A stretch of 64,000 nucleotides of DNA from Acidobacteriota bacterium (GTDB lineage: Bacteria; Acidobacteriota; Thermoanaerobaculia; Multivoradales; Multivoraceae): positions 1 through 64,000 of the forward strand of contig QQVD01000006.1 of assembly GCA_003388555.1 (NCBI GenBank), given 5' to 3'. The notes under the pieces were generated by a model that was not told the DNA's origin, did no database searches, and worked only from the letters and a program-made list of their open reading frames with translations. A program made the translations under genes and the position numbers. Positions 1 to 64,000 of the stretch are shown here, piece after piece. Numbering within the stretch: the first letter of the stretch is position 1; each line of letters opens with the position of its first letter.

Positions 1-366
1 AGCGGCTCGGCTCCCGGATTGTTCCTCTGTCGAGGCTGCAGGCTTCTCTTCACTTTGCGGCCCGTGTGCTCGCTCCCCGGCCATCGACTCTCGCCGACCT
101 CCAGGCTTTCGACGCCCCGCTCGGCCGGCGGGGTCTCCCCCGCGCGGCTGGGGCCTGCTACTCGGCGCACCGGCGCTTACCGAGGCGGGACTCTCACCCG
201 CTGGAAACACGCAGCGAGCAGACGAAGACCTCACAGGCCCATCATCGCCTGCTTCACGACGCACCACGGCCGCAGCGTAGCGCAAGCCCCGAGCTCGAGA
301 AGGATCTCGAGCGATCGCGCCCGGATCAGAAGCCCTCGCCGGTGTCCGTCGACCGTGGGCGCCGCA
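1..366. other. Stretch without a recognisable gene
   Basis: I see no convincing coding region here. Open frames on the plus strand give Arg/Pro/Ser-rich translations with no family resemblance and run antisense into the DUF4287 gene that ends at 367. No terminator with a U-run is visible after that gene. The left part may contain the end of a gene lying outside the window, but no frame supports this. Confidence 0.4.
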
Positions 367-927
367 TCAACCCGCCGCTTCGTAGGCCTGGCGCAGCCAG
401 CCAATCAGCTCCTCGTCGACGTCGCCGGGCGCGGCGAGACGCACCCGGTGGCTCACCATCGAGTTGAAGCTGCCGGAGGCCTCGAGGCGCTTCCCGGCCG
501 CGACGCCCGGTAGCTGGATGCCGACGTCGACCCGCGTCTTCGTCGACGGCTGGACGAGCGCGAACTGCTTCTTGCGCCGCAGGCTCACGTAGGCCTTCTT
601 CGGCGCCAGCTCGACGTCGTCACCGAAGCCGCCCACTCGCTCCTCGATGCGACGCCAGATCGGCAGCAGATCCTGCTTGCCGGCGTACTGCGCCGCCACC
701 AGGTCGCCGGCCTCCGAGTGCGAGGCCGCCGAGCGCAGGGTCTCGTGCGCGATCAGGTTGGCGTAGCCGTGGGTGACGCCGTGCTCCTTCTTCAGCAGCG
801 CGACGATCTCGCCGTGCTTGGTGAGGCCGCTGGAAGCGAGCAGTTTCTTCCACTGCTGCAGATCGCGGCCGGTCTTCTCCTCGATCCCGCGCAGCATCGC
901 CTGCGCCTGTTCCTCGGGGGTCGCCAT
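367..927 (-). CDS. DUF4287/DUF5655 domain protein
   Basis: A 186-residue cytoplasmic protein. Residues 1 to about 65 match the DUF4287 pattern (EEKTGRDLQQWKKLL, then KHGEIVALLKKEHGVTHGYAN). Residues of about 75 to 186 match DUF5655 (YAGKQDLLPIWRRIEERV and the basic strand AYVSLRRKKQFALVQPS). The family occurs in many soil bacteria, and I know of no established biochemical role; basic residues in the second domain would allow nucleic-acid or nucleotide binding, but that is a guess. The ATG start at 927 is preceded by AGGAGA with a short spacer, so the much longer upstream open frame was not used. The gene is monocistronic. The AraC-type remnant lies upstream on the same strand. Confidence 0.85.
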   Translation of the reverse strand: MATPEEQAQAMLRGIEEKTGRDLQQWKKLLASSGLTKHGEIVALLKKEHGVTHGYANLIAHETLRSAASHSEAGDLVAAQYAGKQDLLPIWRRIEERVGGFGDDVELAPKKAYVSLRRKKQFALVQPSTKTRVDVGIQLPGVAAGKRLEASGSFNSMVSHRVRLAAPGDVDEELIGWLRQAYEAAG

Positions 928-1074
928 GTCATCTCCTAGTCGTTCGAGCCTCAGGGGCTTTGGCGCGGCGGAGCCGCCGCACCGACCGCAGACTAGCCTC
1001 GTCCGCGGCGGCCGTATTGGACATTTCCGACCCCTGACGGGGCGATCGTCGATCCTGAGGGCGCGCTGGTCTTG

Positions 1075-1215
1075 CGTCCGACGGGTGAGGAAGGCCGACG
1101 GCGTGTGCGGGAGAACCTCCGGAACTCGCGGATCAGGTGCGACGGGTCGGAGTAGCCGCATTGCCGCCACGAGGTCGAGCACGGGCCCCTCGAGAGCTCG
1201 ACCCGGTGGCTGCGC
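1075..1215 (-). pseudogene. Frameshifted remnant of an AraC-family HTH domain
   Basis: On the minus strand three fragments in different frames line up with the end of an AraC/XylS DNA-binding domain: DLVAA (1161-1175), then CGYSDPSHLIREFRRF (1113-1160), then HTPSAFLTRR (1078-1107). In intact family members these run on without a break as xDLAxACGYSDQSHLIREFRRFxGxTPSAF. Two single-base shifts would restore the order. Upstream, PGRALEGPVL may be the remains of the preceding helix. No intact N-terminal sensor domain is visible, so this looks like decayed coding sequence rather than a gene. The rest of 928-1418 holds nothing else I recognise. Confidence 0.6.
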
Positions 1216-1418
1216 GCACTGCATCGAGGGATCAGCCGGAGCGCGCATCGGCCGCCGAGGCATGTCGCCACAGTGCGATCCCGGAGGCGAAGACAAAGCA
1301 ATGGTCGCCACGCGGCGGCCGGGCCGCCTCCGATCCGAGGCGATGCGGCTGGACTCCCGACAGGCGAGCCCTCCACAACCTCGGGGCACGTACCGACGTA
1401 TGCAGAAGCCGAGACCCG

Positions 1419-3914
1419 ATGCCACCGAAGCCCACGCCAACTCGGCGCCGCAGCCGCGGTGCCGTCGCCGAGAGAACCGTGACCCGAACGACCTCGCCAC
1501 CCGGCCTGCGCTCGCGCCGCCTGGCCGGCCTGTTCGACGGCGTGCGCCTCGACCTGATCGTGGCCGTGCGCTCGCTACGCCGCACTCCGGCGCTCACCGT
1601 CGCCGTGCTCTGCACCCTGGCCATCGGTCTGGGGGCGAACGCCGCGATCTACTCGGTGGTGCGGGGAGTTCTGCTGCAGCCGCTGCCGTTCGCCGAACCG
1701 GAACGCCTGGTCCGCATCGGCGGACCTTCCACCGCGGCGCAGATCGACGCCTACCGAAGCCTGGACCGAGCAGAGACCGTCTCGGCACTCGGAGCCGAGG
1801 AGTTGGTGCTGCGCCACGACGGCGCCGCGCACGAGCTGCGCGGCCTGCTCGTCGACGGGCGACACCACGAGCTCTTCGGTGTCGCTCCCCGGATCGGTCG
1901 CGCCCTGCGCCCCGCCGACGACCTCGCAGGCGCCGAGCCCGTGGTGGTGCTGGGCCACGACGTCTGGCTGCGGTTCTTCGACGGCGACACCTCGGTCCTC
2001 GGTCGCTCGATACCGCTCGGCCGGGACGGCACTGCGACCCACCGCGTCGTCGGTGTCATGGACGCCGGCTACCGGCCGAGCTCGCTGCAGGCCGACTTCC
2101 TGCTGCCGCACGGCTACCAGCCGGACACTCACGACTGGGACGACATGGCGCGTTTCTGGTCGGTGGCGCGCCTGTCGCCAGGTGTCGGCACGGAGGAGCT
2201 GCAGGCCGAAGCGCGCACGATCGCCTCGACCCTGGCCGAGGAGGGACGCACCTTCGATCGCGACACGGCGCGCGACCTCGAGGTCGTCTCTCTGCTGAAG
2301 GCGCGGGTGGGCCGTGTCGAGCTGCAGCTCTGGTTGCTCTTCGCCGCCGCCATGGCGGTGCTGCTGACCGGCTGCGCCAACGTCGCCAACCTCTTCCTGG
2401 TGCGTCAGCTGACGCGACGCAGGGAGTTTTCGTTGCGCCGGGCCCTGGGCGCCGGCCGGCTGCGACTGGCGCGCCAGATGGTCAGCGAGGGCCTCGTCCT
2501 GTCGCTCGTCGGCGGCGTCCTCGGAACCGGCCTCGCCGCCGCCGCGCTGCCGCCGCTTCTCGCCTCGCTGCCGAGTCGACTGCCGCGCGTCGAGGAGATC
2601 TCCCTCGACGCCTCCGTGCTCGCCTTCACCCTCGCCCTCTCCATCCTCGCCGGCGTCGTGTTCGGCCTCACACCGATGGCCCGCCTGCGCGAGGCCCCAC
2701 TTGCCGCGCGGGCCGACGACGATCAGGGCAGCCCCAGCGCCCGCCGACTGCAGGCCGGCCTGGTCGCCGGCCAGCTCGCCCTGGCGCTGGTCCTGGTCAG
2801 CTGCTGCACGCTGCTCGTGCAGTCGATGGTGCGCCTGCAGGGAGTCGATCCCGGGTTCGAGGTCGCAGGCCTGCACGCGTTGCGCCTCAGTCCACCGTCG
2901 GATCGCTACAACGACGATGCCGCTCGAGCGCGCTACCTCCAGCAGGTCGAGCAGGCGGTCGCCGCGACGCCGGGAATCGAGCACGTCGGCTCGATCTCGG
3001 CGCTGCCGCTGACCCCCGTGCTGCTCGGTGTCGGCATCTCACCCGACGGTCGCGCCCTGCCCGAAGGCGAGCGCCCGCTGATGATCAACTACCGAGCGAT
3101 CACCCCCGGCTACCCGCGGACCGCCGGAGTCCCGGTGCTGCGCGGACGCGGCCTCCGGGACTCCGACCGTCGAGAGGCTCCCCCCGTCGGCCTGATCAAC
3201 CAACGTCTCGCCGAGCTGCTCTTCGCCGACCAGGATCCGATCGGCCGTCCGGTCGTCTGGGGCACCGGCGAGGACTGGTTCACCGTCGTCGGCGTGCTCG
3301 GCGACGTGCGTCAGACCGACCTCGCCTCCGAGGTGCGAGCCGAGGCGTACCTGCCCTACGCCCAGGAGGCTTGGGTCGGAGGCATGCATCTGCTGGCGCG
3401 CGCCGACGAGTCCCGGGCGACGCGAGAGACCCTGGCGGCCGCGGCGCTGGCGGTCGACCCGCTGGTGCCGATCGGTGCCGTCCGCACGATGACCGAAGTC
3501 CAGCGCGAGTCGCTCTCGGAAGCCTCCTTCAACGCCGGCTTCTTCGCCGCCTTCGGCCTGCTGGCGCTCTTCCTCGCCGTGATCGGGGTCTACGGCACGA
3601 CGCTCTACGTGGTCTCGCAGCGAATCGACGAGCTCGGCGTCCGCCTGGCGCTGGGCGCCGATCGACGACGCCTGGTACGACACGTGGTGGCCGGCAATCT
3701 GCCCGCCGTAGCGACCGGGATCCTGGCCGGCTGTGTCGGGTCGCTGCTGGCCGGCCGCTGGCTCGAGACGCTCCTCTTCCAGGTACGGCCCGGAGACCCG
3801 ACGGCATTGACTGCCGTGCTGGTGCTGCTCGGTGGCGGCGCGCTGGCGGTGAGCGCGCTCGCCGCGCGGCGCATCGCCCGCCTCGACGCCACCGCGGTGC
3901 TGCGCCGAGGATGA
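1419..3914 (+). CDS. ADOP-type ABC transporter permease (MacB/FtsX family)
   Basis: An integral membrane permease of about 831 residues with the duplicated MacB_PCD-FtsX layout of ADOP proteins. The first helix (RTPALTVAVLCTLAIGLGA) leads into a periplasmic domain. An FtsX block follows (LLFAAAMAVLLTGCANVANL, RRREFSLRRALGA), then a second periplasmic domain and a second FtsX block (FFAAFGLLALFLAVIGVYG, ELGVRLALGADRRRLVRHV). Such proteins need a separate ATPase, and none is present here. They are thought to act in export or envelope mechanotransmission; the substrate is unknown. The ATG at 1419 gives a normal family length; a GTG at 1479, nearer the first conserved ADOP residues (VRLDLIVAVRSLRRTPAL), is an alternative. 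Neither has a strong ribosome-binding site. A paralogue follows 173 bases downstream. Confidence 0.85.
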   Translation: MPPKPTPTRRRSRGAVAERTVTRTTSPPGLRSRRLAGLFDGVRLDLIVAVRSLRRTPALTVAVLCTLAIGLGANAAIYSVVRGVLLQPLPFAEPERLVRIGGPSTAAQIDAYRSLDRAETVSALGAEELVLRHDGAAHELRGLLVDGRHHELFGVAPRIGRALRPADDLAGAEPVVVLGHDVWLRFFDGDTSVLGRSIPLGRDGTATHRVVGVMDAGYRPSSLQADFLLPHGYQPDTHDWDDMARFWSVARLSPGVGTEELQAEARTIASTLAEEGRTFDRDTARDLEVVSLLKARVGRVELQLWLLFAAAMAVLLTGCANVANLFLVRQLTRRREFSLRRALGAGRLRLARQMVSEGLVLSLVGGVLGTGLAAAALPPLLASLPSRLPRVEEISLDASVLAFTLALSILAGVVFGLTPMARLREAPLAARADDDQGSPSARRLQAGLVAGQLALALVLVSCCTLLVQSMVRLQGVDPGFEVAGLHALRLSPPSDRYNDDAARARYLQQVEQAVAATPGIEHVGSISALPLTPVLLGVGISPDGRALPEGERPLMINYRAITPGYPRTAGVPVLRGRGLRDSDRREAPPVGLINQRLAELLFADQDPIGRPVVWGTGEDWFTVVGVLGDVRQTDLASEVRAEAYLPYAQEAWVGGMHLLARADESRATRETLAAAALAVDPLVPIGAVRTMTEVQRESLSEASFNAGFFAAFGLLALFLAVIGVYGTTLYVVSQRIDELGVRLALGADRRRLVRHVVAGNLPAVATGILAGCVGSLLAGRWLETLLFQVRPGDPTALTAVLVLLGGGALAVSALAARRIARLDATAVLRRG

Positions 3915-4006
3915 TGGCGCCGACGCCCACTCAGACCCCCGTTCGCCGGTAGCGAGCCGAGTCAACGACCCACCAGAGATCCCACTCAGCTCCCACCGCG
4001 ATCGCG

Positions 4007-4058
4007 CTGCCAACCCACTGACATCTCACATCCCACTGCCGACCCGCTGACATCCCAC
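4007..4058. repeat. Imperfect 23-bp direct repeat between the two permease genes
   Basis: The stretches 4007-4029 and 4036-4058 are 23-base copies differing at three positions (both read CTGCCRACCCRCTGACATCY then CAC). The offset is 29 bases. They lie about 30 bases before the second permease start. The role is unknown; they could be a duplicated binding site or simple slippage. Confidence 0.5.
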
Positions 4059-4087
4059 GCGATCCGCCGAGAAGATCCGGAGACGAC

Positions 4088-6568
4088 ATGCACGACCTGC
4101 GTTTCGCCCTGCGCACCCTGCGCCGGCGCCCCCTCTTCGCCGTCGCCGTGGTGTCGACCCTGGCGGTGGGCCTCGGCGCCAACGCGACGATCTTCTCCGT
4201 CGTCGACTCGGTGCTGCTGCGCTCGCTGCCCTACCAGGATCCCGACCGTCTGGTGGCGATCTGGTCGACGGTGCTCCGCGACCCCGATCTGGCGGGGCGC
4301 GCCGAACGCCGGGCCTTCTCGATCCCCGATCTGGCGGATCTGCGCGCTCAGGCCTCCACGCTGCAGGCGGTGGCCGGCTACACCAGCGGCTCGTTCCGCC
4401 TCGACGACCAGGTCCCGGAACGTCTCATCGGCACCGTGGCCGACGCCGACTACCTCGACGTGCTCGGGGTCATCCCCTTGCTGGGCAGCGGTCTGAGCCC
4501 CGAGATCGTGCCCGAGGACGGCGTCGCCGGTGTGCTGATCTCCCACGCGCTCTGGCAGCGCCGCTTCGGTGGCGAGCCCTCCGTTCTCGGTCGCACGGTG
4601 CGGCTCGAGGGCGATCCGGTCGAGATCGTCGGTGTCCTGCCGGCGGGCTTCCGCGGTCTCGTCGACGCCAGTGACGTCTGGTATCCGCTGTCCGCCGTCG
4701 ACCAGCGTACCCGCGAGTCGCGCGGCGCCCGCTGGCTGCAGGCGGTCGGTCGGCTCGCTCCGCACGCCACCGTCGAGGCGAGCCAGCGCGAGCTGCACAC
4801 GATCTTCTCCCGCCTCGAGCAGGAGCATCCCGATCACAACCGCGGCTACGGAGCCGCCGCCGCGGCCCTGCGCGACGAGCTGGTCGGCGATCTGCGCACG
4901 CCCCTGCTGCTGCTCTGGGGGGCGGTCGGTGCGGTGCTGCTGATCGCCGCGGTGAACGTGATCAACCTGCTGATCGTGCACCTCGGCCAGCGCTCCGGGG
5001 ACTTCGCGGTCAGCCGCGCCCTCGGCGCCTCGACCGCAGACCTGCTGCGTCGCATCGCCAGCGAAGCGCTGCTGCTCAGCGTGACGGCAGGGGTCCTGGG
5101 CCTCGGCGGCGCGGCACTCGCGCTGCGACTGCTGCAGCCGATCGCGCCGATCGACCTGCCCGGCCTGTTCGCGGTGCAGGTCGGCCATCGCGCCCTCGGA
5201 TTCGCGCTGCTGCTGACACTCGCCCTCGGCGCCCTGGTCGGCACGGTCGCCGCGCTGCGGGCGCTGCGTGGCCGCACCGCCGCCGCCAGCTCCGTCGTCG
5301 GCGCCACCGAGCTCCGCACGACACGCCGCGACCCGCTGCGTTCGGCGCTGCTGATCGCCGAGGTCGCGCTCGCCACCTCGCTCACCATCGCCGCCGGGCT
5401 GCTGGTGCGCAGCTTCTGGAGCCTGAGCGACGTCGACCCCGGCATGACCCGCTCCGGCGTCGGGTTCGTCCGCCTCGACCTCGGCGAGGAAGAGGCGAGG
5501 AGGCGCGCTCCGCTGCGCGCCGAGCTGCTCGCCGCGGCGCGGGCAACCGCCGGCGTGCGCTCCGCCGCGCTGGCCAGCGACACGCCCTTCGACGGCAGCT
5601 CGTCGGCGACCCTGGCCAGCCCGGAAGGCCGCGACGCCGATCCCGATCTCCCCTACTCCGGCGCCACCCGCATCTACCGCCACCTCGTCTCGCCGGGCTA
5701 CTTCGAGACCCTCGGCATCCCCATGCTGCGGGGCCGCGACTTCGACCAGCGCGACGTCCTGCCGCCCGACGACGACTCCTCGGGGCCGGGAGCGCCCGGC
5801 GTCGCCATCGTCTCGGCGAGCTTCGCGGCGCAGACGTGGCCGGGCGAGGAGGCGATCGGAGAACGCTTCTACCTCGGCCCGCCGACCGAAGACGAGGTGG
5901 ACCAGCAGCGAAGGCCCTGGTTCGTGGTCGTCGGCGTGGTCGCCGACCATCGCCACCGCAGCCTCGTCCCGGCGCCCGACGACCCCGCCGACCCCGACGT
6001 CTTCTTCGCCCTGGAGCAGTTCGACCGCGGCGAGGTGACCCTGCTGGTCGCAGCGGCCCTGCCGCCGGAAGATCTCGTAGGCACGCTGTCGCAGCGGATC
6101 TCCGAGCTGGCGCCGACGGTGATCCCCTACGCTCCGGACACCCTCTCGCACCGCCTCGCCGAGCAGACGGCCCGGGCGCGCTTCAGTGGACTGCTGATGA
6201 CCTCTTTCGCGCTGCTCGCCCTGCTGCTGGCGGCGATCGGGATCTACGGCGTGGTCGCCTACACGGTGCTGCAGCGGCGCCGTGAGGTCGGCATCCGCAT
6301 GGCGCTGGGGGCCGACGGGCCAAGGGTGGCGCGAGAGATCGCCGGGCCGGCCCTCGGCCTGGTCGCGGCCGGGCTCGGCCTCGGCGTCGTGGCGGCGCTG
6401 ACGGCGAGCCGGGCGCTGCGCTCGCAGCTCTTCGCCATCGACGCCGTCGACCTGCCGACCTACCTCGTCGGCCTGGCGCTGCTGCTGGTCGTCGGCACGC
6501 TCGCCGCGGCGCTTCCGGCACGCCGCGCCAGCCGCGTGCACCCGGTGGAGTCGCTGCGCGCCGAATGA
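4088..6568 (+). CDS. ADOP-type ABC transporter permease (MacB/FtsX family), second copy
   Basis: An 826-residue paralogue of the preceding permease with the same two-part plan. It begins directly with the family signature MHDLRFALRTLRRRPLF and the first helix. A periplasmic region precedes an FtsX helix set (LLLLWGAVGAVLLIAAVNVINL) and SGDFAVSRALGAS. After a second periplasmic domain comes the last FtsX block (LLALLLAAIGIYGVVAYTVLQ, then RREVGIRMALGADGPRVAREI). The ATG at 4088 is preceded by GGAG. No ABC ATPase gene is adjacent, as is usual for these orphan permeases. The next gene starts 100 bases downstream on the same strand and encodes a sigma factor, so readthrough is possible but not shown. 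Confidence 0.88.
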   Translation: MHDLRFALRTLRRRPLFAVAVVSTLAVGLGANATIFSVVDSVLLRSLPYQDPDRLVAIWSTVLRDPDLAGRAERRAFSIPDLADLRAQASTLQAVAGYTSGSFRLDDQVPERLIGTVADADYLDVLGVIPLLGSGLSPEIVPEDGVAGVLISHALWQRRFGGEPSVLGRTVRLEGDPVEIVGVLPAGFRGLVDASDVWYPLSAVDQRTRESRGARWLQAVGRLAPHATVEASQRELHTIFSRLEQEHPDHNRGYGAAAAALRDELVGDLRTPLLLLWGAVGAVLLIAAVNVINLLIVHLGQRSGDFAVSRALGASTADLLRRIASEALLLSVTAGVLGLGGAALALRLLQPIAPIDLPGLFAVQVGHRALGFALLLTLALGALVGTVAALRALRGRTAAASSVVGATELRTTRRDPLRSALLIAEVALATSLTIAAGLLVRSFWSLSDVDPGMTRSGVGFVRLDLGEEEARRRAPLRAELLAAARATAGVRSAALASDTPFDGSSSATLASPEGRDADPDLPYSGATRIYRHLVSPGYFETLGIPMLRGRDFDQRDVLPPDDDSSGPGAPGVAIVSASFAAQTWPGEEAIGERFYLGPPTEDEVDQQRRPWFVVVGVVADHRHRSLVPAPDDPADPDVFFALEQFDRGEVTLLVAAALPPEDLVGTLSQRISELAPTVIPYAPDTLSHRLAEQTARARFSGLLMTSFALLALLLAAIGIYGVVAYTVLQRRREVGIRMALGADGPRVAREIAGPALGLVAAGLGLGVVAALTASRALRSQLFAIDAVDLPTYLVGLALLLVVGTLAAALPARRASRVHPVESLRAE

Positions 6569-6667
6569 TCTGGCGGCCCGGAGCGGCATCGTCCCACGTG
6601 CAGCGGCGGCCGGTGCCGGTCGGGGCTGTAGAGTGGAGCCTCCCGCCCACTGTGCAAGGAGTCTCCG

Positions 6668-7303
6668 TTGGCGAAAGCGCCCGGCGCCGCGCCACGTCGA
6701 CCCGCCGCCGCGACGGAACGCGACACCACCGAGCTGCTCGAAGCCGCCCGCGGCGGTCGGCGCCGCGCCGCGGACCAGCTCTTCGAAGCCGTCTACTCCG
6801 ATCTCCGCCGTCTGGCGGCCAGCTATCTGCGGAGCGAGCGGCGAGGCCACACTCTGCAGCCGACCGCCCTGGTGCACGAGGCCTACCTCCGCCTGATCGA
6901 TCAGACCCGGGTCGACTGGCGTGGGCGTGCCCACTTCCTGGCCGTCGCGGCGCAGGCGATGCGGCGTCTGCTGGTCGACCACGCGCGCGGCAAGCGCAGG
7001 GAGAAGCGCGGCGGGCGCGCCGCCCACGTGACTCTCGACGCCGGCCTGGTCGGTGCGGACGGTGACGCCACCGTCGACGTGCTGGAGGTCGAGCAGGCGC
7101 TGGAGAAGCTGGCACGCGAGGAACCGGAGAAGGCGAAGCTGGTCGTGCTGCGCTTCTACGGCGGACTCACCATGGAGGAGGCCGCCGAATCCCTCGGCCT
7201 CGGCCTGCGCACGGCCGAACGCTACTGGCTGCACGCCCGCACCTGGATGTACCGCGAGATGCGAGGGCCGGACGGCGCGGCGGACGGTGCGGAGGTGCGG
7301 TGA
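6668..7303 (+). CDS. ECF-type RNA polymerase sigma factor, module 1
   Basis: A 211-residue sigma-70-like factor of the acidobacterial/planctomycete ECF type (TIGR02999-like). Region 2 is recognisable in ADQLFEAVYSDLRRLAASYL, LVHEAYLRLIDQ and RGRAHFLAVAAQAMRRLLVD. The basic linker KRREKRGG follows, and region 4 is KLVVLRFYGGLTMEEAAESLGLGLRTAERYW. The start is TTG at 6668, chosen because AAGGAG lies 7 bases before it. A TAGAGT hexamer at 6629-6634 could be the -10 box. The stop overlaps the GTG start of the kinase gene by 4 bases, so the two are probably made together; the kinase or its TPR domain may control the sigma factor, since no anti-sigma gene is seen. Confidence 0.9.
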   Translation: MAKAPGAAPRRPAAATERDTTELLEAARGGRRRAADQLFEAVYSDLRRLAASYLRSERRGHTLQPTALVHEAYLRLIDQTRVDWRGRAHFLAVAAQAMRRLLVDHARGKRREKRGGRAAHVTLDAGLVGADGDATVDVLEVEQALEKLAREEPEKAKLVVLRFYGGLTMEEAAESLGLGLRTAERYWLHARTWMYREMRGPDGAADGAEVR

Positions 7304-9918
7304 CCTCGCCGCCCGCAACCGTCGACAGGCTGCTCGAGCAGGCAGCCGCGTTGGCGCCGGCGCAGCGCCGCGACTTCCTCGAGCGGGCCGCGAACGGCGA
7401 TCGCGAGCTGATCGCCGAGGTCGAGAGCCTGCTCGAGTTCCTGCCGGCGTCGGAGGGCTTCCTCGAGACGGCGCCCGTGGTGCCGCCGACCCTCGCCGCG
7501 GCGGCCGGCGACCACCGTGTCGACCGTGTCGACCGTGTCGACCGCCGAGGCGAGCGGATCGGGCCTTGGATCCTGCTGCACCCGCTCGGCGCCGGCGGCA
7601 TGGGCTCGGTGCATCTCGCCGAACGGGCCGACGGAGCGTTCGAGAAGCAGGTCGCGATCAAGCTGATCCGCACCGATCTGGGCTCCGCTGCGCTGCGGCG
7701 GCGCTTCCTCACCGAACGCCAGGCCCTGGCTGCCCTGGAGCACCCCAACATCGCCCGGCTGCTCGACGGCGGATCGACCGAGGGCGGAGCTCCCTACCTG
7801 GCGATGGAGTACGTCGAAGGAGGGCGGCCGATCGACGAAGCCTGCCGACGGGAAGGGCTCGCAGAGAGGGAGGTGCTACGACACTTCCTGTCCGTCTGCG
7901 ATGCGGTCCAGTACGCCCACTCTCGGCTGGTGGTGCACCGCGATCTCAAACCGAGCAACGTGCTGCTCGACCGCGACGGGCGCATCAAGCTCGTCGACTT
8001 CGGCATCGCGAAGCTGCTGCAGGAGGAGACGCGAGCCGCCGTCACCGCGCCCCGCGCCTCGTCAGGCGCGCCCGCCGAGACGCTGGCCGGGCCGCGTCCG
8101 CTGACTCCCGCGTATGCCAGCCCGGAGCAGCTGCGTGGCGAGTCGGGTGGGATCGCCACCGACGTCTACTCGCTGGGAATGCTGCTGCACGTCGTGCTCG
8201 CCGGCGAGCTGCCGCCTCGCCAGGGCGAGGCCGGCACGCGGGTCCTGCTGGACGGCGATCTGGCCTGGATCACGAGGCGTGCTCTCGCCGAGGATCCGCG
8301 GCAGCGCTATCCCACCGTGGCCCACCTGGCGCAGGACGTCGAACGCCACCTCAGCCACCACCCGGTCTCCGCCGCGCCCGCCTCGCTGGGTCGTCGCGCC
8401 AGGCTCTTCCACCGGCGCCATCGGCTCGCGGTCTCCCTGGCAGCCGCCATCGTGCTGGCCCTGCTCACCGCGGCCATCGTCAGCACGCGCTCCTACTTCG
8501 CCGCCGACCGCGCCCGTGTGCGAGCGGAGACCGAGCGCAAGGCCGCCGAGCAGGTGAGCGAGTTCCTGGCCACCGTGCTCGGATCGATCGACCCCAACGT
8601 CGCGCAGGGCCGCGACGTCAGCGTGCTGGCCGAGGTGATCCAGCAGGCCGCACGCCGCATCCCCCGCGAGCTCGAGGAACAGCCCGAGGTGGCGGCACGA
8701 CTGCACCGCACCCTCGGCACGGCCTACCGCAGGCTGGCGCGCTACTCCGAAGCGGAGGGCCAGCTGCGCCGCGCGATCGAGCTGCAACGGTCGATCGGAT
8801 CGCCGGATGCGGCGACCCGGATCGAGCTCGGCCGCGTCCTGCTCGACCAGGCGCGTCACGACGAGGCCGACGAGTGGCTCACCCGCACCGTCGAGATCGC
8901 CGAAGCAGAGCACGGCGCGGACTCGGTGCAGCGCGCCGCGGCGCTCGTCGCCCACGGCGAAGCGGCGGGTCTGCTGGGCCAGTCCGACCGCGCCCGGCAG
9001 CTGCTCTCGGCGGCGGTCGAGATCCTGCGCGTCGCTGGCTCCGAGCACGAGCAGGCGCTCGCCGGGGCGCTCGGTGAGCTCGGCTGGCAGCTGGCCACCG
9101 ACCACCGGGCCGACGAGGCCGAGCCGCTCATGCGCGAGGCGCTGGCCCTGCGACGCCGCCACGCCGCCAGCGAGCCCCTCGACCTGCTCGCCGGCCTCGA
9201 GCGGCTCGGCTACACGCTGCGGGTCCAAGGGGAGCTCGACGAGTCGCTCGATTTGTACCGGGAGCAGGTCGACCTCGCCCGGCGCCTGCTCGGCCCGCAT
9301 CACCCGCACTACGGCCTCGCCCTCAGCCACCTCGGCGCCCTGCACGAGGTGCGCGGCGAGCACGACGCTGCGCAGCAGCGCTACCTCGCCGCGCTCGAGG
9401 TGCAGCAGGCGGCGCTCGGCGAAGGGCACCGCGAGGTGGCGACGACGCGCAACAACCTCGGCGGCCTCTACCGCAAGATGGGTCGGTTCGACGACGCGGC
9501 GCAGGAGTTCGGCGCCGCCGCGGCGATCTATCGCGAGGTCTTCGGCGACCAGCACCCGTGGGTGGCGATCGTGCTGCAGAACCTCGCCTACGCCTCGTTC
9601 CGGGCTGGCGACTGGACTCTCGCCGAGCGCCAGCTCAGCGAGTACCTGCAGGCGGCGGCCCGGCACTGGCCCGCCGGTCACTGGCAGATCGTCTGGTTCG
9701 AGGGCATGCGCGGTGCCGTCCTGTTCGAGCTCGGTCGCCGGGAGCAGGGTGAGCGTCTGCTCCGCGACAGCTGGGACTCGCTGCGGCGGGACCTCGGCGC
9801 GGAGGATCGCCGCGTCGACGAGCTGCGCGCCCTGCTGGCGGCGATCTACGAGCGCTCCGGCCGAGCCGACGAGCGACGACGCCTGCTCGCCGAGTCGCCC
9901 GGGTCCGGGGAGGACTGA
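7300..9918 (+). CDS. Transmembrane Ser/Thr protein kinase with TPR domain, module 1
   Basis: An 872-residue PknB-type kinase. It has a short helical N-terminus, a glycine loop GAGGMGS near residue 98, catalytic Lys121, an HRDLKPSN loop near 213, DFG near 233 and the TPAYASPEQL segment. A single membrane helix at about 376-398 separates the cytoplasmic kinase from a C-terminal half made of TPR repeats (for example RNNLGGLYRKMGRFDDAAQEF). The TPR half should be periplasmic if topology follows the family. The GTG start overlaps the sigma-factor stop. An in-frame 9-base repeat encodes RVDRVDRVD at residues 73-81, just before the kinase fold. The gene converges on the next, oppositely oriented kinase with only 39 bases between stops. 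Confidence 0.92.
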   Translation: MTSPPATVDRLLEQAAALAPAQRRDFLERAANGDRELIAEVESLLEFLPASEGFLETAPVVPPTLAAAAGDHRVDRVDRVDRRGERIGPWILLHPLGAGGMGSVHLAERADGAFEKQVAIKLIRTDLGSAALRRRFLTERQALAALEHPNIARLLDGGSTEGGAPYLAMEYVEGGRPIDEACRREGLAEREVLRHFLSVCDAVQYAHSRLVVHRDLKPSNVLLDRDGRIKLVDFGIAKLLQEETRAAVTAPRASSGAPAETLAGPRPLTPAYASPEQLRGESGGIATDVYSLGMLLHVVLAGELPPRQGEAGTRVLLDGDLAWITRRALAEDPRQRYPTVAHLAQDVERHLSHHPVSAAPASLGRRARLFHRRHRLAVSLAAAIVLALLTAAIVSTRSYFAADRARVRAETERKAAEQVSEFLATVLGSIDPNVAQGRDVSVLAEVIQQAARRIPRELEEQPEVAARLHRTLGTAYRRLARYSEAEGQLRRAIELQRSIGSPDAATRIELGRVLLDQARHDEADEWLTRTVEIAEAEHGADSVQRAAALVAHGEAAGLLGQSDRARQLLSAAVEILRVAGSEHEQALAGALGELGWQLATDHRADEAEPLMREALALRRRHAASEPLDLLAGLERLGYTLRVQGELDESLDLYREQVDLARRLLGPHHPHYGLALSHLGALHEVRGEHDAAQQRYLAALEVQQAALGEGHREVATTRNNLGGLYRKMGRFDDAAQEFGAAAAIYREVFGDQHPWVAIVLQNLAYASFRAGDWTLAERQLSEYLQAAARHWPAGHWQIVWFEGMRGAVLFELGRREQGERLLRDSWDSLRRDLGAEDRRVDELRALLAAIYERSGRADERRRLLAESPGSGED
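7515..7541. repeat. 9-bp tandem repeat (CCGTGTCGA), three copies, inside kinase 1
   Basis: Three exact units encode the RVDRVDRVD stretch of kinase 1 between its N-terminal helices and the kinase fold. The unit length keeps the frame, so copy number could vary without breaking the gene. Confidence 0.8.
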
Positions 9919-9957
9919 GGAGCGCGGCCGGCGTGCGCCCGGGTCGCGACGCTCTCG

Positions 9958-12900
9958 TCAACCGCCGCAGCTCTCCAGCTCGGCCAGCAGCTGGTCGGCG
10001 GTCCGCCGCAGCTCGTCGGGCTCCTCCGCCGTGGCACCGGGCCGGCGCGACGCGAGCACCGCCTGGCGCAGCGCAGGACGCAGTGCGCAGGCAGTGTTCC
10101 GATCCTCGGCGTCCAGCGCCAGCCGCACCGCCTCGACCAGCGGCTCGACCGCTCCGTCGCCGCCGTCGCGCAGCCGCACCCTGGCCTGCTCCTCGAGAGC
10201 CTGGAGCAGATAGACCCGGGTCTGCGGCGGCGCCTCGCGCAGCAGCTCGACCGCCCTGTCGAACAGGCCCGCGGCACGTGCCGGCTCCACCTCGAACAGG
10301 CTGCGCCCGAGATTCAGGGCCGCGATGCCGACGTTGGGGTGGCCCGGCCCGAGCGTCGCCTCGAAGCCGGCGAGGGCCTCCTCGAGCAACGGCCTCGCCA
10401 CATCGAAGCGCTGCTGGGCGAGCAGCGCGGAGGCGAGGTTGTGCGCCACCAGGGCGCGGTGCGGATGCTCGGCGGGCAGCTCGGCGAGCGAGAGCTGGCG
10501 CGCCTGCTCGAGCACAGGGAGCGCCTCGACGGAGCGCTCCTCGCGGACCAGCAGGCTTCCCAGGCTCGAAAGCGGCAGGATGAGGCCGGGGTGGCCGTCG
10601 CCGAAGAGCTGGCGCAGGGTCGCGATGGCGGAGCGCATCGCGTCGACCGCCCCGGCGACGTCTCCGGCCTGCGATCGGGCGACCGCTAGGTTGTTGTAGG
10701 TCTCGGCGACGTCGGGATGCAGGTCACCGAAGCGCTGGCGGTAGATCGCGAGTGCCTGCTCGAGCATCTCGAGCGCGAGCTCGGAGTTGCCGAGCCCGCG
10801 CTCGGCTCCGGCGAGATTGCGCAGGCTGTGGGCCACCTCGGCATGGCTCTCACCGTAGACCTGACGCCTCGCCTCCAGGGCGCGGCGCAGCAGCTCGGCC
10901 GCCTCCTCCATCTCGCCGCGCCGCACCAGCAGCACTCCGAGGTCGTTCCAGCTCCGCGCCAGCCCGGGATCCGGCGGCGTGACCTCGAGCAGCCAGGAGT
11001 CGATCGCCTCGCGGTAGAGGGTCTCTGCGCGATCGAGGTCGCCGCTCTCGAGCACCGCGTCGGCGAGATGCTGTGCCGCCTGCGCCAGCTCTCCCGGAGG
11101 GGCTGCGATCGCCTCGCGTTGCTCGTAGGCGTCCTCGAGCTCTTCCAGCGCGCGGCCCCCTTCACCGAGCTCGAGCAGCGCCAGGCCCAGCACCGAGCCG
11201 ACGTCGGCACTGGGCCGCGACGGCTGCGCGGCTCCTGCGAGCAGCAGGCGGGCCTCCTCGGCGAGCCGGCGCGCCGCCTCCGCCTCGCCGACCTCGAGGC
11301 GCAGACGGGCCAGCTCGACCAGCGCCGCCGCAGCCTGAGCACCCTGACCGAGAGCGTGGCGCAGTGCCACCGCACTCGACAACAGACGCTCGGAGTCGTC
11401 GTAGGCGCCGAGCGAGCGGTAGAGGCGGCCCAGCACCTGCTCGATCTCGGCCCGGACCTCCGGCTCTTCGGCCAGGTCGTCGGCGACCCGCGCGGCGCCG
11501 GCGTCGAGCAGCGCCACAGCGGTCACCTGCTCGCCGCGGGCGCGCGCCGGATCGTTGCCCTCGAAGATCTCGGTCAGCAGCTGCACCACACGCTCGGTGC
11601 GCGCGGCGTTACGCTGTGCCTGGCGCGACTGGCTCCAGGTCCCCCAGACGCCGGCGGCGAAGACCACCGCCACGAGGACGCCGGCGCTCAGCGCCACGCG
11701 ATGCCGCCAGGCGAATTTGCGGGCGCGGTACCAGCGGTTGCCGCGCAGCGCGGAGACCGGCCGGCCGCCGCGGAACGCCTCGAGGTCGGTGATCAGCTCA
11801 GCCACCGAGCCGTAGCGACGCGCCGGCTCCTCCTCCAGGCAGCGCTGCACGATGGCGTCGAGATCGCGCGGCACCCTCATGCCCGACTGCGACGGCCGCG
11901 GCGGCGCCAGGCCGGAGGACGGATCGGGACCGCGCGGCGGCCAGTCGGCGGGCCGGGATCCCGCGAGCAGCTCGTAGAGCACGACACCGAGCGAGAAGAC
12001 GTCCGTCGCCAGACTGACCGGCGCTCCCCGCAGCTGCTCCGGCGCCGCGTACTCCGGCGTCGCGGGCGCCCGGCCGGTGCGGGTCAGCGGCTGCTCGCCG
12101 TCGTCGCGCTCGAGCAGGCCGGCGATGCCGAAGTCGAGCAGCTTGACCCGCACGCCGGAGCCGGAGCTTGAGCCGCTGCTGTCGGCGCCCGACGGGGCGT
12201 CGCGTTGGGCGACGAGCACGTTCGAGGGCTTCAGATCGCGGTGCACCACCAGGTTCTCGTGGGCGTACTGCACCGCGCGGCAGGCGGCGAGGAAGAGCTC
12301 GACGATCTGGTCCACCGAAGTGCCGACGCGCTCGCAGTAGGCGGTGATCGGCTCGCCGGAGACCAGCTCCATGGCGAAGTACGGAACGCCGCCGTCGGTG
12401 GTGCCGCCGTCGACCAGGCGGGCGATCCCCGGGTGGTCTAGCCGCGCCAGAATCCGGCGCTCGCGCAGGAAGCGGCGCCGCAGGTCCGGATCGAAGGCGC
12501 CGGCGAGAGGCTGCACTATCTTCAGCGCCACCTGCTGCGCGAAGCGCTCGTCGCCCTCGCCCACCGCGCGTCGGCCGAGGTAGACCTCCCCCATCCCGCC
12601 GCGCCCCAGCGGCCGCTCGACGACGAACGCACCGATCCGGCTGCCGGACACGAACGTCCAACCCTCGCCGGACGCAGCCGCGCTTCTCCCCGCCGAGGGC
12701 TGCGGCCGGGTGGAGTCGGCAGCGCCGCCCGCGGCCCGATCGCCCGGCTCCTCCGCGCCGTAGCGGCGTGGCGACAGGAAGTCGGCGTCGAGGTCGCGGT
12801 CCGCCACGAGCAGGCGGGCGACCTCCTCGGCCAGCTCGGGATCCTCCGCCCGCAGTGCGCGCAGAGCCCGTTGCTGCTCCGCCGACTCGAGACCCGCCCA

Positions 12901-12969
12901 CTCGTCGAAGCAGCGCTCGACACGCTCCCACCGGGCGCGGGCACCATCGCTGCCGGTCTCGGGGCTCAC
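9958..12969 (-). CDS. Transmembrane Ser/Thr protein kinase with TPR domain, module 2
   Basis: A 1003-residue paralogue of the module 1 kinase on the opposite strand. The glycine loop GRGGMGEVYLG is at about 122-132 and the catalytic Lys is residue 150. The HRDLKPSNVLV loop is near 242, with LLDFGIAGLL and TPEYAAPEQLRG following. A membrane helix (VALSAGVLVAVVFAAGVWG) lies at about 421-443. The rest is a long TPR array, including ARSWNDLGVLLVRRGEMEEA and AETYNNLAVARSQAGDVAGA. The start is GTG at 12969, which gives the family-typical N-terminus (RVERCFDEWAGL). Unlike the other two modules, the gene is 93 bases from its sigma factor rather than overlapping it. Confidence 0.92.
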   Translation of the reverse strand: MSPETGSDGARARWERVERCFDEWAGLESAEQQRALRALRAEDPELAEEVARLLVADRDLDADFLSPRRYGAEEPGDRAAGGAADSTRPQPSAGRSAAASGEGWTFVSGSRIGAFVVERPLGRGGMGEVYLGRRAVGEGDERFAQQVALKIVQPLAGAFDPDLRRRFLRERRILARLDHPGIARLVDGGTTDGGVPYFAMELVSGEPITAYCERVGTSVDQIVELFLAACRAVQYAHENLVVHRDLKPSNVLVAQRDAPSGADSSGSSSGSGVRVKLLDFGIAGLLERDDGEQPLTRTGRAPATPEYAAPEQLRGAPVSLATDVFSLGVVLYELLAGSRPADWPPRGPDPSSGLAPPRPSQSGMRVPRDLDAIVQRCLEEEPARRYGSVAELITDLEAFRGGRPVSALRGNRWYRARKFAWRHRVALSAGVLVAVVFAAGVWGTWSQSRQAQRNAARTERVVQLLTEIFEGNDPARARGEQVTAVALLDAGAARVADDLAEEPEVRAEIEQVLGRLYRSLGAYDDSERLLSSAVALRHALGQGAQAAAALVELARLRLEVGEAEAARRLAEEARLLLAGAAQPSRPSADVGSVLGLALLELGEGGRALEELEDAYEQREAIAAPPGELAQAAQHLADAVLESGDLDRAETLYREAIDSWLLEVTPPDPGLARSWNDLGVLLVRRGEMEEAAELLRRALEARRQVYGESHAEVAHSLRNLAGAERGLGNSELALEMLEQALAIYRQRFGDLHPDVAETYNNLAVARSQAGDVAGAVDAMRSAIATLRQLFGDGHPGLILPLSSLGSLLVREERSVEALPVLEQARQLSLAELPAEHPHRALVAHNLASALLAQQRFDVARPLLEEALAGFEATLGPGHPNVGIAALNLGRSLFEVEPARAAGLFDRAVELLREAPPQTRVYLLQALEEQARVRLRDGGDGAVEPLVEAVRLALDAEDRNTACALRPALRQAVLASRRPGATAEEPDELRRTADQLLAELESCGG

Positions 12970-13062
12970 GGCGGACCGCTCCCACCCGGCGACGGCGCCG
13001 CGCCCGGTACTGCTACCGCTCGGGCCATCTTCCCGCGCGCCTCACGCCGAAGTCCCAAGGGC

Positions 13063-13692
13063 TCAGCCCTGGCCATCTGGGTCGTCCACGACGCTCGTTC
13101 CACCTTCGGCGGGTACGGGCCCACCGCGCATGCGCGCGTGCAGGAAGGCGCGCGCGGTGCGCCAGTCGCGCCGCAGGGTGCGCGACGAGACTTCGAGGAC
13201 CTCGGCGATCTCCTCCATCGGCAGCCCGGCGAAGTGGCGCAGCTCGACCAACCGGACGAGGCGTGGGCTGCGCTCGGCGAGCTGCTGCAGCGCCTCCTCG
13301 AGCGCCAGCAGCTCCTGGTCCTCGTCGAAGGGAGCCGCGGGCTCCGCCACCTCGTCGAGGCCGATCTTCTGGTCCAGGCCGCCGCGCTTGGCGGCGCGCC
13401 GACGACGTGAGGAGTCGACCAGGATCTGCCTCATCGCGCGGGCCGCCAGCGAAAAGAAGTGGCCGCGGTCGACCGCGCTGACCCGGGCGCTCCCGATCAG
13501 CTTCAGGTAGGTCTCGTGCACCAGCTCGGTCGGCGCCATCGTCGCCGGCTGCAGACGTACCTGAGCCCCGGCGATACGACGCAGCTCGCCGTAGACACGG
13601 TCGAAGAGCTCGTCGCGCGCTCCGTCGCGCCCCTGGCGCCAGGCCGCCAGCAGATCGGTCACCTCCTGACGCGGCAGGCCCTCCTCGCTCAC
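13063..13692 (-). CDS. ECF-type RNA polymerase sigma factor, module 2
   Basis: A 209-residue sigma factor of the same ECF type as modules 1 and 3. Region 2 shows DELFDRVYGELRRIAGAQ, TELVHETYLKLIG and RGHFFSLAARAMRQILVDS, then a basic RRRRAAKRGG segment. Region 4 is RLVRLVELRHFAGLPMEEIA followed by SSRTLRRDWRTARAFL. The GTG start at 13692 has a strong AGGAGG site 7 bases upstream. It is transcribed towards the module 2 kinase, and the two very likely form an operon despite the 93-base gap. It may direct RNA polymerase to a small regulon in response to its kinase partner; the signal is not evident. Confidence 0.9.
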   Translation of the reverse strand: MSEEGLPRQEVTDLLAAWRQGRDGARDELFDRVYGELRRIAGAQVRLQPATMAPTELVHETYLKLIGSARVSAVDRGHFFSLAARAMRQILVDSSRRRRAAKRGGLDQKIGLDEVAEPAAPFDEDQELLALEEALQQLAERSPRLVRLVELRHFAGLPMEEIAEVLEVSSRTLRRDWRTARAFLHARMRGGPVPAEGGTSVVDDPDGQG

Positions 13693-13784
13693 CGACTCGC
13701 CTCCTGGCTGGCATCATGCCAGACGGGTCGGATCGGTGAGCCACCGCGGCCGGGAGGGCCTGCATCACGGGCGCTTCGGGAGGG

Positions 13785-15845
13785 TCACGGGCAGGTGGCG
13801 AAGGCGTTGCTGTCGAGCACCGGCCCGAAGCCCTGTCCACCCTGGCTGGTGTAGCGACGCATCTGCTGCGCCGCGGTGTCGGTGACCTCGAGCTCGAGCT
13901 GCAGGTCGGTGAGTCCGGCGGCAAAGACCCAGTGTCGCTGGTTGACTCCGCACGCGTCGAGCACTTTGACCAGCAGCTCGACGTTGCCGGGACCGAAGAA
14001 GTAGAAGTAGCCGGAGTCACCGCTCAGCGGCACGGCGCTTCCCTGTCCCTGGACCCCCTGCGCGGTGACGTAGGAGAGCTCGACCAGGAAGCGGTTCTGG
14101 TTGAGGCAGAGGGCATCGTCGCCGCCGGCGCAGACCGCGGAGTCGATCTGCAGCAGGCGCGATCCGGCCGCGGCGAGCGCCCCCGTGGCGGTTGCCGTCG
14201 CCGATCCGTCGTCACCGCCGTGCCCGCCGAGGCTGCCGACGGTGGCGGCAGCGCCGCACGGGAAGGCCGAGGTGTCCCGCACGGTCTCGAACGGCCGGCC
14301 GAGCGGATTGAAGTAGCGCCGCTGGGTCGCCGTGGTGGTGTCGGTCACCGCGAGATCGATCTCGACGTCGGTCGCTCCCGCGGCGAAGACCCAGAGGTTC
14401 TGGTTGAGCCCACATCCCTCGAGACCCTTGAGCACCAGCTCGACGTTCTCCTCGGTGAAGAACCAGAAGGTCGCCGTCTCGTCGGTCAACAGGTCGGCCT
14501 GACCGACGCCGACCTCGCCGGCCAGGGTGCGCCAGGCGGCCTCGACCTTGAGGCGCCCCTGCTGCACGCACGCCGCGGTCGGCGCGCCGATGCACAGCGA
14601 CGAGGTCTGCGACAGCCGCAGCGCAGCGTCGGGCCCACTCGCGTGGTAGGCGACCTGGGCGTCGCCGGCGGCGTCGAGGGCGACCACCGGCGCCTGTCCC
14701 CGCTGGTCGACGAGCTGCTCGCCCTCGAGCGGCTGGCCGTTCGCCGCGTAGGCGCGCTGGCGCACCGAGAACGTGTTCGGCAGCACGCTGCCGATCGCCG
14801 CGGTCCAGGCGACGACGAAACCGCCGTCGGAGCGCATGGCGACGGTCGCGGCGGTGGGCGAGGCCCCGCTCTGGTTGACCTGGAACTCGGCGCCGCGGGG
14901 CTGGCCGTCGGAGCGGTAGCGCCGCGCCGCCACGGTGTCGTCGGTGTGCGAGAAGACGATCACGAACTCGCCGCCCGGCGCGACGCCGACGCTGGGGAAC
15001 TGCTTCTGCGACGGCTGCAGGGTGGCGACCCGGAAGGTCGCGGCGCGCGGTGCGCCACCGGCGGTGTAGCGCCTGCCGAAGACCTCCGAGCCGCCAGAGG
15101 AGCGCGGCCCCTGCCAGACGACGACGAAGGCGCCCGAGGCGTCGGACTCCACCGCGGCGTTGGTGTTGAGCCCGTTGAGGCTGATCCCGGGCGCCTCCTG
15201 GCTGACCAGGAACTCCGCTCCCTGAGGCTGGCCGCCCGGGGAGAAGCGCCGGGCGTAGACGTCTGGGGGGAAACCGGCGTGGGTGCTGTCCCAGGCGACG
15301 ATCCAGCCGTGGCCGGGACGCCAGGCCAACGCCGGGCTGCGCTGACGTCCCGTCGCCTGGCTGTTGAGCACCCGCTGGCCTCCGATCGGAGTCCCGTTGG
15401 GCGCGAAGAGGCGACCCAGCACCGTCCAGTCGTCACCGTCCTCGCCGGCGTTGCTCTCCCAGACCACGAAGTGGTTGCCGAGATCGTCGACCGCCACGTC
15501 GGCGTACTGCTGGATGCCCGCGGACGAGGTGTTGGCGATCTGCTCTGGGCCCATCGGCCGGCCGGTGAGCGAGATGCGCCGCACGCAGATCTCCGCCGAG
15601 GCCCCCGGGATGTCGCAGTGCCAGGCGACTACGGTGGTGCCGGCTGCGTTCGAGTCGACACTCGGGTACGAGTCGGTCTGGGCCGGGTCGTTGACGATGA
15701 GGGACGGGCCCAGGAAGCGGGTCTGGGCACTGGCGGATGCCACGTGGGTGACCGCCGCGATGACCGCCAATCCGAGCACCCCGAACCTCGGCACCGTCGC
15801 CATCCGGGCGCTCCGTGAGTCCTGCGCCGTTTCCTTGCCTGCCAT
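13785..15845 (-). CDS. Secreted protein with propeller-like repeats and twin C-terminal domains
   Basis: A 686-residue exported protein of unknown function. The signal peptide ends near VASASAQ (about residue 42). Residues of about 50-420 hold repeated units of the type GGFVVAWxS, R-ace, GxPxGAEFxV (WHCDIPGASAEICVRRI, FVVWESN, WIVAWDSTHAG, FVVVWQGPRSSGG), consistent with a beta-propeller. The C-terminus contains two homologous units of about 110 residues. Each has an opening Cys pair (LCIGAPTAAC, VCAGGDDALC), an NVELVLKGLEGCGLNQNLWV-type core (second copy NVELLVKVLDACGVNQRHWV), FAAGxTD, VTDT, and a final SAFPC/NAFATC. The ATG at 15845 is preceded by AGGAGAG. No enzyme motif is visible; binding or adhesion is a guess. 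Confidence 0.8.
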   Translation of the reverse strand: MAGKETAQDSRSARMATVPRFGVLGLAVIAAVTHVASASAQTRFLGPSLIVNDPAQTDSYPSVDSNAAGTTVVAWHCDIPGASAEICVRRISLTGRPMGPEQIANTSSAGIQQYADVAVDDLGNHFVVWESNAGEDGDDWTVLGRLFAPNGTPIGGQRVLNSQATGRQRSPALAWRPGHGWIVAWDSTHAGFPPDVYARRFSPGGQPQGAEFLVSQEAPGISLNGLNTNAAVESDASGAFVVVWQGPRSSGGSEVFGRRYTAGGAPRAATFRVATLQPSQKQFPSVGVAPGGEFVIVFSHTDDTVAARRYRSDGQPRGAEFQVNQSGASPTAATVAMRSDGGFVVAWTAAIGSVLPNTFSVRQRAYAANGQPLEGEQLVDQRGQAPVVALDAAGDAQVAYHASGPDAALRLSQTSSLCIGAPTAACVQQGRLKVEAAWRTLAGEVGVGQADLLTDETATFWFFTEENVELVLKGLEGCGLNQNLWVFAAGATDVEIDLAVTDTTTATQRRYFNPLGRPFETVRDTSAFPCGAAATVGSLGGHGGDDGSATATATGALAAAGSRLLQIDSAVCAGGDDALCLNQNRFLVELSYVTAQGVQGQGSAVPLSGDSGYFYFFGPGNVELLVKVLDACGVNQRHWVFAAGLTDLQLELEVTDTAAQQMRRYTSQGGQGFGPVLDSNAFATCP

Positions 15846-16056
15846 CTTCTCTCTCCTGCGCTGTCGCCGTGATCTCCGATCGGGCGGACGCCGCGGTCGG
15901 CGCCTCGACAGGGACACGCAGGCGTGATGGCAGAGTGGCCAAGGTCGGCGCAGGATTTCCGAATCGCTGGTGGAGCCGGGGAGCTGCCAGGTGGGACGCA
16001 TCTGCAGCGAGCTGAGCCGCACGAGCGCCGCTGAGAGCCTGCGGGCACGGAGGCCG

Positions 16057-17763
16057 CTACGGCGTGGTCGTAGACCACGCCGAGAGGTCTCCGGACTCGA
16101 AACCGTCGGTGAACACGAACGCGGAGTACATCACCGTCACCGTGCCCGCCAGCGCCTCGCCGTCGACCTCCTCGAACGGCGCTCCGACTGCCAGCTCGTC
16201 CTTGCCATCGCCGTCGAAGTCGCCGGTCGCCAGCGCGAATCCGAATCCCTTGCTCTCGCCGACCACCGTGCCCGGGAGCACGTCGACCTGCCGCACGGAC
16301 CGCGCTTCGCTCCCCAGCGGCGTGCCGGTGCGCGCGAAGAGGATCTGCACAAGCCCCTCGTCGACCGCGCCGAGATCTTCCTCCCAGGTGCCGATGGCGA
16401 GATCGCCGAGGCCGTTGCCGGTGAAGTCGCCGTAGGCGAGGACCGAGGCGAAGCGGTCGGCCTGCTCCACGGGATCGAAGCCTCCCGCCTCGTAGTGGGC
16501 CGCCAGGCCGTCCTGACGAAATCCGCTCGCTCCCCAGTCGGTGCCGTTGGCGAGGCGCTTGGTGAGGCGCAGGCTGCCGCCGTCGATCACGGCGCCGGCC
16601 GAGGTCGGCACATCGTGCCGGGGCTGCCCCAGGGCCACGGTGCAACCGGTGACCGGGTCGTCGAACGCGGCAGCCATCGAGTCACCCGAAAAGAGGTCCG
16701 AGGAGGTCCCGAGCAGCAGCACGTCGTCGGGATCCTCCAGAGTGTGGCCGCCGCTCGAGCCGAAGAAGACGTGCAGGGCCCCCGAGCTCGGGAAGAGGCC
16801 GGATTCGCCGGGCGAGCTCACGTACAGCTCGTCGAAGCCGTCACCGTCGACGTCGCAGGTGGCCAGGCTGCTTCCGAACGCATCGCCGACCTCGCCCGCG
16901 TCGGCGACCCGGGGGTCGTCCTGGGTGATCAGCTGGACCCACGGCTCGGTGACCGCCTGCAGACGGACGACGCTCCCGCGCAGGACCCACACCGCACCCT
17001 CGAAACCGCCGTCGTCGAGCGCCTCGGCAGGGGCGCCGATGATCAGCTCGTCGCGGCCGTCGCCGTTGAGGTCACCGGTCGCGAGTGGGGTGCCGAACTC
17101 GTCGTCCGGCTCGGCGAGACCGATGACGAAGGCCGTTTCCTGATGCCAGAGCTGCGCGTCACCGCCGTCGAGCCCGCCCGGACCCCCATAGAGCACGTAG
17201 ACGACGCCGGCGTCGCCCACCGTGCCGAGGTGCTCGAAAGGCACCCCGATCGCGAGGTCGTCGCAGAGATCGCCGTCGAAGTCGCCGCTGGCGAGGACCT
17301 CGCCGAAGCGGTCGCGGTTCTCGGTGGCGCCCCCCTGGACGTCACTCTCGCGGAAGTACTGGTTGTCCGTCGCCACGAGACCGTCCTCGGAGCCGTAGAT
17401 CACGTGCACCACCCCACTGTCGAGGCGTTCGATCGGCGGATCCGGGGGCAGCACGATCTGGGCGTCCTCGAACGGAACGCCGACCGCCAGGTCGTCGAAC
17501 CCGTCACAGTCGAAGTCGCCCGCCGCGAGCGATCGCCCGAACCCGTCCCCGGCCTCCACCCCTTCGCCGAAGAGGATGAAGTTCGACTGGTCGAAGCTCT
17601 GGGTGCGGCTCGGATCGAACGGGCTCGCCGCCGCGCCGGCCGCGAGCGCCAGCCCGGTCGCGACGACCGCCGCGACGTGGGCTCGCCGCCGTGGCGCGGG
17701 CGTTGCTGTGCATACCGTTCCTTCTCGAGCGTCTCCTACGTCCCGCGGTTGCTTCTGCTGCAT
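16057..17763 (-). CDS. Secreted FG-GAP beta-propeller protein with DGFESG-type C-terminal tail
   Basis: A 568-residue exported protein. After a basic N-terminus and signal helix (VAAVVATGLALAAGAAAS) come six clear FG-GAP repeats with Ca-binding Asp motifs (GDFDCDGFDDLAVGVPF, GDFDGDLCDDLAIGVPF, GDLNGDGRDELIIGAP, CDVDGDGFDELYVSSP, GDFTGNGLGDLAIG, GDFDGDGKDELAVGAPF). A degenerate one lies between the fourth and fifth (SMAAAFDDPVTG), giving an integrin-like seven-bladed propeller. The protein ends in FTDGFESGDLSAWSTTTP, a tail also found on the M14 peptidase of this window. The ATG at 17763 follows GGAGGA with a 9-base spacer. The likely role is surface or secreted binding; the ligand is unknown. 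Confidence 0.88.
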   Translation of the reverse strand: MQQKQPRDVGDAREGTVCTATPAPRRRAHVAAVVATGLALAAGAAASPFDPSRTQSFDQSNFILFGEGVEAGDGFGRSLAAGDFDCDGFDDLAVGVPFEDAQIVLPPDPPIERLDSGVVHVIYGSEDGLVATDNQYFRESDVQGGATENRDRFGEVLASGDFDGDLCDDLAIGVPFEHLGTVGDAGVVYVLYGGPGGLDGGDAQLWHQETAFVIGLAEPDDEFGTPLATGDLNGDGRDELIIGAPAEALDDGGFEGAVWVLRGSVVRLQAVTEPWVQLITQDDPRVADAGEVGDAFGSSLATCDVDGDGFDELYVSSPGESGLFPSSGALHVFFGSSGGHTLEDPDDVLLLGTSSDLFSGDSMAAAFDDPVTGCTVALGQPRHDVPTSAGAVIDGGSLRLTKRLANGTDWGASGFRQDGLAAHYEAGGFDPVEQADRFASVLAYGDFTGNGLGDLAIGTWEEDLGAVDEGLVQILFARTGTPLGSEARSVRQVDVLPGTVVGESKGFGFALATGDFDGDGKDELAVGAPFEEVDGEALAGTVTVMYSAFVFTDGFESGDLSAWSTTTP

Positions 17764-18007
17764 GGATCGAGTCCTCCAATGGTGTCGTGATCGCGGCGCC
17801 CGCCTGACCGGGGCTGCCGTTCCCACACGTCACACGTCCTCGGGTCGTCGCCGCGCCAGGCGATCCCCGAAAACGCAAGACACCCCACTGGGCCCCCAGA
17901 GGAGCCAGTCGATCCGCAGGCAGGCTGCTAGCCTGGGAGGCGGCGGCCGAAGCGATCCGACTCGAGGGACCCTGCTACCCCTCCGCGGACCGCGTGAGAG
18001 TTCTGCG

Positions 18008-18618
18008 ATGGACGATCCCAGAGCCACCTTCACCCGGCTGCTCGCGGCGCACCGCGGCGGGCAGCCGGCGGCGCTCGACCGGCTGGTCGAGGAGGCCTAC
18101 GGCGACCTGCGGGCGATCGCCAGCCGTCAGCGGTTGTCGCGTCCCTCGGCGGCCCTGGCGGCAGGGGACCTGCACACGACCGCTCTGGTCCACGAGCTCT
18201 ACGTCAAGATCGTCGGCCACCAGGGCACGTGGCGCGACCGCGCCCACTTCCTCGCCAGCTGCGCCGCGGCGATGCGCCACATCCTCGTCGACGCGGCACG
18301 CCGCGCCGGGCGGCAGAAGCGCGGCGCGGGAGCGCGCGAGCTCGAGCTCGACGAGCGCTTCGTCGGCGCTGTCGAGGGACGCCAGTGGCTGGTCGAGCTC
18401 GACGAGGTGCTGCGCGCCCTCGCCCGACACGACGCGCGCCTGGTGCAGGTCTTCGAGTGCCGCTACTTCGGCGGCTTCTCGAGCCAGGAGACCGCCGACG
18501 CTCTCGGCCTCACCCTGCGCACCGCGCAGCGCGACTGGCAGCGGGCCCGCGCCTGGCTGCGTCAGGCGCTGCGTGAACCGGAGCCGCGAGGATCCGCCGC
18601 ACCGCTGGAGAACGAGCA

Positions 18619-18622
<4 letters not shown>
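18008..18622 (+). CDS. ECF-type RNA polymerase sigma factor, module 3
   Basis: A 204-residue sigma factor with the same architecture as the other two modules. Region 2 shows DRLVEEAYGDLRAIASRQ, TALVHELYVKIVG and RDRAHFLASCAAAMRHILVD, with the basic RAGRQKRG segment following. Region 4 is RLVQVFECRYFGGFSSQETA then LTLRTAQRDWQRARAWL. The ATG at 18008 gives the usual short N-terminus; no strong ribosome-binding site is seen. A TAGCCT hexamer at 17929-17934 could be a -10 box, which would give a leader of about 70 bases. The 244-base divergent region from the FG-GAP gene shows no other clear signal. The stop overlaps the GTG of the kinase by 4 bases. Confidence 0.9.
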
Positions 18623-21567
<2,945 letters not shown>

Positions 21568-21571
21568 GCGC

Positions 21572-22738
21572 CTAGGGCGCCACCACCACGTCGACGTCCT
21601 GCTTCCAGTCGGGGAAACGCGCCACCCGCAGCTGCAGCTTCAGCTCCCAGCTGAGCTGGTTGTTCGGCGCCCGGAACGACGGCCCCGCGTTCTCGGGGAT
21701 CCGCACCGCGCCCTGCAGCCGCACCGGACGGTTGGCCATCAGCTGCTGGCCGGGCGCCAGCTCGACCTCGTGGTCGTAGAGCTCGTGAGTGCGCGTCGTC
21801 TTGTTGGTGCCGCTGCCGCTGACCACCCGCTCGTAGCCGCGCAGCTTGGCGGTCAGGCCCTGCAGCTCGGTGGCCTTGCTGGCGGAGAAGGCGAGGCGCA
21901 CCTCGAGCCCGTCGCCGGCCCGCGCCACGCGCGGCTGCACGTCGAGATCGATGGTGCCGAAGCGGCCCTTCAGCAGGCGCCAACGCACCAACGAGACGAT
22001 CAGCCCGGAGACGATCGCGAGCAGGATGCCGCCGAAGACCAGCCCGACCACGCTCCCCGCCCAGTCGCCGGCACGCACCGCCTGGATGCCCTCCCAGGCA
22101 GCCCTCCCCATCAGCCCGGCTCCACCGACCAGCACCGCGAGGATGATCGCCAGGCAGCCGCAGCCGAACACGGTCCCTACGGGGTTCGATCGCGCCTTGT
22201 CGAAGGCTCCGGCCAGCCCGCCGCGCTGCAGCGGGCTCGCCTCCGCCTCGGGGCCGGAGGCGGCGCTCGCCAGCTCCTCCCCGAGCCTCTCGGTGCGCAG
22301 CTCGCTCGGGACCAGCGCCGGATCGGCGAACTGGCGGCGCCAGTCGATCTCCTGCCCCGTCTCGTCGCCCGGCAGGAGGCTGATCTCGAGCTCGGCCTTG
22401 GGATCGAGCTTCCACGGCACGTCGGCGCGCGCCCGCAGGAACCAGCCGACGTTCAGGTAGTGGCCGTGGTAGGTCGCCGGGCCCGCCGGCAGCTCGAGCT
22501 CGAAGCCGTAGCGCACCGTCGTCGCGCCGGTCCACTCGCCCGAGAACAGCTCGACGCGGACCGGGTCGCCGGCGGCGCGGTTGCCGCGCCCGTGGGTCTC
22601 CCAGCCGAGCGACACCTCGAGCCCGTCGCAGCGCATCGAATCGTCGGTCTGCACCAGCACCGCTCCGCGCACGCGGTCTCCCGGGTGGAAGACGGTACGG
22701 CTCTCGTCGAGCTCGATCGAAAGGTCACACTTGGCCAT
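21572..22738 (-). CDS. Arrestin-like membrane protein (two arrestin-type domains flanking two helices)
   Basis: A 388-residue protein. Residues 1-125 look like an arrestin/Spo0M-type beta-sandwich (LSIELDESRTVFHPGDRVRG, then LELPAGPATYHGHYLNVGWF, LRARADVPWKLDPK). Residues of about 188-210 and 228-251 are two hydrophobic helices with a CGC at the first. Residues 258-388 form a second beta-rich domain (GTIDLDVQPRVARAGDGLEV, then NAGPSFRAPNNQLSWELKLQ). This split by membrane helices is unusual for the fold. No catalytic motif is seen; a scaffold or adaptor role is an inference. The ATG at 22738 lies within the last codons of the ATPase gene (14-base overlap), with GGGAGGA as ribosome-binding site, so the two are translationally coupled. 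Confidence 0.7.
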   Translation of the reverse strand: MAKCDLSIELDESRTVFHPGDRVRGAVLVQTDDSMRCDGLEVSLGWETHGRGNRAAGDPVRVELFSGEWTGATTVRYGFELELPAGPATYHGHYLNVGWFLRARADVPWKLDPKAELEISLLPGDETGQEIDWRRQFADPALVPSELRTERLGEELASAASGPEAEASPLQRGGLAGAFDKARSNPVGTVFGCGCLAIILAVLVGGAGLMGRAAWEGIQAVRAGDWAGSVVGLVFGGILLAIVSGLIVSLVRWRLLKGRFGTIDLDVQPRVARAGDGLEVRLAFSASKATELQGLTAKLRGYERVVSGSGTNKTTRTHELYDHEVELAPGQQLMANRPVRLQGAVRIPENAGPSFRAPNNQLSWELKLQLRVARFPDWKQDVDVVVAP

Positions 22739-23405
22739 CGCATTCCTCCCTCACACCGTCGATCCGGCGTTGGTAGATGTCGTACAGCTCGCCCAGCGCC
22801 GAGCGCAGATCGTCGCCGTGGCGGGCGTGCAGATCCGCCAGCCCGCCCTCCGCCAGCCGCGGCAGCGGCCCCGCGGCCAGCCGGGCCCACTCGAGCCGGC
22901 GCTCGACGATCGCCTCGAAGGTGGGCAGATCGAGGCCGGCGACCGTCTCGGTGCGGACCTCGTACCCGGCCCGGCGCAGCTCGCCTTCCAGGTCCTCGTG
23001 GGTGGCCAGGGCGATGCGATCGAGACGCCGCAGCAGCGCGCGCAGACGCCGAGTCGGCAGACGCTGCGCCTCGTCGAGCAGCAGCATCCCGCTCCCCGGC
23101 AGCGCCGGGATCGGCTCGCCCTCGGCCAGGTAGACGTACGGCGGAGCCGGCTCGACCAGCGCCCGCAGCGCCAGCAGGCGCGCCGTCTTGCCGCGACCGC
23201 AGTCGCCGATCAGCTGCAGGGCATGGCCAGGGAGAGCCAGCCAGGCCGTCATCTCGCCCAGATCCGCGACGACCAGCAGAGCCAGCTCCTCTTCGGTCGG
23301 CTCGCCGAACGGATTGCGCCGCAGGTTGAGGCGGGCGTAGGGCGAGCCCAGGCCGCCTCGGGGTGAGAGCGGCACGGGCTCCAGCACGGAAAGGAGCGTC
23401 GGCAC
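22725..23405 (-). CDS. ExeA/GspA-like AAA ATPase
   Basis: A 226-residue ATPase. Near the N-terminus is the family motif RLNLRRNPFGEPTEEE. Walker A is GDCGRGKT at about 67-74 and Walker B is MLLLDEAQ at 107-114. The C-terminal helices (LPTFEAIVERRLEWAR) resemble the AAA lid. Family members such as ExeA/GspA or MSHA-associated ATPases energise assembly of membrane or envelope complexes; here there is no peptidoglycan-binding or membrane segment, so it is a minimal form. The GTG start at 23405 has no ribosome-binding site but a TACCAT hexamer 6 bases before it, which suggests a leaderless mRNA. It overlaps the downstream arrestin-like gene by 14 bases, making them probable partners. Confidence 0.75.
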   Translation of the reverse strand: MPTLLSVLEPVPLSPRGGLGSPYARLNLRRNPFGEPTEEELALLVVADLGEMTAWLALPGHALQLIGDCGRGKTARLLALRALVEPAPPYVYLAEGEPIPALPGSGMLLLDEAQRLPTRRLRALLRRLDRIALATHEDLEGELRRAGYEVRTETVAGLDLPTFEAIVERRLEWARLAAGPLPRLAEGGLADLHARHGDDLRSALGELYDIYQRRIDGVREECDGQV

Positions 23406-23411
23406 CGCGCG

Positions 23412-23417
23412 ATGGTA
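23412..23417 (-). promoter_or_regulatory. Putative -10 box (TACCAT) for a leaderless ATPase mRNA
   Basis: On the minus strand TACCAT is followed by six bases and the GTG of the ATPase gene. There is no Shine-Dalgarno sequence and no convincing -35 box. Transcription would start at or next to the start codon. Confidence 0.4.
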
Positions 23418-23457
23418 CCCAACCTCGTCTCGGCGACTCGGAGCTCGGGCGGCGCGA

Positions 23458-25152
23458 CTACGAGCCGAAGCTCTCGACGAAGCGCTGCTCGCAGTCGAAG
23501 GCGCCGATCAGCACCACGCGCCCCCCCGCCGTCAGCTCGGTGTCCGGCGGCGGGTTGATGGTGCGCACGCCGCCCGCGTCTTCCACCGCCGCGACCGTCG
23601 CCCCGGTGCGCTCGCGGATGCCGCTGTCGAGGATCTTCCTGCCCACCAGGGATGGAGGCACCTGCAGCCGGAAGAGAACCAGCCCCTCGGCGACGATCAT
23701 CACCGAGGTGATGTCGAGAGCGTTGAACAGCAGGGTGCTGCCCATCGACGCGTAGGAGAGTACGAAGTCGGCGCCGGCGCGGTGGATCGAGTTCACCGTG
23801 CGCTGGTCGGTGGCGCGGCAGAGGATCTGCGCCGTCGGGTGCAGCTTGCGGCAGTAGAGCGTCAGGTAGACGTTCAGCTCATCGTCGTGCGGCGTGATGA
23901 TCACCGTCGTCGCCTCGTCGATCCCCGCCTCTTGCAGTACACGCAGCTCGGCCGCGTTGCCGAGCACCCAGCGCTCGTCCTGCTCCGGCCGGGTGGGGTT
24001 CTTCTCGACCACCCGGTAGTCGATGCCGCGCAGGCCGAGCGAGCGCGCGACGGTGCGGCCGACCCTGCCGCCACCGAGGATCAGCACCTTGCCGTGTGGC
24101 TGCGTCGAGTCGCCGAAGACGCGGTTGTAGGTCTCGATCTGCTGCTTGGTGCCGGCGAGCAGCAGCACGGTGTGGTCGGTGAGCAGCAGGTCGGCGTCGA
24201 CCGGCTCGAAGGCGCCGCGCTCCCACACCCCGACGATGCCGAGGCCGGTGCGCGCACGCACCCCACACTCCTTCACCGTCTTGCCGGCGAGCTCGGTGCC
24301 GTCGGTGCTCGCTTCGGCGATGAGCAGCTGGTCGAAGTTGCCGATGACGTGCGCGTGGTGCGAGCCGCCGACCACCCGCCGCGCCAGCGCCGCCCCCATC
24401 AGGCTGGAGAGGTGCAGCACCTGCTCGCAGTCGGCCAGGGCGAGGATGTCGATCGACGCCGCGTCGTCGGCGGTGGCGATGATCGGCACCCGCTTGCTCA
24501 CCTCGCGCACCGTCGAGGCGATCAGGGTGTTGGCCGGGTCGCTGCCGGTCGCCGCGATCAGCGCCGCGTCCTCGGCGCGCACCAGGCGATAGGTCTCCGG
24601 GTCGTCGGTGCGGCCGACCACCACCTCGTAGCCGTGGTCGAGCAGCCGCAGCCCCTCGTCGGTGTCGCTCACCAGCAGGCAGTACTCGTGACCGTAGCTC
24701 TCGAGCCGCCGGATGAAGGCCGCCGCCACCGCGTCGAGGTGGGTGATCACCACGTGGCCCCGGGTGCCGGGCTTCAGCGAACGCGGCGTGCGCGCCGCCG
24801 TCTGCGCCTTCATCCACGGCTGGTAGAAGAACTCGATGAAGATGAACGGCAGCAGCACCAGCAGGAAGAGCATGCCGCTGAGCAGCACCACGATCGAGAA
24901 CAGGCGGCCGGTGTCGGTGTGGAAGGTGATGTCGCCGAAGCCCAGCGTCGACATCACCGTGAGCACCCAGTAGAACGACGTCACCCACGACTGCTCCTGG
25001 CCCTCCTGCGCCATCAGCACCTTGAAGACCAGCGCGTAGAAGCTGACCATCGCCACCAGGATGGCGAGGAACCGGATCAGCACCCCCATGCGCGGCCGCT
25101 GGCCGCCGCGGGTGGCCAGGATGGTGGCGATCTCGCCGGCGAGGATCTTCAT
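23458..25152 (-). CDS. Potassium channel with tandem RCK (TrkA-N/TrkA-C) domains
   Basis: A 564-residue inner-membrane channel. Two helices (about 24-46 and 83-108) flank a pore loop with the K+ selectivity filter TLGFGD at 69-74. The cytoplasmic part has a first RCK domain (HVVITHLDAVAAAFIRRLE onward) and a TrkA-C-like region. A second Rossmann domain follows (KVLILGGGRVGRTVARSLGL, with acidic VVEKNP after strand 2), and a final TrkA-C domain ends near 564. Such channels gate K+ flux in response to Ca2+, nucleotides or redox ligands; the first Rossmann unit lacks a clear GxGxxG, so the second may bind the nucleotide. The ATG at 25152 is preceded by a TAGAAT hexamer but no ribosome-binding site. 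Confidence 0.9.
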   Translation of the reverse strand: MKILAGEIATILATRGGQRPRMGVLIRFLAILVAMVSFYALVFKVLMAQEGQEQSWVTSFYWVLTVMSTLGFGDITFHTDTGRLFSIVVLLSGMLFLLVLLPFIFIEFFYQPWMKAQTAARTPRSLKPGTRGHVVITHLDAVAAAFIRRLESYGHEYCLLVSDTDEGLRLLDHGYEVVVGRTDDPETYRLVRAEDAALIAATGSDPANTLIASTVREVSKRVPIIATADDAASIDILALADCEQVLHLSSLMGAALARRVVGGSHHAHVIGNFDQLLIAEASTDGTELAGKTVKECGVRARTGLGIVGVWERGAFEPVDADLLLTDHTVLLLAGTKQQIETYNRVFGDSTQPHGKVLILGGGRVGRTVARSLGLRGIDYRVVEKNPTRPEQDERWVLGNAAELRVLQEAGIDEATTVIITPHDDELNVYLTLYCRKLHPTAQILCRATDQRTVNSIHRAGADFVLSYASMGSTLLFNALDITSVMIVAEGLVLFRLQVPPSLVGRKILDSGIRERTGATVAAVEDAGGVRTINPPPDTELTAGGRVVLIGAFDCEQRFVESFGS

Positions 25153-25161
25153 GGCGCGATG

Positions 25162-25167
25162 ATTCTA
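25162..25167 (-). promoter_or_regulatory. Putative -10 box (TAGAAT) for the K+ channel gene
   Basis: On the minus strand TAGAAT lies 9 bases before the ATG of the channel gene. No Shine-Dalgarno sequence fits in the gap, so the mRNA may be leaderless or nearly so. No -35 box is evident. Confidence 0.4.
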
Positions 25168-25300
25168 GGACGCAGTGGCTGAGGGTCGATGTGCGGCACA
25201 CCACGGAAGCCGGGACGGCTCGCGCGCCCCCCCGGCCATCGAGGAAAGTGCGGACCTCGATCGCGGAATACCACCAACGCGGGAACCCGGGGTGCGCGTC

Positions 25301-25306
25301 TAGCCT
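25301..25306 (+). promoter_or_regulatory. Putative -10 box (TAGCCT) for the cytochrome operon
   Basis: TAGCCT lies 10 bases before the GTG at 25317, with no ribosome-binding site between. It supports GTG 25317 as a leaderless start rather than the internal ATG at 25407. Confidence 0.4.
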
Positions 25307-25316
25307 CTCAGCTCAC

Positions 25317-26513
25317 GTGACTCCTTCCAACGACTATCCCCTCGACGACCTCCGCTCGAGGCCGAGCTACGGCGAGCGCAGTGGCAGCTGCTCCTCCACC
25401 GCACGAATGCTGCTGCTCGTCGGCCTTCTCACGCCGCCAGCGGCGGGCGCCGTGAGCGGCGCGACGACGGGGATCGGAACGACGTCCGGCGAGGTCCTCT
25501 ACCAGCGGGCTTGCGCCGCCTGCCATGGCGCCGACGGACGCGGCATGCCCAGGGAGACGGTGGGCTTCGCCACTCCCCTGCCCGATTTCACCGACTGCCG
25601 CTTCGGTCCACGCGAACCTGACGCCGACTGGTACGCGGTCGCTCATGCCGGTGGGCCGGTGCGCGGCTTCGATCGCATGATGCCCGCCTTCGGCAAGGCG
25701 CTGAGCGAGACCCAGCTGACGGCGATCCTCGGCCACGTGCGGACCTTCTGCCGCAGCGACGCCTGGCCCCGTGGAGAGCTCAACCTGCCGCGCGCCCTGG
25801 TCACCGAAAAGGCCTTCCCGGAGGACGAGCTGGTGGTCACCACCAGTACCACCGACGGCGACGCGCGCAGCAGCCAGATGGAGATCGTGTACGAGAAGCG
25901 CTTCGGGCCGCGCAACCAGATCGAGGTCGCGGTGCCCGTGAGCTCGATCGAGTCGGGCCGGCCCGACGGCTCGCTGCGCACCGACAACGGCGTCGGCGAC
26001 GTCGGTGTCGCCTTCAAGCGCGCCCTCTTCCACAGCCACCAGCGCGGCGCGATCTTCAGCCTCACCGGCGAGGTCATCCTGCCGACCGGCAACGAGGGGC
26101 GGGGACTGGGGAGGGGCTACACCGTCTTCGAGCCCTTCGCCACCTTCGGCAAGATCCTCCCGGCCGACGCCTTCCTCCAGTTCCAGGCCGGCTTCGAGCT
26201 GCCGATCGACGAGGCGGCGGCCGAGGACGAAGCGTTCCTGCGAGGGGTCTTCGGCACCAGCTGGAGCGCCACTCCGTTCGGCCGCACCTGGTCTCCGATG
26301 CTCGAGCTGCTGGCCAAGCGCGAGCTCGCGTCGGGCGAAGACGTCCTGTGGGACGCGGTGCCCCAGGTCCAGGTGACACTGAACACCCGCCAGCACGTGA
26401 TGGCCAACTTCGGAGTGCGCCTGCCGCTCAACCGGACGCAGGGGCGCGACACCGAGCTCCTCTTCTACATCCTCTGGGACTGGTTCGATGGTGGATTCCT
26501 GCAGGGCTGGTGA
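25317..26513 (+). CDS. Cytochrome c domain fused to a beta-barrel-like outer-membrane domain
   Basis: An exported protein of about 398 residues. A hydrophobic signal segment (MLLLVGLLTPPAAGA, about 31-45) precedes a monohaem cytochrome c domain with CAACH at 66-70 and a likely axial Met in the MMPAFG segment near 122. From about 160 to the end the protein is strand-rich with alternating residues (EIVYEKRFGPRNQIEVAVPV, GAIFSLTGEVILPTG, MANFGVRLPLNRTQGRDTEL) and ends in aromatic WDWFDGGFLQGW. This resembles the transporter-type outer-membrane barrels found next to multihaem cytochromes. The start is uncertain: GTG 25317 is favoured by the nearby TAGCCT box, while ATG 25407 leaves a short signal peptide. 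The last 26 bases overlap the pentahaem gene. It may help carry electrons across the envelope. Confidence 0.75.
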   Translation: MTPSNDYPLDDLRSRPSYGERSGSCSSTARMLLLVGLLTPPAAGAVSGATTGIGTTSGEVLYQRACAACHGADGRGMPRETVGFATPLPDFTDCRFGPREPDADWYAVAHAGGPVRGFDRMMPAFGKALSETQLTAILGHVRTFCRSDAWPRGELNLPRALVTEKAFPEDELVVTTSTTDGDARSSQMEIVYEKRFGPRNQIEVAVPVSSIESGRPDGSLRTDNGVGDVGVAFKRALFHSHQRGAIFSLTGEVILPTGNEGRGLGRGYTVFEPFATFGKILPADAFLQFQAGFELPIDEAAAEDEAFLRGVFGTSWSATPFGRTWSPMLELLAKRELASGEDVLWDAVPQVQVTLNTRQHVMANFGVRLPLNRTQGRDTELLFYILWDWFDGGFLQGW

Positions 26514-28152
26514 ACGGCGCGTCGCCGGATGGTGGGCGACGGCGGTGGCGTTCCTGGTCGCTCCGCTTTCCGGCGCCGGCGCCCAGGCGCCCGTCGCCCA
26601 CTTCTCCCTCGGCGAGCAGTGCCTCGCCTGCCACAACGGCATGACCAGCTCGCAGGGAGAAGACCTCTCGATCGGCATGGACTGGAGCGCGACGATGATG
26701 GCCAACTCGTCGCGCGACCCCTACTGGCAGGCGGCGGTGCGCCGTGAGGCGCTCGATCACCCGGAGTCGGCGGCGGCGATCGAGGCGGAGTGCGCCCGCT
26801 GCCACATGCCGATGATGAGCCTCGAGGCCGAGGCCCGCGGAGAGCCGGTGGAGCTGTTCGCCAACCTGCCCTCCGCCGCGACGTCGCCCGACGCCGACGC
26901 GGTGGCCGCGATGCACCGAGGGCTGGCCGCCGACGGCGTCTCGTGCAGCGTCTGCCACCGCATCGAGCCGGAGGGCCTCGGCTCCGAGGAGAGCTTCGTC
27001 GGCCACTTCGAGATCGACCTCGGCAGTGCGGCGGGACCACACACCACCTACGGGCCGTTCGACGTCGACGAGGGACTGGTCGAGATCATGCGCTCGGCGA
27101 CGTCGCACGTGCCGCAGCGCGGCGAGCACGTGCGCTCCTCCGAGCTGTGTGCCTCGTGTCACACCCTGCTGACCCACACGCTCGGCGAAGGGGGCGCGGT
27201 GCTCGGCGAGTTGCCCGAGCAGGTGCCCTACCTGGAGTGGCTGCACAGCGACTTCGCCGCCAGCCAGAGCTGCCAGTCCTGCCACATGCCGCAGGTCGAA
27301 GGCGAGGTGCCGATCAGCTCGGTGCTCGGCGAGCCTCGTGAGGGCGTCGCACGGCACGCCTTCCGCGGCGGCAACTTCTTCGTGCTGAGGATGCTGGGGC
27401 GCTACCGCGACGAGCTCGCGGTCACCGCCCCGACCCACGCCTTCGAGGCGGCCGCGCGGCGCACCCTCGACCATCTCGCCGAAGCCAGCGCGCGGCTCGA
27501 GGTGCAGCGCCTCGACCGCCGGGGTGGCGTGCTCGAGGCCGAGTTGCGCATCGAGGCGCTGACCGGCCACAAGCTGCCCACCGCCTATCCCTCGCGCCGT
27601 GCCTGGCTGCACGTCGCGCTACGCGACACCGGCGGCAACGTGCTGTGGCAGTCCGGAGCCGTGCGTCCCGACGGTTCGATCGCCGGCAACGACAACGACG
27701 TCGATCCAGACCGCTTCGAGCCCCACCGCCGGGTCGTCGAGCAGGAGGAGGACGTGCAGATTTACGAGGCCATCCTCGCCGATCCCGCGGGACGCCTGAC
27801 CACCGGCCTGCTGACCGCACTGAGCTACGCCAAGGACAACCGGTTGCTGCCCTCCGGGTTCGACAAGCACACCGCCGAGGAGCGCATCGCCGTGCACGGC
27901 GGCGCCCGCGACGACGCCGACTTCGTCGGCGGCGGGGACCGCATCGTCTACCGCATCGAGGTCGGCGAGGCGACCGGCCCGCTGCGCTTCGAGGCCCGCC
28001 TGCTCTACCAACCGATCGGCTACCGCTGGGCCGAGAACCTGGCGCCCTACGCCGACCTCGCGCTGGAGGCCGAGCGCTTCCTGCGCTACTACCGCGAGAT
28101 GAGCGCCGAGAGCACCGCGGTGCTGGCGGAGGTCGTGGCGAAGGTGCCGTAG
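26488..28152 (+). CDS. Exported pentahaem cytochrome c
   Basis: A 554-residue protein with a signal peptide (VAGWWATAVAFLVAPLSGAGA). It has five CxxCH haem sites: CLACH 45-49, CARCH 102-106, CSVCH 153-157, CASCH 221-225 and CQSCH 262-266. The arrangement resembles the cytochrome c-554/NapC-related multihaem group, with many His residues for bis-His ligation (PHTTYGPF, LTHTL, HAFRGGNFFVLRML). The region after 300 has no haem motif and may be a beta-sandwich (LRIEALTGHKLPTAYPSRRA). It starts inside the preceding cytochrome/barrel gene (26-base overlap), so the two are almost certainly made together and probably form one electron-transfer unit. The donor and acceptor cannot be told from sequence. 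Confidence 0.88.
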   Translation: MVDSCRAGERRVAGWWATAVAFLVAPLSGAGAQAPVAHFSLGEQCLACHNGMTSSQGEDLSIGMDWSATMMANSSRDPYWQAAVRREALDHPESAAAIEAECARCHMPMMSLEAEARGEPVELFANLPSAATSPDADAVAAMHRGLAADGVSCSVCHRIEPEGLGSEESFVGHFEIDLGSAAGPHTTYGPFDVDEGLVEIMRSATSHVPQRGEHVRSSELCASCHTLLTHTLGEGGAVLGELPEQVPYLEWLHSDFAASQSCQSCHMPQVEGEVPISSVLGEPREGVARHAFRGGNFFVLRMLGRYRDELAVTAPTHAFEAAARRTLDHLAEASARLEVQRLDRRGGVLEAELRIEALTGHKLPTAYPSRRAWLHVALRDTGGNVLWQSGAVRPDGSIAGNDNDVDPDRFEPHRRVVEQEEDVQIYEAILADPAGRLTTGLLTALSYAKDNRLLPSGFDKHTAEERIAVHGGARDDADFVGGGDRIVYRIEVGEATGPLRFEARLLYQPIGYRWAENLAPYADLALEAERFLRYYREMSAESTAVLAEVVAKVP

Positions 28153-28159
28153 ACGGCGC

Positions 28160-29170
28160 TCACTCTCCCGCCGGCCGGTGCCTGACGGTCCCGTCCTCGG
28201 CGCTGAGCTCGGCCGCCAGGCCGCCCTCGCGCAGCCACGCCGCGGCCGCCGCGTCGCCGCGCAGCACCAGGTCCCAGAACGCCACCGCCGCCATGCGCAC
28301 GATCTCGTGATGGCGGCCCAGCTCGTCGCGCGCCTTGCCGGGTTCGCGGACCGGCCGGCCGCTGAAGGTGGAGTGCACGCCGTCGTCGAGCACCAGCAGC
28401 CACTGCTCGACCCCGTCGATGGCCTCGAACGGAGCCGAGCGGGTCTCGACCGTCTGATCGCCCAGCGGCGAGCCGTCGTCGGTGCCGGTGAGGTGGAAGA
28501 TCGGCGCGCTCATCGCGGCGAAGGCCTCGCCGAGGGAGCGGCCGCGCGGCTTGCTGGGGCTCATCGCGAAGGCGCCGCGCAGCTCCGGCACCGCGAAGCG
28601 CCGGCCGACCTGGGGCATCGACTGGCCGACGGCGACGAGGGTGGTGATGGCGCCGAAGGAGTGGCCGGAGATGCCGATGCGCTCGGCGTCGAGCCGTCCC
28701 GCCAGATCGCCCTGCGCCATCGCCGCGATCCGCTGGACGGCGAAGGGGACGTCGCCGAAGCGATCGATCGACACCTGGGGGCTGCGCACCTCGCGCAGCA
28801 TGCCCTGCACGCCGTGCTGGCGCAGCACCACGACGTCGCTGCCGGCGTGCTGGAGGTGGAAGGTCGCGTAGCCCCAGCTCGCCAGATGACGGCCGAGGTA
28901 CTCGGCACCGTCGCGCGAGCCGCCGGCACCGTGCGACCAGATCACCACCGGTGCCGGAACCGCTTCGTCACCGGCCTCCGGCAGGTAGAGCTTCCACCGC
29001 ACGACGCGGCCGTCGCGCGCGGTGTCGGCCCACTCCCCGAGCTGCACCTCGACCCGGTGCGGCCCGGGGTCGGACTTGTAGGGCGCCGCGGCGGCGACAC
29101 CGGCGGCGAGCAGCAGCAACGCCGCGGCCGCTGCGCGGGGCGGACGTCGCGATCGGCAGCCTCTCGTCAT
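28160..29170 (-). CDS. Exported alpha/beta hydrolase (dienelactone hydrolase/PAF-acetylhydrolase type)
   Basis: A 336-residue exported hydrolase. The signal peptide AAAAALLLLAAGVAAAA is followed by an alpha/beta-hydrolase fold. PVVIWSHGAGGSRDGAEYLG supplies the oxyanion region. The nucleophile elbow is GISGHSFGA, with Ser in GHSFG. A DDGVHSTF segment near 280 probably supplies the catalytic His. An ester or lipid-type substrate is likely but cannot be named. The ATG at 29170 has GGAGG 8 bases upstream; the TTG five codons earlier overlaps that site and was rejected. The stop lies 8 bases from the end of the convergent pentahaem gene. Confidence 0.83.
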   Translation of the reverse strand: MTRGCRSRRPPRAAAAALLLLAAGVAAAAPYKSDPGPHRVEVQLGEWADTARDGRVVRWKLYLPEAGDEAVPAPVVIWSHGAGGSRDGAEYLGRHLASWGYATFHLQHAGSDVVVLRQHGVQGMLREVRSPQVSIDRFGDVPFAVQRIAAMAQGDLAGRLDAERIGISGHSFGAITTLVAVGQSMPQVGRRFAVPELRGAFAMSPSKPRGRSLGEAFAAMSAPIFHLTGTDDGSPLGDQTVETRSAPFEAIDGVEQWLLVLDDGVHSTFSGRPVREPGKARDELGRHHEIVRMAAVAFWDLVLRGDAAAAAWLREGGLAAELSAEDGTVRHRPAGE

Positions 29171-29234
29171 CGGGGTTTCCTCCAATCGATTCTCACCGCC
29201 TCACCCATGCAACGAGCCTCGAAACTGGGACACC

Positions 29235-29278
29235 CAAAACCCTACCCTTCCCCTGAAGCATGAGGGATCAGGGTTTTG
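29235..29278 (-). repeat. Long-looped inverted repeat in the spacer after the M14 gene
   Basis: CAAAACCCT (29235-29243) and its complement AGGGTTTTG (29270-29278) form a perfect 9-bp stem with a 26-base loop. It lies downstream of the M14 peptidase gene on the minus strand. No U-run follows, so a terminator role is doubtful. The loop contains C/G runs like those of the heptamer arrays elsewhere in the window. Confidence 0.35.
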
Positions 29279-29411
29279 TAACGAAGCCACCTCCGTCCCG
29301 CCGGAACGGAGATCCAGCGGCGAGTCGAGCCGCAGAGAACCGCAGTGAGCGCCTTTGGCCAGCGACGGTCTTCCGCGTCGCGAGCTCGCGGGAGAAGCCG
29401 GCACCCCGTCG

Positions 29412-30992
29412 TCAGGGAGCCGTCAGCGACCAGGCCGAGGTGCCGCCGCTCTCGAAGCCGTCGCCGAAGAGGAAGCCGCCGGCGAACACCACCTCGATGC
29501 GCAGCGGCTCGGCGCCCCAGTCGAGCTGGCCGGTGATCGTGTTCACCTCGCTGGCGTCGACCGACTCGCTGAACAGCAGACCGGTCTCGGTGCGCGAGCG
29601 CACCACGAACGACTGCGGCGCGACGTTCGGGTTGGGGTTGCCCTGAGCGAGCAGCGCCTGGTCGACCCGCGCCGTCGGCGTCAGCCAGTAGATCCCTGGC
29701 TCGTCGAAGGTGACCGCATCGCTGAACGACGTCGGCGGCTCGAAGCAGGGCTCGCCGCCGGTCTGGCTCTGGGTCGGCGTCTCGTTCTCGAACACGTTGA
29801 GCGGATCCGGATCCGAGCCCCAGCGCACCCGCGTCTCGTCGACGTCGAAGCAGCCGCGCACCTGCCACTCGACCGGGATCACGGTCTCCGCGGCGACGAT
29901 GCTGGGGATGGCGCCGCGGTTGCTCCACACCAGGTACGGCTCGGCGATGTCGATCCCGGCCAGGGCCGTGCGCACGTGCTTGGGCACGTAGCCGTCCTCG
30001 AGCCCTCCCGGCGTCAGCAGGTCGGCGTCGCCGCCGAGGGTCGATGCGGGTGGCGTCTTGTCGTCGGAGATCTCGATCGTGTAGGCCAGAGAGCGCCAGC
30101 CTTCGGTGGGATACGACGGGTCGGCGTTGGCGGCGTCCCAGGTGGTGGCGTAGGCGGAGTCGTCGAGCGGTCCGTAGGCCGGGCCGAGCAGCTGGTTGGC
30201 GGTGCCCACCGGCAGGAAGCCGTTGTAGGGGCCGCCGTAGGTGCGCATGCGCTGGCCGAGAGCGTCGAGCGCGGTGTCGTCGGGCGAGGTCGAGTTGCCG
30301 CTGTGCAGCGGCGAGCCCCAGGTGTGCAGGATCAGCTCGACGCCGCCGTGGTAGTCCAGCATCACCCGGAAGAGGTGACGCCGCGCCAACTCGTGGATCG
30401 CCTGAGCCCCGACCGTCGACAGGGTGTCGGTGTCGCTGCAGAAGCCACCGCTGCAGCGGTCGTAAGGGTGGTCGCGATTCATGTCCTCGGTGCCGGGCTC
30501 GGCGCCCGGCGAGGAGCGGACGCCGTGGCGGTGACCCCATGGGTTGGCCATCGGCACCAGGAAGATCTCCCGCCGGTCGACCAGCTCGGTGAGCCACGGA
30601 TGGGTGCCGTGGCTGTCGGTGAGCAGATCGGCCAGCGCCAGCAGCACCTCGAGGCTGACGATCTCGTCGCCGTGCTGGGTGCCGACCAGCAGGACCTCGG
30701 GCTTCGCGAAGCCGAGCGCCTCGTTGGTGATGCGCACGATCCAGTGCTCGAGCTCCACCCCGCCGTCGAGGTCGGGCGGCAGGGTGTAGGCGTCCTGGGC
30801 GGTGAACACCTCGACCAGCTCGGGGTGGTCGCTCTCGAGCTGGGCCAGCTGCACCACCATCGAGTCGTACGTGTGGTAGGCGAAGGGTGCCGCGCGCAGC
30901 GATCCGCCCGCGCCCGCCAGGAGCGCGCCGGCGACGAGCAGAGCTGCCCGGCAGCGGGCGGCGGGAAAGCCGGCGCGGCGCGCGGGCCTCAC
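29412..30992 (-). CDS. Secreted M14-type zinc carboxypeptidase with DGFESG-type C-terminal tail
   Basis: A 526-residue exported metallopeptidase. The signal sequence (ALLVAGALLAGAGGSLRAAP) is followed by the M14 catalytic domain: the zinc motif HGDE at 107-110, FLVPMANPWGHRHGVR, DMNRDHPYD, the third zinc His in DYHGGVELILHTWGSP, and the catalytic Glu in YTIEISDD. Known relatives remove C-terminal residues from peptides. A beta-rich C-terminal region follows (GCFDVDETRVRWGSDP, PGIYWLTPTARVD), ending in FGDGFESGGTSAWSLTAP. That tail is shared with the FG-GAP protein at 16057-17763. The GTG start overlaps the stop of the upstream secreted protein by 4 bases (GTGA), which decides the start. Confidence 0.9.
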   Translation of the reverse strand: MRPARRAGFPAARCRAALLVAGALLAGAGGSLRAAPFAYHTYDSMVVQLAQLESDHPELVEVFTAQDAYTLPPDLDGGVELEHWIVRITNEALGFAKPEVLLVGTQHGDEIVSLEVLLALADLLTDSHGTHPWLTELVDRREIFLVPMANPWGHRHGVRSSPGAEPGTEDMNRDHPYDRCSGGFCSDTDTLSTVGAQAIHELARRHLFRVMLDYHGGVELILHTWGSPLHSGNSTSPDDTALDALGQRMRTYGGPYNGFLPVGTANQLLGPAYGPLDDSAYATTWDAANADPSYPTEGWRSLAYTIEISDDKTPPASTLGGDADLLTPGGLEDGYVPKHVRTALAGIDIAEPYLVWSNRGAIPSIVAAETVIPVEWQVRGCFDVDETRVRWGSDPDPLNVFENETPTQSQTGGEPCFEPPTSFSDAVTFDEPGIYWLTPTARVDQALLAQGNPNPNVAPQSFVVRSRTETGLLFSESVDASEVNTITGQLDWGAEPLRIEVVFAGGFLFGDGFESGGTSAWSLTAP

Positions 30993-31531
30993 TCGAACAC
31001 CTCGGTGCGGATCGTGGCGACGAGCTCCTCGACCGCGGAGGCCTCGGCGTCCAGGACCACCACCACGGTGAGTGTGCGTTGGACGATGTCGTGGCGCGCC
31101 GGCAGGCGCGGGCCGGCGACGGCGACCAGCCAGCGACCCTGGGCGTCGCGCGCCACCGCGTCGACCCGGAGGTCTCCCGGATCCGCTGGCGGGCGCCATC
31201 CCCGCGTCGCCTCGAGCTGGGCCCGCGAGAGGGTCTCGAAGTCGAGCTGCCGCACCTCCGGCCAGCGCTCGCGCACGGCCCCCAGGGCGGCGGCCTCGGC
31301 GCGCAGCATCGCCGGCCGGATTCCGGAGTCCGCGGCGCCGCGCGACACGGCGCGCGCCGGTGGCAACGGCTGCATCTCGGCGAGCGAACGCAGCGGCGCC
31401 CGATCGTCCTGTGCCGCCAGCGCTGCCGGCGACACACCAGGCGACACCGCCAACGCCGCGGTCACACCGATCGCAGCGGCGGCTCGGCGGACGATCGCGA
31501 GGATCGAGGGAAGGGGCGCGGGGGCTCTCAC
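30989..31531 (-). CDS. Small exported protein of unknown function, coupled to the M14 peptidase
   Basis: A 180-residue protein with a signal peptide (RAAAAIGVTAALAVSPGVSPAALAA). The mature part is a single predicted alpha/beta domain (AEAAALGAVRERWPEVRQLD, then RWLVAVAGPRLPARHD, TLTVVVVLDAEASAVEELVA). I recognise no family or motif. The GTG start at 31531 is preceded by TAGGAT with a 6-base spacer and no ribosome-binding site. The TGA stop overlaps the GTG start of the peptidase gene, so a role together with the peptidase is plausible, for example as a propeptide-like inhibitor or chaperone; this is only context. Confidence 0.7.
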   Translation of the reverse strand: MRAPAPLPSILAIVRRAAAAIGVTAALAVSPGVSPAALAAQDDRAPLRSLAEMQPLPPARAVSRGAADSGIRPAMLRAEAAALGAVRERWPEVRQLDFETLSRAQLEATRGWRPPADPGDLRVDAVARDAQGRWLVAVAGPRLPARHDIVQRTLTVVVVLDAEASAVEELVATIRTEVFE

Positions 31532-31537
31532 CCGCCG

Positions 31538-31543
31538 ATCCTA
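31538..31543 (-). promoter_or_regulatory. Putative -10 box (TAGGAT), leaderless start
   Basis: On the minus strand TAGGAT is followed by six bases (CGGCGG) and the GTG of the small exported protein. This spacing fits a transcript beginning at the start codon. No -35 box is seen. Confidence 0.45.
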
Positions 31544-32785
31544 CCGTCCGTCAGCGTCTGGATCGCCCTGCGCGTGGGACTCGGCCTCGGGCGCCGTGGC
31601 CTCCTCCCAGGCCCGCTCGGCGGTCGCCGGAACGAAGTCGTCGAAGGCCCGCTCGCCGGCCTCGTCGACCGAGAGCAGCGCCCGCAGCGCCTTCATCTCC
31701 GGCCGTTCGAGCAGGCCCGCGCGCAGGCTCTCGAGGGAGCCGCCGGCGGAGAGCTCTTCGTCGACCGCGGCGAGGATGTCGGCGAACAGCCGGCGCAACC
31801 GTTCGAGCTGCTCGCCCGCTCCCGGCTCCGACTCTTCGGGCTGTGCGTCCTGCCCTGCCTCTGCGATCTGCTCGCGGTACACCGGACCGTGACCGGGCGC
31901 CAGCACCCTCGGCGCGAGCTCCGCCAACCGATCGAGCGTCGCGAGCCACTGCCGCGGATGGCCGTGGCCGCCGTAGGGCAGCGCGTCGACGACGTCGCCG
32001 GTGATCAGGATGCCGGGGCCGGGCAGCCAGAGGATCGTGTCGCCGTCGGTGTGGGCGGCGAAGTGCAGCAGCTCGACGCGCGGGGCCGCTCCGTCGCCGG
32101 CCGGCAGGGTCAGACGCTCGGTGTACAGCAGCGAGGGCGCAGTCAGCGACGTCTCGCGCAAGGCACGCTCGCGCTCCTCGGCGGCGGCGATCTGGGCGGC
32201 GAGGCGCTCGCGCCCCGCGGCGTCGAGAGCGCTGCCGTCGAGCCCCTCGCCGCGCCCGAGCTTCGCCCGCGCGTCCTCGATCGCCGCGGCGAGCCGGTCG
32301 GCGTCCTCCGCGAGCAGGTCGGCGGCGCGGCCCGGCACGTCCTGCTCGAGGGTGTCGTGGGCGACGATCGTCACCCCGGGATGGCGCGCCACCACCCTCT
32401 CGTTGCCGGCCACGTGGTCGACGTGCCAGTGGGTGTTGACCAGCCAGCGCACCGGCAGGTCCAGCGTCGCGTCGATCCAGTCGAGCAGCCGGTCGGTCGC
32501 CTCGCCGTCGGCCTGGGTGTCGACCAGCAGCAGCTCGCCGCCGAGGTCGACGACCACCGAGTTCGAGTCGGAGAAACGTCTCGCTGCCGGCTGCAAAGCC
32601 GCCCAGACGCCGTCGCCGAGCGGCTCGACGATCGGGAAGCGCTCTTCGGTGGCGGTTTCCGCTTCCGCCGCCTGCTGGGCGCTCGCAGCGACGGCCAGGA
32701 CCGCCAGCCCCAGCAGCAGCATCGCGGCGACCCGGAGAGTCCGTCGTGACCCGAGATGTCCGAGACGTCGCGGGAGGGCGTTCAT
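31541..32785 (-). CDS. Exported metallo-beta-lactamase superfamily hydrolase
   Basis: A 414-residue protein with an N-terminal signal helix (VAAMLLLGLAVLAVAASAQQ). The MBL fold shows FSDSNSVVVDLGGELLLVDT and the metal motif HWHVDH at 119-124 in NTHWHVDHVAGN. The later ligands are in HTDGDTILWLPGPGILITGD and LAPGHGPVY. It resembles the periplasmic quinoprotein-relay/beta-lactamase-like group; the substrate is unknown. About 60 helical residues follow the usual metal sites in the middle of the protein (EDADRLAAAIEDARAKLGRG), and a C-terminal helical extension runs from about 310 to 414. The ATG at 32785 gives a proper signal peptide. Its -10 region and ribosome site are not obvious, and the repeat-rich spacer begins directly upstream. 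Confidence 0.83.
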   Translation of the reverse strand: MNALPRRLGHLGSRRTLRVAAMLLLGLAVLAVAASAQQAAEAETATEERFPIVEPLGDGVWAALQPAARRFSDSNSVVVDLGGELLLVDTQADGEATDRLLDWIDATLDLPVRWLVNTHWHVDHVAGNERVVARHPGVTIVAHDTLEQDVPGRAADLLAEDADRLAAAIEDARAKLGRGEGLDGSALDAAGRERLAAQIAAAEERERALRETSLTAPSLLYTERLTLPAGDGAAPRVELLHFAAHTDGDTILWLPGPGILITGDVVDALPYGGHGHPRQWLATLDRLAELAPRVLAPGHGPVYREQIAEAGQDAQPEESEPGAGEQLERLRRLFADILAAVDEELSAGGSLESLRAGLLERPEMKALRALLSVDEAGERAFDDFVPATAERAWEEATAPEAESHAQGDPDADGR

Positions 32786-32999
32786 CGCTGCATTCTCACA
32801 CGCGGCGCGACGATCGCTATCGACCTCCGCGAACCTCCACCCCATTCCCCTTTCAGGGGACACGGCGGAAGAGAGACCCCTGGCCTTCTCCGGCTCAGGA
32901 GATTCGTCCTGCGGCTCAGCTCGCTGCCGCTCGCTTCGGCGTGAGGCTGCCAGCCAGCCAAGTCGACGCACCGCGCGACGATTCGGTTTACCGCAAAGC

Positions 33000-33030
33000 G
33001 TGGATCCCGGATCAAGTCCGGGATGACAGA
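33000..33030. repeat. REP-like palindrome
   Basis: ATCCCGGA (33004-33011) and TCCGGGAT (33017-33024) form a perfect 8-bp stem with loop TCAAG, within TGGATCCCGG to GGGATGACAG. It is the classic extragenic palindrome type (GTCATCCC to GGGATCC on the other strand) seen in many Proteobacteria. A related half-element, GTCATCCCCGCGCAGG, occurs at 59143-59166. Confidence 0.7.
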
Positions 33031-33115
33031 TGTCGGGTTCTCTCGTCCGAGGGGAGGTTCGTACGTCAGCCGTTGATCCTCTTTCAGGGGATACGAGCGG
33101 GAAAGCCACGCCGGT

Positions 33116-33295
33116 GCTCGCAGGCTCGCGCTGAGCGCTCGCTTCGGCGAAACAGCGTCACTGCTCGCAGGCTCGCACTGCCGCTCTTGCGGCTCAGCTC
33201 GCGCTGAGCGCTCGCTTCGGCGAAACAGCGTCACTGCTCGCAGGCTCGCACTGCCGCTCTTGCGGCTCAGCTCGCGCTGAGCGCTCGCTTCGGCG
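33116..33295. repeat. 73-bp tandem repeat, about 2.5 copies
   Basis: A 73-base unit starting GCTCGCAGGCTCGC is present in full at 33163-33235. A third copy starts at 33236 and is identical as far as 33295, where the match stops. A first copy at 33116-33162 lacks an internal stretch of about 26 bases. The unit contains short palindromes such as CCGCTCTTGCGG. Related fragments (GCGGCTCAGCTCGC, CGCTCGCTTCGGCG) lie at about 32910-32943. Open frames through it are antisense or low-complexity, and I do not call a gene. The rest of 32786-33458 holds no gene. Confidence 0.85.
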
Positions 33296-33330
33296 TGGGC
33301 ACGTCTCGTCGAGCGAACGCCAACAGCCTT

Positions 33331-33470
33331 TGCCCCTCTTCCCTCTTCCCTTTGCCCCTCTTCCCTTTCCCTTCTCCCTCCTCCCTTTCCTCTTCCCTTG
33401 TCCCTTGTCCCTTGTCCCTCTCCCCAACCCCTGACCCCTGACCCCTAATCCCTAATCCCTAATCCCCCTC
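33331..33470 (-). repeat. G-run heptamer array at the 3' end of the PHP gene
   Basis: Read on the minus strand this is a chain of short G-run words: GGGATTA three times, GGGGTCA twice, GGGGTTG, then GGGACAA three times and a run of GGGAAGA, GGGAGAA and GGGAAA words. The PHP gene's TAG stop falls inside the first GATTAGGG. The same words make up the arrays at 51055-51115 and 58926-59120. Successive G-runs could form G-quadruplexes in DNA or in the mRNA 3' end. Confidence 0.85.
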
Positions 33471-34709
33471 CGCCTCCGCCGTCGTCTCACCGCTCAGCAC
33501 CAGCCGCGGGTGCTTCTCGGGCTCGACCAGGGCGCTGAGCACCTCGAGCTCGAGCTCGAAGCGCGGCGAGCGGGCACCGGTCTTCAGCTGCAGGGTGGTC
33601 TCGGCCAGGGGCTCGAACACGACCAGCGGGCCGCCGCTGTAGAGCAGGTCGCTGTCGGCGGTGCGGGCGGTGATCCGGGCGCTGCCGCGGTTCCTGACCG
33701 TGACGTCGAGCACCGCGCCGCGACGGTAGTGGGCCGACTCGACCACCAGCGAAGCGGCGAGCAGTGGCGCCAGGTGCTCCTCGCGACCGACCAGCAGGTC
33801 GTTCATCCAGGCCACGGTGCGGCCGGCACGCAGCGCCTGCTCGATCCCTGCCTCGCTGCGCTCGGCGGCGAACACCAGGGTCACCGGCCGGTGCCCGCCC
33901 TGCGGGATCTCGTACTGCCAGTCGACCAGTCCGTGGATGTCGGAGGTGCCGAGGATGGTTAGATCGTGCTGCAGCGCGATCGCCAGTGCCTCGCTGGAGA
34001 AGGTGAGGTCGTTGGTCACCTCGATCCCGTGCAGCAGCCCCTCCTCGATGAGTTGCTCGTGGATCGGCTCGAGACGAGCGACGCCGTCGTCGCGCTGGCC
34101 GACCCAGTGCGGGTGGTTGAGGAAGTTGAAACCGCCCTGGCGCGCCGCCTCGCGGAAGACCTCGAGTGGGTCGTCGCGCAGCAGCGGGTTGGAGTCCTCG
34201 AGGAAGATCGCGTTGGCGTGGCCGACCGGCATGCGTCTGGTGATCTCGGAGCCGTGGATCACCAGCAGGTCCGCACCGGCCTTCGCTGCCTCCTCGACCG
34301 CGATGAGATAGGCCCGGTTGCGATCGGGGTGCGGGATGTCGTCGGCGTGAGGCTGGTACTCGAGGTGCTCGGTGATCGCCACCGCGTCGAGCCCGTCGCG
34401 CACCGCCTCCTCGACGCGCAGATCGGGCCACACGCTACCGTCGGAGAAGACGCTGTGGGTGTGCAGGTCGACGACCAGCGTCAGTGCGCCCGGGACGTCG
34501 GGAAAGCGGATCTGGCGGTCGCCGTGGCCACCGGGATGGGCCGACGCCGCGACGTCGACCAGCAACGCCGACGCGCAGAGCACCGCCGGCGCCGCGAGCT
34601 TCGCCGCGACCATTCGGAGTCGTCGCAGGATCGGTGCGTGCGGCCGCCGGGCACAGACCGGCGGGAGATCCGTGGCAGTCGTGGTCGGTCTCGGCATCGA
34701 AGGGTGCAT
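33459..34709 (-). CDS. Exported PHP-domain phosphoesterase-like protein
   Basis: A 416-residue protein. An N-terminal basic region and hydrophobic helix (AAKLAAPAVLCASALLVDVA, about 35-54) target it for export. The PHP domain has VVDLHTHSVFSDGS (His83, His85), AITEHLEYQPHADD, VIHGSEITRR, FNFLNHPHW and GTSDIHG, which supply the usual metal ligands. The PHP superfamily includes trinuclear-metal phosphoesterases; this exported CehA/McbA-like subtype has no firm substrate. A beta-rich tail (YRRGAVLDVTVRNRGSARIT) follows. The ATG at 34709 has AGGGAG 6 bases upstream. The last residues, AEAEGD, are encoded where the heptamer array starts, so the repeat has reached the coding end. Confidence 0.85.
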   Translation of the reverse strand: MHPSMPRPTTTATDLPPVCARRPHAPILRRLRMVAAKLAAPAVLCASALLVDVAASAHPGGHGDRQIRFPDVPGALTLVVDLHTHSVFSDGSVWPDLRVEEAVRDGLDAVAITEHLEYQPHADDIPHPDRNRAYLIAVEEAAKAGADLLVIHGSEITRRMPVGHANAIFLEDSNPLLRDDPLEVFREAARQGGFNFLNHPHWVGQRDDGVARLEPIHEQLIEEGLLHGIEVTNDLTFSSEALAIALQHDLTILGTSDIHGLVDWQYEIPQGGHRPVTLVFAAERSEAGIEQALRAGRTVAWMNDLLVGREEHLAPLLAASLVVESAHYRRGAVLDVTVRNRGSARITARTADSDLLYSGGPLVVFEPLAETTLQLKTGARSPRFELELEVLSALVEPEKHPRLVLSGETTAEAEGD

Positions 34710-35044
34710 CGCGAACTCCCTGAGGTGGTGGCACAAGAACCGACCCGGATCACCGGTCACGACCGCTACCCGGTGACGCGGCAGCGCCGGAAGCGGGTGC
34801 TGTGGAAGACCCAGTGGGAAGGTCGGGGAAGATCCGGGGGAAAGGTCGGCAACGAGCCTACGCCAGCCGATGCTGCCGAGGTGAAGCACCGATGAGCTTC
34901 GCTGCCGAGACGGTGAAGATCCGGGCTCGACGCAGTGCCGATCCGTCTCCGCGACCAACGCTCGACTAGAATCGACTCCGACTCCGCCCAGCGTTACCTT
35001 CTCCTTCCTTCCCCGCGTTCGCTCTCGAGGGCTCAGGATCCGCC
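34710..35044. promoter_or_regulatory. Divergent promoter region between PHP and beta-lactamase-like genes
   Basis: This 335-base spacer holds no gene that I can support. An inverted repeat TCACCGG (34750-34756) / CCGGTGA (34770-34776), with a 13-base spacer, lies about 40 bases from the PHP start and could be an operator. A TAGAAT hexamer at 34967-34972 is a candidate -10 box for the rightward gene and would give a leader of about 65 bases. No -35 box is convincing. Confidence 0.3.
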
Positions 35045-36643
35045 GTGAGCTGCTTCCGACGCCGCCACCCTCCGCCGCGGCTGCTCGCAGTCTGCGCAGC
35101 CTGCCTCCTGTCGATCGGCCTGGCGCCACCGGCGCCGTCGTCGGCACAGTCGGAGCTCGACCGCCTCGACGAGATGCGGGCCAAGCGACACGCCAAGCGG
35201 GTGTGCTCCGAGTTCTTCCTCGCCGGGCGCGAGCCGGCCGAGGTGCTCGAGCAGGACCACGACAGCAACGACACCACGGTGTCGATCCGCATCCGCAGAC
35301 GCCAGCGCACCGTCGAGGCGACGACGATCATCGGCTCGGTCGGCGAGGCGATCTACCGACCCGGCCTCGGCTGCACGCTGCTGCACGGAGTCGATCCCGA
35401 CGCTCTCACCGAGCAGGGGGTCGGAGCTCCGGTGGCCTCCCAGCTCGACGCCGCGCAGCCCTGGCCACGGGGCGCCGCGCCGGCGACCAGCCGCGGCGCC
35501 GAGGTCGACGCCGCGGCGCTCGACCAGGCGCTGCTCGACGCTTTCGTCGAGACCTCCTCGCGGCGCGAGCGCGGCACCCGCGCCGTGGCCGTGGTGTGGG
35601 ACGGCCAGCTCGTCGCCGAGCGCTACGCCCCGGGCTTCCGCTCCGACCAGCCGATGCTCACCTGGTCGATCAACAAGAGCATCCTCAACGCCCTGCTCGG
35701 TGTGCTCGCGCAGCAGGGCCGCCTCGACGTCGAGGCCCCGGTCGGCACGCCGGAGTGGGCTGCCGGCGACCCGCGGGCGCGCATCACCATCGACGAGATG
35801 CTGCACATGACCGCCGGGCTCGAGTTCGAGGAGGTCTACGAGACCGCCCTGGTCGACGTCGTCGAGATGCTCTTCACCAGTCGCGACATGGCGGCCTTCG
35901 CCGCCGCCAAGCAGCTCGAACATCCGCCCGGCACGCGGTGGAAGTACTCCTCCGGCACCACCAACATCCTCGCCCGCATGATGCGCCGGGCGATCGGCGG
36001 TCCGCTCTCCGACTACACCTACTTCCCGCGCCGCGAGCTGTTCGAGAAGCTCGGCATGTCGCACACCACCCTCGAGCTCGACACCGTCGGCACCTTCGCC
36101 GCCTCGTCGTTCGGCTACAGCACCGCGCGCGACCTCGCCCGGCTCGGACAGCTCTTTCTGCAGGACGGAGTCTGGGAGGGCGAGCGGCTGCTGCCCGAGG
36201 GGTGGGTGGCGTACACCACCGCACCGACGCCGCTGGCGCCGCAGCGCAGCTACGGCGCCCACTTCTGGCTCAACGCAGGCAACCCCGACAATCCTCGTGA
36301 TCGGCTGTGGCCGAGCGTGCCGACCGACGCCTTCGGGATGTCGGGCTTCGAGGGCCAGAGCGTGGTGATCGTGCCCTCACGCAAGGCGGTCGTCGTACGG
36401 CTCGGCCGCACCCTGCGACCCGAGGCCTGGGACCTCGACCGCTTCCTCGCCTCGGTCCTCGCCGCGCTGCCGCAGCCACCTGCGCCACCTCCGCGCCCAC
36501 CGATCGAGCCAGCCGACGGCGCCAGTGCGCCGACCGATCCCGCCTCGGATCCCGAGCCTCCGCCGGAGACCGAAGGCGCCGAACAGCCCCCCGACGCGCC
36601 GAGCCTCGCGTCTGGCGCCGCGGCGGGGGGCGGCGAGGAATAG
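35045..36643 (+). CDS. Exported serine hydrolase, beta-lactamase/class C family
   Basis: A 532-residue exported protein of the beta-lactamase-like (Pfam beta-lactamase) family. The signal peptide is LLAVCAACLLSIGLAPPAPSSA. An N-terminal domain of about 100 residues precedes the catalytic fold. The SxxK motif is SINK in TWSINKSILNALLGVL (Ser208, Lys211). The Tyr motif is KYSSGTTN near 301, and a later MSGFEGQSVVIVPSRKAVVV segment corresponds to the HxG/KTG strand. It could hydrolyse small esters or D-amino peptides; the substrate is not known. A Pro/Ala-rich tail (PPRPPIEPADGASAPTDPAS) extends from about 472. The start is GTG at 35045 with AGGAT upstream. The following 274 bases to the pcm start hold no gene I can support. 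Confidence 0.85.
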   Translation: MSCFRRRHPPPRLLAVCAACLLSIGLAPPAPSSAQSELDRLDEMRAKRHAKRVCSEFFLAGREPAEVLEQDHDSNDTTVSIRIRRRQRTVEATTIIGSVGEAIYRPGLGCTLLHGVDPDALTEQGVGAPVASQLDAAQPWPRGAAPATSRGAEVDAAALDQALLDAFVETSSRRERGTRAVAVVWDGQLVAERYAPGFRSDQPMLTWSINKSILNALLGVLAQQGRLDVEAPVGTPEWAAGDPRARITIDEMLHMTAGLEFEEVYETALVDVVEMLFTSRDMAAFAAAKQLEHPPGTRWKYSSGTTNILARMMRRAIGGPLSDYTYFPRRELFEKLGMSHTTLELDTVGTFAASSFGYSTARDLARLGQLFLQDGVWEGERLLPEGWVAYTTAPTPLAPQRSYGAHFWLNAGNPDNPRDRLWPSVPTDAFGMSGFEGQSVVIVPSRKAVVVRLGRTLRPEAWDLDRFLASVLAALPQPPAPPPRPPIEPADGASAPTDPASDPEPPPETEGAEQPPDAPSLASGAAAGGGEE

Positions 36644-36917
36644 GCCCCGCGTGCGGCGCCGTTCTCCAGCCTGAAGCGGGTTCGCCGCACCAGCGACGCG
36701 ATGCCTGCCGACCACTCTCGCACCGCGAGAACGCGGCTCTCGCCACCCTCTCTGCCCTTCCCGGTCGCGTGGCGCCCGCCGCCGAGAACCGTCGCCCCGC
36801 GGCTGGGGAGCAACGGCAGAGTGCGCCGCCGACACCGCAGCGACGCCTCGGCGCCAACCGGCGCATGGCGGTGGAACAGCTCCCCGAGCCCGAAATCGAA
36901 CGACGAGCGCCCAACCA

Positions 36918-37661
36918 TTGACCTTCCCGACCCATGATCGGCGGCGCCTGGGGGCAGCCGTCGCGGCGCTGCTGGCGACGGCGGCGGTGACGTCCACGGC
37001 CTTCGCACAGCCCGCGGATCCGCTGGCGGCGGCACGCTCCGAGATGGTCGAGCGCCAGATCCGCGAGCGCGGTATCGAGCGGCCGGCGATCCTGCGTGCC
37101 TTCGGCGACGTGCCGAGGCACGAGTTCGTTCCCGACTCGTTGCGCGACCGCGCCTACGGCGACGAGCCGCTGCCGCTGATCGACGGCGAGGATGCCGGGC
37201 CCGAGTCGATTTCCCAGCCCTACCTCTCGGCGCTGATGATCGAGCTGCTCGAGCTCGAGCCGGGCGATCGGGTGCTCGAGATCGGCACCGGCTCGGGTTA
37301 CGACGCCGCCCTCCTCTCGCGCCTCGCGGCCACGGTCTACACCATCGAGATCGACCCCCGCCTGGCCGAGCAGGCCGAGCAGCGCCTGGCGCGCCTCGGC
37401 TACGACAACGTGCGGGTGCGGGTCAGCGACGGCCACGAAGGCTGGGCCGAGGAGGCGCCGTTCGACGCCATCCTGCTGACCGCCGCGCCACGCGAGGTGC
37501 CCACGAAGCTGATCGGGCAGCTCGAGATCGGCGGCCGCATGGTGGTGCCGGTCGGCACCTTCGTGCAGGAGCTGCTGGTCATCACGCGCACCGCATCCGG
37601 CGAGGAGAAGCGCACGGTGATGCCGATCCGGGTCAGCGCCATGCGCGACGAGCGGCGCTGA
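36918..37661 (+). CDS. pcm: Exported protein-L-isoaspartate O-methyltransferase
   Basis: A 247-residue PCMT. The methyltransferase core shows MVERQIRERGIERPAILRAF, VPRHEFVP, ISQPYLSALMIELLEL, the SAM site VLEIGTGSGYDAALLS and DAILLTAAPREVP. It repairs isoaspartyl residues in damaged proteins using SAM. Unusually, the enzyme carries an N-terminal signal peptide (RRLGAAVAALLATAAVTSTAFAQ), so it should be exported, where SAM supply is unclear. The start must be TTG at 36918, since there is no in-frame ATG before the conserved domain. No ribosome-binding site is obvious. If the signal segment is ignored, a downstream GTG would make a cytoplasmic enzyme. Confidence 0.88.
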   Translation: MTFPTHDRRRLGAAVAALLATAAVTSTAFAQPADPLAAARSEMVERQIRERGIERPAILRAFGDVPRHEFVPDSLRDRAYGDEPLPLIDGEDAGPESISQPYLSALMIELLELEPGDRVLEIGTGSGYDAALLSRLAATVYTIEIDPRLAEQAEQRLARLGYDNVRVRVSDGHEGWAEEAPFDAILLTAAPREVPTKLIGQLEIGGRMVVPVGTFVQELLVITRTASGEEKRTVMPIRVSAMRDERR

Positions 37662-37686
37662 CCGCGCCCGACGCACCGGCGCCGGC

Positions 37687-38973
37687 TCACCCCGTCTCGA
37701 CGCCGGCCAGCACACCCTGGGCGGCCAGAGCACGCAGGCGCCCTGGCTCGAGGCCGAGCTCCTCCCCCAGCACCGATGCGGTGTCGGCGCCCAGCAGCGG
37801 CGCCGGGCGCAGGGGCACCTCGCTCGACTCGAGTCGCGGCGCGAAGCCGAGCAGCCTCACCGGGCCGCGGGTGGGATGCTCGATCTCGTGCACGAAGCCC
37901 CGCTGCAGCAGGTGGGGGCTGCGGTAGAGGTCGGCCGAGTCGAACACCGCGCTCGCCGGCACGCCCGCTGCCCCCAGCTGCTCCATGGCGGCGAACTTGT
38001 CGCGAGCCGACGTCCATCCGGCGATCTCACGGTGCAGAGCCGCCGCATTGGCCGGCTCCGCCCGCGCCTGCGGGGTGGCGAAACGCGGATCCTCGCGCAG
38101 CTCCGGCCGCCCGATCGCGTTGCACAGATCGGCCCACATCGCCGGCGTCAGCGCCATCACGTAGACGAAGTCGTTGGGACCGTGCGGCGAGCAGGGGAAG
38201 AGGTCGACCAGAGTGGCCATGCGGTTGCCGCTGCGCGGCGCGGCACGCCGACCCTGGTCGGCGCCGATCGCCAGCGCCGTGCGCAGGTACCAGGTGAGCG
38301 ACTCCTGCATCGAGATCTCGATGCGCTGGCCGCGGCCGGTGCGCAGGCGCTGGATGTAGGCGGCACAGATCGCCAGCGCCAGCTGCATGCCGGCGCCGCA
38401 GTCGCCCAGGGTCGCGCCGAGGCGCATCGGCGGGCCGTCTGCCGCGCCGGTCAGCGACATGGCGCCGGAGGCAGCCTGCGCCACCGCGTCGAAGCACTTG
38501 TATCCGGACAGCGGGCCGCTGGCGCCGAAGCCCTTGACGCTGGCGTGGATCAGGTGCGGGTGCGCGGCGCGGACCGTCACGGCGTCGACCGCCAGCTTCT
38601 CCGCCACTCCGGGGCCGAAGTTCTCGACCAGCACGTCGAAGCGCGCCATCAGCCGGTCGAGCAGAGCGGCGCCCTCGGGGCGGTCGATCGCCAGGGCGAC
38701 GCTGCGCTTGTTGCTGTTCCACGCCAGGAAGTAGTCCGAGTCGTCGCCATCCGGCGAGAAGCCGGCACGGCCGGGGTCGCCGCTGCCCGGCCGCTCGATC
38801 TTCACCACCTCGGCCCCCAGCAACGCCAGAGCCTGGGTGCAGGACGGGCCGGCCTCGTACTGCGACAGGTCGAGGATGCGCAGACCCTCCAGCGCCGGCG
38901 TCCCCGAAGCGTCGGCCCCGGCCGCTGCTCCCTGGCCGACGCGCTCTTCCGTGTGGTCCCGTCCGACTCCCAT
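37687..38973 (-). CDS. CaiB/BaiF-type (family III) CoA transferase
   Basis: A 428-residue family III CoA transferase. Features are LRILDLSQYEAGPSCTQALA, LLGAEVVKIERPGSGDPGR, the ANSNKR-like WNSNKRSVALAIDRPEGAAL, DVLVENFGPGVAEKL and GLSQNT-like segments. The expected catalytic Asp lies in the region after VKGFGASGPLSGYKCFDAVA. The reaction moves CoA between carboxylic acids (for example succinyl-CoA or formyl-CoA to another acid); the acid cannot be told from sequence. The ATG at 38973 was chosen because GGAAGGGAGG precedes it; a GTG nine codons upstream has no such support. It diverges from the NYN gene. Its end faces pcm across 25 bases. Confidence 0.87.
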   Translation of the reverse strand: MGVGRDHTEERVGQGAAAGADASGTPALEGLRILDLSQYEAGPSCTQALALLGAEVVKIERPGSGDPGRAGFSPDGDDSDYFLAWNSNKRSVALAIDRPEGAALLDRLMARFDVLVENFGPGVAEKLAVDAVTVRAAHPHLIHASVKGFGASGPLSGYKCFDAVAQAASGAMSLTGAADGPPMRLGATLGDCGAGMQLALAICAAYIQRLRTGRGQRIEISMQESLTWYLRTALAIGADQGRRAAPRSGNRMATLVDLFPCSPHGPNDFVYVMALTPAMWADLCNAIGRPELREDPRFATPQARAEPANAAALHREIAGWTSARDKFAAMEQLGAAGVPASAVFDSADLYRSPHLLQRGFVHEIEHPTRGPVRLLGFAPRLESSEVPLRPAPLLGADTASVLGEELGLEPGRLRALAAQGVLAGVETG

Positions 38974-39031
38974 GCCGCCTCCCTTCCTGCCAACGGCCAC
39001 CGCCCGTCGGCGGCCCCAGACTCGTCGATGC

Positions 39032-39037
39032 GATACT
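39032..39037 (+). promoter_or_regulatory. Putative -10 box (GATACT), leaderless start
   Basis: GATACT lies 7 bases before the ATG of the NYN-LOTUS gene, leaving no room for a ribosome-binding site. It also contains part of a CTAG tetranucleotide, which is rare in coding parts of this window. Confidence 0.4.
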
Positions 39038-39044
39038 AGGTGCG

Positions 39045-39827
39045 ATGAGTACGACGAATTCCGAGCCCGATCAACAGGCCGCGATCCTGCTCGACCTCGA
39101 GAACCTGGTCATCGCCTTCGAGAAACAGGGCCGCGGCAGGAAGAAGAAGGACCCCGAGATCGCGCCGCTGATCGAGTTCATGGAGAACACCTTCGGCCCG
39201 GTCTCGGTCCGTCGCGCCTACGCCAACTGGGCCCGAGAGGGTCTCGAGGACCTGCAGCGCGAGCTGCTCGACCTCGGCGTCGAGATGGTGCACGTGCCGA
39301 AAAGGACCCGGCGGTCGAAGAAGAACGGCGCCGACATCCTCCTGACCGCAGACGCCGTCGAGTGCCTTCTGCTGCGCCCCTTCATCGAGGTGTTCGCCGT
39401 GGTCTCCGGCGACAGCGACATCGGTCCGCTGGTGAACAAGCTGAAGTCGCACGGCAAGACGGTCGTCGTCATCGGCCCGGACCGGCGTTCGACGGCGCGC
39501 CACGTCATCGAGCTCGCCGATCGCTTCAAGTTCTACGACGACATCGTCGCCACCACCAAGCCGAGCCCGGCGAGCACCAGCGCGGCACCGAAGCGACGCT
39601 CCAAGTCGCCGCAGCGCCAGGTGATCGACCTGCTCCGTGCCGCCGAGGCCCCGATCGAGAGCGCCCTGCTCAAGCGCAAGCTCATGCAGACGCCGAGCGG
39701 CAAGGGGTTCTCCGAGAAGGAGCACGGTTTCAAGAGCTGGACCGCCTTCCTCGAGTCGATCGACGGCGTCGACGTGCTCCGCCGCTCGGATCTCGGCGTC
39801 GAGGTGCGCTGGCGCAAACGCGCCTGA
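39045..39827 (+). CDS. NYN-domain ribonuclease-like protein with C-terminal LOTUS/OST-HTH domain
   Basis: A 260-residue protein. Residues of about 10-165 form a NYN (LabA/DUF88, PIN-like) domain with the acidic residues of the active site: Asp in ILLDLENLVI, GADILLTADAVECLLL, and VVSGDSDIGPLVNKLKSHG. A basic linker (PKRRSKSPQRQV) leads to an OST-HTH/LOTUS domain at about 190-260 (LLRAAEAPIESALLKRKLMQ, then HGFKSWTAFLESIDGV). NYN proteins are metal-dependent RNases, and LOTUS domains bind RNA or G-rich/duplex nucleic acid. The mRNA appears leaderless (GATACT 7 bases before ATG). The PilZ gene follows 73 bases downstream on the same strand. Confidence 0.88.
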   Translation: MSTTNSEPDQQAAILLDLENLVIAFEKQGRGRKKKDPEIAPLIEFMENTFGPVSVRRAYANWAREGLEDLQRELLDLGVEMVHVPKRTRRSKKNGADILLTADAVECLLLRPFIEVFAVVSGDSDIGPLVNKLKSHGKTVVVIGPDRRSTARHVIELADRFKFYDDIVATTKPSPASTSAAPKRRSKSPQRQVIDLLRAAEAPIESALLKRKLMQTPSGKGFSEKEHGFKSWTAFLESIDGVDVLRRSDLGVEVRWRKRA

Positions 39828-39900
39828 GATCCTCGCCGCAGCGCCCCCGGGCGCTGTCCGGATCGTGGCTTTGGATTCGTGGGGCCGAGCGGAGGCCGCG

Positions 39901-40248
39901 ATGATCCAGAACCCACAGTCCGAGGCGCGGCACACGATTCGCGTCAGCCGCTCGATCGAGGCGACGTACTCGCACGACTGCCCGCCGATCCGCTGCCGGG
40001 TCGAGGACGTCAGCGAGACCGGCATGTACCTCGACTCCCGCCACGCGCTGCCACTCGGCCAGCTGATCCGCTTCAGTCTCGACCTGCCCGACGAGAACCC
40101 GGATCGTCCGATCGAGGGCATCGGCCGGGTGGTGTGGACCGAGCAGATGCTGGGCGCCGGCATCGAGTTCGTCGAGCTCGATCCGGCGGACCGGGAGCGC
40201 ATCCGCTACTTCGTCGCCGCGGTGCTCTTCGGCGTCGACCCGGCCTGA
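39901..40248 (+). CDS. PilZ-domain protein
   Basis: A single-domain protein of 115 residues. RHTIRVSRSIEATY corresponds to the first strand, preceded by the RxxxR-type arginines. CRVEDVSETGMYLDSRHAL corresponds to the (D/N)xSxxG motif, though Glu-Thr replaces Ser at one position. VWTEQMLGAGIEFVELDPAD completes the barrel. PilZ domains typically bind cyclic di-GMP and act as receivers in motility, polysaccharide or pilus control. The presence of two PilT-type genes 4 kb away is suggestive but not a direct link. The ATG at 39901 follows GGAGG with a 6-base spacer. An upstream in-frame extension was rejected for lack of conservation. Confidence 0.83.
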   Translation: MIQNPQSEARHTIRVSRSIEATYSHDCPPIRCRVEDVSETGMYLDSRHALPLGQLIRFSLDLPDENPDRPIEGIGRVVWTEQMLGAGIEFVELDPADRERIRYFVAAVLFGVDPA

Positions 40249-40291
40249 GGGCTCGCTCCTCGACGCCGCCCCGGCCCTCGGCCGCCGCGGT

Positions 40292-40297
40292 TAGCAT
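40292..40297 (+). promoter_or_regulatory. Putative -10 box (TAGCAT), leaderless start
   Basis: TAGCAT is followed by six bases (CGCCCG) and the ATG of the first thioesterase gene. There is no ribosome-binding site. This is the clearest example of the TANNNT-start arrangement in the window. Confidence 0.45.
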
Positions 40298-40303
40298 CGC
40301 CCG

Positions 40304-40816
40304 ATGGGCGAACCGCACGACACCTCTCCCGGCGACGCGATGCCCGGGCACCTGCTGACCCGGGTACCCCACTCGGCGGCGATCGGCATCCGCGTCCTCG
40401 AGCTCGGCGACGGCCGGGCGCTGGTCAGGATCCCCTACGCCGACCACCTGATCGGCGACCCCGACACCGGCGTGGTGCACGGTGGCGTCATCACCGCCGC
40501 GCTCGACAACGCCAGCGGTATGGCGGTGCACTCGGCGCTGGCCGACCCGACCTCGATCGCCACCCTCGACCTGAGGATCGACTACATGCGGCCGGCGACG
40601 GCCGGGCGCGACATCCTCGCCAGTGCCCACTGCTACCGGCACACCCGCAACATCGCCTTCGTGCGCGGCGCTGCCTACCACGACGACCCGGAAGACCCCA
40701 TCGCCACCACGGTGGCGACGTTCGTCGTCTCGTCCAACCAGACCCGCAAGCTGCACCAGGGCGGCGACGGGCAGCGCTCGGACGAGGGTCCGACTCGGCC
40801 GCGGGAGGCGCGGTGA
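40304..40816 (+). CDS. PaaI-type hotdog thioesterase, first of a pair
   Basis: A 170-residue hotdog-fold protein of the PaaI/4HBT group. The signature is VVHGGVITAALDNASGMAV, with Asn/Asp in the usual active-site helix, then TLDLRIDYMRPA, and a last strand FVRGAAYHDDPEDPIATTVA. Such enzymes hydrolyse acyl-CoA or aryl-CoA thioesters. The C-terminal 20 residues are low-complexity. The TGA stop overlaps the GTG start of a second paralogous thioesterase, so the two may form a heteromer, as hotdog proteins often pair. Transcription probably starts at the ATG itself (TAGCAT box 6 bases away). Confidence 0.85.
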   Translation: MGEPHDTSPGDAMPGHLLTRVPHSAAIGIRVLELGDGRALVRIPYADHLIGDPDTGVVHGGVITAALDNASGMAVHSALADPTSIATLDLRIDYMRPATAGRDILASAHCYRHTRNIAFVRGAAYHDDPEDPIATTVATFVVSSNQTRKLHQGGDGQRSDEGPTRPREAR

Positions 40817-41292
40817 AGGCGCTGCAGGGGCTCGCCGACGATCCCAGCGACGAGCGTCTGGCCGAGATGCTGGCGTCGATGCCGTACGTGGCGTTTCTCG
40901 GCATGGGCGCGGTGCGGCGGGGCGACGAGCTCACCTTCACCCTGCCGTTCCGGGCCGAGCTGGTCGGCAACACCAGACTGCCGGCGCTGCACGGCGGTGC
41001 CATCGGCGCCTTCCTCGAGACCGCCGCGCACCTCCAGCTCGCGGCGCGGGTGGCGTCCGAGAAGCTGCCCAAGACGATCGACTTCTCGATCGAGTACCTG
41101 CGCTCGGGGCGACCGCGTGACACCTACGCGCGGGCCGAGATCGTCAAGCTCGGGCGTCGGGTCTGCAGCGTGCAGGCGGTCGCGTGGCAGGACGAGCGGC
41201 AGCGTCCCATCGCCACCGCGCGCGGCGCCTTCCTGCTCACTCCGCTGCCCGGTCGGACGGATGGCACGGCAGCTGGCGGCGCCGAGGAGTAG
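40813..41292 (+). CDS. PaaI-type hotdog thioesterase, second of a pair
   Basis: A 159-residue paralogue of the preceding protein. It shows MPYVAFLGMGAVRRGDELTF, then LHGGAIGAFLETAAHLQLA, in which Glu occupies the catalytic acidic position, KTIDFSIEYLRSGRPRDTYA and VCSVQAVAWQDERQRPIATA. Its active-site helix differs from the upstream protein (Glu against Asp/Asn), so substrate range or catalytic role may differ. The GTG start at 40813 lies in the 4-base overlap with the upstream stop. A hairpin downstream may end transcription before the convergent VWFA gene. Confidence 0.85.
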   Translation: MKALQGLADDPSDERLAEMLASMPYVAFLGMGAVRRGDELTFTLPFRAELVGNTRLPALHGGAIGAFLETAAHLQLAARVASEKLPKTIDFSIEYLRSGRPRDTYARAEIVKLGRRVCSVQAVAWQDERQRPIATARGAFLLTPLPGRTDGTAAGGAEE

Positions 41293-41301
41293 ACCCGGCC
41301 G

Positions 41302-41323
41302 CTCCTGGGGGGTTTTCCCGGAG
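41302..41323. terminator. Possible terminator hairpin between convergent genes
   Basis: CTCCTGGG (41302-41309) pairs with CCCGGAG (41317-41323), leaving one bulged T, around a loop that includes GGTTTT. It sits between the thioesterase and VWFA gene stops. There is no long U-run on either side. Confidence 0.3.
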
Positions 41324-41325
41324 GG

Positions 41326-43617
41326 CTACGGAGCGGGCGCGGCGAGCACGTCGAACTCGACCCCCGCCGCCCCCTGCAGCCCGCCGCCGTCGAACCAGGA
41401 GATCAGCAGCCGGTAGGACCCGGGGGCGAGATCGGCGGTCTCCAGGCTGGTGGCGACGACCACGGAACCGTCGCTCTCGTCGCGGCGCGAGGCACCGCTC
41501 CACAGGTCGAGCGCCGTGGCCAGCTCCCGGTCGTCCTCCGAGCGCAGCTCGGTGACCAGTCGCACCTGGTTGGGATCGACGCCGTAGAAGCGCAGCACCA
41601 GCAACCCCTCTTCGCCACGGACGAACCGTCGACGAACCGCGGGCAGCAACAGCTCGTCGGCGACGCGCAGCGGGCTGCCGACCGCGGTGTGGGCCTCGGT
41701 GTCTCCCTCCCGCGCCAGGATCCCGCGGCCACGTGGCGCCACCAGGTAGGCCACCAGGCTTCCGACCTCGGCCTGGTGCGTCGTCATCGCCGGCACGATG
41801 CGGGTGGTGTGGAAGGTGGCGCCACCACGAGCCTCGCGCAGCCGCACCCGCACCTCGTGCTCGCCGGAACCCACTTCGAGATCGCCGAGGAATCGCAGTC
41901 CGTCGCGCAGTCGGGCGCGATCGCTCTCCTGGCGCAGCTCGATCCGCTCGCGCAGCAGGTCGACCACGGCGCCCGGCTGGTAGCGGCTGACCCGGCCGTC
42001 CGCCGCCGAAGCCATGATCTCGAGCGCGAACCGGCGATCGAGCGCGCCCGCGGGCAGAGCACCGAGCAGCGCCTCGCCGTCGACCTCCAGCATCAGGGTG
42101 ACGCGGCGGCGCCCGCGGTCGCCTGTTCCACCAGCCGATTCCGATTCGTCGGCGCGCGGCGTGCCCGGTGCGATGGGCGTCGTGAGCAGCGTCACGCGGG
42201 CCGGGAAGTCCGCACGGTCGTCGGCGCGCAGGCCCCGTTCGAAGTCCTCCAGGCGTCGCTCCAGTCGACTCTTGTCGGCGTTCGGTCGTGGCGCCGAGTA
42301 GCCCAGCGAACCGTGCACCACGGCGCCGTCCGGTACGCCGCGCAGGCGCACCTCGACCGGTCGGAACCGGCCGTCGGCGACCAGCTCGGGAGTACGGAAC
42401 GCCAGTCGATAGGAGACGCTGGTGCGTTCCACCAGCCGCTGCGTCGCCACCTCGAGATGCCCGTAGTCGTCGAACAGCTCGCCCCCCGTCTCGTCGGCGA
42501 GGTAGAAGAGGGAGCCGGCGCTCCCCTCGCCGACTCCCATCACATCGAAGGCGTTCAGTACCCAGCCGGAGCGCACCAGCGCCGCCACCATCGAGACGTA
42601 GGTGTCGAGCAAGCCCGATCCGAGCAGTGGCGCCTGCACCGCTGATTCGAAGTCCGGGATGCCGGCCGCGAAGTACATCAGGTACTTGTCACCCGGGACG
42701 CCGCTGAGCAGAACAGCGAGCTCCTCGACGTAGCGGCCGAGCCGACGGCGCCCCGAGAGCTGGGAGAACCCCTCGAGCTCCGCCGCGATGGCCAGCGGGT
42801 CGCCGGAACCCGAGTCGATGGCGCCGAGCGCAGGATTCGATCCGCCCAGGCTGGTGGTCAGCGTCGGATCGGCGAGCGTCCCGGAGATCTCGCCGCTGGC
42901 GAAGGTGAGCGCCGCCGCCGGACCGACCGCCGCGGCGAGCTCGCGCAGGCCTTCACCGGGGAGCCTGCGCAGACGCTCGCGTGCCTCGGCGACACGGCGC
43001 GCTCTGCCGGAGGTCATCGCCGCCACCAGGTCGAGGCCGGCGGCCACACGCTCGCGGTCGAGGGTCAGCGGCACCAGCAGGCTCGATCCACCGCCGCCGA
43101 GCACGGCGACCCCGACGCGATCGCCGGGATGCAGCTGCGTCTCGACCATCGAGCGCATCGAGTCGACGGCGAGGCGGAGGCGATTGGCGGGGGACTGCGC
43201 GAGGTCGAACAGCGCCAGGAAGCTGCGCTCTCCGAGGGGCGGCGGTTGGCTCTCCGTTGCCGCGCCGGACGATCGCCGACGGCCGTCCTGCACGGCCTCG
43301 GTGCGCCGCAGGTCGACCCGCTCGATGCCGAGGATCGGCAGCTTCCGATCGTCCTGCCAGATCTCGAAGTTCTCGGCCTCGAGGCCGGCGAGCGGCTCCC
43401 CGCGCAGCAGGACCCGTACCGGCAGCACGACCTCGAGGACGGTGATCTCGTCGCTGAAACGGTCGCTCGCCCGCTCCGGCTCCATCGGTCGCGCCGCATC
43501 GTAGACGGCGCTGCTCGGCTGGGCGGCGGCGGCGGTGACGTGCACCGCCAGCAGCACCGCCGCGATCGCGACCCGCCGGGTCGTCGCGTCGATCCGCCAG
43601 CGTCCGCAGAGCCTCAT
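41326..43617 (-). CDS. Exported VWFA-related acidobacterial domain protein
   Basis: A 763-residue exported protein. The signal segment is VAIAAVLLAVHVTAAAAQ. Residues of about 55-330 match the VWFA-related acidobacterial domain (TIGR03436-like): TVLEVVLPVRVLLRGEPLAG, LEAENFEIWQDDRKLPILGI, SFLALFDLAQSPANRLRLAV and GDRVGVAVLGGGGSSLLVPL. The metal-ion site reads DLAQS rather than the classical DxSxS, so it may be degenerate. The C-terminal half has beta-rich segments (YRLAFRTPELVADGRFRPVE, YRLLISWFDGGGLQGAAGVE). Domain family members are secreted and of unknown function, probably protein-protein interaction. The ATG at 43617 gives a normal signal peptide; the much longer frame upstream runs antisense over pilT and was rejected. 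Confidence 0.85.
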   Translation of the reverse strand: MRLCGRWRIDATTRRVAIAAVLLAVHVTAAAAQPSSAVYDAARPMEPERASDRFSDEITVLEVVLPVRVLLRGEPLAGLEAENFEIWQDDRKLPILGIERVDLRRTEAVQDGRRRSSGAATESQPPPLGERSFLALFDLAQSPANRLRLAVDSMRSMVETQLHPGDRVGVAVLGGGGSSLLVPLTLDRERVAAGLDLVAAMTSGRARRVAEARERLRRLPGEGLRELAAAVGPAAALTFASGEISGTLADPTLTTSLGGSNPALGAIDSGSGDPLAIAAELEGFSQLSGRRRLGRYVEELAVLLSGVPGDKYLMYFAAGIPDFESAVQAPLLGSGLLDTYVSMVAALVRSGWVLNAFDVMGVGEGSAGSLFYLADETGGELFDDYGHLEVATQRLVERTSVSYRLAFRTPELVADGRFRPVEVRLRGVPDGAVVHGSLGYSAPRPNADKSRLERRLEDFERGLRADDRADFPARVTLLTTPIAPGTPRADESESAGGTGDRGRRRVTLMLEVDGEALLGALPAGALDRRFALEIMASAADGRVSRYQPGAVVDLLRERIELRQESDRARLRDGLRFLGDLEVGSGEHEVRVRLREARGGATFHTTRIVPAMTTHQAEVGSLVAYLVAPRGRGILAREGDTEAHTAVGSPLRVADELLLPAVRRRFVRGEEGLLVLRFYGVDPNQVRLVTELRSEDDRELATALDLWSGASRRDESDGSVVVATSLETADLAPGSYRLLISWFDGGGLQGAAGVEFDVLAAPAP

Positions 43618-43700
43618 GCATCGATCTTCGCAGATCGCCGCGCGAAGGTTCTGAAGCCGCGCAGTCCGCTGCGCGCTGACACGCAAGCGCTCGACAGCGA

Positions 43701-44819
43701 TCAGCCCGGCAGCCCGAACTCCTGTTCGAAGCGCGCCTTGTCGCGCATCTTGCGGTAGGCGTCGCGGGGGTCGGCACGGCGTGCCCTCACCAGCTCGAGG
43801 ATCGCGTCGTCCATGGTCTGCATGCCGCGCGCCTTGCCGCCCTGGAGGATCGACTGCACCATGCCCTGGTTGCCCTCGCGCAGCGCGTTCTCGAGACCGG
43901 GAGCGCGCAGCAGGATCTCCAGCGCGGCGACGCGCCCGGCGCCGTCCGGCCGGCGCAGCAGCACCTGCGACACGATCGCGCGCACCGAGGCGGCGAAGCT
44001 GGTGCGCACCTGGCTCTGCTCCTCGGCCGGAAAGCCCTCGACGACGCGGTCGATGGTCTTGGCCGCCGAGTTCGTGTGCAGGGTGCCGAAGACCAGGGCC
44101 CCCATCTCGGCGGCGGTCAGCGCCGCCTTGATCGTCTCGAGATCGCGCATCTCGCCGACCAGGAGGACGTCGGCGTCCTGGCGCACCGCGCCGCGGATCG
44201 CCGCCGCGAAATCGCAGGTGTCGGAGCCCACCTCGCGGTGCGAGATCAGCGACCGGCGCGGCTGATGCACGAACTCGACCGGGTCCTCGATGGTGACGAT
44301 GTGCCGCTGCTGCTCCCGGTTCATGCGGTCGAGGATCGATGCCATGGTCGTCGACTTGCCGCTGCCGGTCGGGCCGGTGACCAGCACCAGGCCCTCCTCC
44401 GCTCCGGCCAGCTCGGCGACGACTGCCGGCAGGCCGAGGTCCTCGAGCGGCACGATCTCCTCCGGGATGACCCGGAAGACCGCCGAGGGCCCGTTCTGCT
44501 GGCGTAGGTAGTTGGCGCGGAAACGGGCCACGCCGGGCAGCTCGCAGGCGAAGTCGAGGTCGCCGTCGTTCTCGAACTCCTGCCACTGCTCGGGCGTCGC
44601 GACCTCACGCAGCCACTCGGCGAGCCGGTCGCCCGAGAGAGGCTGCCACCCCGGCAGCTCCTGGATCTCGCCGTGCACCCGCTGGCGCGGCACCAGTCCG
44701 GAGACCAGGTGCAGGTCCGAGCCGCCGTTCTCGCACAGGGCGCGAAAGACCCGGTCCAGCTGCCTGGGCGAACGGCCGGTGGACGGCAACGCTGACGGCG
44801 CTCCGGTCGAGGCGCTCAC
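43701..44819 (-). CDS. pilT: PilT-type twitching motility ATPase
   Basis: A 372-residue hexameric ATPase that powers retraction of type IV pili. Walker A is GPTGSGKST at 149-157. The Asp box is HIVTIEDPVEFVH, Walker B is DVLLVGEMRDLET, and the His box is FGTLHTNSAAKTIDR. The N-terminal domain begins LDRVFRALCENGGSDLHLVS. The C-terminus has the family MQTMDDAILELVRARRADPRDAYR helix. PilT and PilU cannot be told apart with certainty. The GTG start overlaps by 4 bases the stop of a second, longer PilT-like gene upstream, so both ATPases are made from one mRNA. No pilin or assembly genes are in the window. Confidence 0.93.
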   Translation of the reverse strand: MSASTGAPSALPSTGRSPRQLDRVFRALCENGGSDLHLVSGLVPRQRVHGEIQELPGWQPLSGDRLAEWLREVATPEQWQEFENDGDLDFACELPGVARFRANYLRQQNGPSAVFRVIPEEIVPLEDLGLPAVVAELAGAEEGLVLVTGPTGSGKSTTMASILDRMNREQQRHIVTIEDPVEFVHQPRRSLISHREVGSDTCDFAAAIRGAVRQDADVLLVGEMRDLETIKAALTAAEMGALVFGTLHTNSAAKTIDRVVEGFPAEEQSQVRTSFAASVRAIVSQVLLRRPDGAGRVAALEILLRAPGLENALREGNQGMVQSILQGGKARGMQTMDDAILELVRARRADPRDAYRKMRDKARFEQEFGLPG

Positions 44820-46366
44820 GCCGCTGCTCCTTCTTCACCCGGCGCCCGGCGTGCCGCCGGCGCCCCGCCCTTCGGCAGGGCGCCGAAGCGCGCCGCCTCG
44901 CGGGCATCGATCACGCCCCGGGAGTGCAGCTGCGCCGCCGAGACGTCGAGCAGCCGCATGCCCTCGGCGGCGCCGGTCTGCATCTGCGAGCGGATCTGCT
45001 GCAGCTTGCCGTCGCGCATGAGGTGGGAGATGGCGCGGGTCACTACCAGGGTCTCGAGCACCGGCACCAGCCCGCTGCCGTCGGCCCGCCGCGCCAGCCG
45101 CTGCGAGATCACCGCCCGCAGCGACTCGGCGAGCTGGGTGCGCACCTGTTCCTGTCGCGCCGGAGGGAAGGCGCCGAGGATGCGGTGTACGGTGCCGACG
45201 GCGCTGGCGGTGTGCAGGGTGGCGAGCACCAGGTGACCGGTCTCGGCCGCTGACAGGGCCAGCTCCACCGATTCCGGATCGCGCAGCTCGGCGAGCGCGA
45301 TGACATCGGGATCCTCGCGTAGGGCGGCGCGCAGGATACGCGAGTAGCTGCGCGAGTGCACTCCGACCTCGCGCTGGTTCACCACGCAGCGCTTGGGCCG
45401 ATGCACGAACTCGATCGGATCCTCGGCGGTGATGATGTGCTCGCAGCGCTCCTCGTTGATCAGATCGAGGAGAGCGGCCAGCGTCGAAGTCTTGCCGCAG
45501 CCCATCGGCCCGGTGATCAGCACCAACCCCTGCGGGTGGTTGGCGAGGCGCGCCAGATCGAGCGGCAGGCCGAGCGACTCGAGCGTCGGAGGGGTGGCGG
45601 GAATCAACCGGGCGACGACGTCGATGCCGCCGCGCTGGCGGTAGACGTTGACCCGCAGCCGCGGCGTGGCGCCAGCCGGATCGCCGACGTCGGAGGGCAG
45701 CGGCACCGCGAGGTCGACCTGGCCGCTGTCGCGCAGCACCTCCTTCTCGGCCGGCTCGAGCAGCGCCTCGACCAGGGCAGCGATGCGGTCGGCACCCAGC
45801 GGCTCGTCGGAGAGCGCCTCGAAGCGTCCGAGGATGCGTGCCGTCGGTGGCCGCCCGACGTGCAGGTGCAGGTCGCTGGCTCGGCGCACCAGCGCCTCGC
45901 TCGCCCAGCGCCGCAGGTCGTCGGCCTGTGCGACCGATCGCCCGGACCGGTGAGCCGGTGGCGCAGGCGAGACTGTCGGAACCAAACCCGCAACCGAGGG
46001 CACGTCGGGAGGCGACCCGTCGGCCGCTGGCGGCGGAGTCAGAGCGTCGAGGCTCGGCAGCGTCGCCGCTTCCAGCCGCGGCAGGGGCAGCGGATCCTGG
46101 CGCTCACGGTCGGCGGGCGGCTGGGGCACCGGGTCGGCGCGCCGGTCCGCCTGCGCCGCGAGCAGCGCCTCGAGCTCCGGTCGCTGCATCCAGCCCTGCT
46201 CGACGAGGATCTCGCCGAGCTTGCGCGAACGCCCGGCCGCGGCCTCGCGTGCCTGCAGCTGTGCGGCCTGGGTCAGCTGTTCGAGCGTCACCAGCCCGAA
46301 CTGCACCGCCATGCGGCCGAAGAGGGAGTCCTGCGGGGCGGCGCCCGTGGGGAGATTCGCGTCCAT
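44816..46366 (-). CDS. PilT-like ATPase with N-terminal MshEN/T2SSE-N-like domain
   Basis: A 516-residue paralogue of the downstream PilT. Residues of about 10-75 resemble the N-terminal domain of GspE/PilB/MshE (FGRMAVQFGLVTLEQLTQAA, KLGEILVEQGWMQRPELEAL), which in MshE binds cyclic di-GMP. A Pro-rich linker (LPSLDALTPPPAADGSPPDV) joins it to a PilT core: SDLHLHVGRPPTARI, Walker A GPMGCGKT, Asp box HIITAEDPIEFVHRPKRCVV, Walker B VIALAELRDPESVE with Ala replacing Gly, and the His box LATLHTASAVGTVHR. It is therefore a retraction-type motor with an extension-motor sensor domain. The ATG at 46366 has TAACGT 7 bases upstream and no ribosome-binding site. Confidence 0.85.
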   Translation of the reverse strand: MDANLPTGAAPQDSLFGRMAVQFGLVTLEQLTQAAQLQAREAAAGRSRKLGEILVEQGWMQRPELEALLAAQADRRADPVPQPPADRERQDPLPLPRLEAATLPSLDALTPPPAADGSPPDVPSVAGLVPTVSPAPPAHRSGRSVAQADDLRRWASEALVRRASDLHLHVGRPPTARILGRFEALSDEPLGADRIAALVEALLEPAEKEVLRDSGQVDLAVPLPSDVGDPAGATPRLRVNVYRQRGGIDVVARLIPATPPTLESLGLPLDLARLANHPQGLVLITGPMGCGKTSTLAALLDLINEERCEHIITAEDPIEFVHRPKRCVVNQREVGVHSRSYSRILRAALREDPDVIALAELRDPESVELALSAAETGHLVLATLHTASAVGTVHRILGAFPPARQEQVRTQLAESLRAVISQRLARRADGSGLVPVLETLVVTRAISHLMRDGKLQQIRSQMQTGAAEGMRLLDVSAAQLHSRGVIDAREAARFGALPKGGAPAARRAPGEEGAAA

Positions 46367-46373
46367 CGGCGTG

Positions 46374-46379
46374 ACGTTA
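46374..46379 (-). promoter_or_regulatory. Putative -10 box (TAACGT) for the pil ATPase operon
   Basis: On the minus strand TAACGT is followed by seven bases and the ATG of the first PilT-like gene. No ribosome-binding site is present and no -35 box is clear. Confidence 0.4.
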
Positions 46380-46468
46380 GCCGGCGGCCTCGGCCGGCGC
46401 CGTAGGCGGGGAGCGTCCGCCGCTGTAGGACGATCGCTGATCGCGCTCCGCTCGCCGAGAGCAGGATC

Positions 46469-47302
46469 TCAGAGGCGCTCGAGCCGCTGCACCACCAGCG
46501 GCAGCAGCTCCTCGGCAGCGGCGGCGATCGGCTCGACGACGCGGTACGGCGGCCGCGCCGCGCCGGGGTCGATCGACAGCGCTGGAGTCCGCCGCATGGT
46601 GCAGTGCTGGGCGATCAGGTCGGTGACGCCGACCGAGAAGGAGGTGCCGACGAAGAGCACCAGCGCGGCGCTGGCGGCGGCCTGCTGGGTGCGATCCCAC
46701 TGGTAGTCGAGGTGCTCGCCGTAGTACTCGTCGAACCAGAGCACGTGCGGGCGCAGCACGTCGCCGCAGCTGGCGCAGCGAGGCAGCGTGTCGCGACCCG
46801 GCGCCTCGAGGAAGGCGGCGATCGCCTCGGTCGGGCGCGGCAGCTTGCCGGTCGGCGCTCCGTTGCTGCAGCCGTCGCGGGCGCAACGCACGAAGCGGCT
46901 GCAACCGTGTACCTCGACCAGTCTCTCGGAGCCAGCCTCGCGGTGCAGGCCATCGACGTTCTGCGTCACCAGCAGGTAGTCGCGATCCTGGGTGTCGTAC
47001 CAGCGCTCGAGCTCGGCCAGGGCATGGTGCGACGGGTTCGGGCGCGCGTCGCGCACGATCGGGAAGCGCTCGGCGTACCAGCCCCAACTCTCGACCGGGA
47101 AGCGACGGAAGTAGGCGTAGGTCCCTTTCTCCATCACGTCGTTCTTCCACACCGCGCCGGGGTCGGTGCCGCGGAAGGTCGGGATGCCGCTGGCCAGCGA
47201 CACGCCAGCGCCGGTGACCACCAGCAGAGGACCTGGTTCGGCCACCAGGCGCTCGGCGAGCTCCTCGGCCAGCCGGTGGAGGTCGCGGTCCTCGCCGCTC
47301 AT
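46469..47302 (-). CDS. SIR2-family NAD-dependent protein deacylase
   Basis: A 277-residue sirtuin. The NAD site shows TGAGVSLASGIPTFRG at 30-45 and TQNVDGLHREAG at 113-124, with the catalytic His132 in VHG. A zinc-type Cys set is seen (C140, C145, then CASC near 175). FVGTSFSVGV and the final VVEPIAAAAEELLPLVVQRL complete the fold. The enzyme removes acyl groups from lysines using NAD. Its ATG overlaps by 4 bases the stop of an AMP-forming acyl-CoA ligase gene, a class of enzymes whose catalytic C-terminal Lys is the classical CobB target, so the ligase is a plausible substrate. Whether it is a deacetylase or a desuccinylase is not decided by the motifs I can see. Confidence 0.9.
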   Translation of the reverse strand: MSGEDRDLHRLAEELAERLVAEPGPLLVVTGAGVSLASGIPTFRGTDPGAVWKNDVMEKGTYAYFRRFPVESWGWYAERFPIVRDARPNPSHHALAELERWYDTQDRDYLLVTQNVDGLHREAGSERLVEVHGCSRFVRCARDGCSNGAPTGKLPRPTEAIAAFLEAPGRDTLPRCASCGDVLRPHVLWFDEYYGEHLDYQWDRTQQAAASAALVLFVGTSFSVGVTDLIAQHCTMRRTPALSIDPGAARPPYRVVEPIAAAAEELLPLVVQRLERL

Positions 47303-49053
47303 CCGGCGACCCCGCCGCTGCGCGGGTCGCCGAGGCGCTGCAGGGCACGCTCGCGCAGCTCGGTCTTGAGCACCTTGCCGTTGGCGTTCAGCGGCAGCGC
47401 GTCTTCCGAGATCCACCAGTGCGCCGGCACCTTGTAGCGGGCCAGTCGCTCGTCGGCGAAGGAGCGCAGCTCCGCCTCGCCGGTCGCAGCGCCGCGGCGC
47501 AGCTGGATCCAGGCCGCGACCTCCTCGCCGAGCACACGGTGCGGCACGCCGAAGACCGCCGCACCGACCACGTCCGGGTGCTCGAAGAGGGCCGACTCGA
47601 CCTCGACGCAGTAGATGTTCTCGCCGCCGCGAATCAGCATGTCCTTGGCGCGGTCGGCGATGTAGAGGAATCCCTCCTCGTCGAGTCGCGCCAGGTCGCC
47701 GGTGTGCAGCCAGCCGTCGCGGAAGGTCTCGGCGGTGGCCTCCGGCTTGTTCCAGTAGCCGGCGATGACGTTGGCGCCGCGCACGCAGAGCTCGCCGATC
47801 GCGCCCTGCGGCGCCTCGGCACCACCCTCGTCGAGGATGCGCACCTCGCAGGCGGGCACCGGCACGCCGGCGCTGGTGGGTCGCGCCTGGTAGTCGGCGC
47901 CGGCGTTGACGCTGGTGATCGCCGAGGTCTCGGTGAGACCGTAGCCGTTCGAGGGGCTGGCGCCCGGGAACGCCTGCTCGATGCGGCGCACCAGCTCGGG
48001 CGCGGCGGGCGCGCCGCCGTAGGCGACACGCAGCACGCTGGAGCGGTCGTGGCGGTCGAAGTTCTCGGCCTCGAGCACCCGCCACACCAGCGTCGGCACG
48101 CCGCCGAAGCTGGTGATGCGCTCGCGCTCGATGATGCGCACCGTCTGCTCGGCGTCGAACTTGTGCACCAGCACCAGCTTGTGGCCGTTGGCGATCGCCG
48201 GCAGCATCGTCGAGTGGCAGCCGGTGACGTGGAAGAGGGGGACGTTGAGCAGCGTCGCCGGCTCGAGGTCGGGCGGCGGCACGACGCCGCTGCGCAGCTC
48301 CTGCCGGGCGCGCAGGAAGTTCGCCGTCGCCAGATTGGTGCAGATGTTGCGGTGCGTGCCCAGCGCTCCCTTCGGGAAGCCGGTGGTGCCCGAGGTGTAG
48401 AAGATCGTCGCCGGGTCCTCGGGTGCGAGCTCGACGTCGGGAAGGTCCAACGCCGGTTGCCTTCGCGCCTCCGCCGGCAGCTCCTCCTGCCAGCGGCCGA
48501 AGCCGGCCGAGAGCGGTGGACCACCGGCGCCGTCGCCGAGCCGTGCGACCAGGCCGCCGCGCAGCCGCGGCAGCTCCGCGACGTGCGGCGCCACCCGCTC
48601 CCAGCGCTCGTCGTCGCACAGCAGCACGCTGGCGCCCGAATCGGAGAGGCCGTAGTGCAGCTCGCGCCCGTTCCACCAGGCGTTCAGCGGCACCACGATG
48701 GCGCCGCTGGCGGCGGCGGCCCAGAAGCCGACGCACCACTCCGGGTAGTTGCGCATCGCCAGCGCGACCCGGTCGCCCTTGCGCACGCCGAGATCGTCCG
48801 TCAGGTGGCGCGCCAGGCGTGCGACGAGCCGGAAGTGCTCGTCGTAGGAGAGGCTCTCGCGCTCGTCGTCGCCGCGGTAGAAGACCAGGAAGGGGGCGTC
48901 GCCGTGGCCGCGGCTGTCGAGCAGCACCCGGCGCAGGCTCGCGGGCGCATGGCGCCACACCCGGGTCGGCACACCGCGGATGATCTCCGTGACCACCTCG
49001 TGCTCGGCTCCGGGCGCGGTCAGCCGCGCCGTCGCCTCGTGGATTCCAAGCAT
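47299..49053 (-). CDS. AMP-forming acyl-CoA synthetase/ligase
   Basis: A class I adenylate-forming enzyme of 584 residues. Key motifs are the P-loop TIFYTSGTTGFPKGALGTHR, NGYGLTETSAIT, the YWNKPEATAETFRDGWLHTGD block, and RAKDMLIRGGENIYCVEVE. The catalytic Lys lies in LPLNANGKVLKTELRE at the C-terminus. It should activate a fatty or other carboxylic acid as acyl-AMP and load it onto CoA; the chain length is unknown. The ATG at 49053 is preferred. A GTG at 49113 would add 20 residues, mostly QDS repeats coded by a 9-base tandem repeat. The sirtuin gene overlaps its stop by 4 bases, suggesting post-translational control of the active-site Lys. Confidence 0.88.
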   Translation of the reverse strand: MLGIHEATARLTAPGAEHEVVTEIIRGVPTRVWRHAPASLRRVLLDSRGHGDAPFLVFYRGDDERESLSYDEHFRLVARLARHLTDDLGVRKGDRVALAMRNYPEWCVGFWAAAASGAIVVPLNAWWNGRELHYGLSDSGASVLLCDDERWERVAPHVAELPRLRGGLVARLGDGAGGPPLSAGFGRWQEELPAEARRQPALDLPDVELAPEDPATIFYTSGTTGFPKGALGTHRNICTNLATANFLRARQELRSGVVPPPDLEPATLLNVPLFHVTGCHSTMLPAIANGHKLVLVHKFDAEQTVRIIERERITSFGGVPTLVWRVLEAENFDRHDRSSVLRVAYGGAPAAPELVRRIEQAFPGASPSNGYGLTETSAITSVNAGADYQARPTSAGVPVPACEVRILDEGGAEAPQGAIGELCVRGANVIAGYWNKPEATAETFRDGWLHTGDLARLDEEGFLYIADRAKDMLIRGGENIYCVEVESALFEHPDVVGAAVFGVPHRVLGEEVAAWIQLRRGAATGEAELRSFADERLARYKVPAHWWISEDALPLNANGKVLKTELRERALQRLGDPRSGGVAG

Positions 49054-49069
49054 CGACGGAAGAGGCTCC

Positions 49070-49105
49070 GAGTCCTGCGAGTCCTGCGAGTCCTGCGAGT
49101 CCTGG
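49070..49105. repeat. 9-bp tandem repeat (GAGTCCTGC), four copies
   Basis: Four units occupy 49070-49105, the last with one base changed. It lies just upstream of the chosen ligase start. If translation begins at the GTG at 49113, it encodes a (QDS)4 stretch. Copy-number change would stay in frame. Confidence 0.8.
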
Positions 49106-49231
49106 GCGAACACTCCCGACCGCGAGACTCGGCGCCTCGAGGCGCCCGGGACGGCTGGTGGGAGCGAGAGCGGCGATCCTCCCAGACGAAGCCACGACGA
49201 TCAAGCCGCGCGCCTCCCTGCTCCCAGTCTC

Positions 49232-50503
49232 TCAGGCCGCGCGCGCCGCCCGCTCGAGCGCCTGCTCGAGGTCCCCGACCAGGTCGGAGCGATCCTCGAC
49301 CCCGATGGCGAAGCGCAGCAGCCGTTCGTCGATGCCCGCATCGCGCCGGGCCTGGGGCGACATCGAGGCATGGGTCATCGTCGCGGGGTGCGAGACCAGC
49401 GACTCGACGCCGCCCAGCGACTCGGCGAGCGAGAAGCACTCCAGCGATTCGACGAAGGTGCGCACGGCCTCCTCGCCGCCGCGCAGGCGCGCCGCGACGA
49501 TGGCGCCGAAGCCCTGCTGCTGGCGGCGTGCGAGCTGGTGCTGCGGATGCTGCTCGAGGCCGGGGTAGATCGCCTCGGCGACCGCCGGATGGCGAGCGAG
49601 CAGCTCCGCCACCGCGCCGGCGTTCTCCTCGTGGGCCCGCCAGCGCAGCGGCAGGGTGCGCAGCCCGCGCAGGGTCATGTAGCTGTCGAACGGGGCGCCG
49701 GTGAGACCGAGGCAGTTGGCCCAGAAGCGCAGCTCCTCGCCGCCGGCGGCGCTCGCCGCCACCACCGCGCCGCCGACCACGTCGCTGTGCCCGTTGATCG
49801 ACTTGGTGGTCGAGTGCACCACCAGATCGGCGCCGAGCGCGATCGGCTGCTGCAGCAGCGGCGAGAGGAAGGTGTTGTCGACGACCACCAGGGCGCCCAC
49901 CTCGTGCGCCGCCTGCGCCGTGCGCTCGATGTCGACCACGCGCAGCAGCGGGTTGCTCGGCGTCTCGATCCACACCAGCCGCGGACAGCGGGCGCGGATC
50001 CAGCGCGGCAGGTCGTTCGCGGTCTGGTCGCGGAAGGCGACGCGGAAGTTGCCGCGCTCGGCCAACGTGGTGAACAGACGGTGGCTGCCGCCGTAGCAGT
50101 CGTGGGGCGCCAGCAGCAGGTCGCGCGGCCGCAGCAGCTGGCAGACCAGCGTGATCGCCGCCATGCCGGAGGCGGTGACCACCGCGTCGCGGCCGCCCTC
50201 GAGGTCGGCGAGCGCCGCCGCCAGCGCGTCGCGGGTGGGGTTGCCGCTGCGTGTGTAGTCGTACTGCCGAGGTCGGGCGAAGCCCTCGAAGGTGAAGTTC
50301 GACGAGAGCACCAGCGGCGGCATCACCGCGCCGTGCTGGCGATCGCTCTCGAGCGCCGCGCGTGCGGTACGAGTCGCGGGATGGCGGCGGCGGACCAGGC
50401 GCGCGGTGCCGACGGGGCGATCGCCGCGTTCACAGCCGTCGTCGTGCGTGCTGTCGAACTGATCGACGGTGTCGACGGTGTCGACGAGGGTTTCGGCGGA
50501 CAT
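49232..50503 (-). CDS. metB: Cystathionine gamma-synthase (PLP-dependent trans-sulfuration enzyme)
   Basis: A 423-residue enzyme of the Cys/Met metabolism PLP family, close in sequence to enterobacterial MetB (QYDYTRSGNPTRDALAAALA, LLAPHDCYGGSHRLF, TPSNPLLRVVDI, VVDNTFLSPLLQQPIALGAD, FSLAESLGGVESLVSHPATM). The PLP Lys is in VVHSTTKSINGHSDV. It joins an activated homoserine to cysteine to make cystathionine, in methionine synthesis; a lyase activity cannot be excluded. The N-terminus has an extra segment of about 55 residues with VDTVDTVD encoded by a 9-base repeat. The ATG at 50503 has AAAGGAG upstream. The leader holds a SAM-I riboswitch, so expression should fall when SAM is high. Confidence 0.93.
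   Translation of the reverse strand: MSAETLVDTVDTVDQFDSTHDDGCERGDRPVGTARLVRRRHPATRTARAALESDRQHGAVMPPLVLSSNFTFEGFARPRQYDYTRSGNPTRDALAAALADLEGGRDAVVTASGMAAITLVCQLLRPRDLLLAPHDCYGGSHRLFTTLAERGNFRVAFRDQTANDLPRWIRARCPRLVWIETPSNPLLRVVDIERTAQAAHEVGALVVVDNTFLSPLLQQPIALGADLVVHSTTKSINGHSDVVGGAVVAASAAGGEELRFWANCLGLTGAPFDSYMTLRGLRTLPLRWRAHEENAGAVAELLARHPAVAEAIYPGLEQHPQHQLARRQQQGFGAIVAARLRGGEEAVRTFVESLECFSLAESLGGVESLVSHPATMTHASMSPQARRDAGIDERLLRFAIGVEDRSDLVGDLEQALERAARAA
50463..50487. repeat. 9-bp repeat (TCGACGGTG) inside the metB N-terminus
   Basis: Two full units and a partial third (50463-50487) encode VDTVDTVD near residue 10 of MetB. The unit is close to the GTGTCGACC unit of the module 1 kinase at 7515-7541. 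Confidence 0.7.
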
Positions 50504-50583
50504 CTCGGTCTCCTTTCGGGTTCACGAAGGATCGAGAGTCCCGCGGAGACGTGAGGGTTGCCGCCGGAGCCTCGCGCCCGATG

Positions 50584-50626
50584 CCGTCCCGTCGGTCGGA
50601 TTCGCCTCTCGGCGCCGTCGGGACGG
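50584..50626 (-). promoter_or_regulatory. Hairpin in the metB leader, possible expression platform
   Basis: CCGTCCCG (50584-50591) pairs with CGGGACGG (50619-50626), and three further pairs lie inside after a mismatch. It is between the riboswitch aptamer and the metB start. No U-run follows, so control could be Rho-dependent or by access to the ribosome-binding site. The rest of 50504-50666 shows nothing else. Confidence 0.35.
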
Positions 50627-50666
50627 GAGCCGCGACCCGGAGTGTCGCGACGCGCTCGGCTCCTCG

Positions 50667-50785
50667 ACTCATCTCTCGCAGCCCGTGGCGGGCTCCGCAG
50701 GAGTTGGCACCATCCCGCGGCGCGGTCGCCTTCGGGTGGTTGCCCCGGCGTCCAAGGGCCTGTCCCTCAGCCGGTCTCGATGAGT
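50667..50785 (-). promoter_or_regulatory. SAM-I (S-box) riboswitch upstream of metB
   Basis: Read on the minus strand, P1 is closed by ACTCATC (50779-50785) and GATGAGT (50667-50673). Between them the S-box landmarks occur in order: GAGGGACAGGCCC, then GGGGCAACC, then GGTGCCAACTCCTGC, then an internal CGAGAGATGAGT end. These match the conserved SAM-I core (GAGGGAYTGGCCC, CNGCAACC, GGTGCYAANTCCNGC). The aptamer is 119 bases and starts about 20 bases after a promoter-like TAGCCT. SAM binding should reduce metB expression. Confidence 0.88.
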
Positions 50786-50807
50786 CCCGCTCGTGGCGGG
50801 CGCGAGC

Positions 50808-50836
50808 AGGCTAGCGCGGCTGGGCGACGGCTGCAA
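50808..50836 (-). promoter_or_regulatory. Promoter for the riboswitch-metB transcript
   Basis: On the minus strand TTGCAG (50831-50836) and TAGCCT (50808-50813) are separated by 17 bases. This fits a sigma-70-type promoter, and the aptamer begins 23 bases after the -10 box. It is the only -35/-10 pair in the window that I find persuasive. Confidence 0.45.
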
Positions 50837-50880
50837 GGGAGGGAGTGGCAGCTCACCCTGAAGGGATCTCGCTTTAGGAG

Positions 50881-51031
50881 ACACCCCCACCTCGGTCCTC
50901 CCCCTGAAGGGGGAGGAGGGAGAAGTGCCGCTGGGTTGGATCGCTGCTGAGGCCTCGGGTCGACCGAGGAGCTGGAAGGTGGCGGGGTGTGGCTTCCTCC
51001 CCCTTCAGGGGGAGGACTGAGGTGGGGGTAT
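50881..51031. repeat. Inverted pair of REP-like palindromes
   Basis: A roughly 36-base element at 50881-50917 is repeated in inverted orientation at 50995-51031 with one or two differences. Each copy holds the palindrome CCTCCCCCTGAAGGGGGAGG or its reverse complement (9-bp stem, 2-base loop), next to CCCCCACCTC. The 77-base middle part has no recognised feature. The pair lies between the divergent metB leader and the M50-like gene. The full element could be a non-autonomous MITE/BIME-like unit. Confidence 0.8.
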
Positions 51032-51054
51032 CCCAGACGTCCGGCTCGCTGCCC

Positions 51055-51115
51055 AGACCCCCAACCTCCGACCCCCCAACCCCTGACCCCTAGCCCCTAG
51101 CCCCTAGCCCCAGCT
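51055..51115 (-). repeat. G-run heptamer array, divergent intergenic region
   Basis: Read on the minus strand this is GGGGCTA three times, GGGGTCA, GGGGTTG, then GGGGGGTCGGAGGTTGGGGG. It shares the GGGGTCA and GGGGTTG words with the array at 33331-33470 and the reverse-oriented one at 58926-59120. The remaining part of 50837-51204 holds no gene. A TACAGT hexamer at 51158-51163 may be the -10 box for the rightward gene. Confidence 0.8.
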
Positions 51116-51204
51116 CCTCTCCGCCTCCAATCGCGCTGCCCCTCTCCCCTGCGCCGATACAGTGAGGGAATCGCTCCACACCGGCTTTCGTACTCGACGA
51201 GACG

Positions 51205-52335
51205 ATGACCGCTCCCCGCGACAGCCCCCCGCCGCCAGACGGACCGGCGCTCGCCACTCGCTGCCCGCGCTGCGAGTACGACTCGCCGCCGGCGATCGGC
51301 GCCTTCGCCGAGTGCCCGCGCTGCGGGGTGGTGGTCGCCAAGTTCGTGCGCGCCCCGCCGACGGCGACCGAAGCCGCGACGGAGCCGCCGGATCCCGGCC
51401 CAGATCGCGAAGGACCGCAGACCGATGGCGATCTCGATCTGGCGACAGTGGCGGACGGCGGCACCCTCTACGACCCGGACCAGCACGCCGCCCCGGAGAC
51501 GGCGGAGGACCGCGCGCCGGCCATCCCGGTGCGCTTCTCGCAGCGGGTGCGCGAAGCGAAGAACCGCGATCTGGTGCACGGCTTCGACCGCGAGGTGCAA
51601 TGGGGCGCCGCGATCGGAGCGCTCCTCTGGCTGCTGCCGCCGACCCGCGCTCTCGGCTCCTACCTCAACGTGCTGGTGCACGAGATCGGCCACACCGCCA
51701 CCTACTGGCTGTTCGGCTACCTGACCATCCCGTCGTTCGACTTCGTCAACCACGGCGGGTTGTCGGTGGCGTTCGCGCGGCTCGAGACACTCACCCTGGT
51801 CGTCGTGGCACTGCTCGGTTTCTGGATCTGGCAGGCGCGCGGCCACCGCCGCATCCAGGTCTTCGCGGCCTCGATCCTGGTGCTCTACTCGCTGCTCAAC
51901 TGGACCCAGGGACACCAGCACCTCTTCGACGCGATGGGGCACGGCGGTGAGCTGGTGTTCGCCACCATCTTCCTGCAGCGGGCGCTGGCCCCAGCCCACC
52001 GTTTCGACACCCTGGAGCGGCCGCTGTGGGCCGCGGCGGGAGTCTTCGTCACCCTGCAGCTGATCGCCTTCTCCTGGACCCTGGCGCTCAGCGCGAGCCG
52101 CCAGAGCGCGTACGCCCAGGGCATGCGCGGCTTCCGCCACGACCTGCTGCGGATCGCCGACTGGCTCGGCCTGCCGCTGCCGCTGGTCGCCGCCAGCCTC
52201 GGGCTGCTCGCCCTGCTGCCGCCGCTGGTGGCGTTCTGGGTGCACCGGCACGGCGAGAGCTGGCGCCAGGCCTTCATCGACCTGCTCGCCGGTCCCCAGT
52301 CGCACGGCGACGCCGCCCCCCGCCAAGCCCGCTGA
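51205..52335 (+). CDS. Membrane zinc metalloprotease-like protein (M50-type) with zinc-ribbon N-terminus
   Basis: A 376-residue protein. The N-terminus has two CxxC pairs (RCPRCEYDSPPAIGAFAECP, then CPRCGVVVAKF), a zinc-ribbon. After a low-complexity linker come several membrane helices. The first carries HEIGH in VLVHEIGHTATYWLFGYLTI, the HExxH motif of M50-type intramembrane proteases. Further helices are LTLVVVALLGFWIWQ, VFAASILVLYSLLNWTQGHQ, LWAAAGVFVTLQLIAFSWTL and VAASLGLLALLPPLVAFWV. I do not see the second M50 motif (NxxPG/LDG), so activity is uncertain. The conserved TQGHQHLFDAMGHGGELVF may supply other metal ligands. The ATG at 51205 has no strong ribosome-binding site. Confidence 0.7.
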   Translation: MTAPRDSPPPPDGPALATRCPRCEYDSPPAIGAFAECPRCGVVVAKFVRAPPTATEAATEPPDPGPDREGPQTDGDLDLATVADGGTLYDPDQHAAPETAEDRAPAIPVRFSQRVREAKNRDLVHGFDREVQWGAAIGALLWLLPPTRALGSYLNVLVHEIGHTATYWLFGYLTIPSFDFVNHGGLSVAFARLETLTLVVVALLGFWIWQARGHRRIQVFAASILVLYSLLNWTQGHQHLFDAMGHGGELVFATIFLQRALAPAHRFDTLERPLWAAAGVFVTLQLIAFSWTLALSASRQSAYAQGMRGFRHDLLRIADWLGLPLPLVAASLGLLALLPPLVAFWVHRHGESWRQAFIDLLAGPQSHGDAAPRQAR

Positions 52336-52519
52336 TCCAGGCGCGGCGGGACCGGGTCCGGCGGATCCAGGCCCCGCTGATACTGTGCTCGGGCGCCGCC
52401 GACGGGCTCCGCACGTCGACGACCCCAAGAACCGACAGCTGGCAAGACCGGGTCGGCCGGTACGACATTCGGACGTCCGCCGAGCCCGCGACCCAGACAG
52501 ACACGAGGATCCCGAAGCG

Positions 52520-53002
52520 ATGGCTCTTCAGACCGGCGACCGACTCCCCGAAGCCTCGTTCAAGACCCTGACCAGCGACGGCATGCAGGACATCTCGACC
52601 AAGGAGCTGTGCGACGGCAAGACCGTGGTGCTCTTCGCGGTCCCGGGCGCCTTCACGCCGACCTGCTCGGACGTGCATCTGCCGGGCTTCATCGACCGGC
52701 ACCAGGAGATGCTCGAGCGCGGCGCCGACACCGTCGCGTGCCTGGCGGTGAACGACGCCTTCGTGATGAGCGCCTGGAAGAAGTCGCGCGGCATCCCCCA
52801 GCCGATCCTCATGCTCTCCGACGGCAACGGCGACTTCGCCGACGCCACCGGCCTGTCGATGGACGTATCCGCCTTCGGCATGGGTCACCGTTCCAAGCGT
52901 TACGCGATGATCGTGCGCGACGGCGTGGTGAGCTACCTGGGCGTCGAGCCGGGGCGCGAGGTCGGCGTGTCGAGCGCCGACGCCGTGCTCGAGAACCTCT
53001 GA
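52520..53002 (+). CDS. Peroxiredoxin, Prx5/redoxin type
   Basis: A 160-residue peroxiredoxin. The peroxidatic Cys is in the signature [16 protein letters not shown], typical of the Prx5 (AhpC-TSA/redoxin) group. Further features are [18 protein letters not shown] and [21 protein letters not shown] second Cys (VACLAVN) lies where an atypical 2-Cys partner could sit. It should reduce H2O2 or organic peroxides with thiol donors in the cytosol. The ATG at 52520 is preceded by GAGG. A GATACT hexamer near 52378 could be a -10 box, giving a leader of about 130 bases. The coaA gene starts 24 bases downstream. Confidence 0.92.
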
Positions 53003-53025
53003 AGGCCCAGGGCGACGGAGCCGAG

Positions 53026-54072
53026 GTGACCTCCCTGCCGTCGGAGTCTGCGACCGGCGCGATCACGCCGTCGGGACCGTCGGGCGAGACCGGCCGGGAC
53101 CGGAAGCAGGCCGCCCCGACGCGGCTGCCCGCCGGCGAGGCTCCGACGCCGTATCTCTCGTTCACCCACGACGAGTGGGGCAAGCTGCGCGCCGGCACTC
53201 CGCTGCCGCTCGACGAGGAGGAGCTGGCGGCGCTGCGCGGCATCAACGAGGACGTGTCGCTCGACGAGGTCGAGGAGATCTACCTGCCGCTGTCGCGGCT
53301 GCTCAACCTCTACGTCGCCGCCACCCAGGACCTCTACAGGGCCACCGCGACCTTCCTCGACTCGCCGATCCCCAAGGTGCCGTACGTCATCGGGGTGGCC
53401 GGCAGCGTCGCCGTGGGCAAGAGCACGACGTCGCGCATCTTGCAGGCGCTGCTGCGACGCTGGCCCAACCACCCCAAGGTCGACCTGGTGACCACCGACG
53501 GCTTCCTGCACCCCAACGCGGTGCTGCAGGAGCGGCAGCTGATGGACCGCAAGGGCTTCCCCGAGTCCTACGACGTGCGCCAGCTCTTCCACTTCGTCCT
53601 CAGGGTCAAGTCGGGGGAGCGCAACGTCCGCCACCCGGTCTACTCGCACATCACCTACGACATCGTGCCGGGCGAGATGCGCAGCGTCGACCAGCCGGAC
53701 ATCATGATCATCGAAGGCCTCAACGTGCTGCAGACCAAGAGCCGCGACCCGTCGCAGGTGTCGCGCCGCTTCCTCTCCGACCTGTTCGACTTCTCGATCT
53801 ACGTCGACGCCGATCCGCAGGTCGTCGAACGGTGGTACGTCGAGCGCTTCCTCTCCTTCCGCAACACCGCCTTCCGCGACCCCGAGGCCTACTTCCGCCG
53901 CTACGCCAACCTGTCGGAGGAGGAGGCCACCGAAGTGGCCGGCTCGATCTGGCGCCGCATCAACCGGCCCAACCTGCTGCAGAACATCCTGCCGACCCGC
54001 GAGCGCGCCCACCTGATCCTCGAGAAGGGCAGCGACCACTCGGTGCAGAGGGTGCAGCTGCGCAAGCTCTGA
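53026..54072 (+). CDS. coaA: Pantothenate kinase, type I
   Basis: A 348-residue CoaA. The P-loop is [15 protein letters not shown] near residue 124. Conserved segments are [63 protein letters not shown] and [20 protein letters not shown]. It phosphorylates pantothenate, the first step of coenzyme A synthesis. Relative to the usual 310-320 residues it has an N-terminal extension of about 30 low-complexity residues. The GTG start at 53026 has GGAG 5 bases upstream. It follows the peroxiredoxin gene after 23 bases and may be co-transcribed with it. It converges on the NtrC-type regulator gene. Confidence 0.95.
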
Positions 54073-54096
54073 CGTCTCGGGAAGCCGCCACGGCGG

Positions 54097-55473
54097 TCAG
54101 CAGCCGGGACGCTCGATGCCGAAGCGCTTGAGCTTCTGGTAGAGGGTGCTGCGTGGCACGTCGAGCCGCGCAGCCGCCCGCGACACGTTGCCCTCCTCCG
54201 CGTCCAGGGCGGCCCGGATGTGGGCGATCTCGACCTGCTCCAGGGTCAGCCCGGCAAGGTCGCCGGCGCCCCGCCGCTGCTGCGGCTCGGCGTCGTCGTC
54301 CGCCACGAGGGGATGGGTCTCGGCCTCGAAGCGCAGATCGCGCCGACCGAGGCGAGGAGAGCGCGCCAGCAGCACCGCGCGCTCGACGACGTTGCGCAGC
54401 TCGCGGATGTTGCCCGGCCAGGAGTAGCGCCGCAACGCCTCGCGGGCGTCGTCGGCCAGCGACATGTCGCGACCCGGCGCCAGCTCGGCGAGGAAACGTT
54501 CGGCCAGCAGCAGCACGTCGTCGCCGCGCTGGCGTAGCGGCGGCACCTCGAGCGGCACGGTGGAGATGCGGAAGTAGAGGTCCTGACGGAAGCGCCCGTC
54601 ACGCACCAGATGCTGGAGGTTCTGGTGGGTCGCGGCGATGAGGCGCACGTCGACCTGCAGGTCGCGCGACTCGCCGAGGCGACGGAAGCGCTTCTCCTCG
54701 AGCACCTTGAGCAGCTTGGGCTGGACCCGGGGGTCCATGTCGCCGATCTCGTCGAGGAAGACGGAGCCCTTGTGTGCGATCTCCAGCAGACCCTGCCGGT
54801 TGCTCACCGCTCCGGTGAAGGCACCGCGCTGGTGCCCGAACAGCTCGGTCTCGAGGAAGTCGCGCACCAGGCCGGCGCAGTTCAGATCGACGAACGGCTC
54901 GCCGGCACGCGGTCCGTGGTCGTGCAGCCAGCGCGCCAGCACGCCCTTGCCGACGCCGGTCTCGCCGAGCAGCAGCAGCGGGGCTTCGGCCCCCACCACC
55001 CGTTCGCACTCGTCGCGCAGCCTGCGGATCGCCGCGCTGTCGCCGAGGAAGGGATCCGGCTGCGAGCGCCGCGCCCGGCTGCGATCCGCCGCCTCACTGC
55101 GACGGGCGCGGTAGCGCTCGACAGCCCGCTCGACGATCACCGTCAGCGCCGGCAGGTCGATCGGTTTGGTGACGAAGTTCTCGGCCCCGAGCTTGAGGGC
55201 GCGCACCGCGAGATCGATCGAGCCGTGGGCGGTGATGACCACCACCGGCAGGTCGGGATCGATCGCCTGCAGGCGCGGCAGCAGATCCAGGGCGGTGCCG
55301 TCGGGGAGCATGTAGTCCGCCAGGCAGCAGTCGGGGCGCCGATCGCGGAAGAGCTCGAGCGCCGTGGCGCAGTCGGCGGCTTCGTCGACCGCGATGTCGT
55401 GCGCCTCGAAGAGCCGGCGGATCCCGCTGCGGATCCCGGGCTCGTCGTCGACCAGAAGCACCCGACGCCTCAT
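54097..55473 (-). CDS. Sigma-54-dependent response regulator (NtrC family)
   Basis: A 458-residue regulator. The receiver domain (1 to about 120) has the acidic pair Asp9-Asp10 in LLVDDEPG, the phosphoacceptor Asp53 in CCLADYMLPDG and Lys in FVTKPIDLPA. The AAA+ domain has GETGVGKG, the sigma-54 contact GAFTGA in HQRGAFTGAVSNRQG, GSVFLDEIGDMDPRVQPKLL and LRQRGDDVLLLAERFL. A Fis-type helix-turn-helix ends the protein (EEGNVSRAAARLDVPRSTLY). No cognate histidine kinase is adjacent, so it is an orphan here. The ATG at 55473 starts directly at the receiver fold. Its targets cannot be named; no -24/-12 promoter was identified in the window. Confidence 0.94.
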   Translation of the reverse strand: MRRRVLLVDDEPGIRSGIRRLFEAHDIAVDEAADCATALELFRDRRPDCCLADYMLPDGTALDLLPRLQAIDPDLPVVVITAHGSIDLAVRALKLGAENFVTKPIDLPALTVIVERAVERYRARRSEAADRSRARRSQPDPFLGDSAAIRRLRDECERVVGAEAPLLLLGETGVGKGVLARWLHDHGPRAGEPFVDLNCAGLVRDFLETELFGHQRGAFTGAVSNRQGLLEIAHKGSVFLDEIGDMDPRVQPKLLKVLEEKRFRRLGESRDLQVDVRLIAATHQNLQHLVRDGRFRQDLYFRISTVPLEVPPLRQRGDDVLLLAERFLAELAPGRDMSLADDAREALRRYSWPGNIRELRNVVERAVLLARSPRLGRRDLRFEAETHPLVADDDAEPQQRRGAGDLAGLTLEQVEIAHIRAALDAEEGNVSRAAARLDVPRSTLYQKLKRFGIERPGC

Positions 55474-55595
55474 CGCTCCAGCCAACCCCTCCTTCCTCGC
55501 CTGCCGGCCCCATCGCCTCTGCCTCCGGCGAGAGCGCCGCACCTCGGATGTTCCTCACAGCGGCGAAACGCTGTCAAACCGGTGCCGCCGCGAGA

Positions 55596-56684
55596 TCACT
55601 CGGCAGACGCGGCCGCCCCTCCGGCCGACGGGCCTCCGGACGGTCGCTTCTCACGTCCCCGCGCCCCGGTCCAGGGCTCGTCGGGAAACACCCAGCGGCG
55701 GTAGTTCCACGGCCACTGCTCCGGGTGGCTCCGGATCGCCCGTTCGATCACCGCGGCGAAGCGCTGGGTGAGGCGGTCGACCCGGTGCATGGTGACCTGC
55801 TGCCGAGCGGCCGCGCTCTCGGCGGGAGCGGCGAGCTCCTCCTCGTCCCAGGCAACCGTCTCGACCAGCAGCCGGTACTGCATCGGCGCCAGGCGGACGC
55901 AGAAGACCGCCAGCACCGTGGCGCCGGTGCGCAGCGCCAGGGTCGCCGGGCCGGCCACGAACTCCGTCGGCTGGCCGAAGAACTCGACCACCGGGCCGCG
56001 CAGCCCGTCGGGCTTCTGGTCCATCGCGAATCCGACGGTGTCGCCCTGGCGCAGAGCCAGCACCATCTCGCGCAGCAGCGCCCTGCGGCCGGCCCAGAGC
56101 ACCCGGGTCCCGGCGCGACGCCGCATCGCCGCGAGCAGCCGGTTCGCGGGTGCGATGCGGGAGGGCTTGGCGACCTCGAAGAAGCGCTTCGCGGAGGCGC
56201 CGGCGACGAACGCACCGATCAGCTCCCAGGCGCCGAGGTGCGCGGTGATCAGCACCTGGCCGCGCCGACGCTCCTCGGCGCGCTCGAGGGCCACGCGCAG
56301 ATCGCCGAGGCCCTCGACCACCAACCGTTCCGGGCGCTGGATACCGTGCACCGTCTCGAGCGCCGCCACCGCCTGGTGGCGGAAGACGTCCCGCTCCATG
56401 CGCCGGCCGCGCTGCGAAGCGGGGTCGACGTCGAGAACGCGGGCGAGGTTGCGCCGCAGGATGCCCCGCTCGCGGCGCGACGCCAGGCGGTAGAGCCCGC
56501 CGAGCGCCGAGCCGACGGATGGGACCAGAGCCTCCGGGATGGCGAGCAGGGTCCGATGCGCCAGCGGCACGATCGGCGTCAGCAGCGCGTCGCGCAGGCG
56601 GCGGCGCCACGAGGACACGGTCTCGGCGGGCGGCGGCGCCTCGCCGAGCTCGGCCGGCGGGATCGGCTCGGCGGGTGACGACAT
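55596..56684 (-). CDS. Lipid A-type lysophospholipid acyltransferase (LpxL/HtrB family)
   Basis: A 362-residue membrane-associated acyltransferase. The catalytic H(X4)E motif is in LITAHLGAWELIGAFVAG. Other family marks are RILRRNLARVLD-like GILRRNLARVLDVDP, FFEVAKPSRIAPANRLLAAM, GDTVGFAMDQKPDGLRGPVV and EFFGQPTEFVAGPATLALRT. The end is PEQWPWNYRRWVFPDEPW, the usual PEQYxWxHRR block. It adds a secondary acyl chain to lipid A or a related glycolipid, supporting an outer membrane. The C-terminal 25 residues are low-complexity. The ATG at 56684 has TAGAGT 7 bases upstream and no ribosome-binding site, so the mRNA may be leaderless. Confidence 0.9.
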   Translation of the reverse strand: MSSPAEPIPPAELGEAPPPAETVSSWRRRLRDALLTPIVPLAHRTLLAIPEALVPSVGSALGGLYRLASRRERGILRRNLARVLDVDPASQRGRRMERDVFRHQAVAALETVHGIQRPERLVVEGLGDLRVALERAEERRRGQVLITAHLGAWELIGAFVAGASAKRFFEVAKPSRIAPANRLLAAMRRRAGTRVLWAGRRALLREMVLALRQGDTVGFAMDQKPDGLRGPVVEFFGQPTEFVAGPATLALRTGATVLAVFCVRLAPMQYRLLVETVAWDEEELAAPAESAAARQQVTMHRVDRLTQRFAAVIERAIRSHPEQWPWNYRRWVFPDEPWTGARGREKRPSGGPSAGGAAASAE

Positions 56685-56691
56685 CGCTGGG

Positions 56692-56697
56692 ACTCTA
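56692..56697 (-). promoter_or_regulatory. Putative -10 box (TAGAGT), leaderless start
   Basis: On the minus strand TAGAGT is followed by seven bases (CCCAGCG) and the ATG of the acyltransferase gene. There is no ribosome-binding site and no clear -35 box. Confidence 0.45.
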
Positions 56698-56845
56698 CCT
56701 GCGCGCGACAGCCAGACGACTCGGGCCTCTTGCTAGCATGCGCCCGCTCCCCCCTCACCGAGCTCCACGACCCACCCGCTCGCGCTGCCGCGGCGACGTC
56801 GCCGCCACCGACAGGATCTCGCGCGACGCCACACGAGGCGCCACC

Positions 56846-57148
56846 GTGCCACCCGACGAACCCGTCCAAGACCAGGGCCAGGCAGCTCCCCCCGGCCTGA
56901 CCGAGCAGGGACGACGCGCGTACTGGCGCGCCAACCTGCGGCTGATGGCGGTGCTGCTGGCGATCTGGTTCACGGTCTCCTACGGCCTCGGCATCCTGCT
57001 CGTCGAACCGCTCAACCAGGTGCGCCTCGGCGGCTTCCCGCTCGGCTTCTGGTTCGCGCAGCAGGGCTCGATCTACGTCTTCGTGGTGCTCATCCTGGTC
57101 TACGCGGTGGCGATGGATCGTCTCGACCGCAGGCACGGCGTGCAGTGA
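56846..57148 (+). CDS. DUF4212 small subunit of a sodium/solute symporter
   Basis: A 100-residue membrane protein with two helices (LRLMAVLLAIWFTVSYGLGI and QQGSIYVFVVLILVYAVAM) joined by LVEPLNQVRLGGFPLGFWFA. This matches the DUF4212 family, whose members are encoded next to and work with VC_2705-type SSS symporters, as here. The C-terminal AMDRLDRRHGVQ is cytoplasmic. The GTG at 56846 has GAGG upstream. The larger subunit starts 62 bases downstream on the same strand. The substrate is probably acetate or another small organic acid with Na+, by family only. Confidence 0.88.
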   Translation: MPPDEPVQDQGQAAPPGLTEQGRRAYWRANLRLMAVLLAIWFTVSYGLGILLVEPLNQVRLGGFPLGFWFAQQGSIYVFVVLILVYAVAMDRLDRRHGVQ

Positions 57149-57209
57149 GCGCGCGCCCGGGCGTAGAAGCAGCCGAACGACTCCACCAGCCGAGCCGGAG
57201 GACCCCACC

Positions 57210-58925
57210 TTGAGCGTGCAGACCTGGACCTACCTGCTGGTGGGGATCACCTTCGCGCTCTACATCGGCATCGCGATCTGGAGCCGCGTCGCCTCGACCG
57301 CCGGCTTCTACGTCGCCGGCCGCGGGGTGCCGGCGGTGGCCAACGGCATGGCCACCGGCGCCGACTGGATGAGCGCCGCGTCGTTCCTGTCGATGGCCGG
57401 CCTGATCTCGTTCATGGGCTACTCCGGCGCCATCTACCTGATGGGCTGGACCGGCGGCTACGTGCTGCTGGCGTTGCTGCTGGCGCCGTATCTGCGCAAG
57501 TACGGCAAGTTCACCACCTCCGAGTTCGTCGGCGACCGCTACCACTCCGACGCCGCCCGGCTGGTCGCCGCCGCCTGCACCATCTTCGTCTCCTTCACCT
57601 ACATCGCCGGCCAGATGCGCGGCGTCGGCGTGGTCTTCTCGCGCTTCCTCGAGGTCGACGTCGACCGCGGCGTCTACATCGGCACCGCGCTGGTCTTCTT
57701 CTACGCCGTGATGGGCGGCATGAAGGGGATCACCTACACCCAGGTGGCGCAGTACTGCGTGCTGATCGTCGCCTACCTGGTGCCGGCGATCGCCATCTCG
57801 TCGCAGATGACCGGCAATCCGATTCCCCAGCTCGGCTTCGGCGGCACCATGCAGTCCGGGCAGGCCGGCACCCCGGCAGGCGTGTTCCTGCTCGAGACCC
57901 TAGACCAGCTGCACCGCGAGCTCGGCTTCCCCGAGTACACGGCGGCCTGGGTGGCGGGCAAGAAGTCGATGATCGACGTCTTCGCCATCACCCTGGCGCT
58001 GATGGTCGGCACCGCAGGCCTGCCGCACGTGCTGATCCGCTTCTACACCGTGCGCAGCGCCCGCGCCGCGCGCTGGTCGGCGCTCTGGGCGCTGGTGTTC
58101 ATCGGCCTGCTCTACACCACCGCGCCCGCGGTGGCCGCGTTCGCGCGGGTCAACTTGATCCAGACCCTCGACGGCAAGGCCTACAGCGAGCTGCCGCAGT
58201 GGTTCTCGAGCTGGGAGACCACCGGGCTGCTGGTGTTCGAGGACAAGGACGGCGACGGCGTGCTGCGCTACTCGGCGGGCGCCGACAACGAGCTCACCGT
58301 CGACCGCGACATCATGGTGCTGGCCAACCCCGAGATCGCCGAGCTGCCGGCGTGGGTGGTGGCCCTGGTGGCGGCCGGAGGCCTGGCCGCGGCGCTGTCG
58401 ACCGCGGCGGGGCTGCTGCTGGTGATCGCCTCGGCGATCTCGCACGACGTCTGCAAGTCGGTGCTGCTGCCGAAGCTGTCGGCCGAGCGCGAGCTGACCA
58501 TCGCCCGCTGCGCCGCCGGCGTCGCGGTGGTCATCGCCGCCTACTTCGGCGTCAACCCTCCCGGCTTCGTCGCCCAGGTCGTCGCCTTCGCCTTCGGGCT
58601 GGCGGCGTCGAGCTTCTTCCCGGTGCTGGTGCTCGGCATCTTCACCAAGACGACCACCAAGGCCGGCGCCATCTCCGGCATGCTCACCGGCATCCTCTTC
58701 ACCGCCTCCTACATCGTCTGGTTCCGCCTACTCCAGCCCGACGCCGGCAGCGACGCGTGGCTCTTCGGCATCTCGCCCGAGGGCATCGGCGCCGTCGGCA
58801 TGCTGCTCAACTTCGCCGTCGCCCTCGTCGTCTCGCGCTTCACCGAGCCGCCGCCGCAGGAGGTGCAGGACCTGGTGGAGGAGATCCGCCTGCCGCGCGC
58901 CGCGCCGGCAGCGGCGGAGCATTGA
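57210..58925 (+). CDS. Sodium:solute symporter (SSS family, VC_2705/ActP-like)
   Basis: A 571-residue integral membrane transporter of about 13 helices. Landmarks are STAGFYVAGRGVPAVANGMA, ATGADWMSAASFLSMAGLIS, the Na+ site helix KYGKFTTSEFVGDRYHSDAA and FFYAVMGGMKGITYTQVAQY. GTAGLPHVLIRFYTVRSARA and VVAFAFGLAASSFFPVLVLG follow. A hydrophilic loop of about 60 residues (WETTGLLVFEDKDGDGVLRY) contains a DKDGDG calcium-like motif, usual in this subgroup. It acts with the DUF4212 protein. The start is TTG at 57210 with GGAGG 8 bases upstream. The end is followed directly by the G-run heptamer array. Confidence 0.92.
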   Translation: MSVQTWTYLLVGITFALYIGIAIWSRVASTAGFYVAGRGVPAVANGMATGADWMSAASFLSMAGLISFMGYSGAIYLMGWTGGYVLLALLLAPYLRKYGKFTTSEFVGDRYHSDAARLVAAACTIFVSFTYIAGQMRGVGVVFSRFLEVDVDRGVYIGTALVFFYAVMGGMKGITYTQVAQYCVLIVAYLVPAIAISSQMTGNPIPQLGFGGTMQSGQAGTPAGVFLLETLDQLHRELGFPEYTAAWVAGKKSMIDVFAITLALMVGTAGLPHVLIRFYTVRSARAARWSALWALVFIGLLYTTAPAVAAFARVNLIQTLDGKAYSELPQWFSSWETTGLLVFEDKDGDGVLRYSAGADNELTVDRDIMVLANPEIAELPAWVVALVAAGGLAAALSTAAGLLLVIASAISHDVCKSVLLPKLSAERELTIARCAAGVAVVIAAYFGVNPPGFVAQVVAFAFGLAASSFFPVLVLGIFTKTTTKAGAISGMLTGILFTASYIVWFRLLQPDAGSDAWLFGISPEGIGAVGMLLNFAVALVVSRFTEPPPQEVQDLVEEIRLPRAAPAAAEH

Positions 58926-59120
58926 GGGAAGGGACGAGGGAAAGGCGGAGCGGAGTGGTCAGGGGTCAGGGAAGGGACAAGGGAAGAGGGAAAGGGAGAA
59001 GGAAGGGAGAGAGACAGGGGTTGGGGATTTGGGATTAGGGAAAAGGGAAAGGGAGAAGCGGAGCGGAAGAGGTCAGGGGGTAGGGGTCAGGGGAAGAAGG
59101 GGGTCAGGGGAATCAGAGGT
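58926..59120 (+). repeat. G-run heptamer array after the symporter gene
   Basis: Starting at the symporter stop, the plus strand is a purine-rich chain of G-run words: GGGAAGG, GGGACGA, GGGGTCA, GGGACAA, GGGAAGA, GGGAGAA, then GGGGTTG, GGGATTTGGGATTAGGG, and later GGGGGTAGGGGTCAGGGG. The words are the same as in the array at 33331-33470. In both places the G-rich strand is the sense strand of the gene just upstream and begins at its stop codon. The rest of 58926-59245 has a REP-like half-element (59143-59166) and no gene. Confidence 0.85.
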
Positions 59121-59245
59121 GAGGCGAGGTCCCTCTCCCTCCGTCATCCCCGCGCAGGCCGCGGATCAACGCGTGGCGCGTCGACAGCGATGTCACGTCA
59201 GCGCCCCCCCGCCGCCGAGGACGCGAACACCGACTCTCCGCAACG

Positions 59246-60262
59246 CTACCCTGCGAAGCCGTTCGGGTTCTGGCTCTGCCAGCGCCAGGAGTCGGCGCAC
59301 ATCTCGTCGAGCGAGCGCTCGGCGCGCCATCCGAGCTCGCGCTCGGCGCGCGTCGCGTCGGCCCAGATCGCCGCGGCGTCGCCGGACCGGCGCGGCGCGA
59401 TCTCGTAGGGCAGCTGGCGCCCCACGGCGCGCGACGCCGCGGCGACCACCTCGAGCACGCTGTGGCCGCGGCCGGTGCCGAGGTTGAAGGCGCGCCAGCC
59501 CTCGATCCGCTCGAGACCCTCGAGCGCCGCCAGGTGACCGCGCGCCAGGTCGACGACGTGGATGTAGTCGCGCACCCCGGTGCCGTCGGGGGTCGGGTAG
59601 TCGTCGCCGAACACCCGCAGGCGCTCGCGCCGGCCGACCGCGACCTGCATCAGGTAGGGCATCAGATTGTTCGGTACGCCGAGCGGGTCCTCGCCGATCT
59701 GGCCGCTGGGGTGGGCGCCGACCGGGTTGAAGTAGCGCAGCAGCGCGATCTGCCAGCCGGGCTCCGCCGCCGCGACGTCGCGCAGCATCTCCTCGATCAC
59801 CAGCTTCGTACGCCCGTAGGGATTCGCGGCGCCCAGCGGTGCATTCTCGTCGAGCGGGGGATGGTCGGGATCGCCGTAGACCGTGCACGAGGACGAGAAG
59901 ACGATGCGTCGACACCCCGCCTGGCGCATCGCCTCGAGCAGCACCAGCGTGCCGTGCACGTTGTTCGAGTAGTAGGCCAGCGGGATCTCGGTCGACTCGC
60001 CGACCGCCTTGAGCCCGGCGAAGTGCACCACCGCGTCGACGGGGTGGTCACGCAGCAGCCCGTCGAGCAGGGCCCGGTCGCGCAGGTCGCCGCGCACGAA
60101 AGCGAGGGGCCGGCCGCTGAGCTCCTCGACCCGCTCGAGCGCCCGCGCCGAGCTGTTGCAGAGGTTGTCGAGCACCACCACCTGGTGGCCGCCGGCGAGC
60201 AGCTCGACGCAGGTGTGGCTGCCGATGAAGCCGGCGCCGCCGGTGACTAGTATCGTTCCCAC
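59246..60262 (-). CDS. galE: UDP-glucose 4-epimerase
   Basis: A 338-residue epimerase, the normal GalE length. The NAD site is ILVTGGAGFIGSHTCVELL. Further features are VVVLDNLCNSS, VVHFAGLKAVGEST, the catalytic Ser in FSSSCTVYGDPDHPPLDE and the YxxxK pair in NPYGRTKLVIEE. The LLRYFNPVGAHPSGQIGEDP and RVFGDDYPTPDGTGVRDYIH blocks bind the sugar nucleotide. It interconverts UDP-glucose and UDP-galactose for surface polysaccharide or galactose use. The GTG at 60262 gives the canonical N-terminus; the 27 codons before it are Arg-rich and not conserved. GAGAGAG upstream is a possible ribosome site. Confidence 0.96.
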   Translation of the reverse strand: MGTILVTGGAGFIGSHTCVELLAGGHQVVVLDNLCNSSARALERVEELSGRPLAFVRGDLRDRALLDGLLRDHPVDAVVHFAGLKAVGESTEIPLAYYSNNVHGTLVLLEAMRQAGCRRIVFSSSCTVYGDPDHPPLDENAPLGAANPYGRTKLVIEEMLRDVAAAEPGWQIALLRYFNPVGAHPSGQIGEDPLGVPNNLMPYLMQVAVGRRERLRVFGDDYPTPDGTGVRDYIHVVDLARGHLAALEGLERIEGWRAFNLGTGRGHSVLEVVAAASRAVGRQLPYEIAPRRSGDAAAIWADATRAERELGWRAERSLDEMCADSWRWQSQNPNGFAG

Positions 60263-60456
60263 TGCAGCTCTCTCACTTCGAATCCCGGCGGAGCCCCGAC
60301 GACTCCTCAGCCTCGACCGCGGTGCGCGGCGAAGCGGCGGCACGACAGGTCTCCCCTCCTGTGAACGAACTCTAAGCCAGCCGTCCCCTCCCGCCCCGAA
60401 GACGCCGAGGCGAGAGCCGCTGGCGCATCCACCTTCTGCCGTCCGGAGCCCTCCCG

Positions 60457-61926
60457 ATGTTCCTTCCGGTGCAAGACACCAGCCCCCAGCAGGATCGCGG
60501 CGCGAAGACCGGCCGTCGAGGCGCCGCCTCCCCGAGCCTGGCGAAGCGCTGCCTGCCGCTGCTCCTGGCGACGCTCGGCGCCACCTCGCTGCACGCGCAA
60601 CGCCTCGTCGCGCCCGCCGAGGAGTTCGTCGAGCGCCGGGCGCGGCTGTGCGCCCAGCTCGGTGGCGGCAGCGCCGCCGCGGCCGAAGAACCGACGCCCG
60701 CGCGCATCGAGCAGCTCGGCACCGCGTTGCTCTTCGCCACCAGCGAGCCCGACGCCGGGGTGCGCCTGCGCCAGGACCACGACTTCTTCTACCTCACCGG
60801 CAACGAGGACAAGAACGCCATCCTGGCGCTCGAGGTCGCGTCGTGCCGGGCCTGGCTCTTCCTGCCGCCACAGACCGCGCGCGAGGCGAGCCGCGACGGC
60901 TGGAACTGGCTCTACCAGGAGGACGCGGCCGAGCGCTGGGGTTTCGAGCAGATCCATCCGCTGCACTACTTCGACGAGTTCCTCGCCCGCCGCCGCGTCC
61001 CGGGCCCCCAGAAGCTCTGGGTGCGGCTCTCGGAGCGAGACCTGATCGACCAGTCGCGCACCGACGCGGCGCTCTTCTTCGCCCGCCGGCTGTCGAACCC
61101 TTGGGCCGGCCAGCCGAGCGAGGACGCCTGGCGCATCGCCCGCCTGCGCGAGCGCTACCCGCATTACGAGCTGCGGGACGTGACCCCGGCGATCGACGAG
61201 CTGCGCATGCAAAAGACCCGGTTCGAAGTCGAGGCGCTGCGCCGCGCCGGCGAGATCAGCGCCCGCGCCATCGCGCGCTCGATCGCCGCCACCGCGCCCG
61301 GCGTCTGGGAGTACGAGATCGAGGCCGAAGCCACCCACGAGATGATCCAAAGCGGCGCCGAGTGGCCGGCCTACCCGGCGATCGTCGGCTCGGGGCCCAA
61401 CGGCATCGTCTGGCACTACAACCGCAGCGACCGCCAGATGCAGGCCGGCGATCTGGTGGTGATGGACTACGGCGCCTCGGTCGCCTACCAGACCATGGAC
61501 ATCACCCGCACCTGGCCGGTGTCGGGGCGCTTCACCGAGCTCCAGGAGCGCGCCTACCGTGCGGTGCTCGAGGCACAGAAGGCGATCCTCGCGGCGATGC
61601 GCCCCGGCGTCACCCGCGAGGCCACCCGCCAGGTGGCGCGCGAGGTCTACGAGCGCCACGGTTTCGACGCCGACAAGCACTTCCCCGGCGGCGCCGGCCA
61701 CTTCGTCGGCATGGCGGTGCACGACGTCGGCGACTACCACCGGCCGCTCGAGGCCGGCATGGTGATCGCCGTCGAGCCGATCATCGAGATCCCCGAGGAG
61801 GACCTGCACATCCGCATCGAGGACACGGTGCTGGTCACCGAGGACGGCACCCTGAACCTCAGCGCCGGAGTACCGAAGGAGATCGACGAGCTGCTGGCGC
61901 TGGTGGGACGCGACGCGAAGCGATGA
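60457..61926 (+). CDS. Exported M24B aminopeptidase P-like metallopeptidase
   Basis: A 489-residue protein. A basic N-terminus and signal helix (CLPLLLATLGATSLHAQ) direct export. An aminopeptidase P N-terminal domain (FATSEPDAGVRLRQDHDFFY, LTGNEDKNAILALE) is followed by the pita-bread catalytic domain. The metal ligands are Asp in VVMDYGASVAYQ, Asp in DITRTWPV, His in GGAGHFVGMAVHD, Glu in AVEPIIEIPE and Glu in HIRIEDTVLVTE. Such enzymes remove N-terminal residues before proline, usually in the cytosol; the signal peptide makes this one periplasmic or secreted. The ATG at 60457 has GGAG upstream. The TGA overlaps the ATG of mtgA by 4 bases. Confidence 0.9.
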   Translation: MFLPVQDTSPQQDRGAKTGRRGAASPSLAKRCLPLLLATLGATSLHAQRLVAPAEEFVERRARLCAQLGGGSAAAAEEPTPARIEQLGTALLFATSEPDAGVRLRQDHDFFYLTGNEDKNAILALEVASCRAWLFLPPQTAREASRDGWNWLYQEDAAERWGFEQIHPLHYFDEFLARRRVPGPQKLWVRLSERDLIDQSRTDAALFFARRLSNPWAGQPSEDAWRIARLRERYPHYELRDVTPAIDELRMQKTRFEVEALRRAGEISARAIARSIAATAPGVWEYEIEAEATHEMIQSGAEWPAYPAIVGSGPNGIVWHYNRSDRQMQAGDLVVMDYGASVAYQTMDITRTWPVSGRFTELQERAYRAVLEAQKAILAAMRPGVTREATRQVAREVYERHGFDADKHFPGGAGHFVGMAVHDVGDYHRPLEAGMVIAVEPIIEIPEEDLHIRIEDTVLVTEDGTLNLSAGVPKEIDELLALVGRDAKR

Positions 61927-62846
61927 GCGAAGACCGTCCGCAGCCGCCGCAGGGCGGCATCGATCCGCCCGAGGGTGGCACGGAGCCGCCCGAGCAGCCG
62001 ACTCCGGAGATGGCCTCGAGGCTGCCGGAGCCGCGCCAGGACCGGGCCGAGAGGCTCGATCAGCAGCTCGGCAGCGAAACGGCCGTCGCCGACGAGCTCA
62101 CCGGCGACGAGCAGTCGGTCGAGCGCGTCGAGCAGGGCGAGGAGATCGAGCCGAGACCGCCGCGACCCGGCCTGCTGCGTCGGGTGCTGCTCGGGCTGCT
62201 GCTCCTGCTGCTGGCGGCCGCGGCCTGGACCGTCCTCACCTGGCCCGACGTCGCGGCGCTGGCCGAAGAGGATCCCACGACCACGGCGTTCATCGAGCGC
62301 GCCAAAGGGCGCGGCGGAGTGGCCTGGACCTGGGTGCCCGACCGGCGGATCTCCTGGCAGCTGCGCAAGGCGGTGGTGGCCGCCGAGGACGCCTCGTTCT
62401 TCTCCCACGACGGCTTCGACGAGCACGAGATCCGCAAGGCGATCGACGAGGCCCTCGAAGGCGGCCGCGTGCGCGGCGCCTCGACGCTCACCCAGCAGCT
62501 GGCCAAGAACCTCTGGCTGTCACCGTCGCGCAACCCGCTGCGCAAGCTGCGCGAGCTGGTCCTGACCCGCCAGCTCGAGAAGCACCTCGACAAGCGTCGC
62601 ATCCTCGAGATCTACGTCAACGTGGCCGAGTTCGGCCCCGGCGTCTACGGCGCCGAGGCGGCGGCGAGAGAGTACTTCGGCGTCTCGGCGGCGAATCTCG
62701 ACTCCGATCAGGCCGCTCGCCTCGCCGCGTCGCTGCCGTCGTCGACCTGGCACCCCGGCTCGCAGAGCGCCAACTACCGCGCCCACGTGCGCCGGGTGCG
62801 CGAGCGCATGCGGCAGTACGGCTGGCTCGATCAGCTGGTGCGCTGA
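61923..62846 (+). CDS. mtgA: Monofunctional peptidoglycan glycosyltransferase
   Basis: A 307-residue GT51 enzyme. The N-terminal 75 residues are acidic and Pro-rich. A membrane anchor (LLRRVLLGLLLLLLAAAAWT) follows at about 80-100. The GT51 motifs are VVAAEDASFFSHDGFD with catalytic Glu, GASTLTQQLAKNLWLSPSR, RKLRELVLTRQLEKHLDKRR and ILEIYVNVAEFGPGVYGAEA. It polymerises lipid II glycan strands at the inner membrane and has no transpeptidase domain. The ATG at 61923 overlaps the preceding stop (ATGA), suggesting coupled translation with the exported aminopeptidase. The N-terminal extension is longer than in enterobacterial MtgA. Confidence 0.94.
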   Translation: MSEDRPQPPQGGIDPPEGGTEPPEQPTPEMASRLPEPRQDRAERLDQQLGSETAVADELTGDEQSVERVEQGEEIEPRPPRPGLLRRVLLGLLLLLLAAAAWTVLTWPDVAALAEEDPTTTAFIERAKGRGGVAWTWVPDRRISWQLRKAVVAAEDASFFSHDGFDEHEIRKAIDEALEGGRVRGASTLTQQLAKNLWLSPSRNPLRKLRELVLTRQLEKHLDKRRILEIYVNVAEFGPGVYGAEAAAREYFGVSAANLDSDQAARLAASLPSSTWHPGSQSANYRAHVRRVRERMRQYGWLDQLVR

Positions 62847-62924
62847 GCGCGACCGACCCGGCGGATGCCGAGCGCCTCGACCAACGCCCCCACTCGAGAT
62901 CCACCACCAGGAGGCTCACCCCCG

Positions 62925-64000
62925 ATGGCAGGCATGCGCGTCCCCCACACCCTGATCCTGCTGCTGGCGATGAACGCCGCGGCGCTGGTCCTCGCCTACG
63001 TGCTGCCGCAGGGCGCCTTCGAGCGGGTCGAGAAGGACGGCCGCGAGCAGGTCGTCGCCGGCACCTACGCGCCGCTCGAGGAGGCCGAGCGGGTGCATCC
63101 CCTGAGCCTCTTCACCGCGATCCCGCGCGGCTTCGCGGCGGCGCAGGAGATCATCTTCTTCGTCTTCCTGATCGGCGGCGCCTTCGCGGTGCTGCGCGCC
63201 ACCGGAGCGATCGACGCGATGATCGGCCGGCTGCTCGAGCACCTCGGCAGCCGCCCTCTGTGGTTCGTCGCCGGCGGCATGCTGGTGTTCTCGATCGGCT
63301 CGAGCACCATCGGCATGGCCGAGGAGTACATCCCGTTCGTGCCGGTGCTGCTGGCGCTGGCGATCGGCCTCGGCTTCGACGCGATCACCGCCATCGGCAT
63401 CCTCTGCGTCGGCTACGGGATCGGTTATGGCGCGGCGATCTTCAACCCCTTCACGGTGCTGATCGCGCAGGACATCGCCGAGGTGCAGCCGGCCTCCGGC
63501 ATGGGCTTCCGGATCGCCCTCTGGCTGGTGCTCATCGTGGTCGGCGTGCACCACGTCTACCGCTACGCGACCCGGGTGCGCGCCGATCCGGCGGCCAGCC
63601 TGGTCGCCGACGTCGAGCCGGATCCGAGCTGGCGGGTCACCGAGACGCGGGCTCTGGCCGGGCGCGACCTGCTGGTGCTGGGCCTGACCCTGGCGGCGAT
63701 CGCGCTGATCGTCTACGGCCTCAAGGAGCTGCACTGGTACGTGATCGAGATGGGTGCGGTGTTCCTCGGTCTCAGCATCGTGCTGGTGGTGCTGACCCGG
63801 ATGTCGGCCGATCACGCGGCGCGCGAGTTCTGCACCGGCGCCGCCGAGCTGACCACCACGGCGCTGCTGATCGGCTTCGCCCGCTCGATCCTGATCCTGC
63901 TCGAGGACGGGCAGGTGATCGACACGGTGGTGCACTACGTGTCGCAGCCGCTCGATGCCGCCGGCTCGATCGTCGCCGCGGTCGGCATGCTCTTCTTCCA
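62925..64000 (+). CDS. YfcC-type (DcuC/arginine-ornithine-like) membrane transporter, truncated by window end
   Basis: The first 358 residues of a transporter whose frame stays open to the window edge. It starts MAGMRVPHTLILLLAMNAAA and continues with YVLPQGAFERVEKDGREQVV, a periplasmic loop, then helices QEIIFFVFLIGGAFAVLRAT, GGMLVFSIGSSTIGMAEEYI and CVGYGIGYGAAIFNPFTVLI. The PFVPVLLALAIGLGFDAITA and NPFTVLIAQDIA segments are typical of the YfcC/C4-dicarboxylate anaerobic carrier superfamily. The substrate could be an amino acid or dicarboxylate. The ATG at 62925 has AGGAGG 10 bases upstream. It starts 78 bases after mtgA on the same strand. Confidence 0.88.
   Translation, partial: MAGMRVPHTLILLLAMNAAALVLAYVLPQGAFERVEKDGREQVVAGTYAPLEEAERVHPLSLFTAIPRGFAAAQEIIFFVFLIGGAFAVLRATGAIDAMIGRLLEHLGSRPLWFVAGGMLVFSIGSSTIGMAEEYIPFVPVLLALAIGLGFDAITAIGILCVGYGIGYGAAIFNPFTVLIAQDIAEVQPASGMGFRIALWLVLIVVGVHHVYRYATRVRADPAASLVADVEPDPSWRVTETRALAGRDLLVLGLTLAAIALIVYGLKELHWYVIEMGAVFLGLSIVLVVLTRMSADHAAREFCTGAAELTTTALLIGFARSILILLEDGQVIDTVVHYVSQPLDAAGSIVAAVGMLFF

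Follow-up and report, generated by a model that had tools for sequence, protein, structure and literature searches.

An ATPase gene overlapping an arrestin gene

The window, by which we mean the whole stretch of 64,000 nucleotides analysed (contig QQVD01000006.1 of an Acidobacteriota bacterium), carries on its minus strand a gene for a predicted minimal AAA+ ATPase followed downstream by a gene for a predicted bi-lobed arrestin. The genes and features of the locus are given below, residue numbers referring to the encoded protein.

18619-21567, plus strand: Ser/Thr kinase with TPR repeats, convergent, its end lying 4 bases from the end of the arrestin gene
21572-22738, minus strand: predicted bi-lobed arrestin gene with a membrane hairpin between the lobes, 388 aa
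21578-21949, minus strand: predicted arrestin C-lobe, residues 264-387
21959-22183, minus strand: predicted two-helix membrane hairpin, residues 186-260, hydrophobic cores 187-205 and 230-248
22376-22729, minus strand: predicted arrestin N-lobe, residues 4-121, matching the ARRDC3 N-lobe with Z 14.9
22725-22738, minus strand: overlap of the ATPase and arrestin reading frames, 14 bases
22725-23405, minus strand: predicted minimal AAA+ ATPase gene, 226 aa, GTG start
22782-22817, minus strand: sensor-2-like GDDLR..LY motif of the ATPase, residues 197-208
23058-23084, minus strand: Walker B LLLDEAQRL, residues 108-116
23184-23207, minus strand: Walker A GDCGRGKT, residues 67-74
23301-23327, minus strand: N-terminal NLRRNPFGE motif of the ATPase, residues 27-35
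23458-25152, minus strand: TrkA-N potassium channel gene, upstream of the ATPase gene

The 14-base overlap of the two frames, which is also found in the genomes G152 and G736, agrees with the coupled expression proposed in the initial annotation of this DNA. Both genes are under purifying selection, with dN/dS values of 0.12 and 0.11 calculated from one close Rubripirellula pair. A promoter and terminator scan was uninformative, with no promoter-like site and a single terminator-like one, which is on the plus strand. On that strand, an ECF sigma factor gene (PF07638) ends at 18622 and overlaps the kinase-TPR gene by 4 bases, and more kinase-like ORFs are present near this kinase, at about 8002-12969.

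Predicted structures of the two proteins

The Pfam Arrestin_N model matched the window protein with 36.6 bits (cut-off 24.9) and all 8 fused members of alignment A3 at E <= 0.1. Arrestin_C was matched at the same threshold by 7/8 of these members, the window protein itself being without a match. The predicted structure consists of a beta-sandwich lobe, two helices (residues 186-222 and 226-260) and a second beta-sandwich lobe. This model, built from 7 sequences, is of moderate confidence (mean pLDDT 74.7, pTM 0.55), with residues 144-193 below pLDDT 50 and an uncertain arrangement of the lobes. Its best match among solved structures was the retromer subunit Vps26 (Foldseek E 9e-15), and a second look at this match gave Z 18.1 and an rmsd of 6.6 for 253 residues aligned over 1..388 of the model. 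Retriever VPS26C, ARRD-6, the N-lobe of ARRDC3 and arrestins came next, and profile matches were obtained with ARRDC3 and TXNIP. The window protein is thus predicted to be a single arrestin in which two beta-sandwich lobes follow each other in the N-to-C order. The initial annotation had described an arrestin-TM-arrestin protein, as both the Pfam match and the model of two lobes around a two-helix hairpin bear out; its two arrestin-type domains are indeed present, but as the N- and C-lobe of one arrestin and not as independent arrestins. None of the Pfam and profile searches matched the gene to an enzyme family, a match which, according to the same annotation, would have spoken against a new system.

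A bi-lobed arrestin fold over the whole chain is what the window protein has in common with Vps26 and the alpha-arrestins ARRDC3 and TXNIP. It differs from them in being bacterial, in carrying a membrane hairpin between the lobes and in having an operonic AAA+ partner, and some of its bacterial relatives have their lobes split into two genes. PPxY motifs, through which alpha-arrestins recruit ubiquitin ligases, are also lacking from the window arrestin, whose sequence is without any PP pair. Spo0M is likewise a prokaryotic protein of the arrestin clan, and 2/8 aligned arrestin members matched the Spo0M model; in contrast, the window arrestin gave no match to this model (PF07070) at E <= 1 and has, in addition, a membrane hairpin and a partner ATPase. 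In the 2008 paper PMC2515105, Spo0M alone is reported as the prokaryotic branch of the clan.

In a scripted hydropathy scan, 9/13 fused relatives showed two separate hydrophobic segments and the other 4/13 a single merged stretch. In the nine relatives with two segments, three to five positive charges occur within the 15 residues after the second one, which suggests that both arrestin lobes are cytosolic. Five planctomycetal and Gemmatimonadota fused arrestins (L021, L022, L024, L025 and L034) are extended at the C-terminus by some 100 residues or more, a region that had no clear Pfam match.

The model of the ATPase (pLDDT 81.9) corresponds to a bare AAA+ domain, the chain of 226 aa ending at the lid helix, in keeping with the minimal ATPase devoid of membrane or peptidoglycan-binding parts that had been annotated. 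The best fold matches on second look were a chain of the Drosophila ORC-Cdc6 complex (Z 12.4, 187 residues aligned), RFC, Hda (Z 12.3, 175 aligned) and DnaA, so that the protein is predicted to be a minimal AAA+ domain of the Orc/clamp-loader type. It shares the AAA+ core with these proteins and differs from them by the lack of a winged helix or DNA-binding part; the bacterial family is further distinguished by its arrestin partner, by the N-terminal NPF motif and by the many members without the Walker B acid.

Motifs were counted over 39 family members, 14 of fused type and 25 of split type (the latter architecture is described below). NPF, NPY or NPL is found near the N-terminus in 38/38 relatives having that end, the Walker A GK[ST] is kept in 38/38, and a His lies in the sensor-1 region of 38/39. 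The Arg of the G[DN].R..LY-type motif is present in 38/38 ATPases; GDDLR..LY is presumably sensor 2, judging by its position and motif. Walker B is far more variable. The fused-type ATPases have DE (11), DD (1) or DS (2), DS being the form of both gammaproteobacterial proteins, and the window ATPase has DE, with the catalytic acid present. The split-type ATPases have DG (23), DT (1) or DS (1), with neither DE nor DD in any of the 25.

Conservation and co-inheritance of the pair

In two other acidobacterial genomes, the pair was recovered with identities of 41-47% for the arrestin and 48-50% for the ATPase, and in the Acidobacteriota G000, G152 and G067 both proteins are encoded together in unchanged order. 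Scanning the contigs of the named genomes with the arrestin alone gave no loci. The ATPase alignment A2, used alone on the named genomes, gave eight loci: one acidobacterial (G152), five planctomycetal, one from Gemmatimonadota and one from Pseudomonadales. An arrestin gene lies directly downstream of the ATPase gene at 6/8 of them, the exceptions being L023, which has a different neighbour, and L027, which stops at a contig end; in the genome of L027, the other half of the ATPase adjoins the arrestin on another contig. A full-length arrestin is encoded in 7/7 genomes of L021 to L027. Eight pairs showed overlaps of 14, 14, 19, 35, 35, 19 and 4 bases and, once, a 1-base gap; the overlap is 14 bases in the gammaproteobacterium G736, and a gap of 48 bases separates the genes of G271. 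Arrestin and ATPase are therefore a conserved unit of adjacent genes, overlapping or almost touching, that has been kept together in four phyla (Acidobacteriota, Planctomycetota, Gemmatimonadota and, for the fourth, Gammaproteobacteria).

Both profiles were then run on 739 sampled genomes (199 Planctomycetota, 247 Acidobacteriota, 150 Gemmatimonadota and 143 from the class of the Pseudomonadales genome). The ATPase was found in 31/739 genomes (22, 6, 1 and 2, in the same order) and the arrestin in 57/739 (35, 14, 5 and 3), including 31/31 of those with the ATPase, which answers the annotation's proposal that co-occurrence be checked across genomes. After removal of the 10 seed genomes, the arrestin was present in 21/21 ATPase genomes as compared with 47/729 genomes overall (Fisher p = 7e-28, relatedness being ignored). 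The ATPase count in Planctomycetota was set by the gap between 2.3e-24 and 6.6e-9, since some P-loop match appears in 195/199 of these genomes at a looser threshold of 0.001; an E <= 1e-12 threshold was used for the ATPase profile in the other three groups.

The two genes adjoin at 29/33 ATPase places, one of them (G318) by way of a piece at a contig end, so that the adjacency, whose absence from relatives would have spoken against a system, is conserved. The 4/33 unlinked ATPases belong to G249, G446, G389 and G277; the last three have gene neighbourhoods in common and keep both parts, unlinked. At L122, L123 and L124, the unlinked split-type ATPase genes of three related planctomycetes, the common surroundings include genes for fatty-acid synthesis, judged by eye to be plsX-like, fabD-like and fabF-like. 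No ATPase was found in 26/57 arrestin-positive genomes, which carry mostly partial or divergent arrestins, the full-length ones including those of G293, G343 and G519. The ATPase is therefore not always needed.

Weak arrestin matches led to a second, split architecture, in which a membrane protein ending in an arrestin C-lobe is followed by a small N-lobe gene and then by the ATPase gene. Each split module is homologous to its fused counterpart, as shown by comparisons of profiles for the ATPases (E 2.3e-15, spanning the chain between the NPF motif and the LYD end), the N-lobes (E 1e-16) and the C-lobes with hairpin (E 9.2e-21). Both forms occur in G067, G247, G248, G250 and G253, and in G443 a C-lobe and then an N-lobe are joined in one reading frame. 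DUF3592 was also present in 7/10 examined split-form C-lobe membrane proteins. In several planctomycetes, a small RNA polymerase alpha-CTD-like gene was seen upstream of the split operon (L035, PF03118; L131, L132, L139 and L140).

Trees were calculated for 33 of the 39 ATPase loci, as linked sets, leaving out the four unlinked ATPases as well as G318 and the fused copy of G253, which are broken over contigs. The fused form is one clade with a support of 1.0 in the ATPase tree and in the arrestin tree. Within the fused form, the distance matrices of the two proteins were correlated with r = 0.78 (n=10), and within the split form with r = 0.71 (n=21), values that 0/5000 permutations reached in either case; the two copies of G248 were also left out of these correlations. 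An initial correlation of 0.95 for the fused form was replaced, as it included a near-duplicate and G443, whose lobes share a single ORF and which falls in the split clade; without them it is 0.78. In the trees, the gammaproteobacterial pairs are neighbours of planctomycetal pairs, and the pair from Gemmatimonadota groups with those of Acidobacteriota or Planctomycetota. Such mixing of phyla suggests that the pair has been transferred between lineages as a unit; the correlation of the trees would also be given by plain joint vertical descent.

When the ORFs of 45 loci were clustered, the groups obtained were those of the pair itself (arrestins and ATPases), of kinases, of an ABC-type ATPase present at six loci and of genes in lineage-specific synteny, such as the RNA polymerase alpha-CTD-like gene; spurious antisense ORFs of GC-rich DNA formed clusters as well. 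This clustering of 45 loci found no generally conserved third gene, in agreement with the earlier statement that no neighbour explains the pair.

Possible action of the pair and related genes

The domains, their order, the overlap, the co-occurrence and the co-inheritance are observed, and this joint evidence argues that arrestin and ATPase act on one thing. The reading that we favor, to which we give a probability of roughly 0.45, is that of one functional unit made of a membrane-tethered arrestin scaffold and a dedicated AAA+ nucleotide switch for lobe closure or client binding. Arrestin folds serve as scaffolds that bind the tails of membrane proteins, an established role of eukaryotic arrestins and of Vps26. 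Both lobes of the bacterial protein would be cytosolic and tethered to the inner membrane through the intervening hairpin, and the small ATPase, translationally coupled on the common message, would bind this scaffold. Depending on the ATP state of the ATPase, the lobes would close either on one another or on a client, which could be a membrane protein or a peptide. The split form hints at what may be switched, namely whether the N-lobe docks on the C-lobe in the membrane, a step that the ATPase would control. Physical contact, switch-like action and client binding are what we infer from this evidence, as is the cytosolic topology from the positive charges after helix 2.

A quite different use of ATP was put forward by the initial annotation, in which the ATPase would drive membrane remodelling or the assembly of a complex. 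Such a motor would oligomerise and use ATP hydrolysis for the assembly, extraction or remodelling of an arrestin-held membrane complex, and it is favored by an AAA+ fold with its Walker A, by the sensor-2-like Arg of 38/38 ATPases and by the Walker B DE of 11/14 fused-type ATPases, the one of the window included. However, the residue after the Walker B D is G, T or S throughout the 25 split-type ATPases and S in both gammaproteobacterial ones, and the protein consists of the AAA+ core only, with no extra domain to grip a substrate. A drive of membrane remodelling is weakened, since the split-form ATPases have lost the catalytic acid, and we regard the motor as doubtful. A switch fits better than a motor because ATP binding is strictly kept and the catalytic Walker B acid is often lost; judging from these motifs, ATP binding is retained and fast hydrolysis seems unneeded. 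ATPases without the Walker B acid may still hydrolyse ATP, as a nearby acid (DGAE) could take its place, in the way known from STAND NTPases.

The kinases found beside some pairs raise the question of phospho-dependent signalling, in which the arrestin would read membrane proteins phosphorylated by Ser/Thr kinases and the ATPase would act as regulator. A protein kinase gene directly adjoins four fused loci, being convergent at 4 bases in the window and lying upstream at 21 bases in G067, 3 bases in G297 and 10 bases in G736 (a RIO kinase). Such kinases are nevertheless common in these genomes, with three kinase-like ORFs in 30 kb of the window, and most other loci are without an adjoining kinase, which makes this explanation unlikely. 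We consider still less likely an antiphage or stress-sensing NTPase module, for which one may cite the patchy distribution, the phylum-mixing trees that suggest transfer as a unit, and the weak NACHT and STAND matches of the split-type ATPases. Against it, neither protein matched any PADLOC protein model at E <= 1, no effector domain was found, and no defence gene is among the named neighbours. Nor was a match found for the ATPase in phage records, for the arrestin in plasmids, or for any relative in the viral contigs scanned. The annotation had also likened the ATPase to ExeA/GspA; as such a helper, it would insert an envelope complex across the peptidoglycan, the arrestin standing in for GspB. 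What the two have in common is a generic AAA_22-type ATPase: most ATPase members (12/15 at E <= 0.1) matched the Pfam model AAA_22, but the window ATPase stays below its cut-off (15.3 vs 27 bits), and E. coli GspA, compared as one sequence and not as a profile, aligned with a probability of 28 (hhalign) over 102 columns of the P-loop region only. The closest folds are those of Orc/Cdc6, clamp loaders, DnaA and Hda; GspA is not among the solved chains listed in the fold search, an absence that excludes nothing. As the protein also lacks membrane and peptidoglycan parts, and secretion genes, Gsp or other, are absent from the named neighbours, a specific relationship to ExeA/GspA is not supported, and the helper is very improbable, being mostly refuted. 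Two unrelated genes adjacent by chance would account for the 4/33 unlinked ATPase genes and for some arrestins being without an ATPase; the 31/31 co-occurrence, the two architectures and the matching trees effectively refute this by counts.

Going beyond the switched scaffold, the pair may include a true bacterial arrestin adaptor, Vps26-like and located at the inner membrane, that would capture (perhaps phosphorylated) membrane-protein tails and sort, cluster or silence the proteins under ATP-switched AAA+ control. We hold this to be a speculative extension and rather unlikely; if true, it would be a functional counterpart of the eukaryotic arrestin and retromer adaptors, with one form in which the arrestin lobes are separate proteins needing assembly on the membrane. 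In eukaryotes, arrestin-fold proteins organise membrane-protein signalling and trafficking. The folds of both bacterial proteins are known; their combination as a system was not found described in the openly licensed papers searched. In line with the candidate undescribed two-gene system suggested at the outset, the pair, which travels together across four phyla, is indicative of an arrestin-based bacterial machine not described so far. Its presence in four phyla and in two architectures offers a concrete genetic handle on bacterial arrestin roles, and the natural split-lobe versions allow tests of how lobe assembly is controlled.

Other arrestin genes were met in these genomes. Arrestin-hairpin-arrestin units are contained in larger reading frames of 402 to 1066 aa at L048, L049, L050 and L148, with no adjacent ATPase detected, and occur as two genes in tandem at L072 (G318) and L073 (G258). 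A further family of membrane proteins (L009, L011, L110, L112, L114-L117, L147, L149 and L151), in which no N-lobe or ATPase was detected, has a C-lobe-like arrestin domain followed by further sequence, and its hosts are Acidobacteriota, Gemmatimonadota and one gammaproteobacterium.

What the first reader, a model, noticed from the sequence alone, without database searches (positions are those of the whole stretch)
33331..33470. Shared G-run heptamer arrays at three unlinked intergenic loci
Three spacers (33331-33470 minus, 51055-51115 minus, 58926-59120 plus) are assembled from one vocabulary of mostly 7-base words: GGGATTA, GGGGTCA, GGGGTTG, GGGACAA, GGGAAGA, GGGGCTA. Word order differs between loci, so these are not copies of one element but mosaics. 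At two loci the G-rich strand is the sense strand of the upstream gene and begins at its stop codon; at the PHP gene the TAG stop is itself part of GATTAGGG. They recall the short tandemly repeated heptamers known from heterocystous cyanobacteria, but I know of no description in this lineage. The mRNA 3' ends could fold into G-quadruplexes that shape termination or decay.
Basis: partly seen in the sequence, partly recalled or inferred. Interest (0 to 1): 0.75.

Follow-up and report, generated by a model that had tools for sequence, protein, structure and literature searches.

The report
Polar G-run heptamer arrays between genes
This bacterium fills about 3% of its larger gaps between genes with stretches of seven-letter G-rich words that always point away from the neighbouring gene; it is a new member of a known but unexplained class of bacterial repeats, and the strict direction rule gives a handle on what they do.

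Summary
The three arrays are real: 15 exact 4-run, period-7 matches in the window against 0.07 expected. They belong to a genome-wide set, with period 7 far above other periods and 1426 overlapping 5-run matches in 6.8 Mb. The genome is probably Thermoanaerobaculia-like (Acidobacteriota). In 2.06 Mb, 39 of 40 array arms have the G-rich strand reading away from the nearest ORF into the gap: sense after stop codons (21 arms) but antisense before start codons (18). All 11 paired arms are G(+) then G(-). Half of the arms start within 16 nt of the ORF (5 expected). Arms of a pair are no more alike than unrelated arms, which argues against terminal repeats or hairpins. Family relatives examined lack arrays at these loci. 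Elsewhere in the phylum each genome has its own dialect; at one orthologous gap three species of one genus carry different heptamers. Rehm et al. 2015 described the class in Xanthomonas and Nostoc, so this is a new member of a known kind. Function and cause of polarity remain unproven.

The parts
33333..33468 (-). G-run heptamer array (19 runs in two blocks, 33333-33385 and 33395-33468), G strand on minus, starting inside the last codons of the PHP gene
51052..51111 (-). G-run heptamer array, G strand on minus, 93 nt upstream of the + gene at 51205 (divergent gap; antisense to that gene)
58926..59116 (+). G-run array, partly heptameric, starting directly after the TGA stop of the symporter gene
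33459..34613 (-). PHP-domain protein; its TAG stop (33459-33461) is part of the array words
   Evidence: own gene call; Pfam PHP E 5.2e-07
31541..32722 (-). metallo-beta-lactamase-fold protein, other flank of the first gap
49232..50503 (-). Cys/Met metabolism PLP enzyme, other flank of the second gap
51205..52335 (+). protein without a Pfam match, nearest ORF to the second array
57216..58925 (+). sodium:solute symporter; the third array follows its stop
59246..60262 (-). NAD-dependent epimerase (GalE-like), convergent neighbour of the symporter

Best explanation
The arrays are fast-evolving intergenic heptamer satellites of the kind known from Nostoc and Xanthomonas. They grow by slipped duplication of 7- and 14-nt units, spread a genome-specific vocabulary among gaps, and expand up to, and sometimes a few codons into, the edge of the neighbouring gene. 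Their direction is fixed: the G-run strand always reads away from the flanking ORF. In RNA terms, G-rich repeats occur only in 3' trailers and C-rich, G-poor repeats only in 5' leaders. I think this direction is kept mainly by selection on RNA: G runs in a leader would mimic ribosome-binding sites or fold into quadruplexes, whereas after a stop codon they are tolerated or useful through polymerase pausing, 3'-end protection, or arrest of leftover transcription. Shown: the arrays, the period, the polarity, the abutment, the 14-mer duplication signature, the dialects and the absence from relatives. Inferred: slippage as the growth process, spread between gaps, and RNA-level selection as the cause of polarity.
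For: Period 7 stands out: 37 chains against 0-9 for periods other than 7 and 14, and 0 in Markov shuffles. Words repeat at lag 2 (133 observed, 72 +/- 6 expected) and cluster in blocks (86 class switches, 151 expected), which is the signature of tandem duplication. Polarity 39/40, and 11/11 pairs in the same order. 20/40 arms start within 16 nt of the ORF, 5.0 +/- 2.1 expected. TAG stops 10/19 against 16.8% genome-wide, p 4e-4, and GGG directly after the stop 13/19 against 3.9%, so arrays reach into ORF ends. A halo of excess purine fades over about 150 nt from 0.68 to 0.49, background 0.505, as expected of decaying older units. Array-less gaps show no skew. Relatives have short array-free gaps at orthologous loci.
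Against: Selection against G-rich leaders does not by itself explain why convergent gaps, which contain no leader, show the same strict polarity (all their arms read inward). A shared dialect at unlinked gaps needs some copying between loci that I did not demonstrate. In other Acidobacteriota the polarity is weaker: by my count 14 of 21 arms, with 4 of the 7 exceptions in gaps of about 100 nt or less. There are no RNA data.
Confidence: 0.45

Rival explanations
1. Directional transcription boundary. Polymerase leaving an ORF makes G-rich RNA (quadruplex or R-loop, pausing and termination). Polymerase entering from the gap makes C-rich, G-poor RNA that can load Rho, which stops antisense read-through into the neighbour while translated sense entry is protected.
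For: One polarity fits convergent, tandem and divergent gaps. Convergent gaps are enriched among array gaps (11 of 29 against 125 of 969; odds ratio 4.4, p 5e-4). Strong predicted G4 on the G strand and almost no structure on the C strand. In Xanthomonas, transcripts start or stop more often at G4-capable repeats (PMC4692102).
Against: Only about 3% of gaps carry arrays (29 of 969). Close relatives do without. TCAGTNN heptamers with the same polarity are not G-run quadruplex formers. At least one array lies beyond an intrinsic-terminator-like hairpin (C1 112234).
Confidence: 0.25
2. UTR pairing code: 3' trailers carry the word and 5' leaders its complement, so mRNAs of one genome can pair with each other or circularise. 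This would select for a shared dialect and for the polarity.
For: The polarity is exactly this in RNA terms. Start-edge and stop-edge vocabularies are alike (cosine 0.79, within the permutation range 0.86 +/- 0.05). Dialects differ between genomes.
Against: A common origin of the words predicts the same vocabulary. No RNA interaction data. Few genes carry arrays at both ends.
Confidence: 0.08
3. Telomere-like end healing: 3' ends at breaks in gaps receive word repeats and are then joined, giving head-to-head arms.
For: G-strand geometry and + then - order are those of head-to-head joined telomeres. The words resemble telomeric repeats.
Against: Unique core sequence remains between arms. Starts pile up at ORF edges, which random breaks do not predict. 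Arms of one gap share no more words than others.
Confidence: 0.06
4. Mobile inverted-repeat element (MITE- or REP-like) whose ends are the arrays.
For: Paired inverted arms at many gaps, absent from relatives.
Against: Arms of a pair are no more alike than unrelated arms (0.254 against 0.249); no common core is apparent on inspection of the gaps; orthologous gaps in one genus carry different words.
Confidence: 0.04

Closest known systems
GGGAATC / GGGGA(C/T)T quadruplex-forming heptamer repeats of Xanthomonas and Nostoc (Rehm et al. 2015, PMC4692102)
   Same: G-run heptamers, intergenic, near stops on the sense strand and near starts on the antisense strand, frequent convergent pairs, variable unit number
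   Different: Here a mosaic of about a dozen words rather than one consensus, 5 to 36 runs per arm (I required at least 5), almost no exception to the polarity, and another phylum
TAACTGA direct repeats of Beggiatoaceae, cyanobacteria and Bacteroidetes (MacGregor 2015, PMC4679880)
   Same: Heptamer period; forward upstream of starts and in some cases reverse after stops, that is TCAGTTA reading away from the ORF; relatives have shorter gaps without repeats
   Different: Not G-rich, no quadruplex, mostly at start codons; explained there as translational regulation
Short tandemly repeated heptamers of heterocystous cyanobacteria (STRR, Calothrix)
   Same: Tandem heptanucleotides dispersed between genes
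   Different: Known to me only through the citation in PMC4692102; the original paper was not read

Membership tests
Rehm-type G-run heptamer repeats | tandem heptamers with a GGG tract at period 7 | tested here: met
Rehm-type G-run heptamer repeats | mostly intergenic | tested here: met
   66 heptamer-like clusters intergenic against 19 in genes, although gaps of 50 nt or more make up only 0.27 of 2.06 Mb
Rehm-type G-run heptamer repeats | close after stop on sense strand or before start on antisense strand | tested here: met
   39 of 40 arms
Rehm-type G-run heptamer repeats | convergent inverted pairs | tested here: met
   11 of 29 array gaps, all + then -
Rehm-type G-run heptamer repeats | consensus GGGNATC or GGGGA(C/T)T | tested here: not met
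   main words are GGGGTTG, GGGGTCA, GGGACAA, GGGAAGA, GGGAAAA; the claim is therefore 'same kind of repeat', not 'the same repeat'
Rehm-type G-run heptamer repeats | preference for four units | tested here: inconclusive
   I required at least 5 runs per cluster; arms range from 5 to 36
Rehm-type G-run heptamer repeats | G4 formation in vitro | not testable with these tools
   only predicted
MITE/REP mobile element | similar terminal arms or a common core across copies | tested here: not met
   arms; core judged by inspection only:

The most novel reading that the evidence does not exclude
Polar heptamer arrays are one general class of bacterial intergenic element. What is conserved is the 7-nt period and the direction (the word strand reads away from the flanking gene), not the sequence or the quadruplex. 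Vocabularies such as GGGNNNN and TCAGTNN are interchangeable dialects, replaced at the same gap during evolution and installed by a directional process, or kept as a pairing code, that has not been described.
Probability: 0.2. Interest if true: 0.8.

Novelty: new member of a known kind. Interest (0 to 1): 0.5.

Why it matters
Heptamer repeats between genes have been reported from unrelated bacteria, each time with a different local explanation (quadruplexes, translation control). A direction rule that holds at start and stop edges alike, and that seems to survive a change of words, means that neither explanation is sufficient. It turns an old curiosity into a testable question: what process or constraint knows where a gene ends?

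Tried and rejected
The first survey pattern was swamped by poly-G and replaced. Rejected: inverted-repeat or hairpin element (arms not alike); general strand skew of gaps (none without arrays); sense-strand 3'-UTR rule (18 of 40 arms antisense at starts); replichore-oriented motifs such as KOPS (both orientations in the same gap); a word gradient from ORF to gap centre (16 to 8, not significant); known RNA families (no Rfam hit at the arrays). Assembly artefact is unlikely because similar arrays occur in many independent genomes, but read coverage is not available. In one search the reversed control pattern is contaminated in G121, because TCAGTAG repeats also contain TGACTAC on the other strand. 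A literature look-up of Mrazek 2007 failed, as the paper is not held.

Full report
Observation. Exact four-run, period-7 matches number 15 in the window, against a mean of 0.07 and a maximum of 1 in 100 dinucleotide shuffles. The window lies in contig 10 of a 6.8 Mb, 74-contig genome. The closest named relative of the symporter protein is an uncultured Thermoanaerobaculia bacterium (82% identity), so the genome is probably Acidobacteriota. That assignment rests on one protein.

Genome-wide. In the first 1.26 Mb that I read, GGG chains of four or more steps number 37 at period 7, 24 at period 14 and 0 to 7 at the other periods tested, and none at period 7 in order-2 Markov sequence. The five-run pattern has 1426 overlapping hits in the whole genome.

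Position and direction. I called genes with a codon-usage caller of my own on 2.06 Mb and merged G-run clusters of at least five runs into 40 arms in 29 gaps, leaving out one GGGGCC period-6 cluster. In 39 arms the G-rich strand reads away from the nearer ORF into the gap. The one exception is the second arm of a pair near the middle of its gap. All 11 gaps with both strands have G(+) first and G(-) second. 21 conforming arms are at stop edges, where the G strand is sense, and 18 at start edges, where it is antisense. The start-edge cases include recognisable divergent or tandem genes, some with plausible ribosome-binding sites next to the array, for example C9 81355, C1 308130, C4 103978 and C3 193229 (the gene identities there are my reading of the sequences, not searched). 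Convergent gaps are over-represented (11 of 29 against 125 of 969, p 5e-4). Half of the arms (20) start within 16 nt of the ORF they face away from, 5.0 +/- 2.1 expected. At 19 stop codons with an array within 40 nt, 10 are TAG against 16.8% in the genome (p 4e-4), and 13 are followed at once by GGG against 3.9%. At the PHP gene, and at C2 177301 and C1 58549, the stop codon itself lies in array sequence. Gaps without arrays show no such skew. A halo of excess purine fades over about 150 nt from the inner end of the arms; part of the first 20-40 nt of it is expected from how array ends are defined.

Internal structure. Words cluster in blocks and repeat at lag 2 more than lag 1, so 14-nt units have been duplicated as well as 7-nt units. 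The two arms of a gap share no more words than arms of different gaps, which argues against terminal inverted repeats, cruciforms or a hairpin as the selected feature. Start-edge and stop-edge arms use the same vocabulary within sampling error.

Comparison. In genomes of the same family (G042, G043, G044, G051), one of the same order and two more distant named ones, the gaps next to the orthologues that I could read have no arrays, and several are very short. The genus holds only this genome, so unit-number change at orthologous loci could not be followed here. Across 396 Acidobacteriota genomes, 54 have at least one five-run match, very unevenly and with genome-specific words: for example GGGACTG/GGGAATA in G134, GGGATCA/GGGATTA in G137, GGGAACA in several genomes of family f24. 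In four species of one f24 genus, the gapA-pgk region carries GGGATCA-type arms in G233, TCAGTGA-type words in G396 and TCAGTTG-type words in G078, with the complement at the other edge of the gap (judged by eye). TCAGTNN arrays are common in some of these genomes (G188 62 hits against 2 for the reversed pattern, G154 58 against 0) and absent from the present one. The polarity also appears in other genomes but less strictly: by my own count, 14 of 21 arms, with four of seven exceptions in gaps of about 100 nt or less.

What is known. Rehm et al. (PMC4692102) described GGGAATC and GGGGA(C/T)T repeats in Xanthomonas and Nostoc: intergenic, near stops on the coding strand or near starts on the non-coding strand, often as convergent pairs, forming quadruplexes in vitro, function unknown. 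MacGregor (PMC4679880) described TAACTGA repeats mostly forward before start codons and in some cases reversed near or after a stop, which is the same polarity for TCAGTTA. I found no paper on this in Acidobacteria, but the library holds only open papers.

Mechanism. The arrays are best explained as heptamer satellites that grow by duplication and press against gene edges. The polarity must come from selection or from a directional process. I favour selection on RNA consequences, because the G strand would put ribosome-site-like and quadruplex-forming runs into leaders (predicted energies). This does not fully explain convergent gaps, and the TCAGTNN case suggests that quadruplexes are not the whole reason. 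The boundary model is the main rival.

Limits. The gene caller is homemade; start codons are less certain than stops. The sample is 30% of the genome. Arms were defined by a five-run threshold. No expression data exist for this organism.

Noticed in passing
window 50666-50786 (-): SAM riboswitch (Rfam RF00162, 77 bits) upstream of the Cys/Met PLP enzyme gene, in the same gap as the second array.
   Followed up: no
window 50-203 (-): Group II intron D1-D4 match (RF02003) at the window's left end.
   Followed up: no
window 33124-33295: Perfect 2.4-copy tandem repeat of a 73-nt unit rich in GCTCGCTTCGGCG-like motifs, next to the first array.
   Followed up: no
window about 50893-50920 and 50995-51020; also G000 C2 about 83300-83700: Repeated palindromes of the type CTCCCCCTTCAGGGGGAGG, and GGATCCCGGATCAAGTCCGGGATGA near 33002, in gaps; REP-like.
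   Followed up: no
G121 (genome search handle), e.g. C1:23027-23157 and C15:7-116: An 8.4 Mb Acidobacteriota genome with more than 1000 overlapping TCAGTAG/TCAGTGG heptamer matches plus GGGATGA arrays.
   Followed up: partly
G000 C8:5380-5454 and C2:176880-176948: Purine-rich heptamer arrays without the usual GGG words (CGGAGAA/CGCAGAA and GGCAGAA) in the same genome, perhaps decayed or alternative words.
   Followed up: no
G000 C1 end (326206-326272 of 326386) and C4 end (268527 of 268672): Arrays close to contig ends suggest that they may break the assembly and that the true number is higher.
   Followed up: partly
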